Origin: Ancylobacter polymorphus
GTDB taxonomy: Bacteria > Pseudomonadota > Alphaproteobacteria > Rhizobiales > Xanthobacteraceae
Direction of reading: 5' to 3'
NCBI RefSeq assembly: GCF_030813495.1
Contig: NZ_JAUSUI010000007.1
Span: forward strand, 62,001-126,000
Length of the DNA stretch: 64,000 nucleotides
Part shown: positions 1-64,000 of the stretch, piece by piece
Layout: each line of letters begins with the position of its first letter
Numbering within the stretch: position 1 is the stretch's first letter
Position numbers and translations under genes: made by a program
Notes under the pieces: generated by a model
Told to the model about the DNA's origin: nothing
Seen by the model: the letters and a program-made list of their open reading frames with translations, nothing else
Database searches by the model: none

Positions 1-319
1 CGACGATGGCTTTCAGCAGCTTGGCGACGGTGAGCGGCTCGATTCCGGCTTCCTCGGTCTTCACCCAGATGCCGCGATCCGCGCCCATGGCCAGCGCGGT
101 GCGGATGGTCTCGTCGGTCTTCACCGGGCCGATAGAGACGGCGACCACCTCGGTCGCCTTGCCCGCCTCCTTGAGGCGCAGCGCCTCCTCGACGGCGATC
201 TCGTCGAACGGGTTCATCGACATCTTGATATTGGTCAGTTCGACGCCGGAACCGTCGGCCTTGACGCGGATCTTGACGTTGTAGTCGACCACCCGCTTCA
301 CGGGCACGAGGATCTTCAT
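1..319 (-). CDS. etfB: Electron transfer flavoprotein subunit beta, N-terminal part
   Basis: The gene runs off the left edge, so only about 106 N-terminal codons are visible. The start (CAT at 317-319) gives [20 protein letters not shown], the usual beginning of alphaproteobacterial EtfB, and [16 protein letters not shown] follows at about residues 39-54, a conserved part of the nucleotide-binding fold. EtfB pairs with EtfA to pass electrons from acyl-CoA and other dehydrogenases to ETF-ubiquinone oxidoreductase in the cytoplasm. The cobalamin adenosyltransferase and HIG1-type genes on the same strand upstream (2.0-2.8 kb) are a common neighbourhood for etfBA in this order, as known from family knowledge. 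Function is secure; the C-terminus cannot be judged. Confidence 0.94.
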
Positions 320-525
320 CACCTGTCTCCCCCGGCAGGGCAGCGACCCCGCCTCTGGCAGCCATCGGCGCCGGCGGCGCCGCCTGCCAGGGCCGCGCGG
401 AAAGCCGGAAGAGGGGGCTTGGGGGCGGGAATCTGGGGGAGCGGGAGCAGCCGGCGAAAAGCGCCGGCAAACTAGGATTCGGCCCCGGCACTGTCAACGC
501 CGCGCGCGGTGTGCGCCGGCCGCGA

Positions 526-1245
526 TTACACCGGCGGGCGCCCGTCCGGCGTGCCGTCGCGCGTCATCACCCAGAGCGGCACGCCCGGGCGGCGCAGGAA
601 GACGATGAGCACCGCGCCGGCGACGAGCCCGGCAATATGCGCCCACCACGCGGTTTCCTCGTCGCCGGACTGGAACAGGCTCCACAGCTGGAAGACGATC
701 CAGGCGCCGAGCGGCCAGATGGCCGGCACGCGAAGCGGCACGCGCAGGAACATCAGCACCCAGATCCGCACATTGGGGTGCAGCATGAGATAGGCGCCGA
801 CCAGCCCCGATATCCCCGCCGAGGCGCCGACCAGCGGCGAGGCCGAATCAGGCACGGCGAGGGAATGGGCGAGGCCGCCGGCGACGCCGCACAGCACATA
901 GAACAGCAGGAAGCGGGCATGGCCGAGCGCGTCCTCGACATTGTCGCCGAACACCCAGAGGAAGGCCATGTTGCCGGCGAGATGCAGCCAGCCGCCATGC
1001 AGGAACATGTAGGTGACGAGGGTGAGCTCGGCGGGCAGGCGGACATATTCCTCCGGCAGCACCGCCGCATGTGTCACCACGGCGGGAATGGCGCCGAAGC
1101 CGAAGGCGGAAGCGATGTCGAGCTCGGCCCGGTAGCCATGCTGCACCAGCACGAACACCAGCACATTCACCGCGATCAGCGCCCAGGTGACATAAGCGTG
1201 GGTGATGCCTTCCAGCGGGTTGTCGTCGTTGAACGGGATGAGCAT
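526..1245 (-). CDS. Rhomboid family intramembrane serine protease
   Basis: A 239-residue polytopic inner-membrane protein. The catalytic serine lies in GASAGISG (Ser142) and the partner histidine in WAHIAGLVAG (His203). The oxyanion-side signature HLAGNMAFLWVFG (His88, Asn92) is also present, so the enzyme looks active. Rhomboids cleave transmembrane helices of membrane substrates; the substrate here is unknown. The frame stays open upstream to 1395, but the ATG at 1245 gives MLIPFNDDNP, the usual rhomboid N-terminus just before the first membrane helix, and was chosen. It lies 89 bp downstream of the glutathione transferase gene on the same strand. Confidence 0.92.
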   Translation of the reverse strand: MLIPFNDDNPLEGITHAYVTWALIAVNVLVFVLVQHGYRAELDIASAFGFGAIPAVVTHAAVLPEEYVRLPAELTLVTYMFLHGGWLHLAGNMAFLWVFGDNVEDALGHARFLLFYVLCGVAGGLAHSLAVPDSASPLVGASAGISGLVGAYLMLHPNVRIWVLMFLRVPLRVPAIWPLGAWIVFQLWSLFQSGDEETAWWAHIAGLVAGAVLIVFLRRPGVPLWVMTRDGTPDGRPPV

Positions 1246-1334
1246 GGCGCGGGCACAGCGAATCGCGGAAAGCGGCGCGGGCGCGACGCGGCACAAGAAT
1301 GCCGCTTCGCGGGTGAAAACGCCATCGGGCGCTC

Positions 1335-2000
1335 TCAGCCGGCGGAAAGGCCGAGCTGCTGCAGCGAGGGGCGCGCGCTCATGCGCGCCCACCACTGCGC
1401 AAGACCGGGATGGCCGGCGAGCAGCGCCGCGCCTTCGGGCGCCTGCCTGACATAGAAGACCATCGGCGCGAGATGGAGATCGGCAAGGCTTAGCCGGGGG
1501 CCGGTGAGAAACGGCGCGCCATTCATGAGGGCCGCAAGGGACGCGAGACAGACATCCGCCTCGGCGAGCGCGGCGGCAAGGCGGGCCTCATCGGTCGGCT
1601 CGCCCTGCGCGGGCTTTTCCACCCGCTCGACATAGATCCCCCAGACCAGCGGACGGTAGGCATAGGCATCGGCGAGGCTGATGATCTGGTTGGCGCGGGC
1701 CCGCGCCCTCACCTCGCTGGGCAGGAGGCCAGGGCCCTCGAAGGCCTCATTGACATAGCGGGTGATGGCGCCGGTCTCGAAGAGGCGGAACCCGTCATGC
1801 TCGAAGGCGGGAATCCGGCCGAAAGGGTGGCGCGCGCGATAGGAGGGCGGCACGCCTTCCGGCGCGAAGGGATCGACCGGCACCAGCTCGTGGTCGACGC
1901 CCTTCTCGATCAGCGTCAGGCGGACGATGCGGACATAGACGCTGTCCGCCGTGCCGAACACGCGGGGGAGCTCGGCCGGTGCGTCGTCCGGGCCGGTCAC
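1335..2000 (-). CDS. Glutathione S-transferase family protein
   Basis: A 221-residue cytosolic protein with the two-domain GST layout. The N-terminal thioredoxin-like half has VPPSYRARHPFGRIPAFEHD followed by FETGAITRYV (the GSH-binding ETxAI motif, about residues 75-84). The helical C-terminal half ends with the LSLADLHLAPM segment (N-capping box, about residues 170-180). GSTs conjugate or reduce electrophiles with glutathione; the substrate cannot be told from the sequence. Its ATG overlaps the TGA of the upstream adenosyltransferase gene by four bases (1997-2000), so the two are translationally coupled. Confidence 0.88.
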   Translation of the reverse strand: MTGPDDAPAELPRVFGTADSVYVRIVRLTLIEKGVDHELVPVDPFAPEGVPPSYRARHPFGRIPAFEHDGFRLFETGAITRYVNEAFEGPGLLPSEVRARARANQIISLADAYAYRPLVWGIYVERVEKPAQGEPTDEARLAAALAEADVCLASLAALMNGAPFLTGPRLSLADLHLAPMVFYVRQAPEGAALLAGHPGLAQWWARMSARPSLQQLGLSAG

Positions 2001-2602
2001 TCCCGCCCCGCCGCCGGCACCCAGAGCACGTCACCGGCCTCGCCTTCGCCGGCGGCTCGGGCATTGGCGAGGCGGCTCATGACGAAAAGCAGGTCGGATA
2101 GCCGGTTGAGATATTTCACCGCTTCCGGCCCGACGAACTCGCCGAGCGTGGCGGACAGCTCCACCGCCATGCGCTCCGCCCGGCGGCAGACGGTGCGGGC
2201 GACATGCAGATGCGCGGCCGCCGGGGTGCCGGCCGGCAGCACGAAGGAGCGCAGCGGCTTGAGGTTGGCATTCAGCGTGTCGATGTCGCGCTCCAGCTTG
2301 TCCACCTGCGCGGCGACGATGCGCAGCGGGGTATAGCCGAGGTCTTCGCCGGTTTCCGGCGTGGCGAGATCGGCGCCGAGGTCGAACAGGTCGTTCTGGA
2401 TGCGGGCCAGCACCGCGTCGATGTCGGCCAGCGCCGGGTCCGCGCCGGTGTGCAGCCGGGCGACGCCGATCACCGCATTGGTCTCGTCCACCGTGCCATA
2501 GGCGGCGACGCGCAGATCATATTTCGGCCGCCGCTCGCCGGTGCCGAGCGCGGTGCTGCCATCGTCGCCGGTGCGGGTGTAGATGCGGTTGAGAACGACC
2601 AT
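1997..2602 (-). CDS. Cob(I)alamin adenosyltransferase, PduO type
   Basis: A 201-residue cytosolic enzyme that transfers adenosyl from ATP to cob(I)alamin to give adenosylcobalamin, the cofactor of methylmalonyl-CoA mutase and related enzymes. The N-terminal ATP loop IYTRTGDDGSTALGTGERR (about residues 7-25) is diagnostic of the PduO family. The downstream helices carry RTVCRRAERMAVELS and VKYLNRLSDLLFVMSR, also typical. The start at 2602 (MVVLNRIYTRTG) is the family's usual start. It lies 10 bp after the HIG1-type gene and overlaps the GST gene, indicating one minus-strand operon. The genes pduO, cobO and cobA are unrelated isozymes, so no symbol is given. Confidence 0.93.
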   Translation of the reverse strand: MVVLNRIYTRTGDDGSTALGTGERRPKYDLRVAAYGTVDETNAVIGVARLHTGADPALADIDAVLARIQNDLFDLGADLATPETGEDLGYTPLRIVAAQVDKLERDIDTLNANLKPLRSFVLPAGTPAAAHLHVARTVCRRAERMAVELSATLGEFVGPEAVKYLNRLSDLLFVMSRLANARAAGEGEAGDVLWVPAAGRE

Positions 2603-2612
2603 GAAAACCCTC

Positions 2613-2816
2613 TCAGCCCTGATGCATCAGGAGAATGGTGATGAGCACGAAGCACAGCGCCACCGCCTGCAAGAGCACGCGCCACTGCATGAGCTTCTGC
2701 GAGCGCTGCGGCGAGCCGCCACGCGCCATATTGGCGAGGCCGAGCAGCAGCACCACCGCCACCGCGCCGAGGGCGATGGGCAGGACGATGAATTTGGCGA
2801 TGGTGACGAGATCCAT
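2613..2816 (-). CDS. Twin transmembrane (HIG1 domain) protein
   Basis: A 67-residue membrane protein with two hydrophobic helices (about residues 6-27 and 45-64) separated by a short basic loop containing NMARGGSPQRSQKLMQWRVLLQ, here only the R/Q-rich part of which is family-specific. This is the layout of the bacterial HIG1/hypoxia-induced family, called twin transmembrane proteins in Hyphomicrobiales. In mitochondria the relatives act on respiratory supercomplexes; the bacterial role is not settled. It is usually found next to the cobalamin adenosyltransferase and etfBA, as here. Ten bases separate it from the next gene. Confidence 0.85.
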   Translation of the reverse strand: MDLVTIAKFIVLPIALGAVAVVLLLGLANMARGGSPQRSQKLMQWRVLLQAVALCFVLITILLMHQG

Positions 2817-2850
2817 CGAAAGTCTCCGCTAGCGCCCGCCGGCGGGGCGT

Positions 2851-3327
2851 TCAGTTCAGGGCCACGATGGCCGCGTTCAGCGTGGTGGCATAGGACACCC
2901 AGGCGAGATAGGGAACCAGCAGCGCGGCGGCGATGCGGTCGATCCGCAGGCAGGCCCAGATCGTCGCGACGATGGCGAGCCACAGCGCCACCACCACGAT
3001 GAGCGCCGCCCCCGGCGCCTCCAGCCCGAAGAAGATCGGCGACCAGATGGCGTTGAGCGCCAGCTGCGCGAGCCATAGGCCGATGGCGCGGCGGCGCTCC
3101 GGGGAGGGTGCGTGCAGCTGCCACAGCCGCCACAGCGCCACCGCCATCAGCACATAGAGCGTCGTCCAGGCGATGGGGAAGGCCCAATCCGGCGGGGTCC
3201 AGGACGGCTTCACCAGCCCGGCATACCAGGTGGGGATTTTCGGCGTGGTGGTGAGCGAGCCGAGCGCGCCGACGCCGAGGCACAGGCCGACGGCGAGGAC
3301 GAGGCGGAAGAAGGAGAGGGTTTTCAT
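2851..3327 (-). CDS. tspO: TspO/MBR family tryptophan-rich sensory protein
   Basis: A 158-residue five-helix membrane protein. Conserved TspO segments are visible: VKPSWTPPDWAFPIAWTTLY (about residues 37-56), LALNAIWSPIFFG in helix 3, and a C-terminal WVSYATTLN. TspO binds porphyrins and, in photosynthetic and other alphaproteobacteria, tunes tetrapyrrole and stress responses from the outer or cell membrane. The frame is open to 3486, but the ATG at 3327 (MKTLSFFRLVLAVG) starts directly at the first helix and fits the family length of about 155-165 residues. Confidence 0.9.
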   Translation of the reverse strand: MKTLSFFRLVLAVGLCLGVGALGSLTTTPKIPTWYAGLVKPSWTPPDWAFPIAWTTLYVLMAVALWRLWQLHAPSPERRRAIGLWLAQLALNAIWSPIFFGLEAPGAALIVVVALWLAIVATIWACLRIDRIAAALLVPYLAWVSYATTLNAAIVALN

Positions 3328-3408
3328 CGCGATTCCTGCAAGGCTCGGGCACGCCGCCGCCGGTGCGTGCGGAGGCACTACGGATGAGGCGGGCGCCGGG
3401 TTCACTTG

Positions 3409-3506
3409 GAGCCGTTCCGGCGAACTCACCGGAACGGCTCTAACTGTCCGATTAGACGCAATTCCTATCGCAAAACCGCTATGCACTTTTGCGGGAATGG
3501 CTCTAG
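3409..3506. repeat. Dispersed palindromic repeat, CTCTAG-ended family, copy 1
   Basis: It opens with a perfect 12-bp stem (3409-3420 with 3429-3440, 8-base loop). A segment follows that aligns base-for-base in layout with the copies at 30041 and 48909 (CGCAAAACCGCTATGCACTT against CGCGAACCGGTATCCACTT), and it ends in GCTCTAG. It lies about 90 bp beyond the 3' end of the host-attachment gene. Copies of this kind are common between genes in Hyphomicrobiales, as known generally; no mobility genes are attached. Confidence 0.75.
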
Positions 3507-3595
3507 CCGTGAGCCCCGGACGCAGAACCCCGCCGCCGGAGGCCGGCGACGGGGCAATGTTAATCCTCTTCGGGGCTTCGGCGAAACCGCCGGCC

Positions 3596-4054
3596 TCAGG
3601 CGGCCAGATGCTTCTCGATCTCGTAGACGGGAAGCTTCACCATGTCGCGGTCGACCTCGGCGGCAATGATGTCACTGACCGCCTTGGTGAGATGCGGGCG
3701 CAGCGCGCCAAGCGCGCGCGGAGCGGCGACGATGATGAGCGATTTCACCTCGCCCGCCGTCACCGCCGCATCGAGCCGGCCGGCGACCGCGCGCATGAAG
3801 GCGCGCTCGCCCTCTTCCTGCCAGTCGGTGGGCTCCACCGAGGAGCGGGCCGAGCCGACCGACTGGTGCACGCGGCCGGGCTGGTCGGTGCCCTGTTCGC
3901 GGGTCGGCGGGTTTTCCTGCTCATGCACCTCATGGGTGCGCAGATTGGGGAAGGTGGCGTCGCCCTTGTTGCACAGGATCAGCGCCTTGCGCCCGTCGCA
4001 GACGACGACCCACGCGCCTTGCTCGATCCTGATTTTGTCGTAGCTGGTGCTCAT
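3596..4054 (-). CDS. Host attachment family protein
   Basis: A 152-residue cytosolic protein with the features of the family annotated as protein required for attachment to host cells. It has an early WVVVCDGRKALIL strand, a variable middle rich in charged residues (EVHEQENPPTREQGTDQPGR), then a C-terminal half with LIIVAAPRALGALRPHLTKA and DIIAAEVDRDMVKLPVYEIE. The fold is related to the eRF1 domain-1-like baeRF group, and the molecular role is not known. The ATG at 4054 was chosen because upstream in-frame sequence to 4195 looks non-coding. Confidence 0.85.
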   Translation of the reverse strand: MSTSYDKIRIEQGAWVVVCDGRKALILCNKGDATFPNLRTHEVHEQENPPTREQGTDQPGRVHQSVGSARSSVEPTDWQEEGERAFMRAVAGRLDAAVTAGEVKSLIIVAAPRALGALRPHLTKAVSDIIAAEVDRDMVKLPVYEIEKHLAA

Positions 4055-4164
4055 TCGAGCCTCCTTCCCTTCGCAACTCACCGCGCCATTGGGCACCCGG
4101 GCGGGGCCGGGAGCCTTGACCTTGGTCAAGCGGCGGGAGGGCAGGGAGGTTCCGCCGTTCGTGT

Positions 4165-4282
4165 TAGAGCACGCGCCGATCAGCCTGCATCGCAAGCTGA
4201 TCGGATAACGCGTTCTCTATCTTAGAGTTAGAGGGCGATTTACCGATCAGATTGATTCAATCTGATCGGATCGCACTCTAGA
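4165..4282. repeat. Dispersed palindromic repeat, CTCTAG-ended family, copy 2
   Basis: It holds two strong hairpins: a 9-bp stem (4177-4185 with 4196-4204) and a 13-bp stem (4243-4255 with 4257-4269) built on CCGATCAG. It ends in ACTCTAGAG. The stop codon of the BrkB-type gene (TAG, minus strand, 4278-4280) lies inside this end. The internal sequence differs from copies 1, 3 and 4, but the architecture and the shared end are the same. Confidence 0.65.
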
Positions 4283-5165
4283 GCCGGCCTTCGCGGGCGC
4301 GGCGGATGGCGGCGTTGAGTTCGCCGCCATACACGAAGATGGAGGCGGTGGTGTAGAGGAAGACCAGCGCGATCATGACCGAGGCGAGGCCGGCATAGGT
4401 GGTGACGTAATTGCCGGCGAATTCGGCGAGATAGCGCCCGAAGGCGGCACCGGCGGCGAGCCACAAGGCCAGCGTCACCAATATGCCCGGCAGCACCTGC
4501 GACAGGGTGCGCCGCCCCGCCGGCAGCCACATATGCGCCACGACCAGCGCCACGATCAGGATCACCGAGGTGGCGGCGTAGCGCAGGAAGGTGATGACCC
4601 AGCCGAAGGGTTCCAGCGCCGGCACATAGCGCACCGCCGCCAGCCACAGCACCGGGCCGAGCACCACGAGGAAGGACAGCGCCAGCAGCCCGGCGGCGCC
4701 AACCACGACATAGCCGATGGATTCGAGGCGCAGCCAGTACCAGGCGCGGGCCTCGCGCATGCCATAGGCACGGTTGAGCCCGATGCGCAGGCTCTCGATG
4801 CCGTTGGACGAGAAGTAGATCGCCAGCACCACACCGATGGTCAGCACGTCGGTGCGGACCTGGGTGAGCACGTTGCGGATCTCGCGGCCGATCGGGTCCG
4901 CCACCTGCGAAGGCCAGGCTTCCAGCATCAATTGCACCGTCTCGTCGGCGAGGTTCTTGAAATCGAAGAACGCCGCCAGCGCGGTGACGAAGATGAGGAA
5001 CGGGAACAGCGACATCAGCGCCGACAGCGCGATGTGGCTGGCGATCGCCCAGCCATCATCCTCGACGAAGCGCCAGAAGGCGTCCCAGGCAATGTCGAAG
5101 GCGCGAAACAAGAGTGGCGGTCTCCTCGCGGATCGCCTCGAGGGGCGGGCTTTGTGCCGTGACAT
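4278..5165 (-). CDS. YihY/BrkB family inner-membrane protein
   Basis: A 295-residue polytopic membrane protein of the YihY/virulence factor BrkB family. A cytosolic basic N-terminus (MSRHKARPSRRSARRPPLLF) leads into about six hydrophobic helices. Family-typical segments include HIALSALMSLFPFLIF, YFSSNGIESLRIGLNRAYG and the C-terminal YVTTYAGLASVMIALVFLY followed by GGELNAAIRR. Some family members were once annotated as RNase BN, wrongly. Transport or membrane-barrier roles have been suggested, but none is firm. The ATG at 5165 gives a family-length protein. It is divergent from proA across 148 bp. Its stop codon is supplied by the repeat at 4165-4282. Confidence 0.87.
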   Translation of the reverse strand: MSRHKARPSRRSARRPPLLFRAFDIAWDAFWRFVEDDGWAIASHIALSALMSLFPFLIFVTALAAFFDFKNLADETVQLMLEAWPSQVADPIGREIRNVLTQVRTDVLTIGVVLAIYFSSNGIESLRIGLNRAYGMREARAWYWLRLESIGYVVVGAAGLLALSFLVVLGPVLWLAAVRYVPALEPFGWVITFLRYAATSVILIVALVVAHMWLPAGRRTLSQVLPGILVTLALWLAAGAAFGRYLAEFAGNYVTTYAGLASVMIALVFLYTTASIFVYGGELNAAIRRAREGRL

Positions 5166-5313
5166 CGGATGCCGGCGCGCAAATGGCAAGCCTCGCGGGC
5201 CCGATATGGTAAAGAGCCGCGGCGATGGCCATTTGCTTTTGGCGCCCGGCCGCCGCTTCATGGTAGAGAGGGCGCCCGCTTTTAGCGCCCCTTGAACTCG
5301 AACGAGTGACATC

Positions 5314-6654
5314 ATGACCGCCTCCTCCGCCCTGCGCCCCGCCACCGTCTCCGCGTCCGTTGCCGGCGCGCCGGCGCCGCGCGGGCCGGAGGGTGAGGAT
5401 GTGCATGCGGTGATGGCCGGGATCGGCGCCCGCGCCCGCGCCGCCGCCCGCACGCTGGCGCTGGCCCCGGCGGCGGTGAAGGAGGCGGGGCTGCGCGCCG
5501 CCGCGCAGGCGATCCGCGACCGGGCGCCCGCCATTCTCGCCGCCAATGGCGAGGACCTCGCCGCCGCCCGCGCCGCGGGCATGAGCGCGGCGCTGCAGGA
5601 CCGGCTGGTGCTGAACGAGGCACGCCTTGAGGCCATCGCCCGGGCGGTGGAGGAGATCGCCGCGCTGCCCGACCCGGTGGGGCAGGTGACCGAGAGCTGG
5701 GAGCGGCCGAACGGCCTGCGGCTGGAGCGCGTGCGCACCCCGCTCGGCGTCATCGGCGTGATCTATGAGAGCCGGCCCAATGTGACGGCGGATGCCGGCA
5801 GCCTGTGCCTGAAGGCCGGCAATGCGGTGATCCTGCGCGGCGGCTCGGACAGCTTCCATTCCTCCCGCGCCATTCATGAAGCGCTGGTGGAAGGGCTCAC
5901 CAGCGCCGGCCTGCCGGCGGACGCGATCCAGCTGGTGCCGACCCGCGACCGCGCGGCGGTGGGCGAGATGCTGGCCGGGCTTGGCGGCAATCTCGACGTG
6001 ATCGTGCCGCGCGGCGGCAAGAGCCTCGTCGCCCGCGTGCAGGCGGAGGCACGGGTGCCGGTGTTCGCCCATCTCGAAGGGCTGGTGCATGTCTATGTCG
6101 ACAAGGCCGCCGATCTCGAAAAATCGCTCGCCATCGTGAAGAACGCCAAGCTGCGCCGCACCAGTGTGTGCGGGGCGGCGGAGACGCTGCTGGTCGACCG
6201 TGCGGATGCCTCCCGCCTGCTCGCCCCGCTCGTCACCATGCTGCTCGATGAGGGCTGCGCGGTGCGTGGCGACGAAGCCGCACGGGCGGTGGACCCGCGC
6301 GTGACCGAGGCCAGCGATGAGGACTGGCGCACGGAGTATCTCGACGCCGTCATCTCGGTGAAGCTGGTCGACGGGGTGGATGAGGCCATCGACCATATCG
6401 AGACCTATGGCTCGCATCACACCGACGCTATCCTCACCGAGGACGCCGCCACCGCCGAGCGCTTCCTCGGCGAGGTCGATTCCGCCATTGTGGTGCATAA
6501 CGCCTCCACCCAGTTCGCCGATGGCGGCGAGTTCGGCTTCGGCGGCGAGATCGGCATCGCCACGGGGCGCATGCATGCGCGCGGGCCGGTGGGTGCCGAG
6601 CAACTGACCTCGTTCAAATACCGCGTGCGCGGCACCGGCCAGATCCGGCCGTGA
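5314..6654 (+). CDS. proA: Gamma-glutamyl phosphate reductase
   Basis: A 446-residue cytosolic enzyme for the second step of proline synthesis, reducing L-glutamyl 5-phosphate with NADPH to glutamate 5-semialdehyde. It belongs to the aldehyde dehydrogenase superfamily: [19 protein letters not shown] and [11 protein letters not shown] form the cofactor region, and the catalytic cysteine is Cys286 in [29 protein letters not shown] near the end is diagnostic of ProA. The N-terminus is about 20 residues longer than usual and alanine/proline rich. The stop codon overlaps the GTG of nadD (GTGA). The partner gene proB, often just upstream in this order, is not there; a divergent BrkB gene takes its place. 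Confidence 0.97.
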
Positions 6655-7325
6655 GCGAGAGCGACGACGCTCCCCCTCTCCCCGTGGGGGAGAGGGTTGG
6701 GGTGAGGGGCCTTGACGCCGCCCCGCCGGCGCCCTTCGCCCGCATCCCCCCGCTCGCGCCGGGCATGCGGATCGGGCTCTATGGCGGCAGCTTCAACCCC
6801 GCGCATGAGGCGCACCGCGCCGCCAGCCTGCTGGCGCTGAAGCGGCTGCGGCTCGACCGCGTGTGGTGGCTGGTCACGCCCGGCAACCCCTTGAAGGACA
6901 ACCGCGCGCTGCCCCCGCTCGACGCCCGGCTGGCGCAGGCGCGGGCGGTGGCGGATCATCCCGCGCTGCTGCCGACCGGGCTGGAGGCCGGGCTCGGCAC
7001 CCGCTTCAGCTTCGACACGGTGGCGGCGCTGGTGCGGCGCTTTCCCGGCGTGCATTTCGTCTGGCTGATGGGGGCGGACAATCTCGCCGCCTTCCATCGC
7101 TGGCAGCACTGGCGGGAGATCGCGGCACTGGTGCCCATCGCCATCATCGACCGGCCCGGCTGCACCTTTGCCGCCATGGCGAGCCCGGCGGCGCAGGCGC
7201 TGGCGCGCTGGCGCGTGCCGGAGAGCGAGGCCGCCGTCCTGCCGCTGCTGCGCCCGCCGGCCTGGGTGTTCCTGCACGGGTTGAAATCGCCGCTGTCCTC
7301 GACCCAGTTGCGCGCGCAGGGGTAG
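6651..7325 (+). CDS. nadD: Nicotinate-nucleotide adenylyltransferase
   Basis: A 224-residue enzyme that adenylates nicotinate mononucleotide to deamido-NAD in NAD synthesis. Key motifs are [14 protein letters not shown] (nucleotide-binding HxxH, about residues 42-55), [15 protein letters not shown] in the middle, and the C-terminal PLSSTQLR (normally ISST.IR). The GTG start at 6651 overlaps the proA stop. Between that GTG and the conserved MRIGLYGG (6765) lie 38 codons, about 13 of which come from a dispersed repeat (6672-6711). The start could therefore really be the ATG at 6765, but that would lose coupling to proA. A decayed second copy of its 3' half lies at 10455-10740. Confidence 0.95.
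6672..6711. repeat. Palindromic intergenic-type repeat inside the nadD 5' end
   Basis: A short element with a 10-bp stem, CCCTCTCCCC pairing with GGGGAGAGGG, followed by TTGGGGTGAGGGGC. This sequence type is widely dispersed in proteobacterial genomes. Here it is read in frame as [12 protein letters not shown] within the nadD leader codons, or it sits in the leader if nadD starts at 6765. Confidence 0.75.
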
Positions 7326-7424
7326 GCCCGGGCGGGGCTCTGGCGAGGCACGGCGGGCCGTGCCAGACTGGTGCTTGGTTCCTCCCCCGGCAATGCCTCC
7401 CCCAACCATGCCTCTCGGTGCCTG

Positions 7425-8918
7425 ATGGTGTTCTCCCCGAACCGGCTTCTCCAGGAGCCGGCGCCTCTCGCGTGGCTGGAGCGCCAGAGCTGGCATCGCT
7501 GGCTCATTGTCGGCCTCGTCTCCATCGGCGCCTTTGTCGGCCAGCTCGACGCCACCATCGTGCAACTGGCGCTGCCGGCGCTGGGGCGGGCCTTCAATGT
7601 GCCGCTGCAGCAGGTGAGCTGGGTGGCTTTGTCCTATCTCCTCGCCTTCGCCTCCTTCCTGCCGATTTTCGGCCGGCTGTGCGAAATCCATGGCCGCAAG
7701 ACGCTTTATATTGCCGGCTATGCACTTTTCATCGCCGCCAGTGCGCTCTGCGCTCTGGCCGAGACCTTCGGCCAGCTCGTCGCCTTCCGCTTCCTGCAGG
7801 GCGTGGGCGGGGCGCTGCTCGGCGCCAACAGCATCGCGATTCTGGTGCAGGCGGTGCCGGAAGCGGCGCGCGGCCGGGCGCTCGGCTATTTCGCGGCGGC
7901 GCAGGCGGTGGGCATGAGCGCCGGCCCGGCGCTGGGCGGCTTCATCGTCGAGGCGCTGGGCTGGCGCTGGATCTTCGGCCTTACCGTGCCGTTTGGCGCT
8001 GTCGCCATTCTCGCGGGCTGGCTCGCTCTGCCGCGTGGGCCGGCGATTGGCCACAAGCCGGCCTTCGACTGGGGCGGGGCGCTGCTGATCGGACCGGCGC
8101 TGATCCTTCTGGTGGCGACGCTCAACCATGTGTCCAGCTGGCGGCTCGCCTCGCCGCTGACGCTGGCGAGCCTCCTCGTCGCCGCGCTGCTGCTGTGGGC
8201 CCTGCGCCGGCGCGAAGCGCGCACCGCCGCGCCGCTGATCGACCCGCGCCTGTTCACCGCGAGCGCCTTCCGCTGGGGGGCGCTGGCGGTGGTTCTGGGC
8301 TATGGGCTGCTCTATGGCGTGTTCTTCCTCATGTCCTTCGGCCTTGCCCATGGCTATGGCGAAAGCGCGGGGGCGGCGGGGCTGCGGCTGGCGCTGGTGC
8401 CGGTGGCGCTCGGCCTCACCGCGCCGCTCAGCCATGATCTGAGCCGCCTTCTCGGCGCCCGCTGGATCGGCCCCGCCGGCATGGGGAGCGTGCTGGCCGG
8501 GCTGGCCATTCTCGGCGCGACCTTCGGCCTCTCGCCCTATCACCATGTGCTGGACACGGTGTCCTTCGTGCTCATCGGCATCGGGCTCGGCCTGTTCGTG
8601 GCGCCTAACAGCCACGCCACCCTCGCCGCCGCGCCGGCCGGCCTCGCCGGGGCCGCGGGGTCGCTGCTCAATCTGATGCGGGTGCTCGGCACCAGCCTCG
8701 GCGTGGCCGCCGGGGCGAGCATGCTGGCCTGGCGGCTGAGGGTGGAAACGGGAAGCGGCGCCGGGACCGCCGATATGGCGGCCCTCGCCGCCGACGGCCC
8801 CGGCCTGCTCGCCGCCGTGCGCACCAGCCTGCCTCTGCTCGCCCTGATGGCGCTCGTCGCCGCCGTCGCCGCGCGAAAGGCGGCGGCGGGAGGGGGCGCT
8901 GAGGCGCGGAAGGGGTGA
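7425..8918 (+). CDS. DHA2-type MFS multidrug exporter
   Basis: A 497-residue inner-membrane transporter of the drug:H+ antiporter-2 (EmrB/QacA) family with about 14 hydrophobic helices. Helix 1 holds GQLDATIVQLALPAL. The loop 2-3 motif A is GRLCEIHGRKTLYI, and motif C-like AVGMSAGPALGGF sits in helix 5. EALGWRWIFGLTVPFG is typical of the family. Substrates are not predictable. The start is uncertain: a GTG at 7371 is in frame, and the ATG at 7425 was preferred. It lies directly after nadD and before nhaA, inside a segment that interrupts the usual nadD-rsfS order. Confidence 0.88.
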   Translation: MVFSPNRLLQEPAPLAWLERQSWHRWLIVGLVSIGAFVGQLDATIVQLALPALGRAFNVPLQQVSWVALSYLLAFASFLPIFGRLCEIHGRKTLYIAGYALFIAASALCALAETFGQLVAFRFLQGVGGALLGANSIAILVQAVPEAARGRALGYFAAAQAVGMSAGPALGGFIVEALGWRWIFGLTVPFGAVAILAGWLALPRGPAIGHKPAFDWGGALLIGPALILLVATLNHVSSWRLASPLTLASLLVAALLLWALRRREARTAAPLIDPRLFTASAFRWGALAVVLGYGLLYGVFFLMSFGLAHGYGESAGAAGLRLALVPVALGLTAPLSHDLSRLLGARWIGPAGMGSVLAGLAILGATFGLSPYHHVLDTVSFVLIGIGLGLFVAPNSHATLAAAPAGLAGAAGSLLNLMRVLGTSLGVAAGASMLAWRLRVETGSGAGTADMAALAADGPGLLAAVRTSLPLLALMALVAAVAARKAAAGGGAEARKG

Positions 8919-9021
8919 GTTGCGAAGGGGAGTTCTCCTCCCCCGCCCCTAGCCTTCCGCAGCGTCATGCCCTAAATACCCTCCTGGGTGTCGTCGGCTG
9001 CATCCCGCAGCTGGGGCAGGT

Positions 9022-10431
9022 ATGCGCTGGTCGGGCCGCCGCGCGGGACCTGTTTGCATGGCCGGACGCCTTTACCGTCGCACCAGCGCGCGTGCGCGCC
9101 TCGCCACCGAGCGCGCTTTCCACGCCGCCGAACGTTTCCTGCATATCGAAGCCGTCAGCGGCCTGGTGCTGCTGGCCGCTGCCGCGATCGCGCTGATCTG
9201 GGCGAATTCGCCCTATGCGCAGAGCTATCACGACCTCTGGCACGCGCCGCTGAGCATCGGCATTGGCGGCTTCGTCGTGTCGCACTCGCTGCATTTCTGG
9301 GTCAATGACGCGCTCATGACCCTGTTCTTCCTCGTGGTGGGGATGGAGATAAGGCGGGAAATCCATGAAGGCGCGCTCTCCAAATTGCGCGCGGCGGTGC
9401 TGCCGATGGCGGCGGCGGCGGGCGGCGTCGCCCTTCCCGCGCTGATCTATGTCGCGCTGAACCCGGCGCCCGGCCAGATCGAGGGATGGGCGGTGCCGAC
9501 GGCGACCGACATCGCCTTCGCGGTCGGCGTGCTGGCGCTGCTGGGGCGCTCCATCCCGCCCAATCTGCGGGTGTTCCTGCTGGCGCTGGCGATCATCGAC
9601 GACATCGCGGCGATCCTCATCATCGCCCTGTTCTATTCCGGCGGCATCGACCCGGCGGGGCTGCTGGTCGGGCTCGCCGGCCTCGCTTTGGTGGTGGCGC
9701 TGCAAATGGCCGGCATCGGCTCGGCCTGGGCCTATGTACTGCCCGGCGCGGTGCTGTGGATCGGCCTGTTGCAGGCGGGCGCGCACCCCACCCTCGCCGG
9801 GGTGATGCTCGGCATGCTGACCCCGGTGCTGCCGGCGCGCGGGCGCGAGCCGGCGCTGAATGCGGCGATGCGGGCGCTGGACGAGATCCGCGCCAAGGCC
9901 GCCCGTTCGCCGGAGGCGGCCGCCAGCCTGCTGCCGCCGCTGCGCCGCCTCGCCCTCGCCCAGCGCGAGATGACCCCGCCGGTGACGCGGGTGCAGATGC
10001 TGCTGCACCCCTATGTCGCCTATGGCGTGATGCCGGTCTTCGCCCTCGCCAATGCCGGGGTGAGCCTCGACGGGGTCGATCTCGGCCGGGCGGATGCCTT
10101 CGCCGTGATGGCGGGCGTGGTGCTGGCGCTGGTGGTGGGCAAGCCGCTCGGCGTGTTCGCCGCCAGCTGGCTGGTGGTGCGCGCCGGCTGGGGCAGCCTG
10201 CCGCCGGGCGTCACCTGGGGCGGGGTGCTGCTGGTGGGGCTGCTGGCCGGCATCGGCTTCACCATGTCGATCTTCATCGCGACGCTCGCCTTCGCCGACC
10301 CGGCGCTGCTCGGTGCCGCCAAGCTCGGCGTACTCGTCGCCTCGCTCACCGCCGTCGGCCTCGGCCTCGGCTGGGGCCTGGTGCAGGCGCGGCGGGCGCG
10401 GGCGGTGGCGCCGGTTTCCGCCTCGGCCTGA
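9022..10431 (+). CDS. nhaA: Na+/H+ antiporter NhaA
   Basis: A 469-residue inner-membrane antiporter that exchanges cytoplasmic sodium for external protons and supports pH and salt homeostasis. The ion-binding aspartates are in ATDIAFA (Asp163) and IIDDIAA (Asp193-Asp194), with the same 30-residue spacing as Asp133/Asp163-164 of the E. coli protein. The N-terminal [20 protein letters not shown] is also characteristic. The ATG at 9022 has a GGGGCAGG five bases upstream; an ATG at 9058 is an alternative. The C-terminal extension beyond the last helix is short and basic. It lies 103 bp after the MFS gene. Confidence 0.95.
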
Positions 10432-10454
10432 GGCGGGGCAGGGGGCGGGCGGGC

Positions 10455-10740
10455 CGAAGGGGCGCTTTCCCCGTGGTGCCTGTCGTCTGGCGGATGGGGC
10501 GTACAACCTCGCCTGCCTCTACCGTTGGCAGCACTGGCGCGAGATTGCCGCGCTGGTGCCGATGACGATCATCGACCGCCCCGGATGCACCTTCCCCGCC
10601 ATGGCCAGCCCGGCGGCGCAGGCGCTCGCCCGCGGGTGTCGGAGTTCGAGGCGGCGGCGCTGCCGCTGCTGCGCCCGCCGGCCTGGGTTTTCCTGCACGG
10701 GCTGAAATCGCTGGTGTCGTCGATGCGGATACGGGGGGAG
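10455..10740 (+). pseudogene. Decayed second copy of the nadD 3' half
   Basis: This stretch aligns collinearly with 7030-7325 of nad[14 protein letters not shown] is identical, IIDRPGCTF and [12 protein letters not shown] follow in one frame, then after a 4-base deletion near 10632 the reading continues in another frame as [17 protein letters not shown]. The final SSTQLR motif has become SSMRIR. There is no 5' half and no start, so no working product is possible. The copy sits at the far end of the MFS-nhaA segment, so nadD sequence flanks that segment on both sides. The remaining bases up to 10816 are GC-rich and show nothing else. Confidence 0.88.
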
Positions 10741-10816
10741 GGGTGGGGGCGCGCCGTTGGTAAGGGGGTGGAACGGCTTTCCCTATTACGGCCGGGTGCG
10801 ACCTCATTTTGGACAT

Positions 10817-12349
10817 TCAAGTAGATTCATTTGGCTCGTTCGACAGAAACTGCATTTCTCGGATGTAGGTTCCAAAGTCACCGAACCCCAGTGGATGCTC
10901 TCTTTTCTCTAGGTCCCGCAACACTCGCTCGTAGTCATCTTTTACAAGCGCGCGCTCCTCTGGCCCCGCATCTTTGAAGGCGTACGTTTCAAGGATATCG
11001 AAGGGACCGGCTGTGATGATCCGCTTGCCTCCATCTATGACGTCCTGTAGCACTGTCCGGCGGATCAGATGTCCAAACGTCCACCCTGCTAGCTCCGAGA
11101 GGGAGTAGTGCAGAAACGAGGTGACGCCCGGCGCCAAAGGCGTGGTTGCATCGCATTGAAAGCGAACCAAGGGAGCGCAACCCTCTGACAGGTAGCCTAA
11201 GTCTGTGATGTGCGCGTTGATGTCTGCGAGGGAGAAAGAAAGGTCACGAATATTCCGGTCGTTGGCAATGGTCCGTATCGCCTCTGCCAAACTGTAGAGC
11301 TTCTCCCAATCCAGATTCTGGCCCGTTTGTCTATCGATAATGATTGACGAATCGATCTTGCGACTACCTAGCCATAGTTCGACCCGCAGCGGCCCTTTCA
11401 TCGACCACAGCTTGAGCCGGGAATAGGTGTGCCAGTGATCAAGAGGCGCAGGTTCATTAAACCTCATGACCATATTCATGGCCACCTGCTGCGGACTGAA
11501 CAGAATTTCTACCGGAGGTGCGGACACTCGAATGGGTGCCTCTGGCGCGAATGGCATCGCATACATCATTCCCGTCATATGGAAGGCGGCGTCCGTCAGC
11601 GAAGAGCGGAACCGAACGTCGCAAGTGCCTTGTGGCTGCGGAGTGATGTAAACTGTGCCGCCGGTCTCTGACACTTTTCGCGAATAGTCGGGGACAGAGA
11701 AGCGCTCCGGGACGTACTCGAAGCTCGATATTTTCAATCCGTTTCCGATACCGAGAAATTCTTTGAATATCTCGTCGTTTGTGTGCTCGGCGAAGAGGAG
11801 CTTTGCGGTGCCATACCCTTTCTCGTGTCCAATTTCGGTGTAGAGTCTACGCTTCTCAATGATGTAGTCACCCTGCGTATCAATGCATTCCTGCATCCAC
11901 TTTATGAAATCTCCAGAGATAATGTCGCCCTCAGTGAACGATATCGACATGGATCTCTTGTTGATCTTGACGCCATTTACATCGGCTGCGCGGATCATTT
12001 TCAAGCTACGCGCTATAAGGTCCGTCCAGAAGTGCTTGATGTACAGTACAGGCTCGCCGTGTCGCTTCTTGATGAGTACGACAAACCAGGGGCTTGGGTC
12101 CTGGGCGGATTTGCGCAGATTGGAGAGCGTGATGGGAACGGATGTCTTGAGGCCCTCGATAGATTTCACCTGGACGAAAGCTCGCTGGCGAGGAGGCTGG
12201 CTGTCAGCAGGGCCATCGTAGTCCCGATGCGGCAGCTCAACGACATAATCCCAGCCGCCTTCGTCCTCATCGACCCGATGACATAGGCCGTCGAATTCAG
12301 ACACTTTAGCGGCAAAGAAACGTTCCGCATATGCGGGGAGACGCGTCAT
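10817..12349 (-). CDS. Orphan protein with DUF4365-like (nuclease-type) N-terminal domain
   Basis: A 510-residue protein that I do not recognise as a named family. Residues 1-100 resemble DUF4365: FFAAKVSEFDGLCHRVDED, then GWDYVVELP (Asp34, Glu38), RAFVQVKS (Gln60-Val61-Lys62) and SPWFVVLIKK. The Asp...Gln-x-Lys spacing is that of a PD-(D/E)xK nuclease core. Residues 100-510 are soluble-looking alpha/beta sequence with no motif that I know. The gene is clearly poorer in GC and uses different codons from its neighbours, pointing to horizontal transfer. It lies alone, reversed, between the nadD remnant and rsfS. DUF4365 domains often occur in defence or nucleic-acid-processing proteins, but function here is inference. 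Confidence 0.72.
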   Translation of the reverse strand: MTRLPAYAERFFAAKVSEFDGLCHRVDEDEGGWDYVVELPHRDYDGPADSQPPRQRAFVQVKSIEGLKTSVPITLSNLRKSAQDPSPWFVVLIKKRHGEPVLYIKHFWTDLIARSLKMIRAADVNGVKINKRSMSISFTEGDIISGDFIKWMQECIDTQGDYIIEKRRLYTEIGHEKGYGTAKLLFAEHTNDEIFKEFLGIGNGLKISSFEYVPERFSVPDYSRKVSETGGTVYITPQPQGTCDVRFRSSLTDAAFHMTGMMYAMPFAPEAPIRVSAPPVEILFSPQQVAMNMVMRFNEPAPLDHWHTYSRLKLWSMKGPLRVELWLGSRKIDSSIIIDRQTGQNLDWEKLYSLAEAIRTIANDRNIRDLSFSLADINAHITDLGYLSEGCAPLVRFQCDATTPLAPGVTSFLHYSLSELAGWTFGHLIRRTVLQDVIDGGKRIITAGPFDILETYAFKDAGPEERALVKDDYERVLRDLEKREHPLGFGDFGTYIREMQFLSNEPNEST

Positions 12350-12690
12350 TGAGAAGTTCGCCTTACACTTTAGAAGCCAATTGGGCGCGCCATTCAGGTT
12401 TTGACGGCTATATTATGATGATTATGTTCTCTCGCAAGTAGCTCATATAAGCCCGCACTCGCTTGATTCTATTTGTCTTTCCTAAGGGCAGAAACACTGC
12501 ATGCGACACCAAAGTTGCATACCAACGACGCCCACTTTGTCCGAAGGCCAACTGAAAACGGGCAGCCCCACCTCCCCACCCCCCGGTTGAAGATCGGCCG
12601 CATCCGCATTATCCTAAGGGGGCAGGCACGGTGCGGAAGGGCCGTCCGTGGCTTGCGGTAAAGACGAGAGGATCAGGACCCCTGTCCATC
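12350..12690. other. Intergenic region, AT-rich left part, rsfS leader at right
   Basis: The first 190 bp (to about 12540) share the low GC of the orphan gene on its left and probably hold that gene's minus-strand promoter, which I could not pin down. GC rises sharply from about 12545, marking the right edge of the foreign DNA. The only recognisable signal after that is the promoter-like pair listed at 12587-12615. No small gene is supported. Confidence 0.6.
12587..12615 (+). promoter_or_regulatory. Candidate sigma70-type promoter for rsfS
   Basis: TTGAAG (12587-12592), 17 bases, then TATCCT (12610-12615), about 75 bp before the rsfS start. Since the nadD-rsfS junction has been broken by inserted genes, rsfS and the genes after it need their own promoter, which supports the call. 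The match to consensus is only moderate. Confidence 0.45.
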
Positions 12691-13104
12691 ATGGCGCTTG
12701 CAGCGGCCGACACCAGCCCGGCGACTGCACCTGTCTCCGACGCGCGCTTCGACGCCGAGGAGATTCTTGCCCTCGTTCTCGCCCGTCTAGATGATGACCA
12801 GGCCGAGGACGTCGTCTCCATCGAACTGCGCGGCAAGACGACCATTGCCGATTACATGGTCGTCGCCTCCGGCCGCAACCAGCGTCATGTCGGCGCCATT
12901 GCCGAGCACCTCGTCGAGGCGCTCAAGGGCCTTGGCGTCAAGGGCGTGCGCGTCGAGGGCCAGCCGGCCTGCGACTGGGTGCTGATCGATGCGAGCGACG
13001 TGATCGTCCACATCTTCCAGCCGGAAGTGCGCGGGTTCTACAATATCGAGAAGATGTGGTCGGCCGCCATTCCCGGCGGGCCGTCGACGCTGACGCGCGG
13101 CTGA
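12691..13104 (+). CDS. rsfS: Ribosome silencing factor RsfS
   Basis: A 137-residue cytosolic protein of the Iojap/RsfS family, which binds ribosomal protein uL14 and blocks subunit joining in starvation. Conserved blocks are [20 protein letters not shown] (about residues 52-71), [19 protein letters not shown] and [16 protein letters not shown] at the end. A GTG at 12631 is in frame, but the ATG at 12691 gives the usual length with a short alanine-rich lead. It is followed after 7 bp by rlmH. In relatives it normally follows nadD directly; here the two are separated by about 5.4 kb. Confidence 0.95.
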
Positions 13105-13111
13105 GCGCGTC

Positions 13112-13594
13112 TTGCGGCTCATTATTCTCGCGGTCGGCCGGCTGAAGGCCGGGCCCGAAAGGGAGTTGTGCGCCCGCTATCTCGACCGCTCGGCCAAGGG
13201 CGGGCGGGCGCTCGGCCTGTCCGGCCCTGACGTGACCGAGATCGCGGAAAGCGCCGCGCGCCGCCCCGAAGACCGCATGGCCGAGGAGGGTGCCGCCCTT
13301 CTCGCCGCGCTGCCCGAGGCCGGGGCGGTGCTGGCGCTCGACCCGCGTGGGCTGGAGATGACCAGCGAGCAGATCGCCGCCGACCTCGCCGCCCTGCGCG
13401 ACCGGGGTTCGCGCAGCCTCACCTTCGTCATTGGCGGAGCGGACGGGCTGAGCGAGGCGGTACGCGGGCGGGCGGACCGGCTGATCGCCTTCGGCCGCGC
13501 CACCTTTCCCCACCAGCTCGTCCGCGTCATGATGGCCGAACAGATCTACCGCGCGACGACGATCCTCGCAGGCCATCCCTACCATAAGGCCTGA
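13112..13594 (+). CDS. rlmH: 23S rRNA pseudouridine-1915 N3-methyltransferase
   Basis: A 160-residue SPOUT-class methyltransferase that uses S-adenosylmethionine to methylate pseudouridine 1915 in helix 69 of assembled 70S ribosomes. The trefoil-knot SAM site is [18 protein letters not shown], and the C-terminal signature is [20 protein letters not shown] followed by GHPYHK. The start is TTG at 13112, giving [14 protein letters not shown], the normal beginning of the family. It is 7 bp after rsfS and clearly in the same transcript. Confidence 0.96.
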
Positions 13595-13645
13595 GCGGGC
13601 GGCGGCGCTAACCCGTTCTTAACCACGCCGGCCCCTCCTATTCCG

Positions 13646-15037
13646 ATGCCCGCGCGCCGCTCCTCTTCGCCCCCCGTAGCTCGCCCGCCCTTGCGCGCGG
13701 CGGTCGCAGGGGTGTGCGCGCTGGCGCTGCTGGCCGGGCCGTGGGCAAGGCCGGCCGCCGCGCAGGGCGACACCACGCAGGCAGGCGCCACGCCCGCTGC
13801 GGCTGCGCCCGCCACCGCGCCGCAGGACAAGCAGCAGGAACAGCAGCAGCGCATCGAGCGGCTCGATGCCGAGATGAAGGATTCCTCCGCCGTGCAGAAG
13901 CGGCTCGCCGCCGAGGTGGCGGCGCTGGAGGGCGACCGGGCCAAGCTGAACGAGGCGCTGCTCGACACCGCGATCCGGGTGCGCGAGACCGAGGGCAAGC
14001 TCGACGCCAGCGAACAGCGCCTGCTGCTGCTCAGCCGCGAAGCCGCCGACATCAAGGAATCGCTGGAGGCCCGCCGCGCCGTGCTGGCGGAAGTGCTGGG
14101 CGGGCTGGTGCGGCTCGGCCGCCGGCCGCCGCCGGCGCTGATGGTGCGCCCGGACGATGCGCTGGAATCGATCCGCTCCGCCATGATGCTCGGCGCCGTG
14201 CTGCCGGAACTCAAGGCGGAGACGGACCTGCTCGCCAGCGAACTCGCCGCGCAGGAGCGGGTGCGCCAGGATACCGCCCGCGAGCGCGACGCTCTCGCAG
14301 AATTGAAACGCTCCCTCGCCGATGAGCGCGCCCGAACCGCGGCGCTGATCGAGGAGAAGAAGAACTCGCTGCAGCAGGGCGAGGCGGCCCTCGCCGAGGA
14401 GAAGACCCGCGCCGCCGCGCTCGCCGCCGAGGCCGGCAATGTGCGCGAGCTGATGGAGCGCATGGAGACGGAGATTTCCGCCACCCGCAAGGCGGCGCAG
14501 GAAGCCGCGCAAAGCGAGGCGGCGCAAGGCGCGGGGGGCAGTGCGACGGACCGGCTGGCGGCGCTGCAGAACCCCGGCCGGCTGAGCCCCGGCGTGCCGT
14601 TCGAGGATGCCAAGGGCCTGCTGAAGCTGCCGGTCGGCGGCGCGGTGCTCAAGGCCTTCGGCGCCGATGACGGCTATGGCGGGCAGGAAAAGGGCATGTC
14701 GCTGGGCACGCGGATCGAGGCCCAGGTGGCCTCCCCCAGCGATGGCTGGGTGGTCTATGCCGGGCCTTTCCGCTCATATGGACAACTGTTAATTATCAAT
14801 GCCGGCAATGGTTATCATATCCTGCTCGCCGGAATGGATAAGATCACGGTGGAGTTGGGCCAGTTCGTGCTGTCGGGCGAGCCGGTCGGGATCATGGGGC
14901 GCGGTCCCCAACTGGTCTCGTCGGCCGGCCTTGGAACTGCCCAACCCATTCTTTACGTCGAGTTCCGCAAGGATGGTAACTCGATCGATCCAACGCCATG
15001 GTGGGCGACGAGCGAAAGCGAGAAGGTACGCGGATGA
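13646..15037 (+). CDS. EnvC-like murein hydrolase activator (degenerate LytM domain)
   Basis: A 463-residue secreted protein. A signal peptide (about residues 1-38, ending AAAQG) is followed by long coiled coils (about 50-290) rich in Glu, Ala and Arg, then a C-terminal M23/LytM-type domain from LPVGGAVLKAFG. The zinc ligands of active LytM peptidases are missing: the HxxxD site reads KGMSLGTRIEAQ and the HxH site reads GYHILLAGM. This is the pattern of EnvC/NlpD-type activators, which switch on amidases at the septum and in E. coli are controlled by FtsEX. ftsEX lies elsewhere in this window (46116-47787). Its TGA overlaps the ATG of ctpA. Confidence 0.9.
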   Translation: MPARRSSSPPVARPPLRAAVAGVCALALLAGPWARPAAAQGDTTQAGATPAAAAPATAPQDKQQEQQQRIERLDAEMKDSSAVQKRLAAEVAALEGDRAKLNEALLDTAIRVRETEGKLDASEQRLLLLSREAADIKESLEARRAVLAEVLGGLVRLGRRPPPALMVRPDDALESIRSAMMLGAVLPELKAETDLLASELAAQERVRQDTARERDALAELKRSLADERARTAALIEEKKNSLQQGEAALAEEKTRAAALAAEAGNVRELMERMETEISATRKAAQEAAQSEAAQGAGGSATDRLAALQNPGRLSPGVPFEDAKGLLKLPVGGAVLKAFGADDGYGGQEKGMSLGTRIEAQVASPSDGWVVYAGPFRSYGQLLIINAGNGYHILLAGMDKITVELGQFVLSGEPVGIMGRGPQLVSSAGLGTAQPILYVEFRKDGNSIDPTPWWATSESEKVRG

Positions 15038-16383
15038 TGCGTAGGACGTCTGTATTTCTCTTCGGTGCGGCGGCCGGCGCCCTGATCGCGGTCGGTGCCA
15101 CCCAGCCGCGGCTGCTGCTTGAGCCGACGGCGGCCATGGCGGCCGCCTCCGACACGTACCGCCAGCTGAACCTGTTCGGCGACGTGTTCGAGCGCGTGCG
15201 CGCCGACTATGTCGAGAAGCCGGAGGATTCGAAGCTGGTCGAGGCTGCCATCAACGGCATGCTGTCCTCGCTCGACCCGCACTCCACCTATATGGACGCG
15301 AAGGATTTCCGCGACATGCAGGTGCAGACCCGCGGCCAGTTCGGCGGTCTCGGCATCGAGGTGACGATGGAGGACGGCCTCGTCAAGGTCGTCGCCCCGA
15401 TCGACGACACCCCGGCGGCCAAGGCCGGCGTGCAGGCCGGCGACCTGATCGCCAAGCTCGACGGCGAAGAGGTGAAGGGCATGACCCTGAACCAGGCGGT
15501 CGACAAGATGCGCGGCGCCGTCAACACGCCGATCAAGCTCACCATCATCCGCAAGGGCCAGGACAAGCCGATCGAGCTGTCGATCACCCGCGACATCATC
15601 AACATCAAGTCGGTGCGCGCCCGGGTCGAGCATGACGATATCGGCTATATCCGCATCACCTCCTTCAGCGAGCAGACCGGCGAGGGCCTGAAGAAGGCGG
15701 TGGCCGACCTGACCAAGCAGATCGGCGAGGACAAGCTCAAGGGCTTCATCATCGACCTGCGCAACAATCCGGGCGGTCTGCTCGACCAGGCGATCGACGT
15801 GTCCGACACCTTCCTCGACCGTGGCGAGATCGTCTCCACCCGCGGCCGCGACCCCGAGCAGACCGAGCGCCGCAACGCCCGGCCGGGCGACCTCGCCAAG
15901 GGCAAGCCGATCATCGTGCTCGTCAATGGCGGCTCGGCCTCGGCGTCGGAAATCGTCGCCGGCGCGCTGCAGGACCACAAGCGCGCCACGGTGCTGGGCT
16001 CGCTCTCCTTCGGCAAGGGCTCGGTGCAGACGGTGATCCCGGTCTCCGGCAATGCCGCGATCAAGCTGACCACGGCACGCTACTACACGCCGTCGGGCCG
16101 CTCGATCCAGGCCAAGGGCATCCAGCCCGACATCGAGCTGGTGCAGGACGTGCCGCAGGATGTGAAGGCGAAGGCCGAGGCGGCCGGCGTCGAGACCACG
16201 CGCGGCGAGGCCTCGCTCAAGGGCCATCTGAAGAATGGCGAGGACGAGCAGACCGGCTCCCCGGCCTATGTGCCGCCGGACCCGAAGGACGACACCCAGC
16301 TCAAGCTGGCGATCGACCTGATCGAGGGCGTGCAGAAGAACGCCGCCTATCCCGCCGATCCCAAGGCGGCCGTGCCGAACTGA
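15034..16383 (+). CDS. ctpA: Carboxy-terminal processing protease, S41 family
   Basis: A 449-residue periplasmic protease. The N-terminal signal or anchor helix is FLFGAAAGALIAVGAT, a PDZ domain covers about residues 85-170 (FGGLGIEVTMEDGLVKVV), and the S41 catalytic domain follows. The catalytic pair is Ser303 in GGSASASEI and Lys328 in SFGKGSVQT, 25 residues apart as in E. coli Prc. Such proteases trim envelope and peptidoglycan enzymes from their C-termini. The ATG at 15034 overlaps the stop of the EnvC-like gene (ATGA) and was chosen over an in-frame GTG-type start further up. A clear terminator follows. Confidence 0.95.
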   Translation: MMRRTSVFLFGAAAGALIAVGATQPRLLLEPTAAMAAASDTYRQLNLFGDVFERVRADYVEKPEDSKLVEAAINGMLSSLDPHSTYMDAKDFRDMQVQTRGQFGGLGIEVTMEDGLVKVVAPIDDTPAAKAGVQAGDLIAKLDGEEVKGMTLNQAVDKMRGAVNTPIKLTIIRKGQDKPIELSITRDIINIKSVRARVEHDDIGYIRITSFSEQTGEGLKKAVADLTKQIGEDKLKGFIIDLRNNPGGLLDQAIDVSDTFLDRGEIVSTRGRDPEQTERRNARPGDLAKGKPIIVLVNGGSASASEIVAGALQDHKRATVLGSLSFGKGSVQTVIPVSGNAAIKLTTARYYTPSGRSIQAKGIQPDIELVQDVPQDVKAKAEAAGVETTRGEASLKGHLKNGEDEQTGSPAYVPPDPKDDTQLKLAIDLIEGVQKNAAYPADPKAAVPN

Positions 16384-16436
16384 TCGCACATGAAATGGCG
16401 CCGCCGGCCCCGTGCCGGTGGCGACGTGAGATAAGC

Positions 16437-16463
16437 AAGGCCCGCTTCGCCAAGCGGGCCTTT
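16437..16463 (+). terminator. Rho-independent terminator after ctpA
   Basis: Stem AAGGCCCGCTT (16437-16447), loop CGCC, stem AAGCGGGCCTT, followed by a short T run, 54 bp after the ctpA stop. It ends the rsfS-rlmH-envC-ctpA transcript. Confidence 0.85.
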
Positions 16464-16555
16464 CGCGTGACTGGGGGCTGGCGCTTTTTTGCGCTGCCGC
16501 GGCGAATGCCCGATTCTGCCCCGATCCTGCCTTGGTCGCGGGCGACAAAGACGGC

Positions 16556-16957
16556 ATGAACAGCGCGACTCCCCTCCGCCTGCCGCCCCGCCCGCTGGAC
16601 ACGCTGCCCGCCGGCGACAGCCTGCCAGGCCGCGACGCCAGCCGCGACCATGCGCGGCACTATGCGGCGGTGGGCGTGTTCGGCCTCGCCGCCCTGTCGG
16701 TGATCAGCGTCGCGGTGGCGGCCTATGTGCTGCGGCCCGGAGTCGGCGCCGCGCCGCAGGGCCTGCCGCTGACGCTGGAGGAGAGCGGTTTCCCGACCAT
16801 GGGCGTCGCCGCCGACATGCCGGCGCTGCGGCCGAGCCAGGGCGGCGATGAGGGCGCGAGCATCACCGTGTTCGACGGCGCGACCGGCCGCAGCGAAGTG
16901 CTGGCCGGGCCCGGGCCGCTCGCCGGCGGCGTTGGCGACACCACGTTAACCCCGTGA
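16556..16957 (+). CDS. Short membrane protein, possible remnant of divergent polysaccharide deacetylase
   Basis: A 133-residue protein with one hydrophobic helix (AAVGVFGLAALSVISVAVAA, about residues 40-59) and then a short exported tail. Near its end ASITVFDGATGRSEVL resembles the linker (ITIIDGSTGKRQEV-like) that precedes the catalytic domain in divergent polysaccharide deacetylases. That family sits at just this place, between ctpA and rppH, in relatives. The catalytic domain is absent, since the frame stops after about 25 more residues and nothing similar follows before rppH. It may be a relic or a small protein with its own role. The start could also be slightly upstream (16532). Confidence 0.55.
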   Translation: MNSATPLRLPPRPLDTLPAGDSLPGRDASRDHARHYAAVGVFGLAALSVISVAVAAYVLRPGVGAAPQGLPLTLEESGFPTMGVAADMPALRPSQGGDEGASITVFDGATGRSEVLAGPGPLAGGVGDTTLTP

Positions 16958-17045
16958 CCATGCGGCACGGCGTGGCCTCTGGTGTCCCGCCGCCGCTTGC
17001 CTATGATCCCGGCCGGCGCGTGTTTCCAGCTTGTGCGGTGGCTCC

Positions 17046-17555
17046 ATGATCCCTTTCGACCAGCTTCCCTATCGCCCCTGCGTCGGGGTCGTGCTCGTCA
17101 ATCGCGACGGGCTCGTCTTTCTCGGCGAGCGCCGGGGCGGGCCCGAGCAGGTGGACGCGCAGCATTCCTGGCAGATGCCGCAGGGCGGCATTGACGAGGG
17201 CGAGAGCCCGGAAGAGGCGGCGCGGCGCGAGCTTTACGAGGAAACCAATGTCTCCTCCGTCGAGCCCCTCGCCGTCGCGCCGGACTGGTTCACCTACGAC
17301 CTGCCGGAGCCGCTGGCCCGGCAGGCCTGGAAGGGCCGGTATCGCGGCCAGACGCAGAAATGGATCGCGCTGCGCTTCACCGGCACGGATGACGAGATCG
17401 ACGTGCTCAATCCCGGCGGCGGGCACCATAAGCCGGAATTCGTCGCCTGGCGCTGGGAGAAGCTGGAGCGCACGCCGGGGCTGATCGTGCCGTTCAAGCG
17501 GCCGGTCTATGAGCAGGTGGTCAGCGCCTTCCAGCCGGTGGTGGCGGCGGGATAA
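17046..17555 (+). CDS. rppH: RNA pyrophosphohydrolase (Nudix)
   Basis: A 169-residue cytosolic Nudix enzyme that removes pyrophosphate from the 5' end of mRNA and so starts RNase E-dependent decay; relatives are also annotated as dinucleoside polyphosphate hydrolases. The opening [20 protein letters not shown] and the Nudix box [17 protein letters not shown] plus YEETN (about residues 47-68) are intact. [17 protein letters not shown] and the C-terminal FKRPVYEQV are RppH-typical. The ATG at 17046 is the natural start. Confidence 0.94.
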
Positions 17556-17637
17556 GCCGTCGCCTGCATCCATTCTCGCCCGCGCCGCGTATTCCCGCCA
17601 AGGGCGCGGCTGGGCATTTCCCGGCGTTGCAAAATGC

Positions 17638-17653
17638 GAACGAACGTTCGTTC
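17638..17653. promoter_or_regulatory. TetR operator 1, perfect 16-bp palindrome
   Basis: GAACGAACGTTCGTTC is a perfect inverted repeat upstream of the TetR/RND genes. A related palindrome lies 46 bp further on, and a promoter-like TTGACT (17654-17659) starts right after it. Binding by the adjacent TetR protein is inferred. Confidence 0.75.
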
Positions 17654-17682
17654 TTGACTCAGGGCATGGGCCTGTCTAAATG
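17654..17682 (+). promoter_or_regulatory. Promoter of the tetR-RND operon
   Basis: TTGACT (17654-17659) with CTAAAT/TAAATG 16-17 bases downstream (17676-17682). The two operator palindromes flank it, so bound repressor would block both polymerase binding and initiation. Confidence 0.6.
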
Positions 17683-17683
17683 C

Positions 17684-17699
17684 GAATGAACGTTCGCTC
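17684..17699. promoter_or_regulatory. TetR operator 2, imperfect palindrome
   Basis: GAATGAACGTTCGCTC shares the GAACGTTC core of operator 1. It covers the expected transcription start region just upstream of the regulator gene's ATG (17716). Confidence 0.65.
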
Positions 17700-17715
17700 C
17701 AACCCGGATCGGTGC

Positions 17716-18408
17716 ATGAACACCCTTGCTTCCCGCGCGACCGCCGCCCCTGCGGCCCGTACGCCGGATGGAAAGTCGGCGGCCGCACGCCCGGAAAAGG
17801 AGCGGCGGGACCCGCGTCGCCGGGTGCTGGAGGCGGCCATCGCCTGTTTCGGCCGCTCCGGCTTCCACGGCACCTCGATGCAGCAGATCTGCGCCGAGGC
17901 CGGCATGAGCCCGGGCGCGCTCTACCGTTATTTCCCGTCCAAGGAATCGATCATCGTCGCCATTGTCGACGAGGAGCGGGCGCTGCGGATGAGCTGCGTC
18001 GACATGCTGGAGAGCGCCCCCAGCTTCGTCGAGGGCCTCGCCCGCATGGGCGCGGCGCTGTTCTCCGGAGAGACGCGCATGGTGTCGCTGGAACTCGGCC
18101 CGGAAATCTACGCCGAGGCGGCGCGCAACCCGGCGCTGAAACCGACCTTCGACGCCGCCGAGGATGAGATGAACGCCGCGATCCGCGCCTGCTTCGTCGA
18201 CGCGCAGGCCCGCGGCGAGATCGATCCCGCCATCGACCCCGACCTTGCCATGGTGATGATCAACGCCATTGGCGACGGGCTGGTGCTGCGCCACGGCTTC
18301 GAGCCGAAGCTGCCGCTCGACAAGATGATGCCGGCCCTTTCCGGCCTCGTCGCCCGCATGCTGGCGCCCGCTCCGGCGCCGACCCTTTCACCGGACCGCA
18401 CATCATGA
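17716..18408 (+). CDS. TetR/AcrR family regulator of the RND pump
   Basis: A 230-residue regulator. After a 35-residue basic/alanine-rich lead comes the TetR DNA-binding domain: RRRVLEAAIACFGRSGFHG, then TSMQQICAEAGMSPGALYRY and FPSKESIIVAIV. The C-terminal ligand domain (about residues 90-225) is variable, as expected. Its stop codon overlaps the adaptor's ATG, and two palindromes frame its promoter, so it very likely represses its own operon and the efflux pump until a ligand binds. The ligand is unknown. The ATG at 17716 is used; an in-frame ATG at 17680 would start inside operator 2. Confidence 0.92.
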   Translation: MNTLASRATAAPAARTPDGKSAAARPEKERRDPRRRVLEAAIACFGRSGFHGTSMQQICAEAGMSPGALYRYFPSKESIIVAIVDEERALRMSCVDMLESAPSFVEGLARMGAALFSGETRMVSLELGPEIYAEAARNPALKPTFDAAEDEMNAAIRACFVDAQARGEIDPAIDPDLAMVMINAIGDGLVLRHGFEPKLPLDKMMPALSGLVARMLAPAPAPTLSPDRTS

Positions 18409-19667
18409 CCGTGAAGCCGCCATCCCTGCGCGGGCGTATCGCCCTTGCCCTCACCATGACCGCCGTGGTGGTGGGTGTCGCCGGCTACGCCTTCCGCGAC
18501 CGCATCGCCACCGGGCTCGGCCTGTTCGAGCCGGCGCAGGCCGAGGTCGCCGCGCCGGAGCCGAACGAGGTGAAGGGCATCACCATTTCCGTCGTGCCGG
18601 CCAAGCGGCGCGAGGTGGTGGAGAAGCTGCCCGTCACCGGCACGCTGGTGGCGCGCGAGGAGGTGATGGTCGGGCCGGAGATCGACGGCTACCAGATCAA
18701 CGAGATCCTGGTGGAGGAAGGCGACCGGGTGGAAATGGGCCAGGTCCTTGCCCGGCTGTCGCGCGACATGCTGGAGACGCTGCTCGCCCAGAACACCGCC
18801 AATGCCGCCAAGGCGCAAGCCGCCATCGCCCAGCAGCGGGCGCAGCTGGAGCAGGCGCAGGCGCAGCTGATCGAGGCCAATGCCGCCGTGGAGCGCGCCC
18901 GCACCCTGATCAAGACCGGCGCCACCTCGCAGGAAGTGCTGGACCAGCGCGAGCGTGCGGCCAAGGTCGCGGCGGCGCAGGTGACGGCGGCTGACGAGAT
19001 GGTGACGGCGGCGCTGGCCGAGGCCGACCAGATCAAGGCCAATCGCGACGAAATCCAGGTGCGGCTCGCCCGCACCGAAATCAAGGCGCCGCTCGCCGGC
19101 ATCGTCTCGTCGCGCTCCGCCCGTATCGGCGCCATCGTGCTTTCCGCCAATAGCGAGCCGCTGTTCCGCATCGTCAAGGACGGCGCCATCGACCTCGATG
19201 CCGAAGTGCCGGAATCCGCCCTGCCGCGGGTGACGCCCGGCCTGAAGGTGGCGGTGACGCCGGCCGGCTTCGACACGCCGCTGGAGGGAACCGTGCGGCT
19301 GGTCGGCGCCAAGGTCGATCCGGCCACCCGCCTCGCCCGCGTCGCGGTGGCGCTGCCGGACGATGCGCGCCTGCGCCCCGGCGCCTATGCGCGCGGCGTG
19401 ATCGAGATCGCCCGCCATGACGGGGTCGCCTTGCCGCAATCGGCGGTGCAGTTCGCCCCGGAAGGCGCCTTCGTGCTGGTGGTGGAGGGCGACACGGTGC
19501 GCCGGCGCCCGGTGACGATCGGGCTCAAGGGCGACGGCTATATCGAAATCACCGACGGGGTGCGCGAGGGCGAGAGCGTCGTCGCCCGCGCCGCCGGCTT
19601 CCTGCGCGACGGCGACCGGGTGAGCCCGGTGCCGCTGGCCGATGCTCCCGCGAAGGGCGGTGTGTAA
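18405..19667 (+). CDS. RND efflux periplasmic adaptor subunit
   Basis: A 420-residue membrane-fusion protein anchored by one N-terminal helix (IALALTMTAVVVGVAGYAF). Domain order is the usual one: barrel-sandwich hybrid strand (KLPVTGTLVAREEVMVGPEI), alpha-hairpin coiled coil (about residues 125-215, with ANAAKAQAAIAQQRAQLEQA), second lipoyl half (RTEIKAPLAGIVSSRSARIG) and beta-barrel with LVGAKVDPATRLARVAVALP. It links the inner-membrane pump to an outer-membrane channel, whose gene is not present nearby. It overlaps tetR by four bases and the pump gene by one. Confidence 0.94.
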   Translation: MTVKPPSLRGRIALALTMTAVVVGVAGYAFRDRIATGLGLFEPAQAEVAAPEPNEVKGITISVVPAKRREVVEKLPVTGTLVAREEVMVGPEIDGYQINEILVEEGDRVEMGQVLARLSRDMLETLLAQNTANAAKAQAAIAQQRAQLEQAQAQLIEANAAVERARTLIKTGATSQEVLDQRERAAKVAAAQVTAADEMVTAALAEADQIKANRDEIQVRLARTEIKAPLAGIVSSRSARIGAIVLSANSEPLFRIVKDGAIDLDAEVPESALPRVTPGLKVAVTPAGFDTPLEGTVRLVGAKVDPATRLARVAVALPDDARLRPGAYARGVIEIARHDGVALPQSAVQFAPEGAFVLVVEGDTVRRRPVTIGLKGDGYIEITDGVREGESVVARAAGFLRDGDRVSPVPLADAPAKGGV

Positions 19668-22600
19668 TGGCTCTCAACGTTTCCGCCTGGGCAATCCGCA
19701 AGCCGGTGCCCTCCATCGTGCTGTTCGTGGTGCTGACCGCGATCGGCCTCTACACGTTCGACCGGCTGCCGATCACCCGCATGCCGAATATCGACGTGCC
19801 GATCGTCTCCGTCACCATCACCCAGCCCGGCGCTGCGCCCAGCGAACTGGAAACGCAGGTGACCAAGGTGGTCGAGACCTCGATCGCCGGCGTGCAGGGG
19901 GTGAAGCACATCTCCTCCACCATCACCGAGGGCACCTCACTCACCGTCGTCGAGTTCCAGCTGGAAACGCAGGTCGACCGTGCGGTGAACGATGTGCGCG
20001 ACGCGGTGACCAAGGTACGCACGGAACTGCCGCAGGACATCGAGGAGCCGCTGGTTCAGCGCGTCGATGTCGAAGGCATGGCCATCGTCACCTATGCCGC
20101 CTCCGCCCCGGCGATGACGCCGGAGGAACTGTCCTGGTTCGTCGACGACACGCTGGTGCGCGCGCTGCAGGGCGTGCGCGGCGTGGCGCAGGTGAAGCGC
20201 GAGGGCGGCGTGGAGCGCGAAATCCGCATCTCGCTCGACCCCGACAAGCTGGCCGCGCTCGGCGTGACGGCGGCGGATGTGAACCGCGAGCTTGCCGCCA
20301 CCAATGTCGACCTCGCCGGCGGGCGCGGCGAGATCGGCACGCAGGAGCAGTCCGTGCGCACACTGGGCGGCGCCAGCACGGTTGAGGATCTCGCCGAGAC
20401 CCGCATTTCGCTGCCCGCCACCGGCGGCGGCGGCACGCGCTATGTGCGCCTCGCCGACCTCGCCACCGTGACCGACGGTGCCGCCGAACCGCGCATCTTC
20501 GCCCGGCTCGACGGCAAGCCGGTGGTCGCCTTCGGCATCTACCGGGCCAAGGGCTTCTCCGACGTGGTGGTGGCCGAGAGCGCGGAAAAGGCGCTGCAGG
20601 ACCTCGAAAAGCGCCATCCGGAAGTCGACATCACCCTCATCGATTCCACGGTGAAATACACCGAGGCCGACTACACCTCGGCCATGCACACGCTGATGGA
20701 AGGCGCGGTGCTGGCGGTGATCGTGGTCATGGTGTTCCTGCGCGACTGGCGCGCCACCATCATCACCGCGACGGCGATCCCGCTCTCCATCCTGCCCACC
20801 TTCTGGGTGATGGACCTGCTCGGATTCTCGCTCAACGGCGTGAGCCTGCTCGCCGTCACGCTGGTGACCGGCATTCTCGTCGACGACGCCATCGTCGAGA
20901 TCGAGAACATCGTGCGCCATATGCGCATGGGCAAATCCGCCTATCGCGCGGCGATCGACGCCGCCGACGAGATCGGCCTCGCCGTGGTGGCGACCACGCT
21001 CACCATCGTCGCGGTGTTCCTGCCCGTCAGCTTCATGGGCGGCATTGCCGGCCAGTATTTCCGCCAGTTCGGCATCACGGTGGCGGTGGCGGTGCTGTTC
21101 TCGCTCCTGGTGGCGCGCCTGCTCACCCCCATGCTCGCGGCCTATTTCATGCGCGACCACGGCCACCGGGAAACGCCGGACAGCTGGCTGATGCGCGCCT
21201 ATGTCGGGCTGCTGCACCGCTCCATCCGCCACCGTTTCCTCACGGTGACGGCGGGCATCCTGCTGTTCATCGGCTCGATGTGGCTCTCCACCCTGCTGCC
21301 CTCGGGCTTCATCCCCAATTCCGACGTGTCCCGCTCCGTTCTGGCGCTGGAACTGCCGCCGGGCGCGACGCTGGAAGCGACGCGGCGCGTGGTGGACGAG
21401 GTGACCGACACGCTGAAGGCGCAGCCGGAAGTGGCGAGCGTGTTCGCCACCGCCGGCTCCGGCTCCACCGACGGGCCGGCCAGCGGCGGCGGCGAGGTGC
21501 GCAAGGCGACGATCATCGTCAATCTGGTGCCGCGCGCCGAACGCACGGCGACGCAGAAGCAGTTCGAGATGCGCCTGCGCGACGACATCGCCCGCATTCC
21601 CGACCTGCGCTTCAATTTCGGCGCCTCCGGCGGCGCCGGCCCTGGCGGGCGCGAATTCACCATCATCCTCTCCGGCTCGGACGGGGCCGAGGTGGAGGCG
21701 AAGGCGCTGGAGCTGGAACGCGAGATTCGCGAGAAGGTGAAGGGCCTGTCCAATGTGCAGACCTCGGCGGCGCTGGAGCGGCCGGAACTGCGCGTGGTGC
21801 CCAAGCTGGCCGAGGCGGCGGCGCTCGGCGTCTCGGTGTCGGACATCGCCCAGACCGTGCGCATTGCCACGCTGGGCGACGTGTCGCAGAACCTCGCCAA
21901 ATTCTCCGCCGGCGACCGCCAGGTGCCGATCCGGGTGCAGCTCGACGAGCGGGCGCGCGGCGACCTCTCCACCTTCGAGACGCTGAAGGTGCGCACCGCC
22001 GCCGGCGCCTCGGTGCCGCTGCTCTCGGTCGCCGACATCTCCTTCGGCACCGGCCCGTCCAGCCTCGACCGGTATGACCGCGCGCGGCGCGTGGCGATCG
22101 AGGCCGACCTCGCCGGCAATACCCAGCTCGGCGAGGCGCTGGCGGAGGTCTATGCGCTGCCGGCGGCCAGGAACATGCCGTCCAGCATCGTGCTGAAGGA
22201 ATCCGGTGACGCCGAGATCATGGGCGAAGTGTTCGGCGGCTTCGCCACCGCGATGATGGCGGGCGTGATGATGGTGCTGGCGGTGCTGGTGCTGCTGTTC
22301 GCCAATGTGCTGCAGCCGATCACCATCCTGATCGCGCTGCCGCTGTCGGTAGGCGGCGCCTTCATCGCCCTCCTGCTCACCAACAACGCGATGACGCTGC
22401 CGGTGGTGATCGGCTTCCTGATGCTGATGGGCATCGTTACCAAGAACGCGATCCTGCTGGTGGATTTCGCCATCGAATCCGTGCATGCGGGCGCCGACCG
22501 GACCACGGCGCTGATCGAGGCCGGGCGCAAGCGCGCGCAGCCCATCATCATGACCACCATCGCCATGGCGGCGGGCATGATGCCCTCGGCGCTCGGGCTG

Positions 22601-22867
22601 GGCGAGGGCGGCGATTTCCGCTCGCCCATGGCGATCGCGGTCATTGGCGGCCTGCTGGCCTCGACCCTGCTGTCGCTGATCTTCGTGCCGGCCGTGTTCA
22701 CGCTGATGGACGATCTCGGCCACCTGATGGCGCGCATCTTCGGCCGCTTCATCGGCGCCCGCGACGAGCCGGACGAGCACGCCGGCGTGCCCGTGGTGCG
22801 CGCCGGGCTGCACGCCGTGGACGCCGGTCCGCACTCCACGCCCCGGCCGCCGCTGGCGGCGGAGTAG
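19667..22867 (+). CDS. RND efflux transporter permease subunit (HAE1 type)
   Basis: A 1066-residue inner-membrane proton-driven pump. Twelve helices and two large periplasmic loops are apparent. The proton-relay residues are Asp406-Asp407 in [14 protein letters not shown] and Lys926 in [14 protein letters not shown], matching Asp407/408 and Lys940 of Acr[21 protein letters not shown] near the end is also typical. Substrates (drugs, solvents, detergents or fatty acids) are not predictable. The ATG shares its first base with the adaptor's TAA. No outer-membrane factor gene follows, so the pump must use a channel encoded elsewhere. Confidence 0.95.
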
Positions 22868-22884
22868 GGGGTGTCCGATTGTCC

Positions 22885-22972
22885 TGATCCCCGGGCTTGA
22901 CCCGGGGAGCCAGCCGTATCTCTGCGGCCGCGCGTGAACGTCTGGGTGGCCGGGTCAAGCCCGGCCATGAGG
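22885..22972. repeat. Inverted-repeat element, CCCGGGCTTGACCCGGG family, copy 1
   Basis: Two palindromic arms facing each other: CCCCGGGCTTGACCCGGGG (22889-22907) and GGCCGGGTCAAGCCCGGCC (22948-22966), with 40 bp between them. It lies 18 bp after the RND pump gene. A second copy is at 39564-39671. It can fold into a strong RNA hairpin and may act as the operon's 3' end, since no other terminator is seen. Confidence 0.75.
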
Positions 22973-23029
22973 TAACCGACGAGGGTGCGGGTACAGACGA
23001 GAGCGCGCGTGAGGAGAAGGCGCCCGCCG

Positions 23030-23707
23030 CTATTGCAGCGTGCCGTCGCCTTCGCCGCCGGTGCGGGCCATGGTCATCTGGGTGACGGCGATCAGCATCT
23101 CGGCGCGGGAGGCGAGGGTGGGGGCTTCCAGCAGCGCCTGTTTCTCGCGCGGGCCGAACGGGGCCATCATGGCGAGCGCATTGACCAGCGCCTCATTCGG
23201 CGCGTCCTTGATGCTCTTCCAGTCCGCTTCCAGCTGGTTGGCGTCGAGATAATCCGCCAGCGTGCGCAGCAGCGTGGCGCGGTCCACCGCCTCGGCCCCA
23301 GCATTGGGGGTGAAGTCGTCGCCATAGGGCGCATAATCGACCTTGGCCTGGCGGAACGGCGTGCCGGAATCGACCTCCGCCACCACCTTGAACCGGGCAA
23401 TGCCGCTCAGATTCAGCAGGTAGCGGCCATCGCCGCTCTCGGCGATCTCGGTGATGCGGCCGACGCAGCCCACCCCGACAATATCCGGTGCGCCCGGCAC
23501 GGTGAGGGCCGGCTGCTGCGGCGCGGTCTGGATGATGCCGATCAGCCGGTGGCTGGCCAGCGCCGAATCGATCATCGCGACATAGCGCGGTTCGAACACG
23601 TTGAGCGGCAGCTGGCAGCGCGGCAGCAGCAGCGCCCCTTCCAGCGGGAAGAGCGGGATGATGGGCGCCAGCTCGGAGGGGCCGGCATAGGGCTTGTTGA
23701 TCGCCAT
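23030..23707 (-). CDS. LON peptidase substrate-binding domain protein
   Basis: A 225-residue cytosolic protein consisting of the N-terminal (LAN) domain of Lon protease without the ATPase or protease parts. Diagnostic stretches are IIPLFPLEGALLLPRCQLPL, NVFEPRYVAMI and VGCVGRITEIAESGDGRYLL. The role is not known; substrate recognition or small-molecule binding has been proposed. The ATG at 23707 was chosen as the family start, since sequence further upstream in frame is non-coding spacer. It is 77 bp downstream of the thioredoxin-like gene, a pairing that is common in Hyphomicrobiales. Confidence 0.9.
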   Translation of the reverse strand: MAINKPYAGPSELAPIIPLFPLEGALLLPRCQLPLNVFEPRYVAMIDSALASHRLIGIIQTAPQQPALTVPGAPDIVGVGCVGRITEIAESGDGRYLLNLSGIARFKVVAEVDSGTPFRQAKVDYAPYGDDFTPNAGAEAVDRATLLRTLADYLDANQLEADWKSIKDAPNEALVNALAMMAPFGPREKQALLEAPTLASRAEMLIAVTQMTMARTGGEGDGTLQ

Positions 23708-23784
23708 GGCGTTCCTTGCGCGATGTGTCGGCCCGGTTCCGGTGCCGCGTGCCGGCCGCGACGGGGGACCGCCGCCGGCCGGTC

Positions 23785-24711
23785 TCAGGCGAAGAGCAGC
23801 GATGACAGGCGGCGGCGGCCGGCGAGCGTGTGCTCGTCCGTCGGCCCCCAGGCCTCGAAGAACTGCACCAGCTGCTTGCGGGCGCCGTCCTCGTTCCAGG
23901 CGCGGTCCTTGCGGACGATGGCGAGCAGATGGTCCACCGCCTCCTCGCGCCGGCCGCGCGCGCTCAGCGCCACGGCAAGGTCGAAGCGGGCCTGATGGTC
24001 CAGCGGGTTGGCGGCGACCTTCGCCTCCAGCTCCTTCACATCGCCCAGCGCGCTCGCGGCTTCTTCCAGCTCGATGGCGGCGCGCACGGCGGTGAGCGCG
24101 GCGTCGCTGGCGGCGCTGGCGGGCGCGAGGGCGAGCGTCGCCTTGGCCTGTTCGAGATTGCCGGCGGCAAGCTCGGTGCGGGCGAGGCCGGCGATGGCGG
24201 CGAGATTTTCCGGCTCCTCGCCCAGAATTGCGGCGAAGATTTCCGCCGCGCCGGCGAGATCGCCCTCGGTGAGCGCCGCCTCGCCGCTGGCGAGAATGTC
24301 GGCGATGTCGTTGCCGCCACCCGAGGCCGCGATCAGCTTGTCGACGATCGCCTTGATCTGCGCCTCGGGCTGCGCGCCCATGAAGCCGTCGACCGGCTGG
24401 CCGTTGACGAAGGCATAGACGGTGGGCAGCGACTGGATGCCGAGCTGCTGGGCGACGGCGGGGTGCTCGTCCGTGTTCATCTTGGCGAGGCGTACCTTGC
24501 CCTTGGCGGCGCGCACCACTTTCTCGATGATCGGGGTGAGCTGGCGGCAGGGGCCGCACCAAGGGGCCCAGAAATCCACCAGCACCGGGCGGCGGCGGGA
24601 TTCCTCGACCACGTCCTTCATGAAGGTCTTGGTGGTGACGTCGATCACCACATCGTCGCCGGCCGGCGCGCCGCCCGGAGCGGCGGGAGAGGAGGGCTGG
24701 TTCAGCAACAT
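23785..24711 (-). CDS. YbbN-type thioredoxin co-chaperone
   Basis: A 308-residue cytosolic protein. Residues 20-130 form a thioredoxin domain with active site WCGPC (Cys52, Cys55) and the cis-proline loop QSLPTVYAF. Residues 145-300 are alanine-rich TPR-like helices (GEAALTEGDLAGAAEIFAAI; ELAAGNLEQAKATLAL). This domain order matches CnoX/YbbN, a chaperedoxin that holds oxidised clients and hands them to GroEL/DnaK. Unlike E. coli CnoX (SxxC), both cysteines are present here, as in many alphaproteobacteria, so redox activity is likely. The ATG at 24711 was chosen over one 15 bases further upstream. Confidence 0.92.
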   Translation of the reverse strand: MLLNQPSSPAAPGGAPAGDDVVIDVTTKTFMKDVVEESRRRPVLVDFWAPWCGPCRQLTPIIEKVVRAAKGKVRLAKMNTDEHPAVAQQLGIQSLPTVYAFVNGQPVDGFMGAQPEAQIKAIVDKLIAASGGGNDIADILASGEAALTEGDLAGAAEIFAAILGEEPENLAAIAGLARTELAAGNLEQAKATLALAPASAASDAALTAVRAAIELEEAASALGDVKELEAKVAANPLDHQARFDLAVALSARGRREEAVDHLLAIVRKDRAWNEDGARKQLVQFFEAWGPTDEHTLAGRRRLSSLLFA

Positions 24712-24798
24712 GGGTCGTCCTCGCAATAGGGCAGGTGCCTGCGGATCTCGTGCTCGGCGTCTAAAATGGTCTGCCGCGCCGCGAATGCAACGGGGTGG

Positions 24799-25332
24799 TC
24801 AGCTCTCGGTGGTGGCGGGCTGCTCCGCCTCGCTGCGCCGGGGCACCGCCAGCACGCGCGGCTCATGGCCGGTGGCGCGCAGGAAGCGGACAAGGTCGGC
24901 GCTGGCGATGGTGGTGGTGGCGGTGTTCACCAGCGGGTGGCAATTCACCGTCTCATGCGCCATCAGCTCGGCGTCGAGCACCACGGCGACGCGGCCCTCG
25001 ACATCGTTGACCGGGCCGAAGGCGGTGACGGCGCCGGGCTTCACCCCCAGCACCTCTTCCAGAAGCTCGGCGCTGCCGAAGGAGAGCTTGCTCGCCGCGC
25101 CGAGCGGAACGTGCAGGTTCTTGAGATCGACCCGCGTCTCCTCCTCCACCACGACGAGGAACAGGTTCCCCTTCTTGTCCTTGAGGAACAGGTTCTTGGT
25201 GTGGCCGCCGGGAATGTCGCCGCGGAGCGCCTGCGAATCCTCCACCGTGAACAGCGGCGGGTGTTCGACCGTGGTGGTGGGAATCCCGAGCTCGGCGAGC
25301 CGGGCGAGGAGATCGTCGCGGGAAAGGGGCAT
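24799..25332 (-). CDS. Prolyl-tRNA synthetase-associated editing domain protein
   Basis: A 177-residue cytosolic protein of the YbaK/ProX superfamily. Typical elements are TVEHPPLFTVEDSQALRGDI, GGHTKNLFLKDKKGNLFLVV and GVKPGAVTAFGPVNDVEGRV. Free-standing ProX (ProXp-ala) hydrolyses Ala-tRNAPro mis-made by prolyl-tRNA synthetase. The conserved lysine and nearby K-N-L-F segment fit that subgroup better than YbaK, which edits Cys-tRNAPro. The ATG at 25332 is the family start. It stands alone between the thioredoxin gene and the acetylation pair. Confidence 0.88.
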   Translation of the reverse strand: MPLSRDDLLARLAELGIPTTTVEHPPLFTVEDSQALRGDIPGGHTKNLFLKDKKGNLFLVVVEEETRVDLKNLHVPLGAASKLSFGSAELLEEVLGVKPGAVTAFGPVNDVEGRVAVVLDAELMAHETVNCHPLVNTATTTIASADLVRFLRATGHEPRVLAVPRRSEAEQPATTES

Positions 25333-25430
25333 GGGGCGGATCCGGCGGAGAGAGACGGGGGCCTTTTAGGGCGGCGCGGGGCGGTGGAGCAAGGCGGAGG
25401 CAGGCGGAGAAGCAAGGCTTGGGCGGGGGC

Positions 25431-26552
25431 TCAGCCGCCGCCTTCCGGCAGGGGCGTCCGGCTCCAGTTCTTGCAGGTGAGGAAGCGCTCCGTCGGCGCG
25501 TAGATCAGGATGTCCGGCGTGAAGCGGTCGATGACGCCGCGGTCGAACTCGCAGGCGTTGTGGTGGATCCAGACCACCGCCGAGGCGCGGTAGGCCAGCG
25601 GGTTGGACCAGAAGCCCTGGGTGAAGGAATCGCCGATCACCATGACGCGCGGGCCGGCATGGCCGGTGGCGTAGGCGTTGAAGCCGTAATTCTCGGTTCC
25701 GGGCGGCGGCGGGCCGACGATGCCGGTGAGCGGCGTGGTGTCGTGCGGCCCGCCGACCGGCGGTTTCCACACATACTCCACATCCGCCGGCTCGCGGTCG
25801 GCGACGCCGGCGACCCGCAGGAGGTCGCCCCCCGCGCGCCGCCGCGTGCCGCTGAACGCCAGCGACGGTGCGATGGCAAGTTCCGGGCGGCCCGCCGCGT
25901 CCATGACCGCGTTGAAGGCCAGCAGCGCCGCCAGCGCGTTCCAATGCGTATCGTAGCGATAATAGAGCGGGCCGCTCGCCGCGCTTTCATCGACGATGGG
26001 GCGCAGATCGACGAAGGTGATGCCGTCGCGCTTCATCCGCGCGGCGACGAGGTCATATTCGTTCGGCTGGTGGCGCTGCGCGCGGATATATTCCGGCAGC
26101 TTGTCGAAGCGGGCGGTGGCGGCGTTGGGCGGCAGCGTCAGCACGAAGGTGCCGCCGCTGGCTGCCATTTTCTGCTGCAGTTCCTCGGCCAGGATGGCGA
26201 GCCTCTCCACTCCCTGCAGCCGCACCAGCTGGCCGATGGACTGTTCCAGCGCGTTCTCGTCGCGCAGGAACAGGCTGCCATCCGTGCCGTCGACCACCCG
26301 AATGCCGGGCGGGGAGCCGATGAAGCGCAGATAGCGGCGATGGGCGGTGAGCACCGGGCCGCGAAAGCCGAAAGCGTTGTTGATATAGGGGTCGAGCCGC
26401 GCCGAGGCGTGTTCCCACCAGCGCGCCTCCGGCGCCAGCACGGTGCGCATCGGGCCGGGCATGGCGGGGAACAGCAGGCCGATGGTCGGCAGCGACAGCA
26501 GCGCCACGAAGATCAGCGCCCACCAGCGGCGGAAGGCCATGAGCAAGGGCAT
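25431..26552 (-). CDS. AlgX/AlgJ-like polysaccharide O-acetyltransferase component
   Basis: A 373-residue protein with an N-terminal membrane anchor (WWALIFVALLSLPTIGLLFP) and a periplasmic SGNH-like acetyltransferase domain. The catalytic Asp and His are in YRYDTHWN (about residues 198-205), and the nucleophile serine is in VMVIGDSFTQGFW. INNAFGFRGPVLTAHRRYLR is the AlgX/AlgJ opening. It takes acetyl groups delivered across the membrane by an MBOAT partner and places them on an exopolysaccharide. The MBOAT gene lies 13 bp upstream on the same strand. No polymer synthase is nearby, so the polysaccharide acceptor is unknown. Confidence 0.88.
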   Translation of the reverse strand: MPLLMAFRRWWALIFVALLSLPTIGLLFPAMPGPMRTVLAPEARWWEHASARLDPYINNAFGFRGPVLTAHRRYLRFIGSPPGIRVVDGTDGSLFLRDENALEQSIGQLVRLQGVERLAILAEELQQKMAASGGTFVLTLPPNAATARFDKLPEYIRAQRHQPNEYDLVAARMKRDGITFVDLRPIVDESAASGPLYYRYDTHWNALAALLAFNAVMDAAGRPELAIAPSLAFSGTRRRAGGDLLRVAGVADREPADVEYVWKPPVGGPHDTTPLTGIVGPPPPGTENYGFNAYATGHAGPRVMVIGDSFTQGFWSNPLAYRASAVVWIHHNACEFDRGVIDRFTPDILIYAPTERFLTCKNWSRTPLPEGGG

Positions 26553-26565
26553 GGTCGCGCTCCCC

Positions 26566-27981
26566 TCAGAACCGGAAATACAGGAAGGGCGAATAGGTCG
26601 CCGCCCCCACCGACAGGATGCACAGGACGAACAGCGCCGCCACCACGACGCTGTCGGCCAGTCCGTACAGGGCGCGGCGCAGATGCGGCGGCAGCCGCTT
26701 CGCGCCGGGCGGCGGCAGGCCGAACATGGCGAGCGGCCAGGCCAGCACCAGGATGACGATCGTCACCGGCTCCAGATCGGCCAGCAGATTGATCGACAGC
26801 GGGCCCACCCCGTTCAGCCCGGCGAGGCCGGCGAACAGCTCCATCGCCTGCGGCAGGCTCTCCGCCCGGAACCAGACCCAGCCGGTGAGCACGACGAGGA
26901 GCACATAGGCATGCCCGACCACGCGCGGCGCGGCGCGCAGGGCGGCGCCGAGGCGGGTGCGCTCCAGCACCAGGAAAGTGCCGTGATGCACGCCCCATAT
27001 GACGAACGTCCAGCTCGCCCCGTGCCACAGGCCGCAGAGCAGGAACACGGTCCACAGATTCAGCGCCGTGTGCACATGGCCGTGCCGGTTGCCGCCGAGC
27101 GGGATATAGACATAGTCCCGGAACCAGCTCGACAGGCTCATATGCCAGCGGCGCCAGAAATCGGTGATCGACAGCGCGCCATAGGGTAGATTGAAATTGC
27201 GCGGGAATTTCAGCCCCATGGCCAGCGCGAGGCCGATCGCCATGTTGGAATAGCCGCCGAAGTCGAAATAGATCTGCAGCGCATAGGCGCAGACGCCGAT
27301 CCACGCCTCGCCGAGATTGGGGGCGGTGGTGTTGTCGAACACCACGCTGACCAGCGGCGCCACCTCGTCGGCGATCAGCACTTTCCACGACAGGCCGATG
27401 ACGAAGATGCGCAGCCCCGCCGACACCCGTCCGAGCGTGGTGCGCCGCGCCCTGATGCGGTGGGCGATGGTGGAGTAGCGCACGATCGGGCCAGCCACCA
27501 GCTGCGGGAACATGGTGATGTAGACCGCGATCTCCTCGAAGCGGCCATTGGCCCGCGCCTTCCCGCGATAGATGTCGACGAGATAGGAGATGGCGTGGAA
27601 GGTGAAGAAGGAGATGCCGAGCGGCAGCGGCGGATGCACCACCGGCAGCTGGGCGGCGTCGGGCAGCAGGTGGTTGAGGTTCTCGGCGAGGAAGCCGGCA
27701 TATTTGAAGGCGATGAGGCCGGCGAGATTGAGCGCCACCGCCAGCCCCAGCATGCGCAGCCGCCACGGGCCCGTACGGGTGTCGATCAGCAGGGCGAGGC
27801 TGTAATTGGCGACGATGGACACCGCCAGCACCACCACATTGGCGAGCCCGCCCCAGGCGTAGAACACCAGCGAGAAGGCCAGCAGCACGAGATTGCGGGC
27901 GCGCAGCCCCGGCGTCGCGAAATAGCAGATCAGGAACGCCGGCAGGAAATAGAACAGAAAGGTGACGGACGAAAAAACCAT
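26566..27981 (-). CDS. MBOAT family O-acyltransferase, AlgI-like
   Basis: A 471-residue polytopic membrane protein. The N-terminus SSVTFLFYFLPAFLICYFAT, the core NFNLPYGALSITDFWRRWHM and SLSSWFRDYVYIPLGGNRHG, and the catalytic histidine in LLCGLWHGASWTFVIWG are characteristic of AlgI/DltB-type MBOAT proteins. These move acetyl groups from the cytoplasm to periplasmic acceptors. It is the first gene of a two-gene unit with the AlgX-like protein downstream. The ATG at 27981 starts right at the first helix; the open frame to 28089 is not typical. The remaining 210 bp to the next gene carry the promoter region, not resolved. Confidence 0.92.
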   Translation of the reverse strand: MVFSSVTFLFYFLPAFLICYFATPGLRARNLVLLAFSLVFYAWGGLANVVVLAVSIVANYSLALLIDTRTGPWRLRMLGLAVALNLAGLIAFKYAGFLAENLNHLLPDAAQLPVVHPPLPLGISFFTFHAISYLVDIYRGKARANGRFEEIAVYITMFPQLVAGPIVRYSTIAHRIRARRTTLGRVSAGLRIFVIGLSWKVLIADEVAPLVSVVFDNTTAPNLGEAWIGVCAYALQIYFDFGGYSNMAIGLALAMGLKFPRNFNLPYGALSITDFWRRWHMSLSSWFRDYVYIPLGGNRHGHVHTALNLWTVFLLCGLWHGASWTFVIWGVHHGTFLVLERTRLGAALRAAPRVVGHAYVLLVVLTGWVWFRAESLPQAMELFAGLAGLNGVGPLSINLLADLEPVTIVILVLAWPLAMFGLPPPGAKRLPPHLRRALYGLADSVVVAALFVLCILSVGAATYSPFLYFRF

Positions 27982-28191
27982 GGGCTTCCGGCGGCGCCTG
28001 CGGACGAGAGGTGGCCCTTCATACACGAAGATCCTTCGCCGGAAACATTTGGGTACGGAGGGCGGCGCGGCGGCGGCGATCGGGCGCAAGCGGCAGGGTC
28101 GCGCGCCGTGCGGGGCGGGGCTGCACGCGCCCGCCGTTGACAGCCGCCGGGCGCGCGCGCCACATCAGCGGCAGAGAGCGCAGGAGATGTT

Positions 28192-28995
28192 ATGCGTCCG
28201 GTTATCGGTGTGATCAGCGATGTGAAGGCCAGGGACGGGCATGTCGTCCATGGCGTCACCGAGAAGTATATTTACGCGGTGGCGCGCGGCGCCCAGGCGA
28301 TGCCGGTGCTCATTCCCGGCACCATCTCGGCGGTGGATTCCGCCATGGCGCCGGAGCGGATCGTCGTCGACGAGATCCTCGCCGCCGTCGACGCGCTGTT
28401 CCTGCCCGGCAGCCCGTCCAATGTCGGCCCGCATCATTATGGCGACCTGCCGCACGACCCGCCGCTGCCGGCCGACCCGCACCGCGACGACATCTCGCTG
28501 CCGCTGATCCGCGCGGCGCTGGAACGCGGCGTGCCGCTGTTCGGCGTATGCCGCGGCTTCCAGGAAATGAACGTCGCGCTTGGCGGCACGCTGTTCCAGA
28601 AGCTCTATGAGCAGCCCGGCCGCTTCGACCATCGCGAGGATTCCGGCCTCGACATCGAGGGCCAGTACGCGACGGTGCACGACGTGGCGCTGGCGGCCGA
28701 CGGGCTGCTGGCCAGCCTCGCCGGGGACACGACGTGGCGGGTGAACTCGCTGCACGGCCAGGGCGTGGCGATGCTGGCGCCGGGCGTGGCGGTGGAAGCG
28801 ACGGCCGAGGACGGCACCATCGAGGCCTTCCGCGTGCCGGATTCGCCGGGCTTCAACATGGCGATCCAGTGGCACCCGGAATGGCGCTTCTGGGAGGACA
28901 AGCTCTCCAGCGGCATCTTCACCGCCTTCGGCGCCGCCGCACGCCTCGCCGCCGAGCGCCGGCGCGGCGGCGGCCGGATGAAGGCGGCGGGCTGA
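28192..28995 (+). CDS. Gamma-glutamyl-gamma-aminobutyrate hydrolase family (PuuD-like, peptidase C26)
   Basis: A 267-residue cytosolic class I glutamine-amidotransferase-like hydrolase. The nucleophile is Cys120 in FGVCRGFQEMN; the opening PVIGVISDVKARDGHVVHGV and the catalytic His-Glu in AIQWHPEWRFW complete the picture. PuuD frees GABA from gamma-glutamyl-GABA in putrescine breakdown, and relatives act on other gamma-glutamyl amides. The rest of the puu pathway is not nearby, so the substrate is uncertain. It is convergent with a GntR regulator gene 20 bp away. Confidence 0.88.
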   Translation: MRPVIGVISDVKARDGHVVHGVTEKYIYAVARGAQAMPVLIPGTISAVDSAMAPERIVVDEILAAVDALFLPGSPSNVGPHHYGDLPHDPPLPADPHRDDISLPLIRAALERGVPLFGVCRGFQEMNVALGGTLFQKLYEQPGRFDHREDSGLDIEGQYATVHDVALAADGLLASLAGDTTWRVNSLHGQGVAMLAPGVAVEATAEDGTIEAFRVPDSPGFNMAIQWHPEWRFWEDKLSSGIFTAFGAAARLAAERRRGGGRMKAAG

Positions 28996-29015
28996 GCAGC
29001 GCCCGGGCGCTTGCT

Positions 29016-29690
29016 CTACCCCAGCTGCGCCAGCAGATGGCCGATTCCGTCGCGAATATCGGCCTCGATGGCGCGGCGCAGCGCCGCCTCGTCGCGGGCG
29101 CGCAGCGCGGCCAGCGCCTCGGCGTGGCGGTCCACGGGGTAATGGGTTTCGAGGTCCGCCAGCGCCATGCGCATGAACGGGCCGATCTGCAGCCACACCG
29201 ATTCGATCAGCGGCAGCAGCACATTATCCGCCCGCCCGCCATAGAGCGCGCCGTGGAAGGCAAGATTGGTCTCGATCATCGCCTCGGTATCGGCGGCGGC
29301 CACCGCCGCGTCGGAATCGGCGTTGAGCGCGTCGAGCCGGGCGATGAAGGCGCTGTCCGCGACCGCGAGCGCGCGGGCCGCCGCCTCGGTCTCCAGCAGC
29401 GTGCGCGCCATCATCAGCTCCTCGAAGCGGCGCGCCGTCATTTCCGGCACGCGCACGCGGCGATTGTCGAGCAGCACCAGCGCGCGCTCGGCCACCAGCC
29501 GCCGCAGCGCCTCGCGCACCGGCATGGAGGAGACGCCGAGTTCGTCCGCCAGCCCGCGGATCGTCACCGCCTTGCCGGGCGGGAAGCGGCCGGCCATGAC
29601 CGAGCGGCGCAGGCGGCGAAACACCCATTGCTGCAGCGTATCGCCGTCGAGACGGGGTTCCAGGGCGAGATCGAGCGGGGGAGATTCCAT
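29016..29690 (-). CDS. GntR family regulator (FCD domain)
   Basis: A 224-residue regulator. The winged helix-turn-helix occupies about residues 20-85 (FPPGKAVTIRGLADELGVSS, MPVREALRRLVAERAL) and an all-helical FCD effector domain follows (FEELMMARTLLETEAAARAL, with the metal-ligand region NLAFHGALYGGR). FCD regulators usually sense small organic acids or amino acids. It is convergent with the PuuD-type gene and divergent from the Trm112 gene. The target is not evident; regulation of the PuuD-like gene is possible but unproven. Confidence 0.9.
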   Translation of the reverse strand: MESPPLDLALEPRLDGDTLQQWVFRRLRRSVMAGRFPPGKAVTIRGLADELGVSSMPVREALRRLVAERALVLLDNRRVRVPEMTARRFEELMMARTLLETEAAARALAVADSAFIARLDALNADSDAAVAAADTEAMIETNLAFHGALYGGRADNVLLPLIESVWLQIGPFMRMALADLETHYPVDRHAEALAALRARDEAALRRAIEADIRDGIGHLLAQLG

Positions 29691-29797
29691 CGGTCCGTGG
29701 CACTTCGGGGAAGGTGGCGACGTGAGAATGTCAGCTTGCTGCGTTATATAGCCGGAATACGTTCGTGATCCTGCCGAAGATCGGGAGATTCCTGCCC

Positions 29798-30034
29798 ATG
29801 GCCGCGCAATCCAACAATCCTGCCCCCGTTTCCCCGCGCGCGGGCTACGAGATCGACCCGAAGCTGCTGGAACTGCTGGTCTGCCCGGTCACCAAGGGGC
29901 CGCTGGACTATGACCGCGCGGCGCAGGAACTGGTGTCGCGCGCCGCGCGTCTCGCCTACCCGATTCGCGACGGCATCCCGATCCTGCTGGCCGACGAGGC
30001 GCGGCAGCTGACCGAGGAAGAGGCGGCGCGCTGA
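29798..30034 (+). CDS. Trm112 family protein
   Basis: A 78-residue cytosolic protein. [20 protein letters not shown] and [20 protein letters not shown] are the two conserved Trm112/YcaR blocks. In eukaryotes and archaea Trm112 activates several methyltransferases; in bacteria the partner is less certain. Only one cysteine of the usual zinc-finger-like motif remains (CPVTK). The ATG at 29798 gives the common length; an in-frame start at 29765 exists. It is immediately followed by a palindromic repeat. Confidence 0.9.
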
Positions 30035-30040
30035 TACCTG

Positions 30041-30142
30041 GATCACTTCACTGTTTCACGGCAACAGTGAAGTGATCTCATTCTTTGTTTTGTCGCGTTT
30101 TCTTCACGCGAACCGGTAGTCCCTTCGCTCGAAAACGCTCTA
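30041..30142. repeat. Dispersed palindromic repeat, CTCTAG-ended family, copy 3
   Basis: A perfect 15-bp stem (30041-30055 with 30063-30077, 7-base loop) is followed by TTCTTTGTTTTGTCGCG, a CGCGAACCGGTA block and ACGCTCTA. It is nearly identical over its right 70 bases to copy 4 (48909-49014). The UbiH-type gene's TAG stop codon (30140-30142, minus strand) lies in its end. It separates two convergent genes and could act as a bidirectional terminator. Confidence 0.85.
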
Positions 30143-31372
30143 CAGCGCTTCCCCGCGCAGCAGGCGCGGGGCGCGCCCGCCAATGCCGGCGGCGTCGCGG
30201 ATGAAGAAGCCCTTCAGCGCCGGCAGGCGCTCCACCAGCCCGAGGCCGACATCGCGCGCGAGGCGCACCGCGTCCGAGCGCAGGCCGAACAGACGGTTCA
30301 GCCCGTCGGTCGCCACGCCCATGGCCAGCGTGTCGAAGCGCCGCCAGCGCTGGTAGCGCTCCAGAACGTCCGGCCCGCCGATGTCGAGGCCGAGCCGGGC
30401 GGCGTCGGTGGCGGCCTCCGCCAGCGCCGCCACATCGCGCAACCCCATATTGATGCCCTGCCCGGCAATGGGGTGGATGGTGTGGGCGGCATCGCCCACC
30501 AGAGCGAGGCGCTCGCCGATGAAGGAACGCGCCATCTGGAAGCCGAGCGGGAACGCCTTCGGCTCGTCGAGGATTTCGATCCCTCCCAGTTCCAGCCCGA
30601 AGCGCTGTTCCAGCTCGTCCAGCAGCAGCACGCGCGGCAGCTTCAGCAGGCGCGCGGCGGTGTCGGTCGCCTCGGTCCAGACGATGGAGCAGCGATTGCC
30701 GGTGAGGGGCAGCATGGCGAAGGGGCCGGCGGGCAGGAAATGCTCGATCGCCTTGCCCGCGTGCGGGCGCTCATGGCCGACCGTCATCACGATGGCGGAC
30801 TGGTGATAGGACCAGCCGGTGACGCCGATGCCGGCCAGCGCCCGCAGCTTGGAGCGGCCGCCATCGCAGGCGGCGAGCACGGAACTGGTGGCCTCCGCGC
30901 CATCGCCGAGCCGCAGCGCAATGCGGGCCGGGCCGGGGGTGAAGCCGGCGATGCGGGTGGGCAGCAGCGCGACGCCGCGTTCGCGGGCGAGGTCCGTCAT
31001 CGCGTCCTGCAGCACTGCATTGGGCAGCATATGGGCGAAAGGCTCGCCCGGCTCCACCTCGCCGTCGAAGGAGAGGAACACCGGCCGGGCGGCGTCGCCG
31101 AGCTTGGAATCGGTGATCTCCATGGCGAGAATCGGCTGGGCCTCCGCTTCCACCCGCTCCCACACGCCGAGCGCTTCGAACAGGCGGCGGGCGCCGGCGG
31201 CGATGGCGGAGGCGCGCAGATCCGTGCTGGCGGGCTGCGGCGCGGCGAAGGCCGGGTCGGCCACGGCGAGGCGGGCACTGTCTCCCAGCCCCTGCCGCAG
31301 CGCGAGCGCGAGGGTAAGCCCGGCGAGCCCGCCGCCGGCCATCACGGCATCATATCGCTGGTCCTGTTGCAT
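30140..31372 (-). CDS. UbiH/UbiF-type FAD-dependent hydroxylase
   Basis: A 410-residue flavoprotein monooxygenase of ubiquinone synthesis. The Rossmann FAD site is AVMAGGGLAGLTLALALRQG, STDLRASAIAAGARRLFEAL follows, and the second FAD motif is LALVGDAAHTIHPIAGQGIN. It hydroxylates the quinone ring at C5, C6 or C1 at the membrane face; alphaproteobacterial versions differ in which positions they modify, so no symbol is assigned. The ATG at 31372 (MQQDQRYDAVMAGGG) is convincing. Its stop codon is provided by the repeat at 30041-30142. Confidence 0.92.
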   Translation of the reverse strand: MQQDQRYDAVMAGGGLAGLTLALALRQGLGDSARLAVADPAFAAPQPASTDLRASAIAAGARRLFEALGVWERVEAEAQPILAMEITDSKLGDAARPVFLSFDGEVEPGEPFAHMLPNAVLQDAMTDLARERGVALLPTRIAGFTPGPARIALRLGDGAEATSSVLAACDGGRSKLRALAGIGVTGWSYHQSAIVMTVGHERPHAGKAIEHFLPAGPFAMLPLTGNRCSIVWTEATDTAARLLKLPRVLLLDELEQRFGLELGGIEILDEPKAFPLGFQMARSFIGERLALVGDAAHTIHPIAGQGINMGLRDVAALAEAATDAARLGLDIGGPDVLERYQRWRRFDTLAMGVATDGLNRLFGLRSDAVRLARDVGLGLVERLPALKGFFIRDAAGIGGRAPRLLRGEAL

Positions 31373-31540
31373 GGCGCGCCGCCTCCGCTCTCGACCATCC
31401 GCGCATTGTGCGCCCTCCCTCCTATGCCTTAGCTAGGCACCCCGGACAATGCGCCGGGGTGCCGCCCCCGTCTTGACCCATTCCGTCTTGACCCATTCCG
31501 CCTTGCCTGCCGTTCCGTCGCGATGAGGAGAAGCCCGCCC

Positions 31541-32422
31541 ATGACCCAAAGCGCCGCCGAACTCGTCGCCCTGCTCGATCTGGAGCGGCTGGAGGACAAT
31601 CTCTTCCGTGGTCTCAACCCGCCGGAATCCTGGCCGTTCCGCACCCGCGTCTTCGGCGGGCAGGTGCTGGCGCAGGCGCTGGTGGCGGCGCAGCGCACGG
31701 TGGAAGGGCTTGCCGCCCATTCCATGCACGCCTATTTCCTGCTCGCCGGCGATCCGAAGGTGCCGATCATTTACGATGTCGAGCGGGTGCGCGACGGGCG
31801 CAGCTTCGCCACGCGCCGGGCGGTGGCGATCCAGCACGGGCGGCCGATTTTCATCATGTCGGTCTCGTTCCATCGCCAGGAGCCGGGGCTGGAACACCAG
31901 CTCGACCTCGACATGGCGGTGCCGCCGCCGGAGGAGGTGCCGGGCATCGGCGAACTGCCGGCCGAGGTGGTCGCCGCCCTGCCGGCGCCGGTGCTGGCCT
32001 ATTGGCGCCGCCCGCGCCCGATCGAACTGAAGCCGGTGGGGCTCGGGGAAAAGCGCGTCGAGCCGCGCCGGGCGGTGTGGTTCCGCACCACGGGCCCGCT
32101 GCCCGACGCGGAAGGGCTGCACCAGGCCGTGCTCGCCTATGCTTCCGACATGACGCTCCTGGAAGCGACGACGACGCTGCACGGCACCAGCGTGCTCGGC
32201 GAGAACCTGCAGGTCGCCAGCCTCGATCACGCGCTGTGGCTGCACCGTCCCTTCCGCGCCGATGACTGGCTGCTCTATGCCCAGGACAGCCCGAGCGCCG
32301 CCGGCGCGCGCGGCCTGGCGCGCGGGCTGATCTATGACCGCGCCGGGCGGCTGGTCGCCTCGGTGGCGCAGGAAGGGCTGATCCGGCCGGTGCGGGCGCC
32401 TGCCGCACAGGCATCTGCCTAA
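31541..32422 (+). CDS. tesB: Acyl-CoA thioesterase II
   Basis: A 293-residue double-hotdog thioesterase that hydrolyses medium- and long-chain acyl-CoAs in the cytoplasm. Conserved parts are RTRVFGGQVLAQALVAAQRT, HSMHAYFLLAGDPKVPIIYD, the catalytic Asp in YASDMTLLEA, SLDHALWLHRPFRADDWLLY and the catalytic Gln in SVAQEGLIR near the end. The ATG at 31541 is the usual start; the in-frame ATG at 31523 is less likely. It is monocistronic, divergent from the UbiH-type gene. Confidence 0.93.
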   Translation: MTQSAAELVALLDLERLEDNLFRGLNPPESWPFRTRVFGGQVLAQALVAAQRTVEGLAAHSMHAYFLLAGDPKVPIIYDVERVRDGRSFATRRAVAIQHGRPIFIMSVSFHRQEPGLEHQLDLDMAVPPPEEVPGIGELPAEVVAALPAPVLAYWRRPRPIELKPVGLGEKRVEPRRAVWFRTTGPLPDAEGLHQAVLAYASDMTLLEATTTLHGTSVLGENLQVASLDHALWLHRPFRADDWLLYAQDSPSAAGARGLARGLIYDRAGRLVASVAQEGLIRPVRAPAAQASA

Positions 32423-32594
32423 AATTTAGACGACTGATGGCGAATGTGGGGCGGTGACTCGGGAAGGGTCAGCGGCCCGATCAAGAATTGAGCAATCCGG
32501 CGGCGTCGCGTGCGTGCAGGGCGGTGGCCGCCGACGGTGCATCGGCCCGCGCTTCCCTGCGGCATTTCCACCGGAAGCGTTGATCCGCAACGGT

Positions 32595-32610
32595 TGGCAC
32601 GCGAATTGAT
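32595..32610 (+). promoter_or_regulatory. Sigma54-type (-24/-12) promoter upstream of glnK
   Basis: TGGCACGCGAATTGAT matches the sigma54 consensus TGGCAC-N5-TTGCA with the GG at 32596-32597 and a G at 32608, ten bases apart; the -12 dinucleotide is GA rather than GC. It is 109 bp before glnK. Nitrogen-limitation control of glnK-amtB through NtrC and sigma54 is well known in this group. GTGCA half-sites near 32514 and 32537 could be NtrC contacts but do not form a full site. Confidence 0.65.
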
Positions 32611-32718
32611 TCTCTCTCCCCGGCTGGATCGGCAGGTTGCGTAAAACAACCTCGACGAGTCCGACATGAAACGCCCAGAACCCCGCCAGCGGTTCGGGGC
32701 CAAGCGGGGACAGAACCC

Positions 32719-33057
32719 ATGAAGATCGTCATGGCTATCATCAAGCCCTTCAAGCTTGAGGAAGTCCGGGATGCGCTCACTGGCATTGGTGTGCACGGAC
32801 TGACCGTTACGGAGGTCAAGGGATATGGCCGTCAAAAGGGCCACACCGAGATCTATCGCGGCGCGGAATACGCAGTGAGCTTCCTGCCCAAGCTCAAGAT
32901 CGAGGTCGCCGTGGCTTCCGATCATGTTTCCAAGGTCATCGACGCGATTACCACCTCGGCCAAGACCGGCCAGATCGGCGACGGCAAGATCTTCGTCTAC
33001 GCGATCGATCAGGCCGTGCGCATCCGCACCGGCGAAACCGACGCCGACGCCCTCTGA
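32719..33057 (+). CDS. glnK: Nitrogen regulatory protein P-II, GlnK
   Basis: A 112-residue trimeric signal protein. The uridylylation site Tyr51 is in GAEYAVSFLP on the T-loop, the opening MKIVMAIIKPFKLEEVRDAL is typical, and KIFVYAIDQAVRIRTGE forms the B/C loops. It binds ATP/ADP and 2-oxoglutarate, and when unmodified blocks AmtB. The gene is called glnK rather than glnB because amtB follows 51 bp downstream and a sigma54-like promoter lies upstream. Confidence 0.96.
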   Translation: MKIVMAIIKPFKLEEVRDALTGIGVHGLTVTEVKGYGRQKGHTEIYRGAEYAVSFLPKLKIEVAVASDHVSKVIDAITTSAKTGQIGDGKIFVYAIDQAVRIRTGETDADAL

Positions 33058-33108
33058 GCCTGCGTCACCGATCCCGATATTTTCCGATTGCGACGGAGCA
33101 TTGAACCC

Positions 33109-34470
33109 ATGACGACCAAGAATTGGATACGCGCGGGCCTGCCTGCGCTGGCGACGACGGCGCTGTTTGCGGCCGCCGCTTTCGCCCAGGACAACCCGGC
33201 CGCCGGCGCGGAAGCCACCGCCGAGGTCGCCGCCGCGGTCACCGTGGACAAGGGCGACATCACCTGGATGATGGTCTCCTCCATCCTCGTTCTGTTCATG
33301 ACCGTGCCGGGCCTCGCCCTTTTCTATGGCGGCCTCGTGCGCGCCAAGAACATGCTCTCGGTCCTCATGCAGGTCACCGTCATCGCCGCCGTGATGATGC
33401 TGCTCTGGGTGTTCTACGGCTACTCGCTCGCCTTCACCTCCGGCAACGCCTTCATCGGCGGCTTCGAGAAGGCCTTCCTCGCCGGCGTGACCACGGAAAG
33501 CCTGGCCGACACCTTCTCCAAGGGCGTGAAGATTCCGGAATACATCTTCATCGTGTTCCAGATGACCTTCTCGGCCATCACCCCCGCGCTGATCATCGGC
33601 GCCTTCGCCGAGCGCATGAAGTTCTCGGCCATCGTGCTGTTCAGCATCCTGTGGGTGACGTTCGTCTACTACCCGATCGCCCACATGGTGTGGTTCTCGG
33701 AAGGCTACCTGTTCGCCATGGGCGCGCTCGACTTCGCCGGCGGCACCGTGGTGCACATCAATGCCGGTATTGCCGGCCTCGTCGGCTGCATCATCATCGG
33801 CAAGCGCACCGGCTACGGCAAGGAACTGATGCCTCCCCACTCGCTGCCCTTCGCCATGGTCGGCGCCAGCGTCCTGTGGGTGGGCTGGTTCGGCTTCAAC
33901 GCCGGCTCCAACCTTGAAGCCAATGCCGGCACCACGCTCGCCGTCATGAACACCTTCGTCGCCACCGCCGGCGCGATCGTCGGCTGGACGCTCATCGAGT
34001 GGCTGGCCAAGGGCAAGCCCTCCATGCTCGGTGCCATCTCCGGCATGGTTGCGGGCCTCGTCGCCATCACCCCGGCCGCCGGCCTCTCCGGCCCGCTCGG
34101 CGCGATCGTGCTCGGCTTCATCGCCGCCATCATCTGCTTCTTCTTCTGCACCACGGTGAAGAACGCGCTCGGCTATGATGACAGCCTTGACGTGTTCGGC
34201 GTCCATGGCGTGGGCGGCATCGTCGGCGCCATCGGCACCGGCATCGTCGTCGCCCCGGCGCTCGGCGGCCCCGGCATCGCCGATTACGCGATGGGCCACC
34301 AGGTGTGGGTGCAGTTCCAGGCGGTGGCGGTGACCCTCGTGTGGGGCGGCATCGTCTCGGCGATCCTCTACTACGTGGTCAACGTCCTCATCGGGCTGCG
34401 TCCGTCGGTGGAGAAGGAGCGCGAGGGCCTCGACATCGTCGAGCATGGCGAGCGCGCCTATCACAGCTGA
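33109..34470 (+). CDS. amtB: Ammonium transporter AmtB
   Basis: A 453-residue inner-membrane channel protein with a cleaved signal peptide (to about residue 26, FAAAAFAQDN) and eleven helices. The pore histidines lie in VVHINAGIAGLVG and VFGVHGVGGIVGAIG, and the phenylalanine gate region is TFSAITPALIIGAFAERMKF. It imports ammonium when scarce and is regulated by GlnK binding. The ATG at 33109 gives the signal peptide directly. It is co-transcribed with glnK and closed by a terminator at 34535-34562. Confidence 0.97.
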   Translation: MTTKNWIRAGLPALATTALFAAAAFAQDNPAAGAEATAEVAAAVTVDKGDITWMMVSSILVLFMTVPGLALFYGGLVRAKNMLSVLMQVTVIAAVMMLLWVFYGYSLAFTSGNAFIGGFEKAFLAGVTTESLADTFSKGVKIPEYIFIVFQMTFSAITPALIIGAFAERMKFSAIVLFSILWVTFVYYPIAHMVWFSEGYLFAMGALDFAGGTVVHINAGIAGLVGCIIIGKRTGYGKELMPPHSLPFAMVGASVLWVGWFGFNAGSNLEANAGTTLAVMNTFVATAGAIVGWTLIEWLAKGKPSMLGAISGMVAGLVAITPAAGLSGPLGAIVLGFIAAIICFFFCTTVKNALGYDDSLDVFGVHGVGGIVGAIGTGIVVAPALGGPGIADYAMGHQVWVQFQAVAVTLVWGGIVSAILYYVVNVLIGLRPSVEKEREGLDIVEHGERAYHS

Positions 34471-34534
34471 TCGGAGCTACCGGCTCCGCCGGGCGGCGCG
34501 TTCCGCGCGCCGTTTCCCGGTCTCTTTGCTGCGC

Positions 34535-34562
34535 AAGGCCCCGGCACTGCCGGGGCCTTTTC
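34535..34562 (+). terminator. Rho-independent terminator after amtB
   Basis: Stem AAGGCCCCGGCA, 2-base loop, stem GCCGGGGCCTT with a T run, 65 bp after the amtB stop. It separates the nitrogen unit from the aminotransferase gene. Confidence 0.87.
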
Positions 34563-34627
34563 TTTGCCGGCGGCCCGGCGCTTTGCGCGCGCATGGTTAA
34601 GAACGCCTTTACCGCAGCCGGGCTATT

Positions 34628-35935
34628 GTGCCGGCAGAGGCCGCATTCCGTGGCCGAGGCGAGACCGAACCCGTGCCTGATGCCCTTTCCCCCGCTGCCG
34701 CCGCGACACCGGCCACTGTCCCCGATCCGGGGCCGGCGGCGCGCTCGCCTTTCGTGCGGCTGACCGAGCTGCTCGCCGATCTCGCCCCGGGAAAGCCGGC
34801 GCTGAGCCTGGCGGTCGGGGAGCCGCGCCACGCCATGCCCGGTTTCGTCGGCGAGGTGCTGGCTGGTCATCTCGACGGCTTCGGCCGCTATCCCGCCGGC
34901 AAGGGGCTGCCCGAGTTCCGCCGCGCCGCCGGCGACTGGTTCGCCCGCCGCTACGCGCTGGCCCGCGCGCCCGATCCGGAGCGCGAAGTCTTGGTGCTCA
35001 ACGGCTCGCGCGAGGGGCTGTTCTTCGCCGCGCTGATGGCGCGCCGGCTGCTCTCGCCGCAAAAGCGCGCCCGCATCGGCGCGGCCGAGCCCGCCGTGCT
35101 GCTGCCCAACCCGTTCTACGCCGCCTATGGCGCCGGAGCGGAAGCCGCCGGCTGCGCCAGCGTCGACCTGCCTTTGCCGGCGGCTGGCGGCTGGCTGCCG
35201 GACCTCGACGCTCTGACCCCGGAACTGCTCGACCGTTCGGTCGCGCTCTATTTCGCCTCCCCGGCCAATCCGCAGGGCACCATCGCGCCGCGCGCCTATC
35301 TTGAGCGGCTGGTGGCGCTGTGCCGGGCGCATGAGGTAATGATCTTCGCCGACGAGTGCTATTCCGAGATCTGGCTGGGCGAGGCACCGCCGACCGGCAT
35401 TCTGGAGGTGGCGGGGCCGGATTTCGCCGGCGTCGTCGCCTTCAATTCGCTGTCGAAGCGCTCCAGCCTGCCGGGGCTGCGCTGCGGCTTCTGCGCCGGC
35501 GAGGCACGCTTCATCGAGGCCTTCGCCGATTTCCGCAATGTCGCCGCGCCGCAGGTGCCCGAGCCGCTGCAATGGGTCGGCATCGCGGCGCTGTCCGACG
35601 AGGCGCATGTGGCGGCGAGCCGCGACCTCTACAGGGCGAAGTTCGACATCGCCGACGAGGTGCTGACCGGGCATTTCGACTATCAGCGGCCGGATGGCGG
35701 CTTTTTCCTGTGGCTGAACGTCGCCGGGCTGCGCACCGGGCGGCACAGCGCCGGCGAGGAAGCGGCGCGGCGTCTGTGGCAGCGTGAGGGGCTGCGCACC
35801 GTGCCGGGCGGCTATCTTTGCCGCGGCGACGCGCAGGGGCGCAATCCCGGCGCCGACTATCTGCGTATCGCGCTGGTGCAGGACCTTGAGACGACGCGGG
35901 AGGCGCTGCCGCGCCTTCTGGCCGGTCTGTCCTGA
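34628..35935 (+). CDS. Class I/II aminotransferase, DapC-like
   Basis: A 435-residue PLP enzyme. Fold-type I features are visible: [12 protein letters not shown] near residue 60, the [11 protein letters not shown] motif, [10 protein letters not shown], and the PLP lysine in [17 protein letters not shown]. The closest functional group that I recognise is the DapC/succinyldiaminopimelate transaminase-like family, giving lysine and cell-wall precursor. lysA elsewhere in the window (40936) fits that but does not prove it. Two start choices exist, GTG at 34628 and GTG at 34673; the first 40 residues are Ala/Pro-rich and not conserved. The gene sits 47 bp ahead of ftsK, a conserved linkage. Confidence 0.85.
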
Positions 35936-35982
35936 GCGGGGCGAGGCGTTTGGCGAGGCGGGGCAAGGAGACGGGGCGGGAC

Positions 35983-38631
35983 ATGGGGACGCAGACGACG
36001 ATGCGGACGCCTCGGCTGGAGGCCGCTCCGTCCCGTGCCGCCCGGCCGCGACCCCGGCCGGAGGGAACTGGCAAGGGCGGCGCTGGCCCACGGCCGCACC
36101 GGGCCGGGCAGAGCGCGCCGGGCGGCTTCCTGCCCGAGGAGGTGCGCGGCGCCCTTTCCCGCCGCACGGCAGAGCTGGTCGGCCTTGCCTGGCTGAGCCT
36201 GTGCGCGCTGATGCTGCTGGCGCTGGCGACCTGGTCGGCCGACGATCCCAGTCTCAGCCGTTCCAGCGCCGCCGCGCCGTCCAATCTGCTGAGCCTTCCC
36301 GGCGCGATCTTCGCCGATGTGATGATGCAGCTTTTCGGCGTCGCCGCCCTGGCGGTGGTGCTGCCCATGGGCATATGGGGCTGGCTGCTGCTGACCCATC
36401 GCCATCCCGGCCGGCTGCGGGCGCGGCTGATCGCCTTGGTGGCGGGCATCGTCTTCGCCTCCGGCTTCGCCGCCTGCCTGCCGCGTTTCGGCGGCTGGCC
36501 GCTGCCGAGCGGGCTCGGCGGCGTGCTGGGCGAATTCGTGCTTGCCGTGCCGGCGGCGTTGCGCGCAAGCTGGCTGACCAGCGCCGACTACGCCGTGGTC
36601 GGCATTGTCTGCCTCATCGGCGCCGCGCTCACCCTGCCGCTGGCGGTCGGGTTCGGGCTGCGAGCCGAGCCGGAGGAAGCGCTGGACGACCCGCGCCGCG
36701 CGCCCGCCAGCTTCGAGGATGACGAACCGGGCTGGCTCGCCTTCCTGCTCGGCATGATGACCCATGGCGTGCTGTCGCTGAAGGCGCGCTTCGCGCCCGG
36801 CGCCGCCCGCCGCCCGCGCCCCGCGCGCGGCCTCGCCGAACGACTGCGCGAAAGCGTCGGCTTCGGCGGCGCGGAGGAGGACGATCTCGCAGCCCTGCGC
36901 GCCGGCCGGCACGAGCCGAGCTTCGGCCGGCGCGAGACGTTCGACGAGGAGGAGGACGTCGCCGGCTTCGAGAGCGCCGATGACGACCTGCCCGACGCGC
37001 TGGACGAGGCCTTTGCCGCGCCCCCGCCGCCGCCGGTGCCGCGCGTCGCCAAGCGCCCGCCGCCGCTGCGCTCGATCCGGGGCGGGCGTGCCGCGCTGGA
37101 GGAGCAGCGCCGGCGCTACGCCATGCCGGGGCTCGACCTGCTGTCGCCGCCGCCGCCGCGCGGCGGCCCTGCCCTGTCACGCGAGGCGCTGGATCAGAAC
37201 GCGCGCGATCTCGAAGGCGTGCTCGACGATTTCGGCGTGCGCGGCGCCATCGTCAATGCCCGTCCCGGCCCGGTGGTGACGCTGTACGAGCTGGAGCCGG
37301 CGCCGGGGATCAAATCGAGCCGCGTCATCGGCCTTGCTGACGACATTGCCCGCTCGATGAGCGCGATCTCCGCGCGTGTGGCGGTCATTCCCGGCAAGAA
37401 CGCCATCGGCATCGAACTGCCCAACCCCAAGCGCGACAAGGTGCTGCTGCGCGAGATCCTCGTCGCCCGCGATTTCGGCGAGGCCGCGCACAAGCTCGCC
37501 ATCGCGCTCGGCAAGACCATTGGCGGCGAGCCGGTCATCGTCGATCTCGCCCGCATGCCGCATCTCCTGGTGGCCGGCACCACCGGTTCGGGCAAGTCGG
37601 TGGCGATCAACACGATGATCCTCAGCCTGCTCTTCCGCATGCGGCCGGAGCAGTGCCGGCTGATCATGATCGACCCGAAGATGCTGGAGCTGTCGATCTA
37701 TGACGGCATTCCCCATCTGCTGACCCCCGTGGTCACCGACCCGAAAAAGGCGGTGGTGGCGCTGAAATGGGCGGTGCGCGAGATGGAGGAGCGCTACCGC
37801 AAGATGTCGAAGGTCGGCGTGCGCAGCATTGACGGTTTCAATGCCCGCATCGCCGAGGCGCAGGCAAAGGGCGAGCAGATCGTGCGCACGGTGCAGACCG
37901 GCTTCGACAAGGAGACGGGCGAAGCCATCTATGAGCGCGAGGAGATGGACCTCTCGCCCATCCCCTATATCGTCGTCGTCGTCGACGAGATGGCCGATTT
38001 GATGATGGTGGCCGGCAAGGAGATCGAAGGCGCCATCCAGCGCCTCGCCCAGATGGCGCGCGCCGCCGGCATCCATCTCATCATGGCGACGCAGCGCCCC
38101 TCCGTGGATGTCATCACCGGCACCATCAAGGCCAATTTCCCGACCCGCATTTCCTTCCAGGTCACCTCGAAGATCGACTCACGCACCATTCTCGGCGAGA
38201 TGGGCGCCGAACAGCTGCTCGGCCAGGGCGACATGCTCTACATGGCCGGCGGCGGGCGCATTTCCCGCGTCCACGGCCCCTTCGTCTCCGACCAGGAGGT
38301 GGAGCGCGTGGTCGAGCACCTGAAGGCGCAAGGCTCGCCCGACTATCTCGACGAGGTGACGATCGACCTCGATGGCGAGGGCGAGGACGGCGCCGTGTTC
38401 GACAAGAGCGGCATGGGCGCGGAGGAAGGGGGCGATCTCTATTCCCAGGCGGTGGCGGTGGTGATGCGCGACAAGAAGTGCTCCACCTCCTATATCCAGC
38501 GCCGGCTGCAGATCGGCTATAACCGCGCCGCCTCGCTGGTCGAGCGCATGGAGCGCGAGGGGCTGGTCGGCCCGGCCAACCATGCCGGCAAGCGCGAAAT
38601 CCTCACCGAGGGCGGCGGAGAGGGCTATTGA
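35983..38631 (+). CDS. ftsK: DNA translocase FtsK
   Basis: An 882-residue septal DNA pump. Four membrane helices fill about residues 55-220, a Pro/Glu-rich linker of about 150 residues follows, then the alpha-beta motor (Walker A GTTGSGKS at residues 532-539, [11 protein letters not shown] as Walker B). The C-terminal gamma winged helix is [20 protein letters not shown] followed by [15 protein letters not shown]. It moves chromosome ends through the closing septum toward dif for XerCD resolution. The ATG at 35983 follows a purine-rich GGGGCGGGAC; a TTG at 35950 is in frame but less likely. Confidence 0.95.
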
Positions 38632-38799
38632 GCCGATGACGGCCGCCGCTCCCGCACCTGTGTTTCCGCCCGTCGCTGACGCAGCGTCCGGGCCACAGGA
38701 TCGCCACAGCGGCGCGCTACCCGCAGCCCCGACACCGACATGCGCACGAGGCCCGCGCGTCCCGTGCCGCGCCCGACGTGCTCCAGCGAGATGTGCCCC

Positions 38800-39519
38800 A
38801 TGCGCTCCATGATCCGTATCTGCGCCGCCGCCCTGCTGCTCCTGCCGGCGGGCCTCGCCCTGGCGCAGGTGCCGCCGCCGCCCTTCGCGCCGGTGCCGCC
38901 GAAGAAGCCGGCGTCGATGCGCACCGCCCAGGCGGGTCCGGACGCGGCGGCGGGCGCAGATTCCGGCATCCAGGTCGCGGCGGTGGCCAACCAGCGCGCG
39001 GCGACGGAGACGGTCCAGCGCATCAACGACTATTTCAACAGTTTCAAGACGATGATCGGCGACTTCGTGCAGGTCGATCCCGACGGCACGCGTCAGCAGG
39101 GCCAGTTCTACATCCTCAAGCCCGGCCGGGTGCTGTTCGAATATGAGGCGCCGAGCCGGATCGAGCTGGTGGCGGACGGACGCTCGGTGGCGGTGCGCGA
39201 CAAAAGGTTGAAGACGCAGGACATCACCCCGCTCTCGGCGACGCCGCTGCGCTTCCTGCTGTCGGAGAACTTCAACCTCGCCCGCAACGCCAATGTCACC
39301 GGCGTCTATCAGGACGACATCTTCGCCACGGTCGTGATCGAGGAAAAGCAGCCCATGGTCGGCACCTACCGGCTGATGATCATGTTCGACGCCAAGACCA
39401 TGCAGCTCAAGCAGTGGACCGTCACCGACCCGCAGGGCTACGACACCACGGTCGCGGTGTCCAACCTCGACACCTCCCAGCGCCCGGACCCGATGATGTT
39501 CGTCATCAACCGGAATTGA
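38800..39519 (+). CDS. lolA: Outer-membrane lipoprotein carrier protein LolA
   Basis: A 239-residue periplasmic chaperone. The signal peptide (ICAAALLLLPAGLALAQ) is followed by a proline-rich linker (VPPPPFAPVPPKKP) and then the LolA half-barrel: INDYFNSFKTMIGDFVQVDP, QGQFYILKPGRVLFEYEAPS, ITPLSATPLRFLLSENFNLA and the end TTVAVSNLDTSQRPDPMMFV. It carries lipoproteins from LolCDE to the outer membrane. The ATG at 38800 was chosen because it starts the signal peptide; the frame is open to 38740. It follows ftsK by 168 bp, as in many alphaproteobacteria. Confidence 0.93.
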   Translation: MRSMIRICAAALLLLPAGLALAQVPPPPFAPVPPKKPASMRTAQAGPDAAAGADSGIQVAAVANQRAATETVQRINDYFNSFKTMIGDFVQVDPDGTRQQGQFYILKPGRVLFEYEAPSRIELVADGRSVAVRDKRLKTQDITPLSATPLRFLLSENFNLARNANVTGVYQDDIFATVVIEEKQPMVGTYRLMIMFDAKTMQLKQWTVTDPQGYDTTVAVSNLDTSQRPDPMMFVINRN

Positions 39520-39563
39520 CGGGAGGCGAGGCAGGGAGGCGGGGATAGCCGCACGCGCCTCCC

Positions 39564-39671
39564 TCATGCCCGGGCTTGACCCGGGCACCCAGGTGACTGA
39601 AGGCCGGGGCATCTATTCGCGATCAACGGCGCGCGGCAAGGCTGGGTCCCCGGGTCAAGCCCGGGGATGAG
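39564..39671. repeat. Inverted-repeat element, CCCGGGCTTGACCCGGG family, copy 2
   Basis: Outer arms TCATGCCCGGGCTTGACCCG and CGGGTCAAGCCCGGGGATGA face each other around a 55-bp core that is unlike the core of copy 1 (22885-22972). It lies between lolA and xthA. Each arm is itself a palindrome, so it could form two hairpins or one long stem in RNA. Confidence 0.78.
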
Positions 39672-39798
39672 GGGCGTGGAGGATGAGGAGGCGTGGGATA
39701 AGGGCGCGCGGCGGCGATGACGGTGCGGCGCCGTTCACCTTCGGCGGAACATGCTCTAGTGTCGCGCCGATTCCCGCCCCTCGACAGGTCTCCTCGCT

Positions 39799-40617
39799 TT
39801 GACGCTCTCCATCGCCACCTGGAACATCAATTCGGTGCGCCTGCGCATCGGGCTCGTCGCCAAGCTCGCCGAGGAACACCAGCCGGACGTCATCTGCCTG
39901 CAGGAGACCAAGACGCCGGATGACCGCTTCCCGCTGAAGGAGGCGGCAAAGTTCGGCTATCCCCACGCCGCCATCCATGGCCAGAAGGGCTATCATGGCG
40001 TCGCCATCCTCTCGAAGCGGCCCTTCGAAGATGTGAGCCGGCAAGGCTTCTGCGACATGGGCGATGCGCGGCATATTTCGGTGGTCCTCGGTCGCGAGGC
40101 CGGTCTTTCCGCGCCGCTGACCATCCATAATTTCTACATCCCCGCCGGCGGCGACATTCCCGACCCTGATGTGAACGAGAAGTTCCGCCACAAGCTCGCC
40201 TTCCTCGACGAGGCCACCGCCTGGGAGCACCTGCACCCGCAGGACCCCGCCGCGCGCTCGGTGCTGGTCGGCGATCTCAACATCGCGCCGCTGGAAGCGG
40301 ATGTGTGGAGCCACAAGCAGCTCATCGACGTGGTCAGCCACACGCCGATCGAGGTGGAGAAGCTGGAAAGGCTGCAGGCGGCGGGAAACTGGGTGGATGT
40401 GATGCGCAACTTCATCCCGCCGCAGGAGAAGCTCTTCACCTGGTGGAGCTACCGCGCCGCCGACTGGGCGGCTTCCAATCGCGGCCGCCGGCTCGACCAT
40501 GTGTGGGCGACCCCGGCGCTGGCGCCGACCGCCCGCGCGCTCACCGTGCTGCGCGAGGCGCGCGGCTGGGAGCGGCCTTCCGACCATGTGCCGGTGATCG
40601 CCACTTTTGACGCCTGA
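39799..40617 (+). CDS. xthA: Exodeoxyribonuclease III
   Basis: A 272-residue Mg-dependent nuclease of the AP-endonuclease family that cuts at abasic sites and trims 3' blocks in base-excision repair. Active-site residues are seen in CLQETKTPDD (Glu), YHGVAILSKR, VLVGDLNIAP (Asp, Asn), RRLDHVW and PSDHVPVIATFD (Asp-His). The start is TTG at 39799, giving LTLSIATWNINSVRLR read as Met, the exact family beginning; no ATG is available near it. Monocistronic as far as can be seen. Confidence 0.95.
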   Translation: MTLSIATWNINSVRLRIGLVAKLAEEHQPDVICLQETKTPDDRFPLKEAAKFGYPHAAIHGQKGYHGVAILSKRPFEDVSRQGFCDMGDARHISVVLGREAGLSAPLTIHNFYIPAGGDIPDPDVNEKFRHKLAFLDEATAWEHLHPQDPAARSVLVGDLNIAPLEADVWSHKQLIDVVSHTPIEVEKLERLQAAGNWVDVMRNFIPPQEKLFTWWSYRAADWAASNRGRRLDHVWATPALAPTARALTVLREARGWERPSDHVPVIATFDA

Positions 40618-40712
40618 CGGCGGCGACGAGCCTGCGCCGCGGGCCTCGCCTTTCCGCAAGCGGCGTTATAGGTTGCGCCTGAACCCGATCCGACCCAGCC
40701 GAGGAAGCCTCC

Positions 40713-40922
40713 TTGTCCCGCGCTCTCTCCCGCCTGTGCCGCACCTTCGCTCTTACGCTCGCGCTCGGTGGCGCGCTGGCGCTGGGCGGCTGCGGCGTGA
40801 AAGGCCCGCTGGAGCCGCCGCCCGGTTCGCCGCAGGCGCAGCCCGGCCCGGACGGCAAGGTGCCGAAAGATACCGGCCCGGTGAAGCCGAAACAGCCTTT
40901 CATCCTCGACGGCCTGCTCTGA
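40713..40922 (+). CDS. lptM: LptM-family small lipoprotein
   Basis: A 69-residue lipoprotein. The TTG start at 40713 leads into a signal peptide with lipobox LALGGCGVKGPLEPP (Cys at about residue 27), then a proline/glycine-rich tail KPKQPFILDGLL. This is the LptM (YifL) pattern: a small lipoprotein just upstream of lysA that helps the LptD lipopolysaccharide translocon mature. It is 13 bp from lysA. Too short for most gene finders, but signal, lipobox and neighbourhood agree. Confidence 0.88.
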   Translation: MSRALSRLCRTFALTLALGGALALGGCGVKGPLEPPPGSPQAQPGPDGKVPKDTGPVKPKQPFILDGLL

Positions 40923-40935
40923 CCACCGAAGCGCC

Positions 40936-42204
40936 ATGCACCATTTCGCCTATCGTGACGGCATCCTCCATGCGGAGGATGTGAGCCTTGTCGATATCGC
41001 CCGCGCGGTCGGCACGCCGTTCTATGCCTATTCCTCGGCGACGCTGGAACGGCACCACCGCGTGTTCACCGATGCCTTCGCCGATATGCGCACCACGCTG
41101 TGCTACGCGGTCAAGGCCAATTCCAACCAGGCGGTGATCCGCACCTTCGCCAAGCTCGGCGCGGGGGCGGACATCGTCTCGGGTGGTGAATTGAAGCGCG
41201 CGCTGGCGGCCGGGGTGGAGCCGCACAAGATCGTGTTCTCCGGCGTCGGCAAGACCCGCGAGGAAATGGCGGCGGCGCTCGATGCCGGGATCATGTGCTT
41301 CAATGTCGAGAGCGAGCCGGAACTGCTGACATTGTCCGAGGTGGCGGTGAGCCACGGGGTGGCGGCGCCGATCTCGATCCGCGTCAACCCGGATGTGGAT
41401 GCCAAGACCCACCACAAGATCTCCACCGGCAAGTCCGACAACAAGTTCGGCATTCCGGTGTCGCGGGCGCGCGAGGTCTATCGCCATGCGGCCGCCCTGC
41501 CGGGGCTGCGCATCACCGGCGTCGACATGCATATCGGCAGCCAGATCACCGATCTCGGCCCGTTCGACAACGCCACCGCGCTCCTGGTGGAACTCGCCCG
41601 CGACCTGATGGCCGAGGGGCATCCGCTCACCCATCTCGATCTCGGCGGCGGGCTCGGCGTGCCCTATGTCGCCGGCGAGGCGGAGCCGCCGCTGCCGTCG
41701 GCCTATGCGGCGCTGGTGAAGCGGCACACACATAATCTCGGGCTCGGCCTCGTCTTCGAGGTCGGGCGCATGCTGGTGGCCAATGCCGGCATCCTCGTCG
41801 CCCGCGTGCTCTATGTGAAGGAAGGCGAGGGCAAGCACTTCGTCATCGTCGACGCGGCGATGAACGATCTCATCCGCCCGACGCTCTACGACGCCCATCA
41901 CGAGATCTTGCCCGTGCGCGAGGCAAGGTCCGACGCGGGGCAGATGGTCGCGGATGTCGTGGGCCCCGTGTGCGAATCCGGCGATTTCCTGGCGCTGGGG
42001 CGGCACCTGCCGGGGCTGAAGGCGGGCGATCTCATCGCCGTCATGACCGCCGGCGCCTATGGCGCGGTGCAGGCCTCCACCTACAACACCCGCGCGCTGG
42101 TGCCGGAAGTGCTGGCGCGGGGCGGGGAATTCGCGATCGTGCGCCCGCGGGTCGAGGTGGACGAACTGATCGCGCTCGACCGGATTCCCGGCTGGCTGGC
42201 CTGA
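40936..42204 (+). CDS. lysA: Diaminopimelate decarboxylase
   Basis: A 422-residue PLP enzyme that makes L-lysine from meso-diaminopimelate. The PLP lysine is Lys60 in CYAVKANSN. HIGSQITDLGPF, LDLGGGLGVPY and the second active-site block GPVCESGDFLALGRHLP are all present, with NTRALVPEVLARGGEF near the end. It follows lptM by 13 bp, and a TIGR02302 gene follows after 128 bp. The order argH-lptM-lysA-TIGR02302 is common in this order; argH is not in the window upstream. Confidence 0.96.
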   Translation: MHHFAYRDGILHAEDVSLVDIARAVGTPFYAYSSATLERHHRVFTDAFADMRTTLCYAVKANSNQAVIRTFAKLGAGADIVSGGELKRALAAGVEPHKIVFSGVGKTREEMAAALDAGIMCFNVESEPELLTLSEVAVSHGVAAPISIRVNPDVDAKTHHKISTGKSDNKFGIPVSRAREVYRHAAALPGLRITGVDMHIGSQITDLGPFDNATALLVELARDLMAEGHPLTHLDLGGGLGVPYVAGEAEPPLPSAYAALVKRHTHNLGLGLVFEVGRMLVANAGILVARVLYVKEGEGKHFVIVDAAMNDLIRPTLYDAHHEILPVREARSDAGQMVADVVGPVCESGDFLALGRHLPGLKAGDLIAVMTAGAYGAVQASTYNTRALVPEVLARGGEFAIVRPRVEVDELIALDRIPGWLA

Positions 42205-42332
42205 AGGCGGCGGGCCTCCCGTCCATCGTGCCGCCGCTCCCGCTCACAAGGTGATGATGGGCTGAGCCTGCCCGTTCCGGCGGCAGGACTGGCGCGCCCG
42301 CCTCGCCATGTTAAGGTGACGCTGGGGCTGGT

Positions 42333-45194
42333 GTGGACCTGAGAGCGTCGGAGGTCGGCCGCGTGACGGCAACACCGGATGGAACGGAAGGCGAGGGCCG
42401 CCCGGCGGCGGAGGTGAACCCGCGTGCCGACAGGGCGCGGGCGGACGCCCGGCTGCAGGAATTTCGCGGGACCGAGCTCGGCGCTGCCGAGGCGCGCATG
42501 GGCGCGGCGCTGCGGCGGGCGCGCGGCGTGCTGCTGTGGGAGCGGGTCTGGCCGGCCATCGTCGCCTTTGCGGCGGCGCTCGGCGTGTTCCTCATCGCTT
42601 CCTGGCTCGGCCTGTGGCTCGCACTGCCGCCGCTCGGCCGCATCATCGGGCTCGGTCTCTTCGCCGCCCTGTTCGCCCTGGCGCTGGTGCCGGCGTTCCG
42701 CATTCGCCCGCCCTCTGCCGGCGAGGCGCTGTCGCGGCTCGACCGCGAGAGCCATCTGCCGCACCGACCGGCCACCGCACTGTCCGACCATCTCGCCTCC
42801 AAGCCCGACGACCCCGTCGGTGCCGCGCTGTGGCGGGCGCATCTGGCGCGGATGGCGGCGCAGATCGGCAGCCTGCGCGTCGGCATGCCCGCGCCGGGCG
42901 TCGCCGCCCGTGATGGGCGGGCGCTGCGGGCGCTGGTGCTGCTGGGCGTGATCGCCACCTTCTTCATGGTGCCGGGCGAGCATCTGCGCCGCATCGCCTC
43001 CGCCTTCGACTGGGCCGAGCTGGTGCCGCCCAAACCCTATCGCGTCGATGCCTGGGTGACGCCGCCCGGCTATACCGGCCGCGCGCCGATCCTGCTGCCG
43101 GGCTTGCGCTCGCAGGAGGTGGCGCAGGGTACGGCGGCCGCACTGCCGGATGCCGGCGCCACCTTTGAAGCGAGCGCGATGACCGTGCCGGCCGGCAGCG
43201 AGCTGGTGGTACGCATCATCGGCCTCGCCGATGCAAAGCTGGTGACGCAGGGCGGCCTCGCCGCCGCCGCGCCGAAGGAGGGCGAGGCGCCGGTGCCGAC
43301 GACGGGCGCGGCACCTTCGGCCTCCGCTCCTCCTTCCTCTGCCACCCCGACGGCGGCGGCTTCCGGCGACGAGCGGCGCTTCGTCATCGCCGCCGATGGC
43401 AGCGCCCGCATCGAGGCGCCGGACGGGCGCTTCGTCTCCTGGCATTTCCGCGCCCAGCCGGATGCGCCGCCGACCATCGAACTGACCAAGGAGCCGCAGG
43501 CCTCCGGCAACAACGCGCTGTCGCTGAGCTACAAGGCCGAGGATGATTACGGCATCGCCAGCGCCGAGGCGCGCTTCACCGCCCTGCCGCCGGCCCCGCC
43601 GCTGCACGGGCTGAAGAATGCGCCTGCGCCCGCGGCGCCACGCCCGCTGGTGGACGCGCCGAATTTCCCGCTGCCGCTGGTCGGCGGCCGCTCCCGCGCG
43701 GCGACCGGGCAGACCACCAAGGACTTCACCGAGAATCCCTGGGCCGGCACGAAGGTGGAAATGGTGCTGGTGGCGCGCGACCAGGCCGGCAATGTCGGCC
43801 AGTCCAAGCCGCGCAGCTTCATCCTGCCGCAGCGCGGCTTCTCCAACCCGCTGGCGCGGGCGCTGATCGAGGAACGGCGGCTGCTGGCGCTCGACGCCAA
43901 TGAGCGCGAGCGGGTGCAGGCGGCGCTCGACGCGCTTGCCATCGCGCCGGAAGTGTTCACGCCGGAACCCTCGCATTATATGGGCCTGCGCACCGCCTAT
44001 TTCCGTCTCGCCAATGCCCGCAGCGACGAGGATCTGCGTGGCGTGGTCGACTATCTCTGGGAAGTCGCGGTCCGCATCGAGGATGGCGACCTCTCCGATG
44101 TCGAGAAGCGGCTGCGCGACGCGCAGCAGGCCTTGCAGAACGCGCTGGAGAACAACGCCTCCGACGAGGAGATCGCGCGGCTGACGCAGGAACTGCGCGA
44201 TGCCATGAACGAGTTCATGAAGGCGCTCGCCGAGGAGGCGCAGCGCAACCCGAACCGCGCCGACAACCAGCCGATGGACCCCAACACCCGCACGGTCCGT
44301 CCGCAGGATCTGCAGAAGATGCTCGACCGCATCGAGGACATGGCGAAGAACGGCGCCCGCGACGCGGCCAAGCAGATGCTTAGCGAGTTGCAGAACATGC
44401 TGAACGGCCTGCAAGCCGGGCGGCAGCAGCAGCGCCAGCAGCAGGGGCAGAGCCAGATGTCCCAGTCCATGGATCAGCTCGGCGACATGATCCGCCGCCA
44501 GCAGCAGCTGCGCGACCGCACCTTCAAGGAAGGGCGCGACGGCCAGCAGGACCAGGCGTTCAACGAGTTGAAGCAGAACCAGGAGCAGTTGCGCGAGCAG
44601 CTGCGCCAGCTGCGCGAGAAGATGCAGCAGGCCATGCGCGACCGGGGCCAGCAGGGCCAGCAAGGGGAAGGCCAGCAGGGTCAGGGCCAGCAAGGTCCGC
44701 AGCAGGGCCAGGACGGCGAAGGCCAGCCGGGGCAGGGTCAACAGGGCCAGCAAGGCCAGCAGGGACGCGGCCAGGGTCAAGGGCAGGGCATGCCGGGCGA
44801 GAGCGGCCTCGGCCAGGCCGAACAGGCGATGCGCGAGGCCGAACAGGCGCTGGGCGAGGGTGACGGCACCGGCGCGGTGGACGCCCAGAGCGAGGCGCTA
44901 CAGGCGCTGCGCCGAGGCGCCCAGCAGATGGCCGAGGCGATGCAGCAACAGCAGGGCGGTCCCGGCGGCGAGGGGCCGGGCGGCCCCTCCGGCCAGACCG
45001 CCGAGCGCACCGACCCGCTCGGCCGGCCGATGCGCTCGCGCGACTATGGCGACGACAACACGGTGAAGGTGCCGGAAGAGATCGACATGCAGCGCGCCCG
45101 CCGCGTGCTGGAGGAACTGCGCCGTCGCTTCGGCGAGCCCGACCGCCCGCGCCTCGAACTCGACTATCTCGAAAGGCTCCTGCGCGACTTCTGA
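42333..45194 (+). CDS. TIGR02302 family (DUF4175) membrane protein
   Basis: A 953-residue protein of unknown function, conserved in Hyphomicrobiales. Three N-terminal hydrophobic helices (VWPAIVAFAAALGVFLIASW, IIGLGLFAALFALALVPAF and a third near residue 195) are followed by a large periplasmic region with PYRVDAWVTPPGYTGRAP and FSNPLARALIEERRLLA. Long coiled coils (about 600-780) and a Gln/Gly low-complexity stretch come next (about 770-820). The C-terminus LDYLERLLRDF is typical. The start is a GTG at 42333. It may relate to the envelope, given lysA and ftsEX close by, but that is context only. Confidence 0.9.
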   Translation: MDLRASEVGRVTATPDGTEGEGRPAAEVNPRADRARADARLQEFRGTELGAAEARMGAALRRARGVLLWERVWPAIVAFAAALGVFLIASWLGLWLALPPLGRIIGLGLFAALFALALVPAFRIRPPSAGEALSRLDRESHLPHRPATALSDHLASKPDDPVGAALWRAHLARMAAQIGSLRVGMPAPGVAARDGRALRALVLLGVIATFFMVPGEHLRRIASAFDWAELVPPKPYRVDAWVTPPGYTGRAPILLPGLRSQEVAQGTAAALPDAGATFEASAMTVPAGSELVVRIIGLADAKLVTQGGLAAAAPKEGEAPVPTTGAAPSASAPPSSATPTAAASGDERRFVIAADGSARIEAPDGRFVSWHFRAQPDAPPTIELTKEPQASGNNALSLSYKAEDDYGIASAEARFTALPPAPPLHGLKNAPAPAAPRPLVDAPNFPLPLVGGRSRAATGQTTKDFTENPWAGTKVEMVLVARDQAGNVGQSKPRSFILPQRGFSNPLARALIEERRLLALDANERERVQAALDALAIAPEVFTPEPSHYMGLRTAYFRLANARSDEDLRGVVDYLWEVAVRIEDGDLSDVEKRLRDAQQALQNALENNASDEEIARLTQELRDAMNEFMKALAEEAQRNPNRADNQPMDPNTRTVRPQDLQKMLDRIEDMAKNGARDAAKQMLSELQNMLNGLQAGRQQQRQQQGQSQMSQSMDQLGDMIRRQQQLRDRTFKEGRDGQQDQAFNELKQNQEQLREQLRQLREKMQQAMRDRGQQGQQGEGQQGQGQQGPQQGQDGEGQPGQGQQGQQGQQGRGQGQGQGMPGESGLGQAEQAMREAEQALGEGDGTGAVDAQSEALQALRRGAQQMAEAMQQQQGGPGGEGPGGPSGQTAERTDPLGRPMRSRDYGDDNTVKVPEEIDMQRARRVLEELRRRFGEPDRPRLELDYLERLLRDF
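44640..44790 (+). repeat. Gln/Gly low-complexity coding repeat
   Basis: Irregular repeats of CAGCAGGGCCAG and CAAGGCCAG encode a run of QQGQ and GQGQ units inside the TIGR02302 protein. The length is likely variable between strains by replication slippage. The repeat is on the coding strand and keeps the frame. Confidence 0.8.
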
Positions 45195-45202
45195 GGTCCG
45201 TC

Positions 45203-45309
45203 CGTCATCCCGGAACGGCCGCAGGCCGTATCCGGGAGCGGCTGCCGATGCTGGTAAGCTGGCTCGGCAGGCGATCCCGGCTCTCCGCTTCGCTGCGGCC
45301 GGGATGACG
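45203..45309. repeat. Inverted-repeat element, CGTCATCCCGG family, copy 1
   Basis: Outer ends CGTCATCCCGG (45203-45213) and CCGGGATGACG (45299-45309) are exact inverted repeats around an 85-bp core containing CGGCCGCAGGCCG. It lies between the convergent TIGR02302 and hpt genes. A half-length relative is at 50880-50915. No open frame. Confidence 0.8.
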
Positions 45310-45335
45310 TCGGGAAATGCGTGCCGCCGCCGCCG

Positions 45336-45923
45336 CTATTTCTCCGCCTCGGGGATGTAGCCGATGAAAGGCAGCTGGCGGAAGGCGTGAGAGACATCCA
45401 TGCCATAGCCGACGACGAAATAATCCGGGCATTTGAAGCCGACGAAATCGGCCTCGATCTGCACCGCGCGCTTGTGCGGCTTTTCCAGCAGCACGCAAAC
45501 CATCACCCGGCGCGCGCCGCGCGCCGCCAGCAGGTCCTTGGCGAAGGCCAGCGTGCGGCCGGATTCGAGGATGTCGTCGATCAGCAGCACGTCGCGCCCG
45601 CGCACATCGGTCTCGATGTCGCGGAGCACGGTGACATGGCCGGAGGAGATGCGGGCGTCGCGGTAGCTCGACAGGGTGATGAATTCCACCTCCGGCGCCA
45701 GCCCGGCATGGTGCATGGAGCGGATGAGATCGGCGGCGAAGACGAAGCTGCCCTTGAGCACCGCGATCACCACCAGCTTCTCCGGCGCCGCCCCGACGAT
45801 CTCCTCGACCAGCTCGCGGTTGCGCTCGGCAATGGTCGCGGCGTCGAACAGCACCTCGATCCGGGCATCGTGATAGGGATGTCCGGCCTCGGTGGCGGTC
45901 GCGGCGGTATTTTCTTCGGTCAT
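45336..45923 (-). CDS. hpt: Hypoxanthine phosphoribosyltransferase
   Basis: A 195-residue cytosolic purine-salvage enzyme that joins hypoxanthine or guanine to PRPP. The PRPP loop is VLLIDDILESGRTLAFA; VIAVLKGSFVFAADLIR lies upstream and VGFKCPDYFVVGYGMDVSH downstream, all diagnostic. The ATG at 45923 (MTEENTAATATEAGHPYHD) begins a short unconserved lead. It points against its neighbours, lying between the plus-strand TIGR02302 gene and ftsE. Confidence 0.95.
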   Translation of the reverse strand: MTEENTAATATEAGHPYHDARIEVLFDAATIAERNRELVEEIVGAAPEKLVVIAVLKGSFVFAADLIRSMHHAGLAPEVEFITLSSYRDARISSGHVTVLRDIETDVRGRDVLLIDDILESGRTLAFAKDLLAARGARRVMVCVLLEKPHKRAVQIEADFVGFKCPDYFVVGYGMDVSHAFRQLPFIGYIPEAEK

Positions 45924-46115
45924 CGGCTTCCTCTTGCGCGGCAAGTGACACACCCTGTGCTTTGCCGGCAGGATGAACGGGCCGTCCTCGCGCGTCCAGC
46001 CGGGTTTCCCATTACCGGCTCGCGAGGCCTGTCTTTTGCGACGCCGCGCACACGCTATGTTAGAGGTCGCGCCATCAGAATCAGCGGGCGGCATGTCCCG
46101 TCGAAGGATTGAGTC

Positions 46116-46775
46116 TTGGTTCGCTTCGAAAATGTCGGCCTGCGCTACGGCATGGGCCCGGAGGTTCTGCGGGATGTCACCTTCGGCATTCCCCCGCATT
46201 CCTTCCAGTTTCTCACCGGGCCGTCCGGCGCCGGCAAGACGACGCTGCTGCGCCTGCTGTTCCTGTCGCTGCGGCCGACGCGGGGGCTGATCACCATTTT
46301 CGGGCGCGATGCCGCCAAGCTGGCGGCGGACGAGACGGCGGCGCTGCGCCAGCGCATCGGCATCGTCTTCCAGGATTTCCGCCTGCTCGACCACCTCAGC
46401 ACCTATGAGAATGTCGCGCTGCCGCTGCGTGTGCAGGGGCGCGAGGAGGCGAGCTATCGCGCGGAAGTGACCGAGCTGCTGCACTGGGTGGGGCTGGGCG
46501 AGCGCATGCATGTGCTGCCCCCGGTGCTCTCGGGCGGCGAGAAGCAGCGCGCCGCCATTGCCCGCGCGCTGATCAGCCGCCCGGAAATCCTGCTGGCGGA
46601 CGAGCCGACGGGCAATGTCGATCCCAGCCTGGCGCGCCGTCTGCTGCGCCTGTTCCTCGAACTGCACAAGAGCGGCACCTCGGTCCTGATCGCGACCCAT
46701 GACATCGGGTTGATGGACCAGTTCGACGCGCGCCGCCTCGTTATCAATCAGGGGCGCCTGACCGTCTATGACTGA
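46116..46775 (+). CDS. ftsE: Cell division ATP-binding protein FtsE
   Basis: A 219-residue ABC ATPase that pairs with FtsX at the division site. Walker A is FLTGPSGAGKTTLLRLLF, the signature is LSGGEKQRAAIARAL, and Walker B is ILLADEPTGNVDPSLARRLL. The start is TTG at 46116, giving MVRFENVGLRYG, the FtsE beginning; no ATG fits. Its last bases overlap the ftsX start by 8 bp. In E. coli FtsEX controls EnvC; an EnvC-like protein is encoded at 13646-15037 in this window. Confidence 0.96.
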   Translation: MVRFENVGLRYGMGPEVLRDVTFGIPPHSFQFLTGPSGAGKTTLLRLLFLSLRPTRGLITIFGRDAAKLAADETAALRQRIGIVFQDFRLLDHLSTYENVALPLRVQGREEASYRAEVTELLHWVGLGERMHVLPPVLSGGEKQRAAIARALISRPEILLADEPTGNVDPSLARRLLRLFLELHKSGTSVLIATHDIGLMDQFDARRLVINQGRLTVYD

Positions 46776-47787
46776 CAAACGACCCACGTCATCCGGACGG
46801 CTGGCAGCGATGACCGGGCGCCTGCGCGCGCCGGCGGCGGCGCCCGAGGCCGAGCGGGCGACCCGGCCCGGCCCCAGCGCCCCCGCGGCGAAATCGGCGG
46901 CGCAGCGTCCCATCGTGCCCAGCACGACGGTGACGACGCGGGCGCTGATTGCGGTCATCGCCATCATGACCTTTCTCGCCGGCATCACCATCGGCGCGGT
47001 CTCGGCGGTGAGCAATGTCGCGGCCGAATGGACGGCCGACATTGCCCGCGAAGCGACGATCGAGATCAAGCCGGGCGACGGGCTCGATCTCGACGCCGCG
47101 CTGGCCAAGGCGGTGGAACTCGCCAAGGCGACGCCGGGAATCGCCGAGGCGAAGGCGCTCGATCCCGCCGCCACCGCCCGTCTGCTGGAGCCCTGGCTCG
47201 GCGCCGGGCTGGACCTTGCCAATCTGCCGGTGCCGCGGCTGGTCACGGTGACGCTGGCTGCCTCGGCGGATGCGCAGACCCTGCCCGCCTTGCGCGAGGC
47301 GCTGACGCGGCAGGTGCCTTCCGCCAGTCTCGACGACCACCGGCTCTGGGCCGAGCGGCTCGCCGCCACCACGCGCACCGCGATGACGATCGGCCTTGCC
47401 GTGCTGGCGCTGGTCGCCACCGCCACCGTGCTGTGCGTCACCGTGGCCACCCGCGCGGCGGTGGAGGCGGCGCGCTTCGTGGTGGAAGTGCTGCATTTCG
47501 TCGGCGCGCGCGACACCTTTATCGTGTCGGAATTCCAGCGCCACTTCCTCACCGTCGGCCTCAAGGGCGCGGCGGTCGGCGGCGGCGCGGCGGTGGCGCT
47601 GTTCTTCCTCGGTTCCACCGTGCCGTCCTGGCTGCGTGTCGACCAGCAGGTCGACACCTTTGTCGGCGCGATGACCATCGACGCGCGCGGCTATGGCGGC
47701 ATTGTCGGTGTGGCGGTGCTGGTGGCGCTGGTGACGACGCTGACCTCGCGGCTGACCGTCTACCGCACGTTGCGCGGCATCAGCTAG
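46768..47787 (+). CDS. ftsX: Cell division protein FtsX
   Basis: A 339-residue membrane protein. A long Ala/Pro-rich cytoplasmic lead (about 50 residues) precedes helix 1 (ALIAVIAIMTFLAGITIGAV). A periplasmic domain (about residues 85-205) and three more helices (AMTIGLAVLALVATATVLCV; FLTVGLKGAAVGGGAAVALF; GGIVGVAVLVALVTTLTSRL) follow. This FtsX layout connects cytoplasmic ATP hydrolysis by FtsE to periplasmic amidase activators. Its start overlaps ftsE, so the two are coupled. Confidence 0.93.
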   Translation: MTDKRPTSSGRLAAMTGRLRAPAAAPEAERATRPGPSAPAAKSAAQRPIVPSTTVTTRALIAVIAIMTFLAGITIGAVSAVSNVAAEWTADIAREATIEIKPGDGLDLDAALAKAVELAKATPGIAEAKALDPAATARLLEPWLGAGLDLANLPVPRLVTVTLAASADAQTLPALREALTRQVPSASLDDHRLWAERLAATTRTAMTIGLAVLALVATATVLCVTVATRAAVEAARFVVEVLHFVGARDTFIVSEFQRHFLTVGLKGAAVGGGAAVALFFLGSTVPSWLRVDQQVDTFVGAMTIDARGYGGIVGVAVLVALVTTLTSRLTVYRTLRGIS

Positions 47788-47801
47788 GGCGCGCCGTGTC
47801 C

Positions 47802-48479
47802 ATGCTCTCCCCTACCGATCCCGCCCGCGCGCCGATGCCCGGCCGCTCCCGCCGCTGGCCTTGGCTGTGGATCATCGCCGCCGTGCCGCTGGCGGCGCTC
47901 CTCGCCTTGCTCGTCGGCTTCGCCGTCTTCGTCGCCGGGATCGAGGGTCGCGAGGCGCAGGCGGGGCGCGCGGCGGACGGCATCGTGGTGCTGACCGGCG
48001 GATCCGAGCGCATCGCGGAAGCCACCAATCTCCTGCTGGAAGGGCGGGGCAAGCGCCTGCTCATCACCGGCGTGCATCCCGACACCACGCTCAATGAGAT
48101 CGTGCGCACCGTGCCGGCGACGCGCGAGGCGCTGGAATGCTGCGTCGAACTCGGCCGCTCGGCGCTGAACACGCAGGGCAACGCCATCGAGGCCGGCGAA
48201 TGGGCCAAGGCGCAGCATTTCCGCTCGCTGCTGGTGGTCACCTCGGCCTGGCACATGCCGCGCGCGCTGGTGGAACTGCGCCGCACCACGCCGGGCATCA
48301 CGCTGGTGCCCTACCCCGTCGTGCCCCGCCGCGCGGAGGAGAACAGCGGGCCGAGCTTGGCCGGCCTGCGGCTGCTGGCGGTGGAATATGTGAAGTTCCT
48401 CGCCGCCTCGCTCGGGGTGCGCGCCTGGCCGGCGGTGACATCGCAAATGCGTGAAACAGGGCGGTTACCGCCGCCTTAA
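47802..48479 (+). CDS. YdcF family (DUF218) membrane protein
   Basis: A 225-residue protein with one N-terminal helix (LWIIAAVPLAALLALLVGFA) and a periplasmic or cytoplasmic DUF218 domain. The conserved core is DGIVVLTGGSERIAEATNLL, RLLITGVHPDTTLNEIV, NTQGNAIEAGEWAKAQHF and LLVVTSAWHMPRALVELRR. The reaction is not known; links to envelope carbohydrate metabolism have been suggested for relatives. It starts 14 bp after ftsX; a GTG six bases upstream (47796) is equally possible. ftsEX-ydcF is a recurring neighbourhood in this order. Confidence 0.9.
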   Translation: MLSPTDPARAPMPGRSRRWPWLWIIAAVPLAALLALLVGFAVFVAGIEGREAQAGRAADGIVVLTGGSERIAEATNLLLEGRGKRLLITGVHPDTTLNEIVRTVPATREALECCVELGRSALNTQGNAIEAGEWAKAQHFRSLLVVTSAWHMPRALVELRRTTPGITLVPYPVVPRRAEENSGPSLAGLRLLAVEYVKFLAASLGVRAWPAVTSQMRETGRLPPP

Positions 48480-48533
48480 CGGGGCTTGTCAAGGGAACCT
48501 TCAGCATCTTCGCGGATTCCTCCACAGACAGTG

Positions 48534-48561
48534 TTGACGCCGCAAACAGATGTTCTAGATT
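48534..48561 (+). promoter_or_regulatory. Sigma70-type promoter of the 48569 gene
   Basis: TTGACG (48534-48539), 16 bases, TAGATT (48556-48561). The expected transcription start, about seven bases downstream, falls on or next to the ATG at 48569, which suggests a leaderless mRNA. Confidence 0.55.
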
Positions 48562-48568
48562 TGTTCCC

Positions 48569-48892
48569 ATGATGACACGCGACACCACCCGCTTTGATTC
48601 GCTTGAGGACGCCGGCCCGCTCAGCGCCAGCGGTTTGCTGGCGCGTCGCTTCCGCCTCTGGCGCGGCACCGATGGCCGCCGTCAGGTCTATTCCGTCTAT
48701 GCCGCGGAGGAGGCGCCGGACTACCCCGCCGCCGTCGCCATCGCGGTACGGATGGAAGGCACGCGCCGCATTCCGGTATGGGCCGGCCCGGCCGGGGCCA
48801 AGGCCCGCAGCGCCGCCATGGCCACCGGCGCGCAGGAAATCCATCTGCGCGTGCTGCCCGACGCCGAAAGCGGCACGCTGGCGCCGATGTGA
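48569..48892 (+). CDS. Conserved-looking small protein of unknown function
   Basis: A 107-residue soluble protein that I do not recognise. It reads as one compact domain with GPLSASGLLARRFRLWRGTD, VYSVYAAEEAPDYPAAVAIA and EIHLRVLPDAESGTLAP, with no signal peptide, helix anchor or known motif. Codon use and third-position GC match its neighbours, which supports it being real, as does a promoter placed just upstream. No ribosome-binding site is visible before the ATG. It is followed by a palindromic repeat. Confidence 0.65.
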   Translation: MMTRDTTRFDSLEDAGPLSASGLLARRFRLWRGTDGRRQVYSVYAAEEAPDYPAAVAIAVRMEGTRRIPVWAGPAGAKARSAAMATGAQEIHLRVLPDAESGTLAPM

Positions 48893-48908
48893 CCGGCGCG
48901 TCCGGACC

Positions 48909-49014
48909 TAGATCATCTCGCCGTTTCACGGAAACAGTGAAATGATCTAATTCTTTGTTTTGTCGCGTTTTCTTCACGCGAACCGGTATCCACTTCGCTC
49001 GAAAACGCTCTAGA
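48909..49014. repeat. Dispersed palindromic repeat, CTCTAG-ended family, copy 4
   Basis: Left hairpin with an imperfect stem (TAGATCAT...ATGATCTA, GTTTC/GAAAC apex), then TTCTTTGTTTTGTCGCG, CGCGAACCGGTATCCACTTC and ACGCTCTAGAG. Its right 70 bases match copy 3 with only a few changes. The TAG stop of the ChaC-type gene (49010-49012, minus strand) is inside its end. Confidence 0.85.
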
Positions 49015-49567
49015 GCCGGGCGACCAGCCAGTTGATCTCCTCGTCGCGAATGCCGAGTTCGGCCAGGTGCCGGGCGGTGGCGGTGACATAATCCGCATTC
49101 GGCCCGCCCACGCCGTGCCCCTGGCGGATGAGATGCAGCCGCTCCTCCGCCGTGATCTGCCCGGCATATTGCGCGTGGCCGCGATCGACCAGGAACACCA
49201 CCGCTGGCACGGCGCGGGTGCTTCCATCCTTCAGCCACACCCGCCGCACGGCTTCACGATAGATGTTCGTCACCTGCTCGCGCTCGCGCAGATAGGCGAG
49301 CGTCGCCTCCGCCTGTTCCGGCGCGACGCGGAAGGCGATGCCGACGCAGGCGCCGCCACGGTCCAGCCCGAGCACCAGGCCGGGCCTTTCCGGCGTTCCC
49401 CGCCAATGCACCGATTTCACGCAGAAAGACCGATGCGCGCCGATGAGCTTGCCGGGCACACGTTCTTCATAGGCGAAGCCCGGATTCCACATCAGCGAGC
49501 CATAGCCGAAGACCCAGAGCGGTTCGCCGGGTGCGAAGGCATGGAGGACATGGCCGGCGGCGGGCAT
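49010..49567 (-). CDS. Gamma-glutamylcyclotransferase, ChaC type
   Basis: A 185-residue cytosolic enzyme that breaks glutathione, releasing 5-oxoproline and Cys-Gly. The diagnostic VFGYGSLMWNPGFAYEERVP is near the N-terminus, with SFCVKSVHWRGTPERPGLVL, EREQVTNIYREAVRRVWL and NADYVTATARHLAELGI later. The frame remains open upstream over the divergent gene, but the ATG at 49567 gives the family length. It is divergent from the DUF2125 gene. Its stop codon is formed by the repeat at 48909-49014. Confidence 0.92.
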   Translation of the reverse strand: MPAAGHVLHAFAPGEPLWVFGYGSLMWNPGFAYEERVPGKLIGAHRSFCVKSVHWRGTPERPGLVLGLDRGGACVGIAFRVAPEQAEATLAYLREREQVTNIYREAVRRVWLKDGSTRAVPAVVFLVDRGHAQYAGQITAEERLHLIRQGHGVGGPNADYVTATARHLAELGIRDEEINWLVARL

Positions 49568-49787
49568 GGCGGGCACCTGCGAGGCTCTGACGATGGACGG
49601 CGAGCGGGGGGAATCGGCGCCGCCGCCGCTCGCCGCTTCTGCTTGCCCGGCTCCGCGTTCTGGTGCAAGCGCCGCGCATGACCTAAACCCACACCTGGCC
49701 GGTGCGGGGAACCCCTGGCGCCCCTCGCGCCTTAAGCCTGCCGTATCGGCGTCCGAGCCTGCGCCCGCCCGCCACTGGAGTCCGCCC

Positions 49788-50873
49788 ATGACCTCATCCG
49801 ATGTCCGCCCCGCTCCGGCCGCCCCCCGCCGCCGGTGGCTGATCGCGCTGCCCTTCGCCGCGCTGGTGCTGCTGGGCATTGGCTGGTCCTTCGTCTGGCA
49901 ATGGAGCGCCGGGAGGGCGGAAGCGGAAATCGACGCGTGGATCGCCCGCGAGGCGGCGGAAGGGCGGAACTGGGCCTGCGCCAGCCGCGAATTCGGCGGC
50001 TTTCCCTTTCGCTTCGAGCTGATCTGCAACGCGCCCACCGTCACCTTCACCGGCCCCGAGCCGTGGACCGCGCGCATGACCCGCGCCCATGCGGTGGCGC
50101 AGGTGTGGAACCCCCAGCACATCATCGCCGAATTCGAGGGGCCGTCGGTGCTGACGCAGTCGACCAGCGGGCGCGAGATCACCGCCAGCTGGTCGCTTTT
50201 GCAGGTGAGCGGGGTCGGTCGCGACGGCCGCGCCGAGCGGGTCTCGGTCTCGGCCAATGATTATTCGCTCGCCGAGGCCGGCACGACGGTGTTCTCCGCC
50301 CGCCATGCCGAGCTGCATGTGCGCCACCACCCCGGCGAGGCGGCCGGGACGCTCGACATCGCGCTCGGCTTCACCGGCGCCAGCGGCATGGCGCTGAGCG
50401 CCACGCCCCGCACCGCCGGCGTCGCCGCCGCCCAGGCGGCGGCTCAGGCGTCAAAGTCGGTCGATGGCGAGATGCAGGTAAGCGTGACGCAGGTGCCGCC
50501 TTTCCGCTCCATGCCCGCCGCCGAGCGCCTGGCGCTGTGGCAGCAGGCCGGCGGCCGCGTGCAACTGCAGCTCGCCCGCATCACCGGCGGTGGCGGGGCG
50601 CTCAGCGCGTCCGGTGAACTGGGGCTCGATGCCCAGCGTCGCCCGGATGGGCGGGTCGACCTCGCCGTGGTGAAGGCGCAGCCCTTGTTCGCGGCGATGG
50701 CGGCGGCGGGGCTGCTGCCGGATTTCCTCGCCAATCTTGCCCCCGCCATGATGATGGCGGGCATGCCGACCACCGTGGATGGGCAGAAGGCGAGTTCCTT
50801 CCCCTTCGTGTTCCGCAACGGGCAGGTGATGCTCGGCGTGCTGCCGCTGGGCAAGATCGGCCCGCTGTACTGA
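49788..50873 (+). CDS. DUF2125 domain-containing protein
   Basis: A 361-residue protein with one N-terminal anchor helix ([20 protein letters not shown]) and a large periplasmic domain. [20 protein letters not shown] is the DUF2125 hallmark, and the C-terminus [16 protein letters not shown] is also conserved. Function unknown; the fold resembles lipid-binding tubular proteins of the AsmA kind, which is only a guess. The frame is open from 49566 but the ATG at 49788 fits the anchor. It lies beside the minus-strand edd gene, with a short repeat between them. Confidence 0.88.
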
Positions 50874-50879
50874 GGCGGG

Positions 50880-50915
50880 CGTCATCCCGGACGGCCGTAG
50901 GCCGATCCGGGATCG
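50880..50915. repeat. CGTCATCCCGG-family element, short copy
   Basis: CGTCATCCCGGACGGCCGTA at the left with GGCCGATCCGGGATCGCG at the right form an imperfect hairpin. It is related to one half of the element at 45203-45309. It lies seven bases after the DUF2125 stop and 22 bases from the edd stop, between convergent genes. Confidence 0.65.
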
Positions 50916-50937
50916 CGCGGACGTGCAGCTTCTGCGT

Positions 50938-52776
50938 TCACACCGCGAAGATGCTCGCCCCCGTATCCGCCGTTCCGACCGAGGCCCGGAAGGCGGCGAA
51001 CAATTCGCGTCCGACGCCGACATGGGAGGGGGCGAGATTGGCCGGGGCCGGAGCGCGCTCCGCCCATGTTTCCGGCTCGACCAGCACGGTGAGCGTGCCG
51101 GCCACCGCGTCGAGGCGGATCAGGTCGCCATTGCGGATCAGGGCGATGGCGCCGCCATCGGCGGCTTCCGGCGTGACATGGATCGCCGCCGGCACCTTGC
51201 CGGAGGCGCCGGAAAGGCGCCCGTCGGTGACGAGCGCGACGTTGTGTCCGCGATCCTGCAGCACGCCGAGCGGCGGCATCAGCTTGTGCAGCTCCGGCAT
51301 GCCATTGGCCTTCGGTCCCTGGAAACGCACCACGGCGATGAAATCGCCGGTGAGTGATCCTGCCTTGAAGGCGGCCTGAAGCTCCTCCTGGCTGTGGAAG
51401 ACGCGGGCCGGCGCTTCGATGATGTGGCGTTCCGGCGCGATGGCGGAGGTCTTGATTACCGCCCGGCCGAGCTCGCCGGACAGCAGCTTGAGCCCGCCCG
51501 TGGGCTGGAACGGCTCCCCGGCCCCGCGCAGCACCGCCGTGTCGCCGCTCGCCTCGGCGCCCTCGCGCCAGCCGAGCGTGCCGTCCTCGCGCAGCACCGG
51601 CTCCTGCGTATAGGCAGCGAGCCCGCCGCCCCACACGGTTTCCACATCCGCATGCAGCTTGCCGTCGGCGAGCAGTTCGCGGATGACGAAGCCCATGCCG
51701 CCGGCGGCGTGGAAATGGTTCACATCCGCCTTGCCGTTGGGATAGACACGGCACAGCAGCGGCGTCACCTCGGCGAGGTCGGAGAAGTCGTCCCAGGTCA
51801 GGGTGATGCCGCCCGCCGCCGCCATGGCGACGATGTGCAGCGTGTGATTGGTCGAGCCGCCGGTGGCGTGCAGGCCGACAATGCCGTTGACGAAGGCCTT
51901 CTCGTCCAGCATGCGGCCGACCGGCACATAATCATTGCCGAGCGCGGTCATTGCCATGGCCCGCTCCGCCGCCGCCGTGGTCAGCGCCTCGCGCAGCGGC
52001 GTGTTGGGGTTGACGAAGGAGGCGCCGGGCAGATGCAGGCCCATGATCTCCATCATCATCTGGTTGGTATTGGCGGTGCCGTAGAAGGTGCAGGTGCCCG
52101 GCCCGTGATAGGACTGGCTCTCCGCCTCCATCAGCGCCTCGCGCCCGACCTTTCCTTCGGCGAAGAGCTGGCGGATCTTCGCCTTCTCGTCATTGGGCAG
52201 GCCCGAGGTCATCGGCCCGGCGGGGATGAAGACTGCGGGCAGATGGCCGAAGGCCAGCGCGCCGATGACGAGGCCCGGCACGATCTTGTCGCAGATGCCG
52301 AGGAACACGGCGGCGTCGAAGGTCTGGTGCGACAGGGCGACGGCGGTGGAGAGCGCGATCACGTCGCGCGAGAACAGCGACAATTCCATGCCGGCCTCGC
52401 CCTGGGTGACGCCGTCGCACATGGCGGGCACGCCGCCGGCCACCTGCGCCGTGCCGCCGGCGCGCCGGGCGGCGGCGCGGATCAGCGCCGGATAGGTCTC
52501 ATAGGGCTGGTGGGCGGAAAGCATGTCGTTATAGGCGGTGACGATGCCGAGATTGGCGCCGGCGCCTTCGCGCAGCATCGCCTTGTCCGAGGGGCCGCAG
52601 GCAGCGAAGCCATGCGCCTGGTTGGCGCAGCCGAGCCTGGCCCGGCTCGGCCCGCGTTCGGCGGCCTCAGCGATCCGTTCGAGATAGCGCGCACGGGCGT
52701 CGCGCGAGCGCGTGGCGATGCGCGCGGTGACCTCGCCGATGCGGGCATTCACATGGGACGGAATGGCAGTGGCCAT
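50938..52776 (-). CDS. edd: Phosphogluconate dehydratase
   Basis: A 612-residue iron-sulfur enzyme of the IlvD/Edd family that turns 6-phosphogluconate into 2-keto-3-deoxy-6-phosphogluconate, the first committed Entner-Doudoroff step. The cluster cysteines lie in [31 protein letters not shown] and [15 protein letters not shown], the layout of Edd. It is third in a minus-strand operon zwf-pgl-edd; the aldolase gene eda is not in the window. The ATG at 52776 gives [17 protein letters not shown], the usual beginning. Confidence 0.96.
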
Positions 52777-52869
52777 GCGGCTCTCCTCAGGGTCGTCGGC
52801 GGCCGGCAGGTCCGGCCGGTCTTCGGTGGCGGCGGCCCGGGCGGGCCGCCGAAGCAGGTACCGGCCTTC

Positions 52870-53562
52870 TTATGGGCACCAGAAGATGTCGAGCGCGGGC
52901 TTCGCCCGCAGCACGGCGCGGATCGGCATCTCGGTCGCCGGACCCTCGCCCAGCGCCTTTTCCAGCACCGGCTTCTTCGCCTCGCCCTCGATATGCAGCG
53001 CCAGCGCGTCGGCGGCGAGCAGGACGGGCAAGGTGAGGGTGATGCGCGGCTCGCCGGCATCGGGCGCGCGCATCGGGATGAGGCCGAGCGGCGCGTCGGG
53101 GTCTATGGCGTCGTTCAGATGGTCGCCGCCGGGGAAGAAGGAGGCGGTGTGGCCATCGTCACCCATGCCGAGAATGGCGCAGGCAAGCGGCCAGGAGATG
53201 TCTTCCAGCGCCTCGTTGACGGCGAACAGGCCGTCTTCCGGGGTGGGGGCGTCATTGGCGAGCGGCACGAATTTCGCGCCCGCCGCCCTGTTCTGGAGCA
53301 GATGCTGGCGCACCAGCCGGGCGTTGGAACGCTCCGAGGTCTCGCGTACCCAGCGCTCATCGACCAGGGTGACGGCGATCTTGTCCCAGGGCAGGTCGCG
53401 GGTGGAGAGCTCTTCGAAGAAGCGGGTGGGGGTGCGCCCGCCGGAGACGGCGAGGCTGGCCATGCCGCTGCGGGCGACGCGGGCGGCGAGCGCCGCGCTG
53501 GCGAAATCGGCGACCGCGCGCGCCACCTCAGTGCTGTCCTTCAACTCGTGCAGTTCCGGCAT
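52870..53562 (-). CDS. pgl: 6-phosphogluconolactonase
   Basis: A 230-residue DevB-type lactonase that hydrolyses 6-phosphogluconolactone between Zwf and Edd. Conserved sites are LAVSGGRTPTRFFEELS, VTLVDERWVRETSERSN and ILGMGDDGHTASFFPGGDHL. Ninety-three bases separate it from edd, and 237 from zwf; all three genes face the same way. The space to zwf holds hairpins and a repeated zwf 3' end. The ATG at 53562 is followed by a short hydrophilic lead. Confidence 0.94.
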   Translation of the reverse strand: MPELHELKDSTEVARAVADFASAALAARVARSGMASLAVSGGRTPTRFFEELSTRDLPWDKIAVTLVDERWVRETSERSNARLVRQHLLQNRAAGAKFVPLANDAPTPEDGLFAVNEALEDISWPLACAILGMGDDGHTASFFPGGDHLNDAIDPDAPLGLIPMRAPDAGEPRITLTLPVLLAADALALHIEGEAKKPVLEKALGEGPATEMPIRAVLRAKPALDIFWCP

Positions 53563-53728
53563 GCCCGGCAGTCTCCCTCTCGTGCCGGCCCCAGGCCGGC
53601 GCCTCTACGGATCGCGGCGCCTGAGGCGCCAGCGGTCAGTATAGGGCAGTTGTGCGACGACCGGAGACCGGCCGCCGCACGTCTGGTTGAGCGCCCACGG
53701 GTCCCGGCGGGGCGCGGTGGTCACGGCC

Positions 53729-53823
53729 GGCGCCGGTCAGGCGCCGTCTTCGAGCCCCAAGGCGCCGGTCAGGCGCTGTCTTGGAGCCAAAGGCGCCGGT
53801 CAGGCGCCGTCTTCCAACCACGT
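53729..53823 (-). repeat. Three tandem copies of the zwf 3' terminus
   Basis: Units at 53729-53760, 53761-53791 and 53792-53823 (32, 31 and 32 bp). Each contains GGCGCCGGTCAGGCGC followed by a GTCTT and an AG/AA-rich tail. The rightmost unit is the real end of zwf, where TCA (53800-53802) is its stop codon. The other two repeat the last codons and the stop with a few changes. GGCGCC at both sides of the stop lets each unit form a hairpin. Confidence 0.85.
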
Positions 53824-55275
53824 GCGGCCGTCGCGTTCGATGAGGGCGATGGCGGCCGAGGGGCCCCAGGTGCCGGCGGTGTAGGGGCGCGGCGGCTCCT
53901 TGGCGTTGCGCCAGGCTTCCAGGATCGGATCGACCCATTTCCACGCCGCCTCGACCTCGTCGCGGCGCATGAACAGGGTCTGGTTGCCGCGCACCACATC
54001 GAGGATCAGCCGCTCATAGGCGTCCGGGTTGCGCACCTTGAACGCCTTGGCGAAGCTCATGTCGAGCGGCACATGGGTGAGGCGGATGCCGCCGGGGCCG
54101 GGATCCTTGATCATCAGCCACAGCTTCACGCCCTCATCCGGCTGCAGGCGGATGACGAGGCGGTTGGACTCGATCGGGCCGACATTGGCATCGAACACCG
54201 AGTGCGGCACCGGCTTGAAGCCGACCACGATCTCCGAGACGCGCGAAGCGAGGCGCTTGCCGGTGCGCAGATAGAACGGCACGCCGGCCCAGCGCCAGTT
54301 CTCCACCTCCGCCTTGACCGCGACGAAGGTCTCTGTGCTGCTGGTGGAGGAGCCGAGCTCGTCGAGATAGCCGGGCACCGCACCGCCCGCCGAGGCCCCG
54401 GCGCGGTACTGGCCACGCACGGTGACGGCGGCCATGTTCTGGTCGTCGATAGGTTTGAGCGCGCGCAGAACCTTCAGCTTCTCGTCGCGCACCGCGTCGG
54501 CGTCGAGCGAGGCGGGCGGTTCCATGGCGACGAGGCAGAGCAGCTGCAGGATGTGGTTCTGCACCATGTCGCGCATGGCGCCGGCGGTGTCGTAATAGCC
54601 CGCGCGCTCCTCCACACCCAGCGCTTCGGCGACCGTGATCTGTACATGGTCGATATGCGCGTTGTTCCACAGCGGCTCGAACAAGGCGTTGGCGAAGCGC
54701 AGCGCCATCAGGTTCTGCACTGTCTCTTTCCCGAGATAGTGGTCGATGCGGTAGACGCGGTCTTCCGGGAAGATGCGGCCGATCTGCTGGTTGAGCGCCA
54801 CGGCCGATTTCAGATCCTTGCCGATCGGCTTCTCGATGACGACGCGGCCGTTCTCGGCGAGGCCATATTTCCCCAGCCGCTCGCAGATCGGGCCGAAGAG
54901 ATGCGGGGCGGTGGCGAGATAATAGACCGGGATATGCTCGGGGAAGGCCTCGACGCGCTGGGCCAGCTCCGACCAGCCCCCGTCGGCGTCGGCATCGGCG
55001 GCGACATAGGAGAGGCGGGCGAGGAAGCGGTCCACCTCCGGCCCTTCCAGCTCGTTGCCGGGAATGTGGTCGGTCAGCGCCTGCCGGGCGAAGGCGCGGA
55101 ACTGCTCGTCGCTGAGCGCGCGTCGGGAGACGCCGATAATGGTCGCGTCGTCGGGAAGCTGCCCGTCGAGATCGCGATGAAACAGGGCGGGAATCAGCTT
55201 GCGGCGCGCAAGGTCGCCCGTCGCCCCGAAGACGGTGAGGGTGAAGGGCGCCACCGGAATTACGCGGCTGGTCAT
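53800..55275 (-). CDS. zwf: Glucose-6-phosphate 1-dehydrogenase
   Basis: A 491-residue cytosolic enzyme that oxidises glucose 6-phosphate with NADP or NAD. FGATGDLARRKLIPALF (residues 16-32) is the nucleotide site, VVIEKPIGKDLKSA (about 146-158) follows, and RIDHYLGKET carries the catalytic His179. The ATG at 55275 gives MTSRVIPVAPFTLTVFGATG, as expected. It is first of the zwf-pgl-edd operon and feeds the Entner-Doudoroff path. The last codons and stop are repeated twice just downstream. It is divergent from the tct operon across 723 bp. Confidence 0.97.
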   Translation of the reverse strand: MTSRVIPVAPFTLTVFGATGDLARRKLIPALFHRDLDGQLPDDATIIGVSRRALSDEQFRAFARQALTDHIPGNELEGPEVDRFLARLSYVAADADADGGWSELAQRVEAFPEHIPVYYLATAPHLFGPICERLGKYGLAENGRVVIEKPIGKDLKSAVALNQQIGRIFPEDRVYRIDHYLGKETVQNLMALRFANALFEPLWNNAHIDHVQITVAEALGVEERAGYYDTAGAMRDMVQNHILQLLCLVAMEPPASLDADAVRDEKLKVLRALKPIDDQNMAAVTVRGQYRAGASAGGAVPGYLDELGSSTSSTETFVAVKAEVENWRWAGVPFYLRTGKRLASRVSEIVVGFKPVPHSVFDANVGPIESNRLVIRLQPDEGVKLWLMIKDPGPGGIRLTHVPLDMSFAKAFKVRNPDAYERLILDVVRGNQTLFMRRDEVEAAWKWVDPILEAWRNAKEPPRPYTAGTWGPSAAIALIERDGRTWLEDGA

Positions 55276-55998
55276 AGGGACTGTGTCTCCATGGCGTCCC
55301 GCTGTGGGACGGGAGGTGGGTCGGTCCGTCTCGTGCCCCTGGGGGCGGGGAGTCGTTTCACGCGACTCCTAGCAAAAACGATTCCGCGCCGCGACCGGCG
55401 CGGGTGGCCTGTGGCGGTCGTGGCGCGGGGGCGGGGGAGGAGCCGTTTCAGCGGCGGCTCTGCCTTCCGGCCCGTGCGGAAAATGTGTTGCAACGCAACA
55501 ATATGGCGAGAAAGTGGGCGAGTTCGGGGCGAAATCGGGCGGAAGGCGGCTGTGCAAGTATTCGCGCGCCCGGTCATCAAGGCGATGGCTCGATGCCGGC
55601 CTTTGCGGCGAGCGCCGGGCGACTTAAGGGAAGTGGGCCGGCATGGTGCTCAAGTGCCGATAAAAAAGGCTGCTCGGCCAATGGCTTGAGTAATAACGTA
55701 TTCGCACGCACATTATAAAGTATGCTGTATGCCAGTTTTGGCATGCCAAATACATAATAATCGTAATACGTAATACCAGCTGACCTTGCGATGCAACATT
55801 GAACTTTAGAATTATCGCTTGGCTTCGGCTTATTCTTGGTACAAGTTATTCCACAGAATATCCGGCGGAGAGACACAACAACGCCCCCGGCTATCGAGGT
55901 CCCGCCCTGCCAGACGGTGTGAGGCGAGACCCAAACTAAAGAGCCGACCAGCCAATGAGTCGGCCGTTCGCCAAAACCCTTTGGGAAGGAAACGCCAA
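55276..55998. other. Long divergent regulatory region between zwf and tctC
   Basis: The left half (to about 55670) is GC-rich and shows no gene. The right half (about 55690-55880) is AT-rich, unlike all flanking DNA, and holds a perfect 14-bp palindrome (55737-55750) and a repeated GTAATAC (55763-55776). The tctC start is preceded by GGAAGGA (55985-55991). No convincing -35/-10 pair could be singled out. The long AT-rich leader and the palindrome point to specific control of the tct operon, probably by the GntR regulator at 59663. Confidence 0.65.
55737..55750. promoter_or_regulatory. Perfect palindrome, candidate regulator operator
   Basis: TTTGGCATGCCAAA reads the same on both strands. It is about 250 bp upstream of tctC within the AT-rich block. 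Sites of the TTGGN4CCAA kind are used by several FCD-type GntR regulators, and such a regulator gene ends the tct cluster. Binding is inferred. Confidence 0.55.
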
Positions 55999-57009
55999 AT
56001 GAAACATCTGCATGCTCTCGGCCTCGGTGCCGTGACCGCTCTTGGCATGACGGCCCTGTCCATGCTGCCCGCCGCGGCTGCCTGGGAGCCCACCAAGCCG
56101 GTGGAGTTCATCGTTCCCGCCGGCACCGGCGGCGGCGCCGACCAGATGGCCCGCACGCTGCAGGGCATCATCGCCAAGCACGACCTGATGTCGACCCAGC
56201 TCGTCGTCATCAACAAGTCCGGCGGCGCCGGCGGCGAGGGCTTCCTGGACGTGAAGAGCAACAAGGGCAATCCGCACAAGATTGTCATCACGCTCTCCAA
56301 CCTGTTCACCACCCCGCTCGCGACGGGCATTCCCTTCAACTGGAAGGACCTGACCCCGGTCGCGATGCTGGCGCTCGACGAATTCGTGCTGTGGGTGAAT
56401 GCCCAGGAGCCCTACAAGACCGCCCAGGAATATGAGGCGGCGATCAAGGCGGCGCCGGACAACACCTTCAAGATGGGTGGCACCGGCTCCAAGCAGGAAG
56501 ACCAGATCATCACCGTCGCCATCGAGAAGGCGCTCGGCAAGAAGATGACCTACATCCCCTATAAGGGCGGTGGCGAGGTCGCGGTGCAGCTGGTCGGCGG
56601 CCACATCAATTCGAGCGTGAACAACCCGATCGAGGCCGTCTCCCAGTGGCGCGGCGACAAGGTGCGTCCGCTCTGCGTGTTCGACTCCAAGCCGCTCCCC
56701 TACACCGACAAGATCCTCGGCGATCTGTCCTGGTCCTCGGTCCCGACCTGCAAGTCGGCCGGCCTTGACGTCGAATATCTCATGCTGCGCGGCATCTTCA
56801 TGCCCCCGGGCGTGACCCAGGAGCAGGTGGCCTACTTCGTCGACCTGTTCAAGAAGGTGCGCGAGACCCCCGAGTGGAAGCAGCTGATGAAGGATGGTGC
56901 GTTCAACCAGACCTTCATGGCCGGCGACGAGTTCAAGGCGTGGCTCGACCAGTCCGAGAAGACGCACAAGGACCTGATGCAGGCGGCCGGCTTCATCGCC
57001 GGCAACTGA
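55999..57009 (+). CDS. tctC: Tripartite tricarboxylate transporter substrate-binding protein
   Basis: A 336-residue periplasmic receptor. Signal peptide about residues 1-27 (ALGMTALSMLPAAAA), then the TctC (Bug) domain: KPVEFIVPAGTGGGADQMAR, VVINKSGGAGGEGFLDVKSN, TYIPYKGGGEVAVQLVGGHI and ADD-type ligand loops. Bug receptors bind di- or tricarboxylates or related carboxylates with high affinity and hand them to TctAB. A strong GGAAGGA precedes the ATG at 55999. A 260-bp gap with hairpins follows before tctB, which fits higher expression of the receptor. Confidence 0.92.
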   Translation: MKHLHALGLGAVTALGMTALSMLPAAAAWEPTKPVEFIVPAGTGGGADQMARTLQGIIAKHDLMSTQLVVINKSGGAGGEGFLDVKSNKGNPHKIVITLSNLFTTPLATGIPFNWKDLTPVAMLALDEFVLWVNAQEPYKTAQEYEAAIKAAPDNTFKMGGTGSKQEDQIITVAIEKALGKKMTYIPYKGGGEVAVQLVGGHINSSVNNPIEAVSQWRGDKVRPLCVFDSKPLPYTDKILGDLSWSSVPTCKSAGLDVEYLMLRGIFMPPGVTQEQVAYFVDLFKKVRETPEWKQLMKDGAFNQTFMAGDEFKAWLDQSEKTHKDLMQAAGFIAGN

Positions 57010-57127
57010 TACGCCTTCTGATGGCGTAGCCCCGAGCACGGCCGACCCCCCAAGGGCGATCCCTAAGAGCGATCCTCACGGGCCGGCCGCGCGATCCTCG
57101 ACCGGATCGCGGCATGCGCGGCGGGAA

Positions 57128-57153
57128 GGCGGAGACGGCTCCTCGTCTCCGCC
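57128..57153 (+). other. Intercistronic hairpin between tctC and tctB
   Basis: GGCGGAGACG (57128-57137), 6-base loop, CGTCTCCGCC (57144-57153): a perfect 10-bp stem without a T run. A second small stem, TACGCC/GGCGTA, is at 57011-57029 just after the tctC stop. Both could stall 3' exonucleases and protect the tctC message. Confidence 0.6.
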
Positions 57154-57269
57154 GGGCCGCATTCCGGCCGGGACATAACAACAATCATTCAGCGGGCTGG
57201 CGCCATTGTGCCGTCGACGGGCCTTGTCCCGCCGGCCCGGCTTTTGCGCGGATTTTCGGAGACATCTCG

Positions 57270-57770
57270 ATGGAACAGTCTCACCACGGAGCCGAGTCGG
57301 GGCCCAAGCAACGCGCCGTAGAAGTCGGCACGGCGCTGCTGACCCTGGTCTTCGGCCTCATCGTTCTCTACGGCAGCGTCCTCGTCGGCTTCGGGTGGGG
57401 CTCGGACGGTCCGCAGGCCGGCTTCTTCCCCTTCTATGTCGGCCTCATCATCTGCGTGTGCAGCGTCATCAATGTGGTGTCGGGCCTGCGCGAAGACCCG
57501 GACGAGATCTTCGCCGAGAACCAGCAGCTGGTTCAGGTGCTCAAGGTTCTCATCCCCGCCTGCATCTATGTGGCGCTGGTGCCCTTCCTCGGAATCTACA
57601 TTCCCTCGGTGGCGCTCATCGTCCTCTTCATGGTCTGGCTCGGCCATTATGGCTGGCCGCTCTCCCTGGCCGTCGCCTTCGGCGTCCCGGCCTTCTTCTA
57701 CATCACGCTCGAACGGTGGTTCCTGATCCCGCTCCCGAAAGGGCCGGTCGAGGCCATGCTCGGTCTCTGA
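57270..57770 (+). CDS. tctB: Tripartite tricarboxylate transporter small membrane protein
   Basis: A 166-residue membrane protein with four helices (TALLTLVFGLIVLYGSVLVG; FFPFYVGLIICVCSVINVV; VLIPACIYVALVPFLGIYIP; PLSLAVAFGVPAFFYITL). This is the TctB layout, with GPQAGFFPFYVGLI a typical stretch. It forms the membrane complex with TctA. The ATG at 57270 (MEQSHHGAESGPKQRAVEVG) is preceded by GGAGA; the frame is open further up over a GC-rich leader. TctA starts 39 bp later. Confidence 0.88.
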   Translation: MEQSHHGAESGPKQRAVEVGTALLTLVFGLIVLYGSVLVGFGWGSDGPQAGFFPFYVGLIICVCSVINVVSGLREDPDEIFAENQQLVQVLKVLIPACIYVALVPFLGIYIPSVALIVLFMVWLGHYGWPLSLAVAFGVPAFFYITLERWFLIPLPKGPVEAMLGL

Positions 57771-57809
57771 TCCGGACAGACAAGAAGGCCACCCAAGGGG
57801 ATAGCGCCC

Positions 57810-59330
57810 ATGAACATGATTGCTGAGAATTTCACCTTTCTCTACCACGGGTTCGGCATCGCCTCCGATCCGTTCAACATCCTGCTGATGGCCATCGGCA
57901 TTCTGCTGGGTGTCATCATCGGCGTGCTGCCGGGCCTCGGTGGCGCCAATGGCGTCGCCATCCTGCTGCCGCTCACCTTCTCCATGTCGCCGACCTCGGC
58001 GATCATCCTGTTGACCTGCATCTACTGGGGCGCGCTGTTCGGCGGCGCCATCACTTCCGTGCTGTTCAACATTCCGGGCGAGCCCTGGTCGGTGGCCACA
58101 ACCTTCGACGGCCATCCGATGGCGCGTTCGGGGCGGGCCGGCGAAGCGCTGACGGCGGCGTTCACCTCCTCCTTCGTCGGTGCGTTCTTCGCGATCGTCA
58201 TGATCACGCTGATCGCCCCGCTGGTCGCGCAATTCGCGCTCCAGTTCGGACCCGCCGAGAAGTTCGCGGTCTACTTCCTCGCCTTCGCCTCCTTCGTCGG
58301 CATGAGTAAGGAACCGCCGGCCAAGACCATCGTCTCCATGATGATCGGCTTCGCCCTGGCGGCGGTCGGCCTCGACATGGTGACCGGCCAGCTGCGCCTG
58401 ACCTTTGGCATCACCGAGCTGCTCAACGGCTTCGACTTCCTCATCGCGGTCATCGGTCTCTTCGGCATCGGCGAAATCCTGCTGACGATGGAAGAAGGCC
58501 TGGAGTTCCGCGGCAAGGCGGCGAAGATCGACCCGAAGGTGGTGTGGAAGACCTGGAAGACGCTTCCGCGCTACTGGATGACGTCTCTGCGCTCCTGCAT
58601 CATCGGCTGCTGGATGGGCATCACCCCGGCGGGCGCCACCCCGGCCTCCTTCATGGCCTATGGCATCGCCAAGCGCGTGTCGAAGAACGGCAAGAACTTC
58701 GGCAATGGCGAGATCGAGGGCGTCGTCGCTCCCGAAACCGCCGCCCACGCTGCCGGTACCGCCGCCATGCTGCCGATGCTGGCGCTGGGCGTTCCCGGTT
58801 CGCCGACCGCCGCGGTTCTGCTCGGCGGCCTGCTGATCTGGGGTCTGCAGCCCGGCCCGATGCTCTTCGTCGAGCAGGCCGAATTCGTGTGGGGCCTCAT
58901 CGCCTCCATGTATCTCGGCAACATCGTCGGCCTGATCCTCGTGCTGACCACGGTGCCGCTGTTCGCCTCGATCCTGCGCATTCCCTTCTCGATCATCGCC
59001 CCGGTGATCCTGGTGATCTGCGCCATCGGTGCCTACACGGTGAACAACAACGTGTTCGACGTGATCATGATGATGGTGTTCGGTGTCCTCGGTTACCTCT
59101 TGAAGAAGACGAACTACCCGCTGGCGCCGCTGGTGCTGGCCATCGTGCTCGGCGACAGCGCCGAGGAAGCCTTCCGCCAGGCCCTGCTGTCTTCCGGCGG
59201 CGCCGTCTCGGTGTTCTGGTCGAACGGGCTGGTGTCCTCGATCATGGGTCTCGGCCTCATCGCCGGCCTGTGGCCGCTGATCGGCCTGGCGTTCAGCAAG
59301 CTGCGCGGCACCTCCGCCCAGCCGGCCTGA
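57810..59330 (+). CDS. tctA: Tripartite tricarboxylate transporter large permease
   Basis: A 506-residue polytopic permease (about twelve helices). The conserved VIIGVLPGLGGANGVAILLP (residues 34-53) and PETAAHAAGTAAMLPMLALG blocks are present, as are GVPGSPTAAVLLGGLLIWGL and GDSAEEAFRQALLSSGG near the end. It is driven by an ion gradient and works with TctB and the periplasmic TctC. The ATG at 57810 is typical. A hairpin without a T run (59347-59374) follows the stop. Confidence 0.94.
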   Translation: MNMIAENFTFLYHGFGIASDPFNILLMAIGILLGVIIGVLPGLGGANGVAILLPLTFSMSPTSAIILLTCIYWGALFGGAITSVLFNIPGEPWSVATTFDGHPMARSGRAGEALTAAFTSSFVGAFFAIVMITLIAPLVAQFALQFGPAEKFAVYFLAFASFVGMSKEPPAKTIVSMMIGFALAAVGLDMVTGQLRLTFGITELLNGFDFLIAVIGLFGIGEILLTMEEGLEFRGKAAKIDPKVVWKTWKTLPRYWMTSLRSCIIGCWMGITPAGATPASFMAYGIAKRVSKNGKNFGNGEIEGVVAPETAAHAAGTAAMLPMLALGVPGSPTAAVLLGGLLIWGLQPGPMLFVEQAEFVWGLIASMYLGNIVGLILVLTTVPLFASILRIPFSIIAPVILVICAIGAYTVNNNVFDVIMMMVFGVLGYLLKKTNYPLAPLVLAIVLGDSAEEAFRQALLSSGGAVSVFWSNGLVSSIMGLGLIAGLWPLIGLAFSKLRGTSAQPA

Positions 59331-59662
59331 GCCCGGTAAGCAACGGACCCGCCGCGCGGCAGCGTGCGGCGGGTTCAGCCGCGAGAAGATGATGCAACGT
59401 CATCTGCCTCGGGCGCCCAGGCGAAGGGCGGGGCCAATCGCTCTTCCGCCGAATCCCTCGCCCCCGGAGAGGGAAATCGGGCCATCAACGGTCGCGGGAT
59501 ATTCCGGCGCCCGAGCCACGCAGCAGAAGGTGGCCGGCGGATGGAAGCGCGAACCGACGTTTCGGGGGGACGGGAGGCAACGCCAATGATCTACGCCGAT
59601 ACGGAGCTTCATCGCCGATGCCCAGGGCCGACGCCCGGGCGCAGGCAGGGGATGGAAGCCTC
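59331..59662. other. Intergenic region between tctA and the GntR gene
   Basis: It contains a stem (ACCCGCCGC at 59347-59355 with GCGGCGGGT at 59366-59374) just after tctA, probably its transcript end, and a small palindrome (59454-59474) of the type seen in dispersed repeats. No coding potential was found. The promoter of the GntR gene must lie here, but no strong -35/-10 pair stands out. Confidence 0.55.
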
Positions 59663-60391
59663 ATGATGAGCGTCGAGAGCACGATCCGCCGGGTCAATGG
59701 AGGAGCGGCCAAGCTCTCCGTGGCGCCGCTCGAAGACACCTCCACCTTCAAGAACCGCGCCTATACCGCGCTGAAGGAGGTGATCGTCTCGCTCAACATC
59801 TACGACCAGGCCGGCGAGGTGCGCCTCGACGAGCGCCAGCTGGCGCAGAGCCTCGGGGTCAGCCGCACCCCGGTGCGCGAGGCGATGGCCCAGCTGGAAC
59901 GCGAGGGCTTCGTGCATTCCGTGCCCCGGCGCGGCATCTATGTGGTGCGAAAGACGCGCCGCGAAGTCATCGAGATGATCCAGGTCTGGGCGGCGCTGGA
60001 AAGCCTCGCCGCCCGGCTGATCACGGTCCATGCCAGCGATGAGGAGATCGGCCGGCTGCGGCAGATGTTCGCCTCCTTCGACGAGGCCGGCGGCCCGCAC
60101 GCCAAGCTGGACGAATATTCGGAGGTGAACATCCAGTTTCACCAGACGATCATCGCCATGGGCGGAAACGGCATTCTGGTCAATCTGGCGGAAAACCTGT
60201 TCACCCATATGCGGATGATCCGTCGCAAGACCATCGGCGAGGAGAACCGGGCCGACCGCTCGATCCAGGACCATCTCGCCATCATCCAGGCGCTGGAAGC
60301 GCGCGACACCGATGCGGCCGAGGTGCTGGTGCGCAACCACGCCCTCGGCCTCGCCGATCACGTCGCGCGCTACGCCGACTATCTCGAATAG
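59663..60391 (+). CDS. GntR family regulator (FCD domain), probably controlling tctCBA
   Basis: A 242-residue regulator. Residues 25-95 form the winged helix (TFKNRAYTALKEVIVSLNIY, LAQSLGVSRTPVREAMAQLE), ending REGFVHSVPRRGIYVV. The FCD domain has the metal-ligand pattern IQFHQTIIAMGGNGILVNL and HLAIIQALEARDTDAAEVLV. Its place directly after tctA on the same strand, with a candidate operator in the tctC leader, suggests that it senses the transported carboxylate. The start is ATG at 59663 or 59666. A strong terminator follows at 60444-60478. Confidence 0.9.
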   Translation: MMSVESTIRRVNGGAAKLSVAPLEDTSTFKNRAYTALKEVIVSLNIYDQAGEVRLDERQLAQSLGVSRTPVREAMAQLEREGFVHSVPRRGIYVVRKTRREVIEMIQVWAALESLAARLITVHASDEEIGRLRQMFASFDEAGGPHAKLDEYSEVNIQFHQTIIAMGGNGILVNLAENLFTHMRMIRRKTIGEENRADRSIQDHLAIIQALEARDTDAAEVLVRNHALGLADHVARYADYLE

Positions 60392-60443
60392 GCGGTGGCC
60401 CAATAGGGCGTCCAGCGGGGCCGACGCCCCATTCGATACTGCG

Positions 60444-60478
60444 ACCCGGCGGGCTCCTCGACCCCGCCGGGCTTTTTT
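60444..60478 (+). terminator. Rho-independent terminator after the GntR gene
   Basis: Stem ACCCGGCGGG (60444-60453), 8-base loop, CCCGCCGGGC, then six T residues at 60473-60478. It ends the tct-GntR region. Confidence 0.88.
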
Positions 60479-60650
60479 GCATCGGGGCCGGCGAGGTGTG
60501 GCGCGGCTGCACCGGCGCCGTGCCTTCGGTCGTGCGCGGCAGACCGGCCGTTGCGCCCTTGCGGCGATTGGGTTACCCACGCTTCAGGTCCACCACAGGG
60601 CCCCATCCCATCGACGAACCGACCGACCCGCTGCGGAGGAGCCGTCCGGC

Positions 60651-61112
60651 ATGCTGCGCTCGCTGACCGATTTCATCGCCGAGATTGCCGGGGGCGGTCG
60701 CGAGACCTCCGCCTTTGCCGAGAATGACTACCGGCTGGCGGCGGCCGCGCTGCTGGTGCATGTCGTCACCATTGACGGCGTGATCGGCGCCGACGAGATG
60801 GACAAGCTGCGCCGCCTGCTCGCCGCCCGCTTCACCCTCTCCGAGGACGAAGCGGAAAAGCTGCTGGAGGCCGCCATCGCCCGCGATGCCGAGGCGGTGG
60901 ACCTCTACGCCTTCACCAGCGTGCTCAACCGCGCCATGGACGAAGAGGGCCGCCGGCGGGTGGTGGAGATGATGTTCGAGGTCGCCTATGCCGATGGCGG
61001 GCTGACCGAGTTCGAGGACAATCTGGTCTGGCGGGCGGCGGAGCTGCTCAACGTCACCTCCCGCGACCGGGTGGACATCCGCAAGCGCGTGCGCGACGCC
61101 TTCGAGGGCTGA
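60651..61112 (+). CDS. TerB family protein
   Basis: A 153-residue all-helical cytosolic protein of the TerB (tellurite resistance) family. Two related helical halves carry HVVTIDGVIGADEMDKLRRL and MMFEVAYADGGLTEFEDNLV, the TerB DGxxxxxE-type metal-site pattern in each half. Genes of this kind often stand alone in alphaproteobacteria and rarely give tellurite resistance themselves. A good GGAGGA lies ahead of the ATG at 60651, which was preferred to the open frame upstream. It follows a terminator and so has its own promoter. Confidence 0.88.
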   Translation: MLRSLTDFIAEIAGGGRETSAFAENDYRLAAAALLVHVVTIDGVIGADEMDKLRRLLAARFTLSEDEAEKLLEAAIARDAEAVDLYAFTSVLNRAMDEEGRRRVVEMMFEVAYADGGLTEFEDNLVWRAAELLNVTSRDRVDIRKRVRDAFEG

Positions 61113-61238
61113 GGCCGGCATAGGCTTCCTCGCGGCGTGCTAGGCGAGGGCGGGGTTGAGGCGCGGCGCGAATCGTGGCGTCATCCTTGCTTGCGGGGAT
61201 TCTCAGCACTCTCCGTCCCGTTCGTGCCGCACGAGATC

Positions 61239-62000
61239 ATGGCTGTCGCAGAAACCCCGCTTCCCATCCTCATCGTGCTCCATCAGGAGCATTCCTCGCC
61301 CGGCCGCGTCGGGCGCCTTCTGGCCGAGCGCGGTCACAGGCTCGACATAAGACGGCCCTGCCTCGGCGATGAACTCCCCGTCACGCTCGCCGGTCATGCC
61401 GGGGCGGTGGTGTTCGGCGGGCCGCAAAGCGCCAATGACTGCCATGATTATGTGCGGGCCGAGATCGACTGGATCGGCGTGCCGCTGCGCGAGGGCAAGC
61501 CCTATCTCGGCATCTGTCTCGGCGCGCAGATGCTGGCGCGGCAGCTCGGGGCGCGGGTTGCCCCGCACCCGGACGGGCTGGTCGAGATCGGCTATTACCC
61601 GATCCGCGCCACCGAGGCGGGAGCGCGGATGCTGCACGCGCCGGCCGCGTCAACCTTGCCCGGTCCGGCCTGGCCCGACCATGTCTATCACTGGCACAGC
61701 GAAGGTTTTGAACTTCCCAGCGGGGCGGAACTGCTGGCGAAGGGCCCGACCTTTCCCAATCAGGCGTTCCGCTACGGCCCCCGCGCCTTCGGCATCCAGT
61801 TTCACCCTGAGGTGACGCATCACATGATGTGCCGCTGGACGGTGCGGGGCGGCGAGCGGCTGGACCTGCCGGGCGCCCGCCCGCGCCGGGCGCATTTCAC
61901 CGACCGCCTGCAGCATGATGCGCGGATCCGGCTCTGGCTGGAGGCGTTTCTCGGCCGCTGGCTGGGCGATGAGGACGCGCCGCCCGCTTCTGGCCATTAG
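61239..62000 (+). CDS. Class I glutamine amidotransferase
   Basis: A 253-residue cytosolic protein with the GATase-1 fold. VVFGGPQSAND precedes the nucleophile Cys93 in LGICLGAQML. VYHWHSEGFELP and the catalytic His-Glu in FGIQFHPEVTHHMM are intact, so it should hydrolyse glutamine. The family (GMP-synthase-like amidotransferases without a synthetase domain) has members acting on gamma-glutamyl compounds; no partner synthetase lies nearby. The ATG at 61239 starts the family homology; an in-frame start at 61137 is unlikely. A terminator follows. Confidence 0.87.
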   Translation: MAVAETPLPILIVLHQEHSSPGRVGRLLAERGHRLDIRRPCLGDELPVTLAGHAGAVVFGGPQSANDCHDYVRAEIDWIGVPLREGKPYLGICLGAQMLARQLGARVAPHPDGLVEIGYYPIRATEAGARMLHAPAASTLPGPAWPDHVYHWHSEGFELPSGAELLAKGPTFPNQAFRYGPRAFGIQFHPEVTHHMMCRWTVRGGERLDLPGARPRRAHFTDRLQHDARIRLWLEAFLGRWLGDEDAPPASGH

Positions 62001-62042
62001 GCCGCCGCCCGCCGGCGGGCGGCATCGCCGAGGAGCCAGGCG

Positions 62043-62075
62043 AAAAAGGCCGCACGGTTGCGCGCGCGGCCTTTT
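62043..62075 (+). terminator. Rho-independent terminator after the amidotransferase gene
   Basis: Stem AAAAAGGCCGC (62043-62053) pairing with GCGGCCTTTT (62066-62075) plus a short T run. It can work in both directions, between the convergent amidotransferase and MucR genes. Confidence 0.8.
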
Positions 62076-62180
62076 CTCATTCGCTCTTACAACCTTGCGC
62101 AAACCGCCAGCGGACCGTTGACGGTGCGTCTCAGGCCCACACTCGCCTGCCGGAGCGACAGGCTCCGGCGCGTGCGCGTC

Positions 62181-62645
62181 TCAGGCCACCTTCTTGGCGC
62201 GACCGCGCGGCTTGGCCGCCGGGGCCGGCGCAGGCTTCTTGCGCTGCTGGCCGAGGCCCATCTTCTTGGCCAGGTTCGAGCGCGCCTCGGCATAGCTGGG
62301 GGCGACCATGGGATAGTCGTTCGGCAGGCCCCATTTGGCGCGGTATTCTTCCGGCGTCATGTTGTACTTCGTGCGCAGATGACGCTTCAGCGACTTGAAC
62401 TTCAGCCCGTCTTCCAGGCAGATGATATATTCCGGCGTCACAGACTTCTTCACCGGCACCGCAGGCTTCAGCACCTCTTCGACGACAGCCGGAGCGGGAG
62501 CGGAGAGGCGAAGCAGGGCGCCGTGGACCTTGGCGATCAGATCCGGAAGTTCGGCGGCGGGCACCGAGTTGTTGCCGACAAATGCCGCAACGACATCCGC
62601 AGTGAGGCCGAGATAATCAGCCGACACGCTTTCCTGCTCAGACAT
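62181..62645 (-). CDS. MucR/Ros family transcriptional regulator
   Basis: A 154-residue DNA-binding protein of the alphaproteobacterial Ros/MucR group, an H-NS-like global regulator of exopolysaccharide, motility and cell-cycle genes. The zinc-finger region is [20 protein letters not shown] then [18 protein letters not shown]. The usual ligands are incomplete: Cys76 and His89 remain, but the second Cys is Asp79 and the second His is replaced by Lys93/Tyr94. The C-terminus is a basic Ala/Lys/Pro tail. A GGAG lies before the ATG at 62645, and a promoter-like pair sits at 62672-62699. Confidence 0.93.
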
Positions 62646-63051
62646 CTATTTTCTCCATTGAGACTGAGATGGATTTAACATCAAACGGGCAAACGTCAAT
62701 AAGCATTTGACAAGCAAAGCGGCGTCCATGTGGCAGCTTTCTCCGCTCTAAATGGAAAATACCACGGCGAACGTTCTGTTCCGGAGGCTTCCACTGACTC
62801 ACGGCTTCGGCGCGGTGGCTTCTGACCAAGTCGAACGAAGTGACGCGCCGGAAAAGGTTTTTCGCCCGCGCCGGCCACGCGCGCCGCCAAGACTAAAAGG
62901 GTGCCCTTGTACTGCCGCAACGTCACGGGGTGACGTCAGCAATGACCGAATGTGGCTAAAAATAAACGGATCGACATGCGCAATTTCTTGATGAGGCCGG
63001 TCGCTAAGTACAATCTCTGAGCGGCCGGGGTGCAGCCCACACTTACTCGAA
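62646..63051. other. Intergenic region upstream of mucR
   Basis: The part next to mucR (62646-62760) is AT-rich, the kind of DNA that MucR proteins bind, and holds the mucR promoter; autoregulation is likely by family knowledge. The rest (to 63051) shows no gene or clear signal on either strand. The stop codon side of the TenA-like gene lies at its right end. Confidence 0.6.
62672..62699 (-). promoter_or_regulatory. Candidate mucR promoter
   Basis: On the minus strand TTGACG (62694-62699), 16 bases, TAAATC (62672-62677), giving a leader of about 20 bases before the mucR ATG. The surrounding AT-rich sequence suits MucR autoregulation. Confidence 0.55.
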
Positions 63052-63696
63052 TCACTCATAGATGTGATCAAAGAAAGCCCGTTCCAGCGTCACCGCGCGG
63101 CGGAAAAAGGCGGCGGCATCGGCGCGCCCGGCGTCGTCGATGACCGCGCCAACCCGGTCGAGCTCGCCGCGCAGCCAGGTGACGAAGCCACGGAAGCCAT
63201 CATTATTGTGCAGGGTGATCCACTCCGCATGCACGAAGTCCGGTGGCAGTGCCTCTCCCGGGCGGTCGGCCCAGCTCAAATAGAGCCATTCGGCAACGGT
63301 GAGTACGGCGAGGCAGTTGGCATAGCCGCGGCTGGCGGCGGCATCCTTCATCAGGGTCTGGAAGCCGGCAGTGGGCGCGGTGAGCACGGGATGCGCCCGC
63401 TCCGCCTCCGGCACGCCGAGCGCGACGAAGGCGCGCTGGAAATAGGTGTTCTCGTCGCTGGTGATCATGGCCGCGAACTGGGCGAAGCGGATGCGCGAGT
63501 CGAAGCGATCGGCGGTGGCGATGGCCATGCCAAGCAGAGCGACGAAACCGTCGATGAACTGATAGTCCTGCGCGAGGTAGCGGCGCATGACATCGGGCGC
63601 AACGGTGCCGGCGAAGATCTCGCGGACGAAACGGTGCTCGACACAGGCCTGCCAGTCCTGTGCGTTCACCTGCCGAAGTTCATTGCTGAAGCTCAT
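63052..63696 (-). CDS. TenA family protein without the catalytic cysteine
   Basis: A 214-residue all-helical protein of the TenA/thiaminase II family. Positions matching the Bacillus subtilis enzyme include Asp44 (LAQDYQFIDGF), Tyr139 (EWLYLSWADRP) and Glu205 (AVTLERAFFD), but the catalytic Cys135 is Ala135, followed by Glu136. Cysteine-less relatives (the TenA_E group) are thought to act in thiamin pyrimidine salvage on other substrates, so calling it thiaminase would be wrong. No thiamin genes and no TPP riboswitch are visible nearby. The ATG at 63696 is the family start. Confidence 0.85.
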   Translation of the reverse strand: MSFSNELRQVNAQDWQACVEHRFVREIFAGTVAPDVMRRYLAQDYQFIDGFVALLGMAIATADRFDSRIRFAQFAAMITSDENTYFQRAFVALGVPEAERAHPVLTAPTAGFQTLMKDAAASRGYANCLAVLTVAEWLYLSWADRPGEALPPDFVHAEWITLHNNDGFRGFVTWLRGELDRVGAVIDDAGRADAAAFFRRAVTLERAFFDHIYE

Positions 63697-63849
63697 CGTT
63701 TCCTCTCCGCCGTGTGCCCGTCGTCGGGAGTTTATCTAGAGCCCTTTGCAGACAAGTGAAATCATGAACTCCAGAAGAGCGACGCTATCCTTAACGCGAG
63801 CCGGCCCGTCACGCCGGCAAGGTAATAAATCAGCCGCTGGCGGCGCCGC

Positions 63850-64000
63850 TCACATGCGGATCGACTGCCCGCCATCGACGACGAGCACATGCCCGTTGAC
63901 GAAGGAGGCCTCATTCGAAGCCAGGAACACCGCCGCGGCGCCGATTTCCGGCGGATGGCCCCAGCGGCCGATGGGCACGCGGGTGTCCACGAAGGCGGAA
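63850..64000 (-). CDS. SDR family oxidoreductase, C-terminal part
   Basis: Only the last 50 codons are in the window; the gene continues to the right. The end reads [40 protein letters not shown] and RM, the standard C-terminus of short-chain dehydrogenases (PxxRxGxPxE and the final NGxxxxxDGG). The substrate cannot be told; sugar or polyol dehydrogenases of the gluconate 5-dehydrogenase kind share this end. Confidence 0.88.

What the first reader, a model, noticed from the sequence alone, without database searches (positions are those of the whole stretch)
7030..10740. MFS-nhaA segment flanked by nadD and a frameshifted copy of its 3' half
Bases 10455-10740 align collinearly with nadD 7030-7325 and carry a 4-base deletion near 10632. 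The usual nadD-rsfS order is broken exactly here. A duplicated gene end on both sides of a two-gene cargo is what remains when a circle or linear fragment carrying a nadD 3' end recombines at the resident nadD. The copy has diverged, so the event is old or the donor was another species. It shows how transporter genes can enter an essential operon without killing the gene.
Basis: partly seen in the sequence, partly recalled or inferred. Interest (0 to 1): 0.75.

Follow-up and report, generated by a model that had tools for sequence, protein, structure and literature searches.

The report
Displaced nadD ends mark inserted genes
In one group of Ancylobacter bacteria, extra genes have repeatedly been added behind the housekeeping gene nadD, and broken-off tails of older nadD copies seem to show where one addition ends and an older one begins.

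Summary
Window 10455-10740 is a decayed copy of the nadD 3' half (82% identity over aligned bases, direct orientation, indels including the 4-base deletion). The explanation is broader than proposed. In Ancylobacter the nadD-rsfS gap is open (about 2-6.5 kb, changing cargo) in 12 of 13 members of one clade and at most 265 bp in the 17 other congeners held. Three of the 12 open intervals clearly hold a nadD 3'-end remnant: this genome and its sister G002 share one behind nhaA, and G015 has one directly before MFS. A fourth (A. vacuolatus, before MFS) is possible. G015 is the clearest: its remnant is 93-96% identical to intact nadD of G000/G002 but 78% to G015's own nadD, which no longer groups with its sister species. 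So a newer nadD plus one small gene displaced the old nadD and left its tail. I infer serial insertion anchored at nadD, most likely by one-sided homologous recombination; no integrase was seen among the ORFs scanned. MFS and nhaA need not have arrived together. Which copy is foreign in the window itself is unresolved. A new variant of a known kind, of moderate interest.

The parts
5314..6654 (+). proA, conserved gene upstream of nadD
   Evidence: NCBIfam PRK00197.1, E 4.5e-174; tree groups G000, G002, G015
6651..7325 (+). intact nadD; from the GTG the frame first runs through a dispersed palindromic repeat (6675-6695), so the real start may lie further in
   Evidence: NCBIfam PRK00071.2-2, E 9.8e-80, above its cut-off; repeat
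7326..7440 (+). nadD-MFS spacer, homologous to the spacer between the nadD remnant and MFS in G015
   Evidence: alignment
7371..8918 (+). MFS transporter, DHA2/EmrB-like
   Evidence: Pfam MFS_1 E 4.8e-44; TIGR00711 below its cut-off
9022..10431 (+). nhaA Na+/H+ antiporter
   Evidence: TIGR00773 380 bits, above its cut-off of 254
10455..10740 (+). displaced nadD 3'-half remnant, frameshifted
   Evidence: matching remnant in G002
10817..12349 (-). AT-rich 510-codon ORF; its N-terminal part resembles plasmid proteins annotated as DUF4365; sporadic
12571..12630 (+). about 60 bp before rsfS, matched in G002 and in 7 other open intervals (G001, G012, G015, G019, G023, G026, G028); right edge of the variable slot
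   Evidence: blastn
12631..13104 (+). rsfS, conserved right flank
   Evidence: TIGR00090 E 6.5e-33
13112..13594 (+). rlmH, conserved right flank
   Evidence: PRK00103.2-3, E 2.3e-68

Best explanation
The nadD-rsfS gap became an accretion site in one Ancylobacter clade. New DNA arrives as a nadD copy (or its end) joined to one or a few genes. The left end recombines homologously in the proA-nadD region; the right end joins inside the old nadD or next to older cargo. The cell keeps one working nadD, and the 3' end of the displaced one stays as a remnant at the boundary between new and old cargo. Shown: the open interval in one clade, the remnants, an incongruent nadD in G015, the shared nadD-end-to-MFS junction, and no integrase or transposase among the ORFs scanned. 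Inferred: that the right-hand join is illegitimate (homology-facilitated illegitimate recombination), that the window's own remnant arose the same way, and the vehicle that brings the DNA.
For: Interval open in 12 of 13 clade members and closed in 17 of 17 other congeners; gene order rsfS to rndA is the same in all 12. The G015 remnant is 95.7/93.2% identical to G002/G000 nadD over 162 columns and 78.4% to its own; homology runs on into MFS. Both flank trees give ((G000,G002),G015) with full support, but a G000+G002+G015 intact-nadD clade is rejected (AU p 0.017), as is remnant plus own nadD (p 0.023). dS G000-G015: proA 0.17, rsfS 0.10, nadD 0.39; G015's nadD is no closer to G000 than to G019 (0.27). 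The G015 layer is one complete 79-codon gene whose stop lies 4 bases before the remnant. Left borders of the clear remnants differ (profile positions 306/307 and 431). G000 and G002 remnants differ about evenly over codon positions (9, 13, 13), as expected of neutral decay.
Against: Only 3 of 12 open intervals clearly hold a remnant; the others could have been filled by ordinary double recombination. The A. vacuolatus remnant is weak: nhmmer E 0.0027 over 68 bp, while the proA profile reached E 0.0026 in the control flanks; it rests on its blastn score (E 2e-13, other apparently chance matches down to about 6e-6) and on its place. This control, which I had first passed over, led me to lower my confidence from 0.68 to 0.64. 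The nadD tree is short (301 columns), its bootstrap had not settled and 15 of 29 inner branches are open. dS for G000-G015 is also high in rlmH (0.295), MFS (0.30) and nhaA (0.39), so part of the nadD excess may be rate variation or wider exchange. The window's own remnant is unplaced. No microhomology was seen at the G015 join. The mechanism is said to be rare, orders of magnitude below ordinary recombination (PMC5361080 passages).
Confidence: 0.64

Rival explanations
1. Campbell-type integration of a circle carrying a nadD 3' part plus cargo: a single homologous crossover at nadD gives a hybrid intact nadD, the cargo, and a 5'-truncated second copy.
For: Reproduces the G000/G002 layout: intact nadD, MFS, nhaA, truncated nadD in direct orientation.
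Against: In G015 the first differing sites of the remnant already match G000/G002, not G015's nadD, so a crossover would have to lie at its very edge. No plasmid in the collection covers 80% or more of the MFS-nhaA segment (0 of 119 matching records).
Confidence: 0.2
2. Import from the right: a fragment with a truncated nadD end, cargo and rsfS recombined homologously at rsfS and joined illegitimately behind nhaA, so the remnant is the newcomer and the intact nadD-MFS-nhaA is resident.
For: Remnant placement is unresolved; most states that set both remnants apart from the intact copies occur in other species' nadD (19 of 23 sites; 15 in A. aquaticus).
Against: rsfS and rlmH of G000/G002 follow the same grouping as proA; does not explain G015, where the remnant is on the nadD side of MFS.
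Confidence: 0.15
3. Local tandem duplication of nadD within the lineage, with transporter genes later inserted between the copies and the second copy decaying.
For: Grouping the remnants with G000, G002 and the G015 remnant is not rejected (AU p 0.536; likelihood slightly higher). At 4 of the 10 sites where intact G000/G002 differ from six other species the remnants share their state.
Against: At the other 6 of these 10 sites the remnants do not, 4 of them near the 3' end. Does not explain the incongruent nadD in G015.
Confidence: 0.15
4. Site-specific mobile element integrating at the nadD 3' end and carrying its own replacement end, integrase since lost.
For: Gene 3' ends are classic integration sites and the gene stays intact (recalled, no call).
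Against: Borders of the clear remnants differ; no integrase or transposase domain among the interval ORFs scanned.
Confidence: 0.05

Closest known systems
Sequential displacement of T6SS effector genes in Vibrio cholerae (PMC5361080, passages read)
   Same: A conserved upstream stretch acts as anchor, new modules arrive stepwise, old genes and a displaced effector 3' end are shifted downstream; a process akin to homology-facilitated illegitimate recombination is proposed there.
   Different: There the anchor and cargo belong to one effector-immunity system; here the anchor is a housekeeping gene and the cargo genes are of unrelated families.
Minimal mobile elements of Neisseria (definition read in passages of PMC3898611; original paper not read)
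   Same: A variable stretch between two conserved genes with different whole-gene cassettes.
   Different: Defined by homologous recombination alone, between strains; here remnants of the flanking gene are left behind, and the comparison is between species.
Hotspots of gene transfer without mobile elements (PMC5635113, passages read)
   Same: Cargo turnover without recognised integrases, recombination at flanking core genes; nadD of G015 is incongruent with the flank trees.
   Different: The model there is double recombination in both flanking core genes; here pieces of the left gene are left behind.
Rhs/CDI C-terminal displacement with orphan 3' ends (named in PMC5361080 passages; otherwise recalled)
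   Same: Displaced 3' ends lie downstream of a live copy.
   Different: Proteins with variable 3' regions; nadD keeps one conserved sequence and function.

Membership tests
Minimal mobile element | Region between two conserved genes | tested here: met
   proA-nadD on the left and rsfS-rlmH on the right in all 12 open intervals
Minimal mobile element | Different whole-gene cassettes in different strains | tested here: inconclusive
   Met between species; only one genome per species is held, so strains were not compared
Minimal mobile element | Incorporated solely by homologous recombination | tested here: inconclusive
   nadD remnants with differing left borders suggest a non-homologous join on one side
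Transfer hotspot without mobile elements | No integrase or transposase | tested here: met
   33 of the 47 ORFs listed scanned with Pfam, plus two AT-rich ORFs found later. Of the 14 not scanned, 13 are homologous to scanned genes or are pieces of nadD; an 82-codon ORF in G010 was not examined. The ORF list favours GC-rich third positions and missed the two AT-rich ORFs, so others may be missed
Transfer hotspot without mobile elements | Recombination in a flanking core gene | tested here: met
   nadD of G015 incongruent with both flank trees; dS raised, though not in nadD alone
Sequential displacement by homology-facilitated illegitimate recombination | Displaced old 3' end directly behind the newer module | tested here: met
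   G015; A. vacuolatus only possibly
Sequential displacement by homology-facilitated illegitimate recombination | Non-homologous join at one end, seen against donor and recipient sequences | not testable with these tools
   Donor molecules are unknown
Integrative element at a gene 3' end | Integrase gene and constant attachment core | tested here: not met
   No integrase among scanned ORFs; borders of the clear remnants differ

The most novel reading that the evidence does not exclude
The end of an essential housekeeping gene works as a one-sided landing pad. Linear fragments of a few kilobases, perhaps delivered by a gene transfer agent whose marker domain 28 of 30 congeners carry, anchor in proA-nadD and stack their cargo at the nadD end. 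The remnants then give a readable order of arrival, newest next to nadD.
Probability: 0.24. Interest if true: 0.65.

Novelty: new variant of a known kind. Interest (0 to 1): 0.42.

Why it matters
Many hotspots lack recognisable mobile elements, and recombination in their flanking core genes was inferred from statistics over many genomes (PMC5635113 passages). Here single loci seem to keep physical evidence: displaced ends of the flanking gene, which can say which side was the anchor, which allele was replaced and in what order the layers came. If it holds, such remnants could be searched for next to core genes in general, to tell one-sided insertion from double recombination.

Tried and rejected
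Site-specific integration at a fixed attachment core was set aside because the clear remnant borders differ and no integrase was found among the ORFs scanned.

MFS-nhaA as one foreign unit more diverged than its flanks was my first reading (note). It weakened when DNA identities (cassette 87%; flanks about 90-93%) and dS for G000-G015 (MFS 0.30, rlmH 0.30, proA 0.17) overlapped. nhaA (0.39) stays high and could have its own history.

The weak nadD-like match in A. aquaticus (G028, 6188-6243, E 0.24) does not stand out from the control flanks (best E 0.18) and was not counted; nor were the weaker nadD matches in G007, G009, G010 and G019 and the second ones in G000, G002 and G015.

Remnants of other core genes: the best interval matches were rsfS E 0.021 (46 bp in G007, a like one in G009), proA 0.048 and rlmH 0.30; the control flanks gave 0.068, 0.0026 and 0.018. 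None is convincing, and the proA control shows how far chance can reach here.

Plasmids as source: 119 records match part of the segment, none 80% of it; the ten best listed cover about 37-40% at about 66-71% identity.

Codon-position test for whether the window's remnant diverged while functional: differences shared by both remnants against intact G000/G002 are 4, 4, 15 by position (7, 7, 17 if the uncertain left edge is kept), but 19 of 23 of these states occur in other species' intact genes, so many changes may lie on the intact side; I give it little weight.

Paper searches that led nowhere: 'minimal mobile element' with two further terms found nothing; the Ancylobacter search and two phrase searches listed nothing on this locus. 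In one search, 196 papers held at least 4 of 5 terms and none of the 15 listed contains nadD.

Rows dropped: G010 was left out of the nadD tree (its match breaks near the 3' end), leaving 29 of 30 intact genes, and the A. vacuolatus remnant was left out as too short. The proA tree has 25 of 30 genomes because the other five gave no proA match in the stretch held.
Full report
What is there. The window comes from an Ancylobacter relative: the nearest loci found are from Ancylobacter species and a Xanthobacteraceae strain. The order is proA, nadD, MFS transporter, nhaA, a nadD 3'-half remnant, a 510-codon AT-rich ORF on the other strand, rsfS, rlmH. The remnant (10455-10740) aligns with nadD 7030-7325 at 82.1% of aligned bases; 487 random stretches of the window reach at most a score of 26 against 334 observed.

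The gap in relatives. In 30 genomes of the genus held here, the 17 outside one clade have rsfS at most 265 bp after nadD, measured between matches. In the clade of 13 (98/96 in the proA tree, 100/98 in the rsfS-rlmH tree), 12 have an interval of about 2 to 6.5 kb and one (G021, A. moscoviensis) about 250 bp. In a wider search of 80 loci, which includes some of the same species, 70 have a gap of 39-365 bp, 7 are open (all in this clade) and 3 had no rsfS match. Right of rsfS the order of the eight genes checked is the same in all 12 open genomes, so the variability is local.

The cargo. Intervals hold YkuD and LysR genes (A. dichloromethanicus, A. aquaticus), a Bmp-family (PnrA-like) gene in four, a response regulator and histidine kinase in two, lipid-kinase-like, phosphoesterase, DLH and Na/Pi transporter genes in two, a 650-codon family in two at about 50% identity, and arginase and a DEAD helicase in one. 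Next to rsfS there is often a single AT-rich gene: the 510-codon ORF here, a different 257-codon ORF in G002, a PD-T4-6 homologue in G007 and a PDC-M36A homologue in A. koreensis (both PADLOC families), a 226-codon ORF in G009. No integrase or transposase domain was found among the ORFs scanned (33 of the 47 listed, plus two more); the ORF picker favours GC-rich genes.

Remnants of nadD. A DNA profile of the genus nadD finds clear remnants in 3 of the 12 intervals: G000 (E 1.8e-57), G002 (8.7e-47) and G015 (2.1e-28), and a possible one in A. vacuolatus G026 (0.0027). The best nadD-profile hit in the 112 kb of control flanks is 0.18; but the proA profile reached 0.0026 in those flanks, so the fourth cannot rest on its E-value. 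It has a better blastn score than apparently chance matches (E 2e-13 against about 6e-6) and lies just upstream of MFS, where the G015 remnant also lies. All four are in direct orientation and are 3' portions, with left borders at profile positions 306, 307, 431 and 502. proA, rsfS and rlmH profiles find nothing convincing in the intervals (best E 0.048, 0.021, 0.30; controls 0.0026, 0.068, 0.018). G000 and G002 share one remnant (support 100/99), behind nhaA.

The G015 case. G015 is the sister of G000+G002 in proA and in rsfS-rlmH (support 100 in both). Its intact nadD does not follow: a clade with the G000 and G002 genes is rejected (AU p 0.017). The remnant, which lies between that nadD and MFS, groups with G000 and G002 (89/97, not starred), and grouping it with its own nadD is rejected (p 0.023). 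The tree has 301 columns and its bootstrap had not settled. Identity is 95.7 and 93.2% to G002 and G000, 78.4% to G015's own (162 columns), and homology continues through the spacer into MFS. dS between G000 and G015 is 0.17 in proA, 0.10 in rsfS and 0.39 in nadD, but also 0.30 in rlmH and MFS and 0.39 in nhaA. Between G015's nadD and the remnant lies one complete 79-codon gene; DNA similar to it lies elsewhere in A. dichloromethanicus and A. aquaticus (76-81%). So the old order was nadD-MFS, and a newer nadD with one small gene displaced the old nadD and left its last 55 or so codons. The first differing sites at the left edge of the remnant match G000/G002 (and some other species), not G015's nadD, which fits a join inside the old gene rather than a crossover within it.

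The window's own case. By the same reasoning nadD-MFS-nhaA is the newer layer and the remnant the end of an older nadD. This is inference: the placement of the remnant is unresolved (p 0.536 with the intact copies, 0.223 with G015). At the 10 sites where intact G000 and G002 differ from six other species, the remnants carry their state at 4 and not at 6. Differences between the two remnants are about even over codon positions (9, 13, 13), as for a pseudogene.

Mechanism and vehicle. One-sided insertion with a homologous anchor is known as homology-facilitated illegitimate recombination; for Vibrio cholerae effector arrays a process akin to it was proposed to add modules stepwise and to shift a displaced 3' end backward, and the same paper calls it rare (PMC5361080, passages). 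It has been described in naturally competent species and in E. coli conjugation (PMC3240628, start of the abstract in the search listing; PMC2884548, passages). A ComEC-type competence domain is present in 29 of 30 congeners, but also in 10 of 14 control genomes, so it says little. A gene transfer agent domain (PF13547) is in 28 of 30 congeners and 1 of 14 controls. Either could deliver linear DNA; neither was tested.

Known or new. The place works like a minimal mobile element (definition in PMC3898611, passages) or a hotspot without mobile elements (PMC5635113, passages). What is different is the flanking-gene remnants at layer borders, with a housekeeping gene as the anchor. I saw no paper on this locus in the listings, which cover open-licence papers only and show the top of longer lists. 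I rate it a new variant of a known kind.

Noticed in passing
10817-12349 (-): AT-rich 510-codon ORF with no Pfam, NCBIfam or PADLOC match at the limits used; 15 plasmid records hold weak relatives, 5 of the 10 listed annotated DUF4365; found in 8 of 297 genomes of the order (own included), one at 68% identity in another family. Candidate single-gene defence or nuclease gene (inference).
   Followed up: partly
slot just left of rsfS in L038, L039, L033, L040: Single AT-rich genes of different families occupy this slot in different species, two of them homologous to PADLOC families (PD-T4-6, PDC-M36A), two without a match. It may be a useful place to look for new defence genes.
   Followed up: partly
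6675-6695: Palindromic dispersed repeat between proA and nadD, 8 exact matches to its pattern in the genome and none to the reversed control; the long nadD frame reads through it.
   Followed up: partly
L041 (G010), nadD 3' end: The nadD match breaks into two overlapping pieces near the 3' end, suggesting a frameshifted or altered C-terminus.
   Followed up: no
L033 (G002) 4264-5931 (-): A DUF900 alpha/beta hydrolase gene sits between MFS and nhaA in the sister species, so the pair has been split there or joined here.
   Followed up: no
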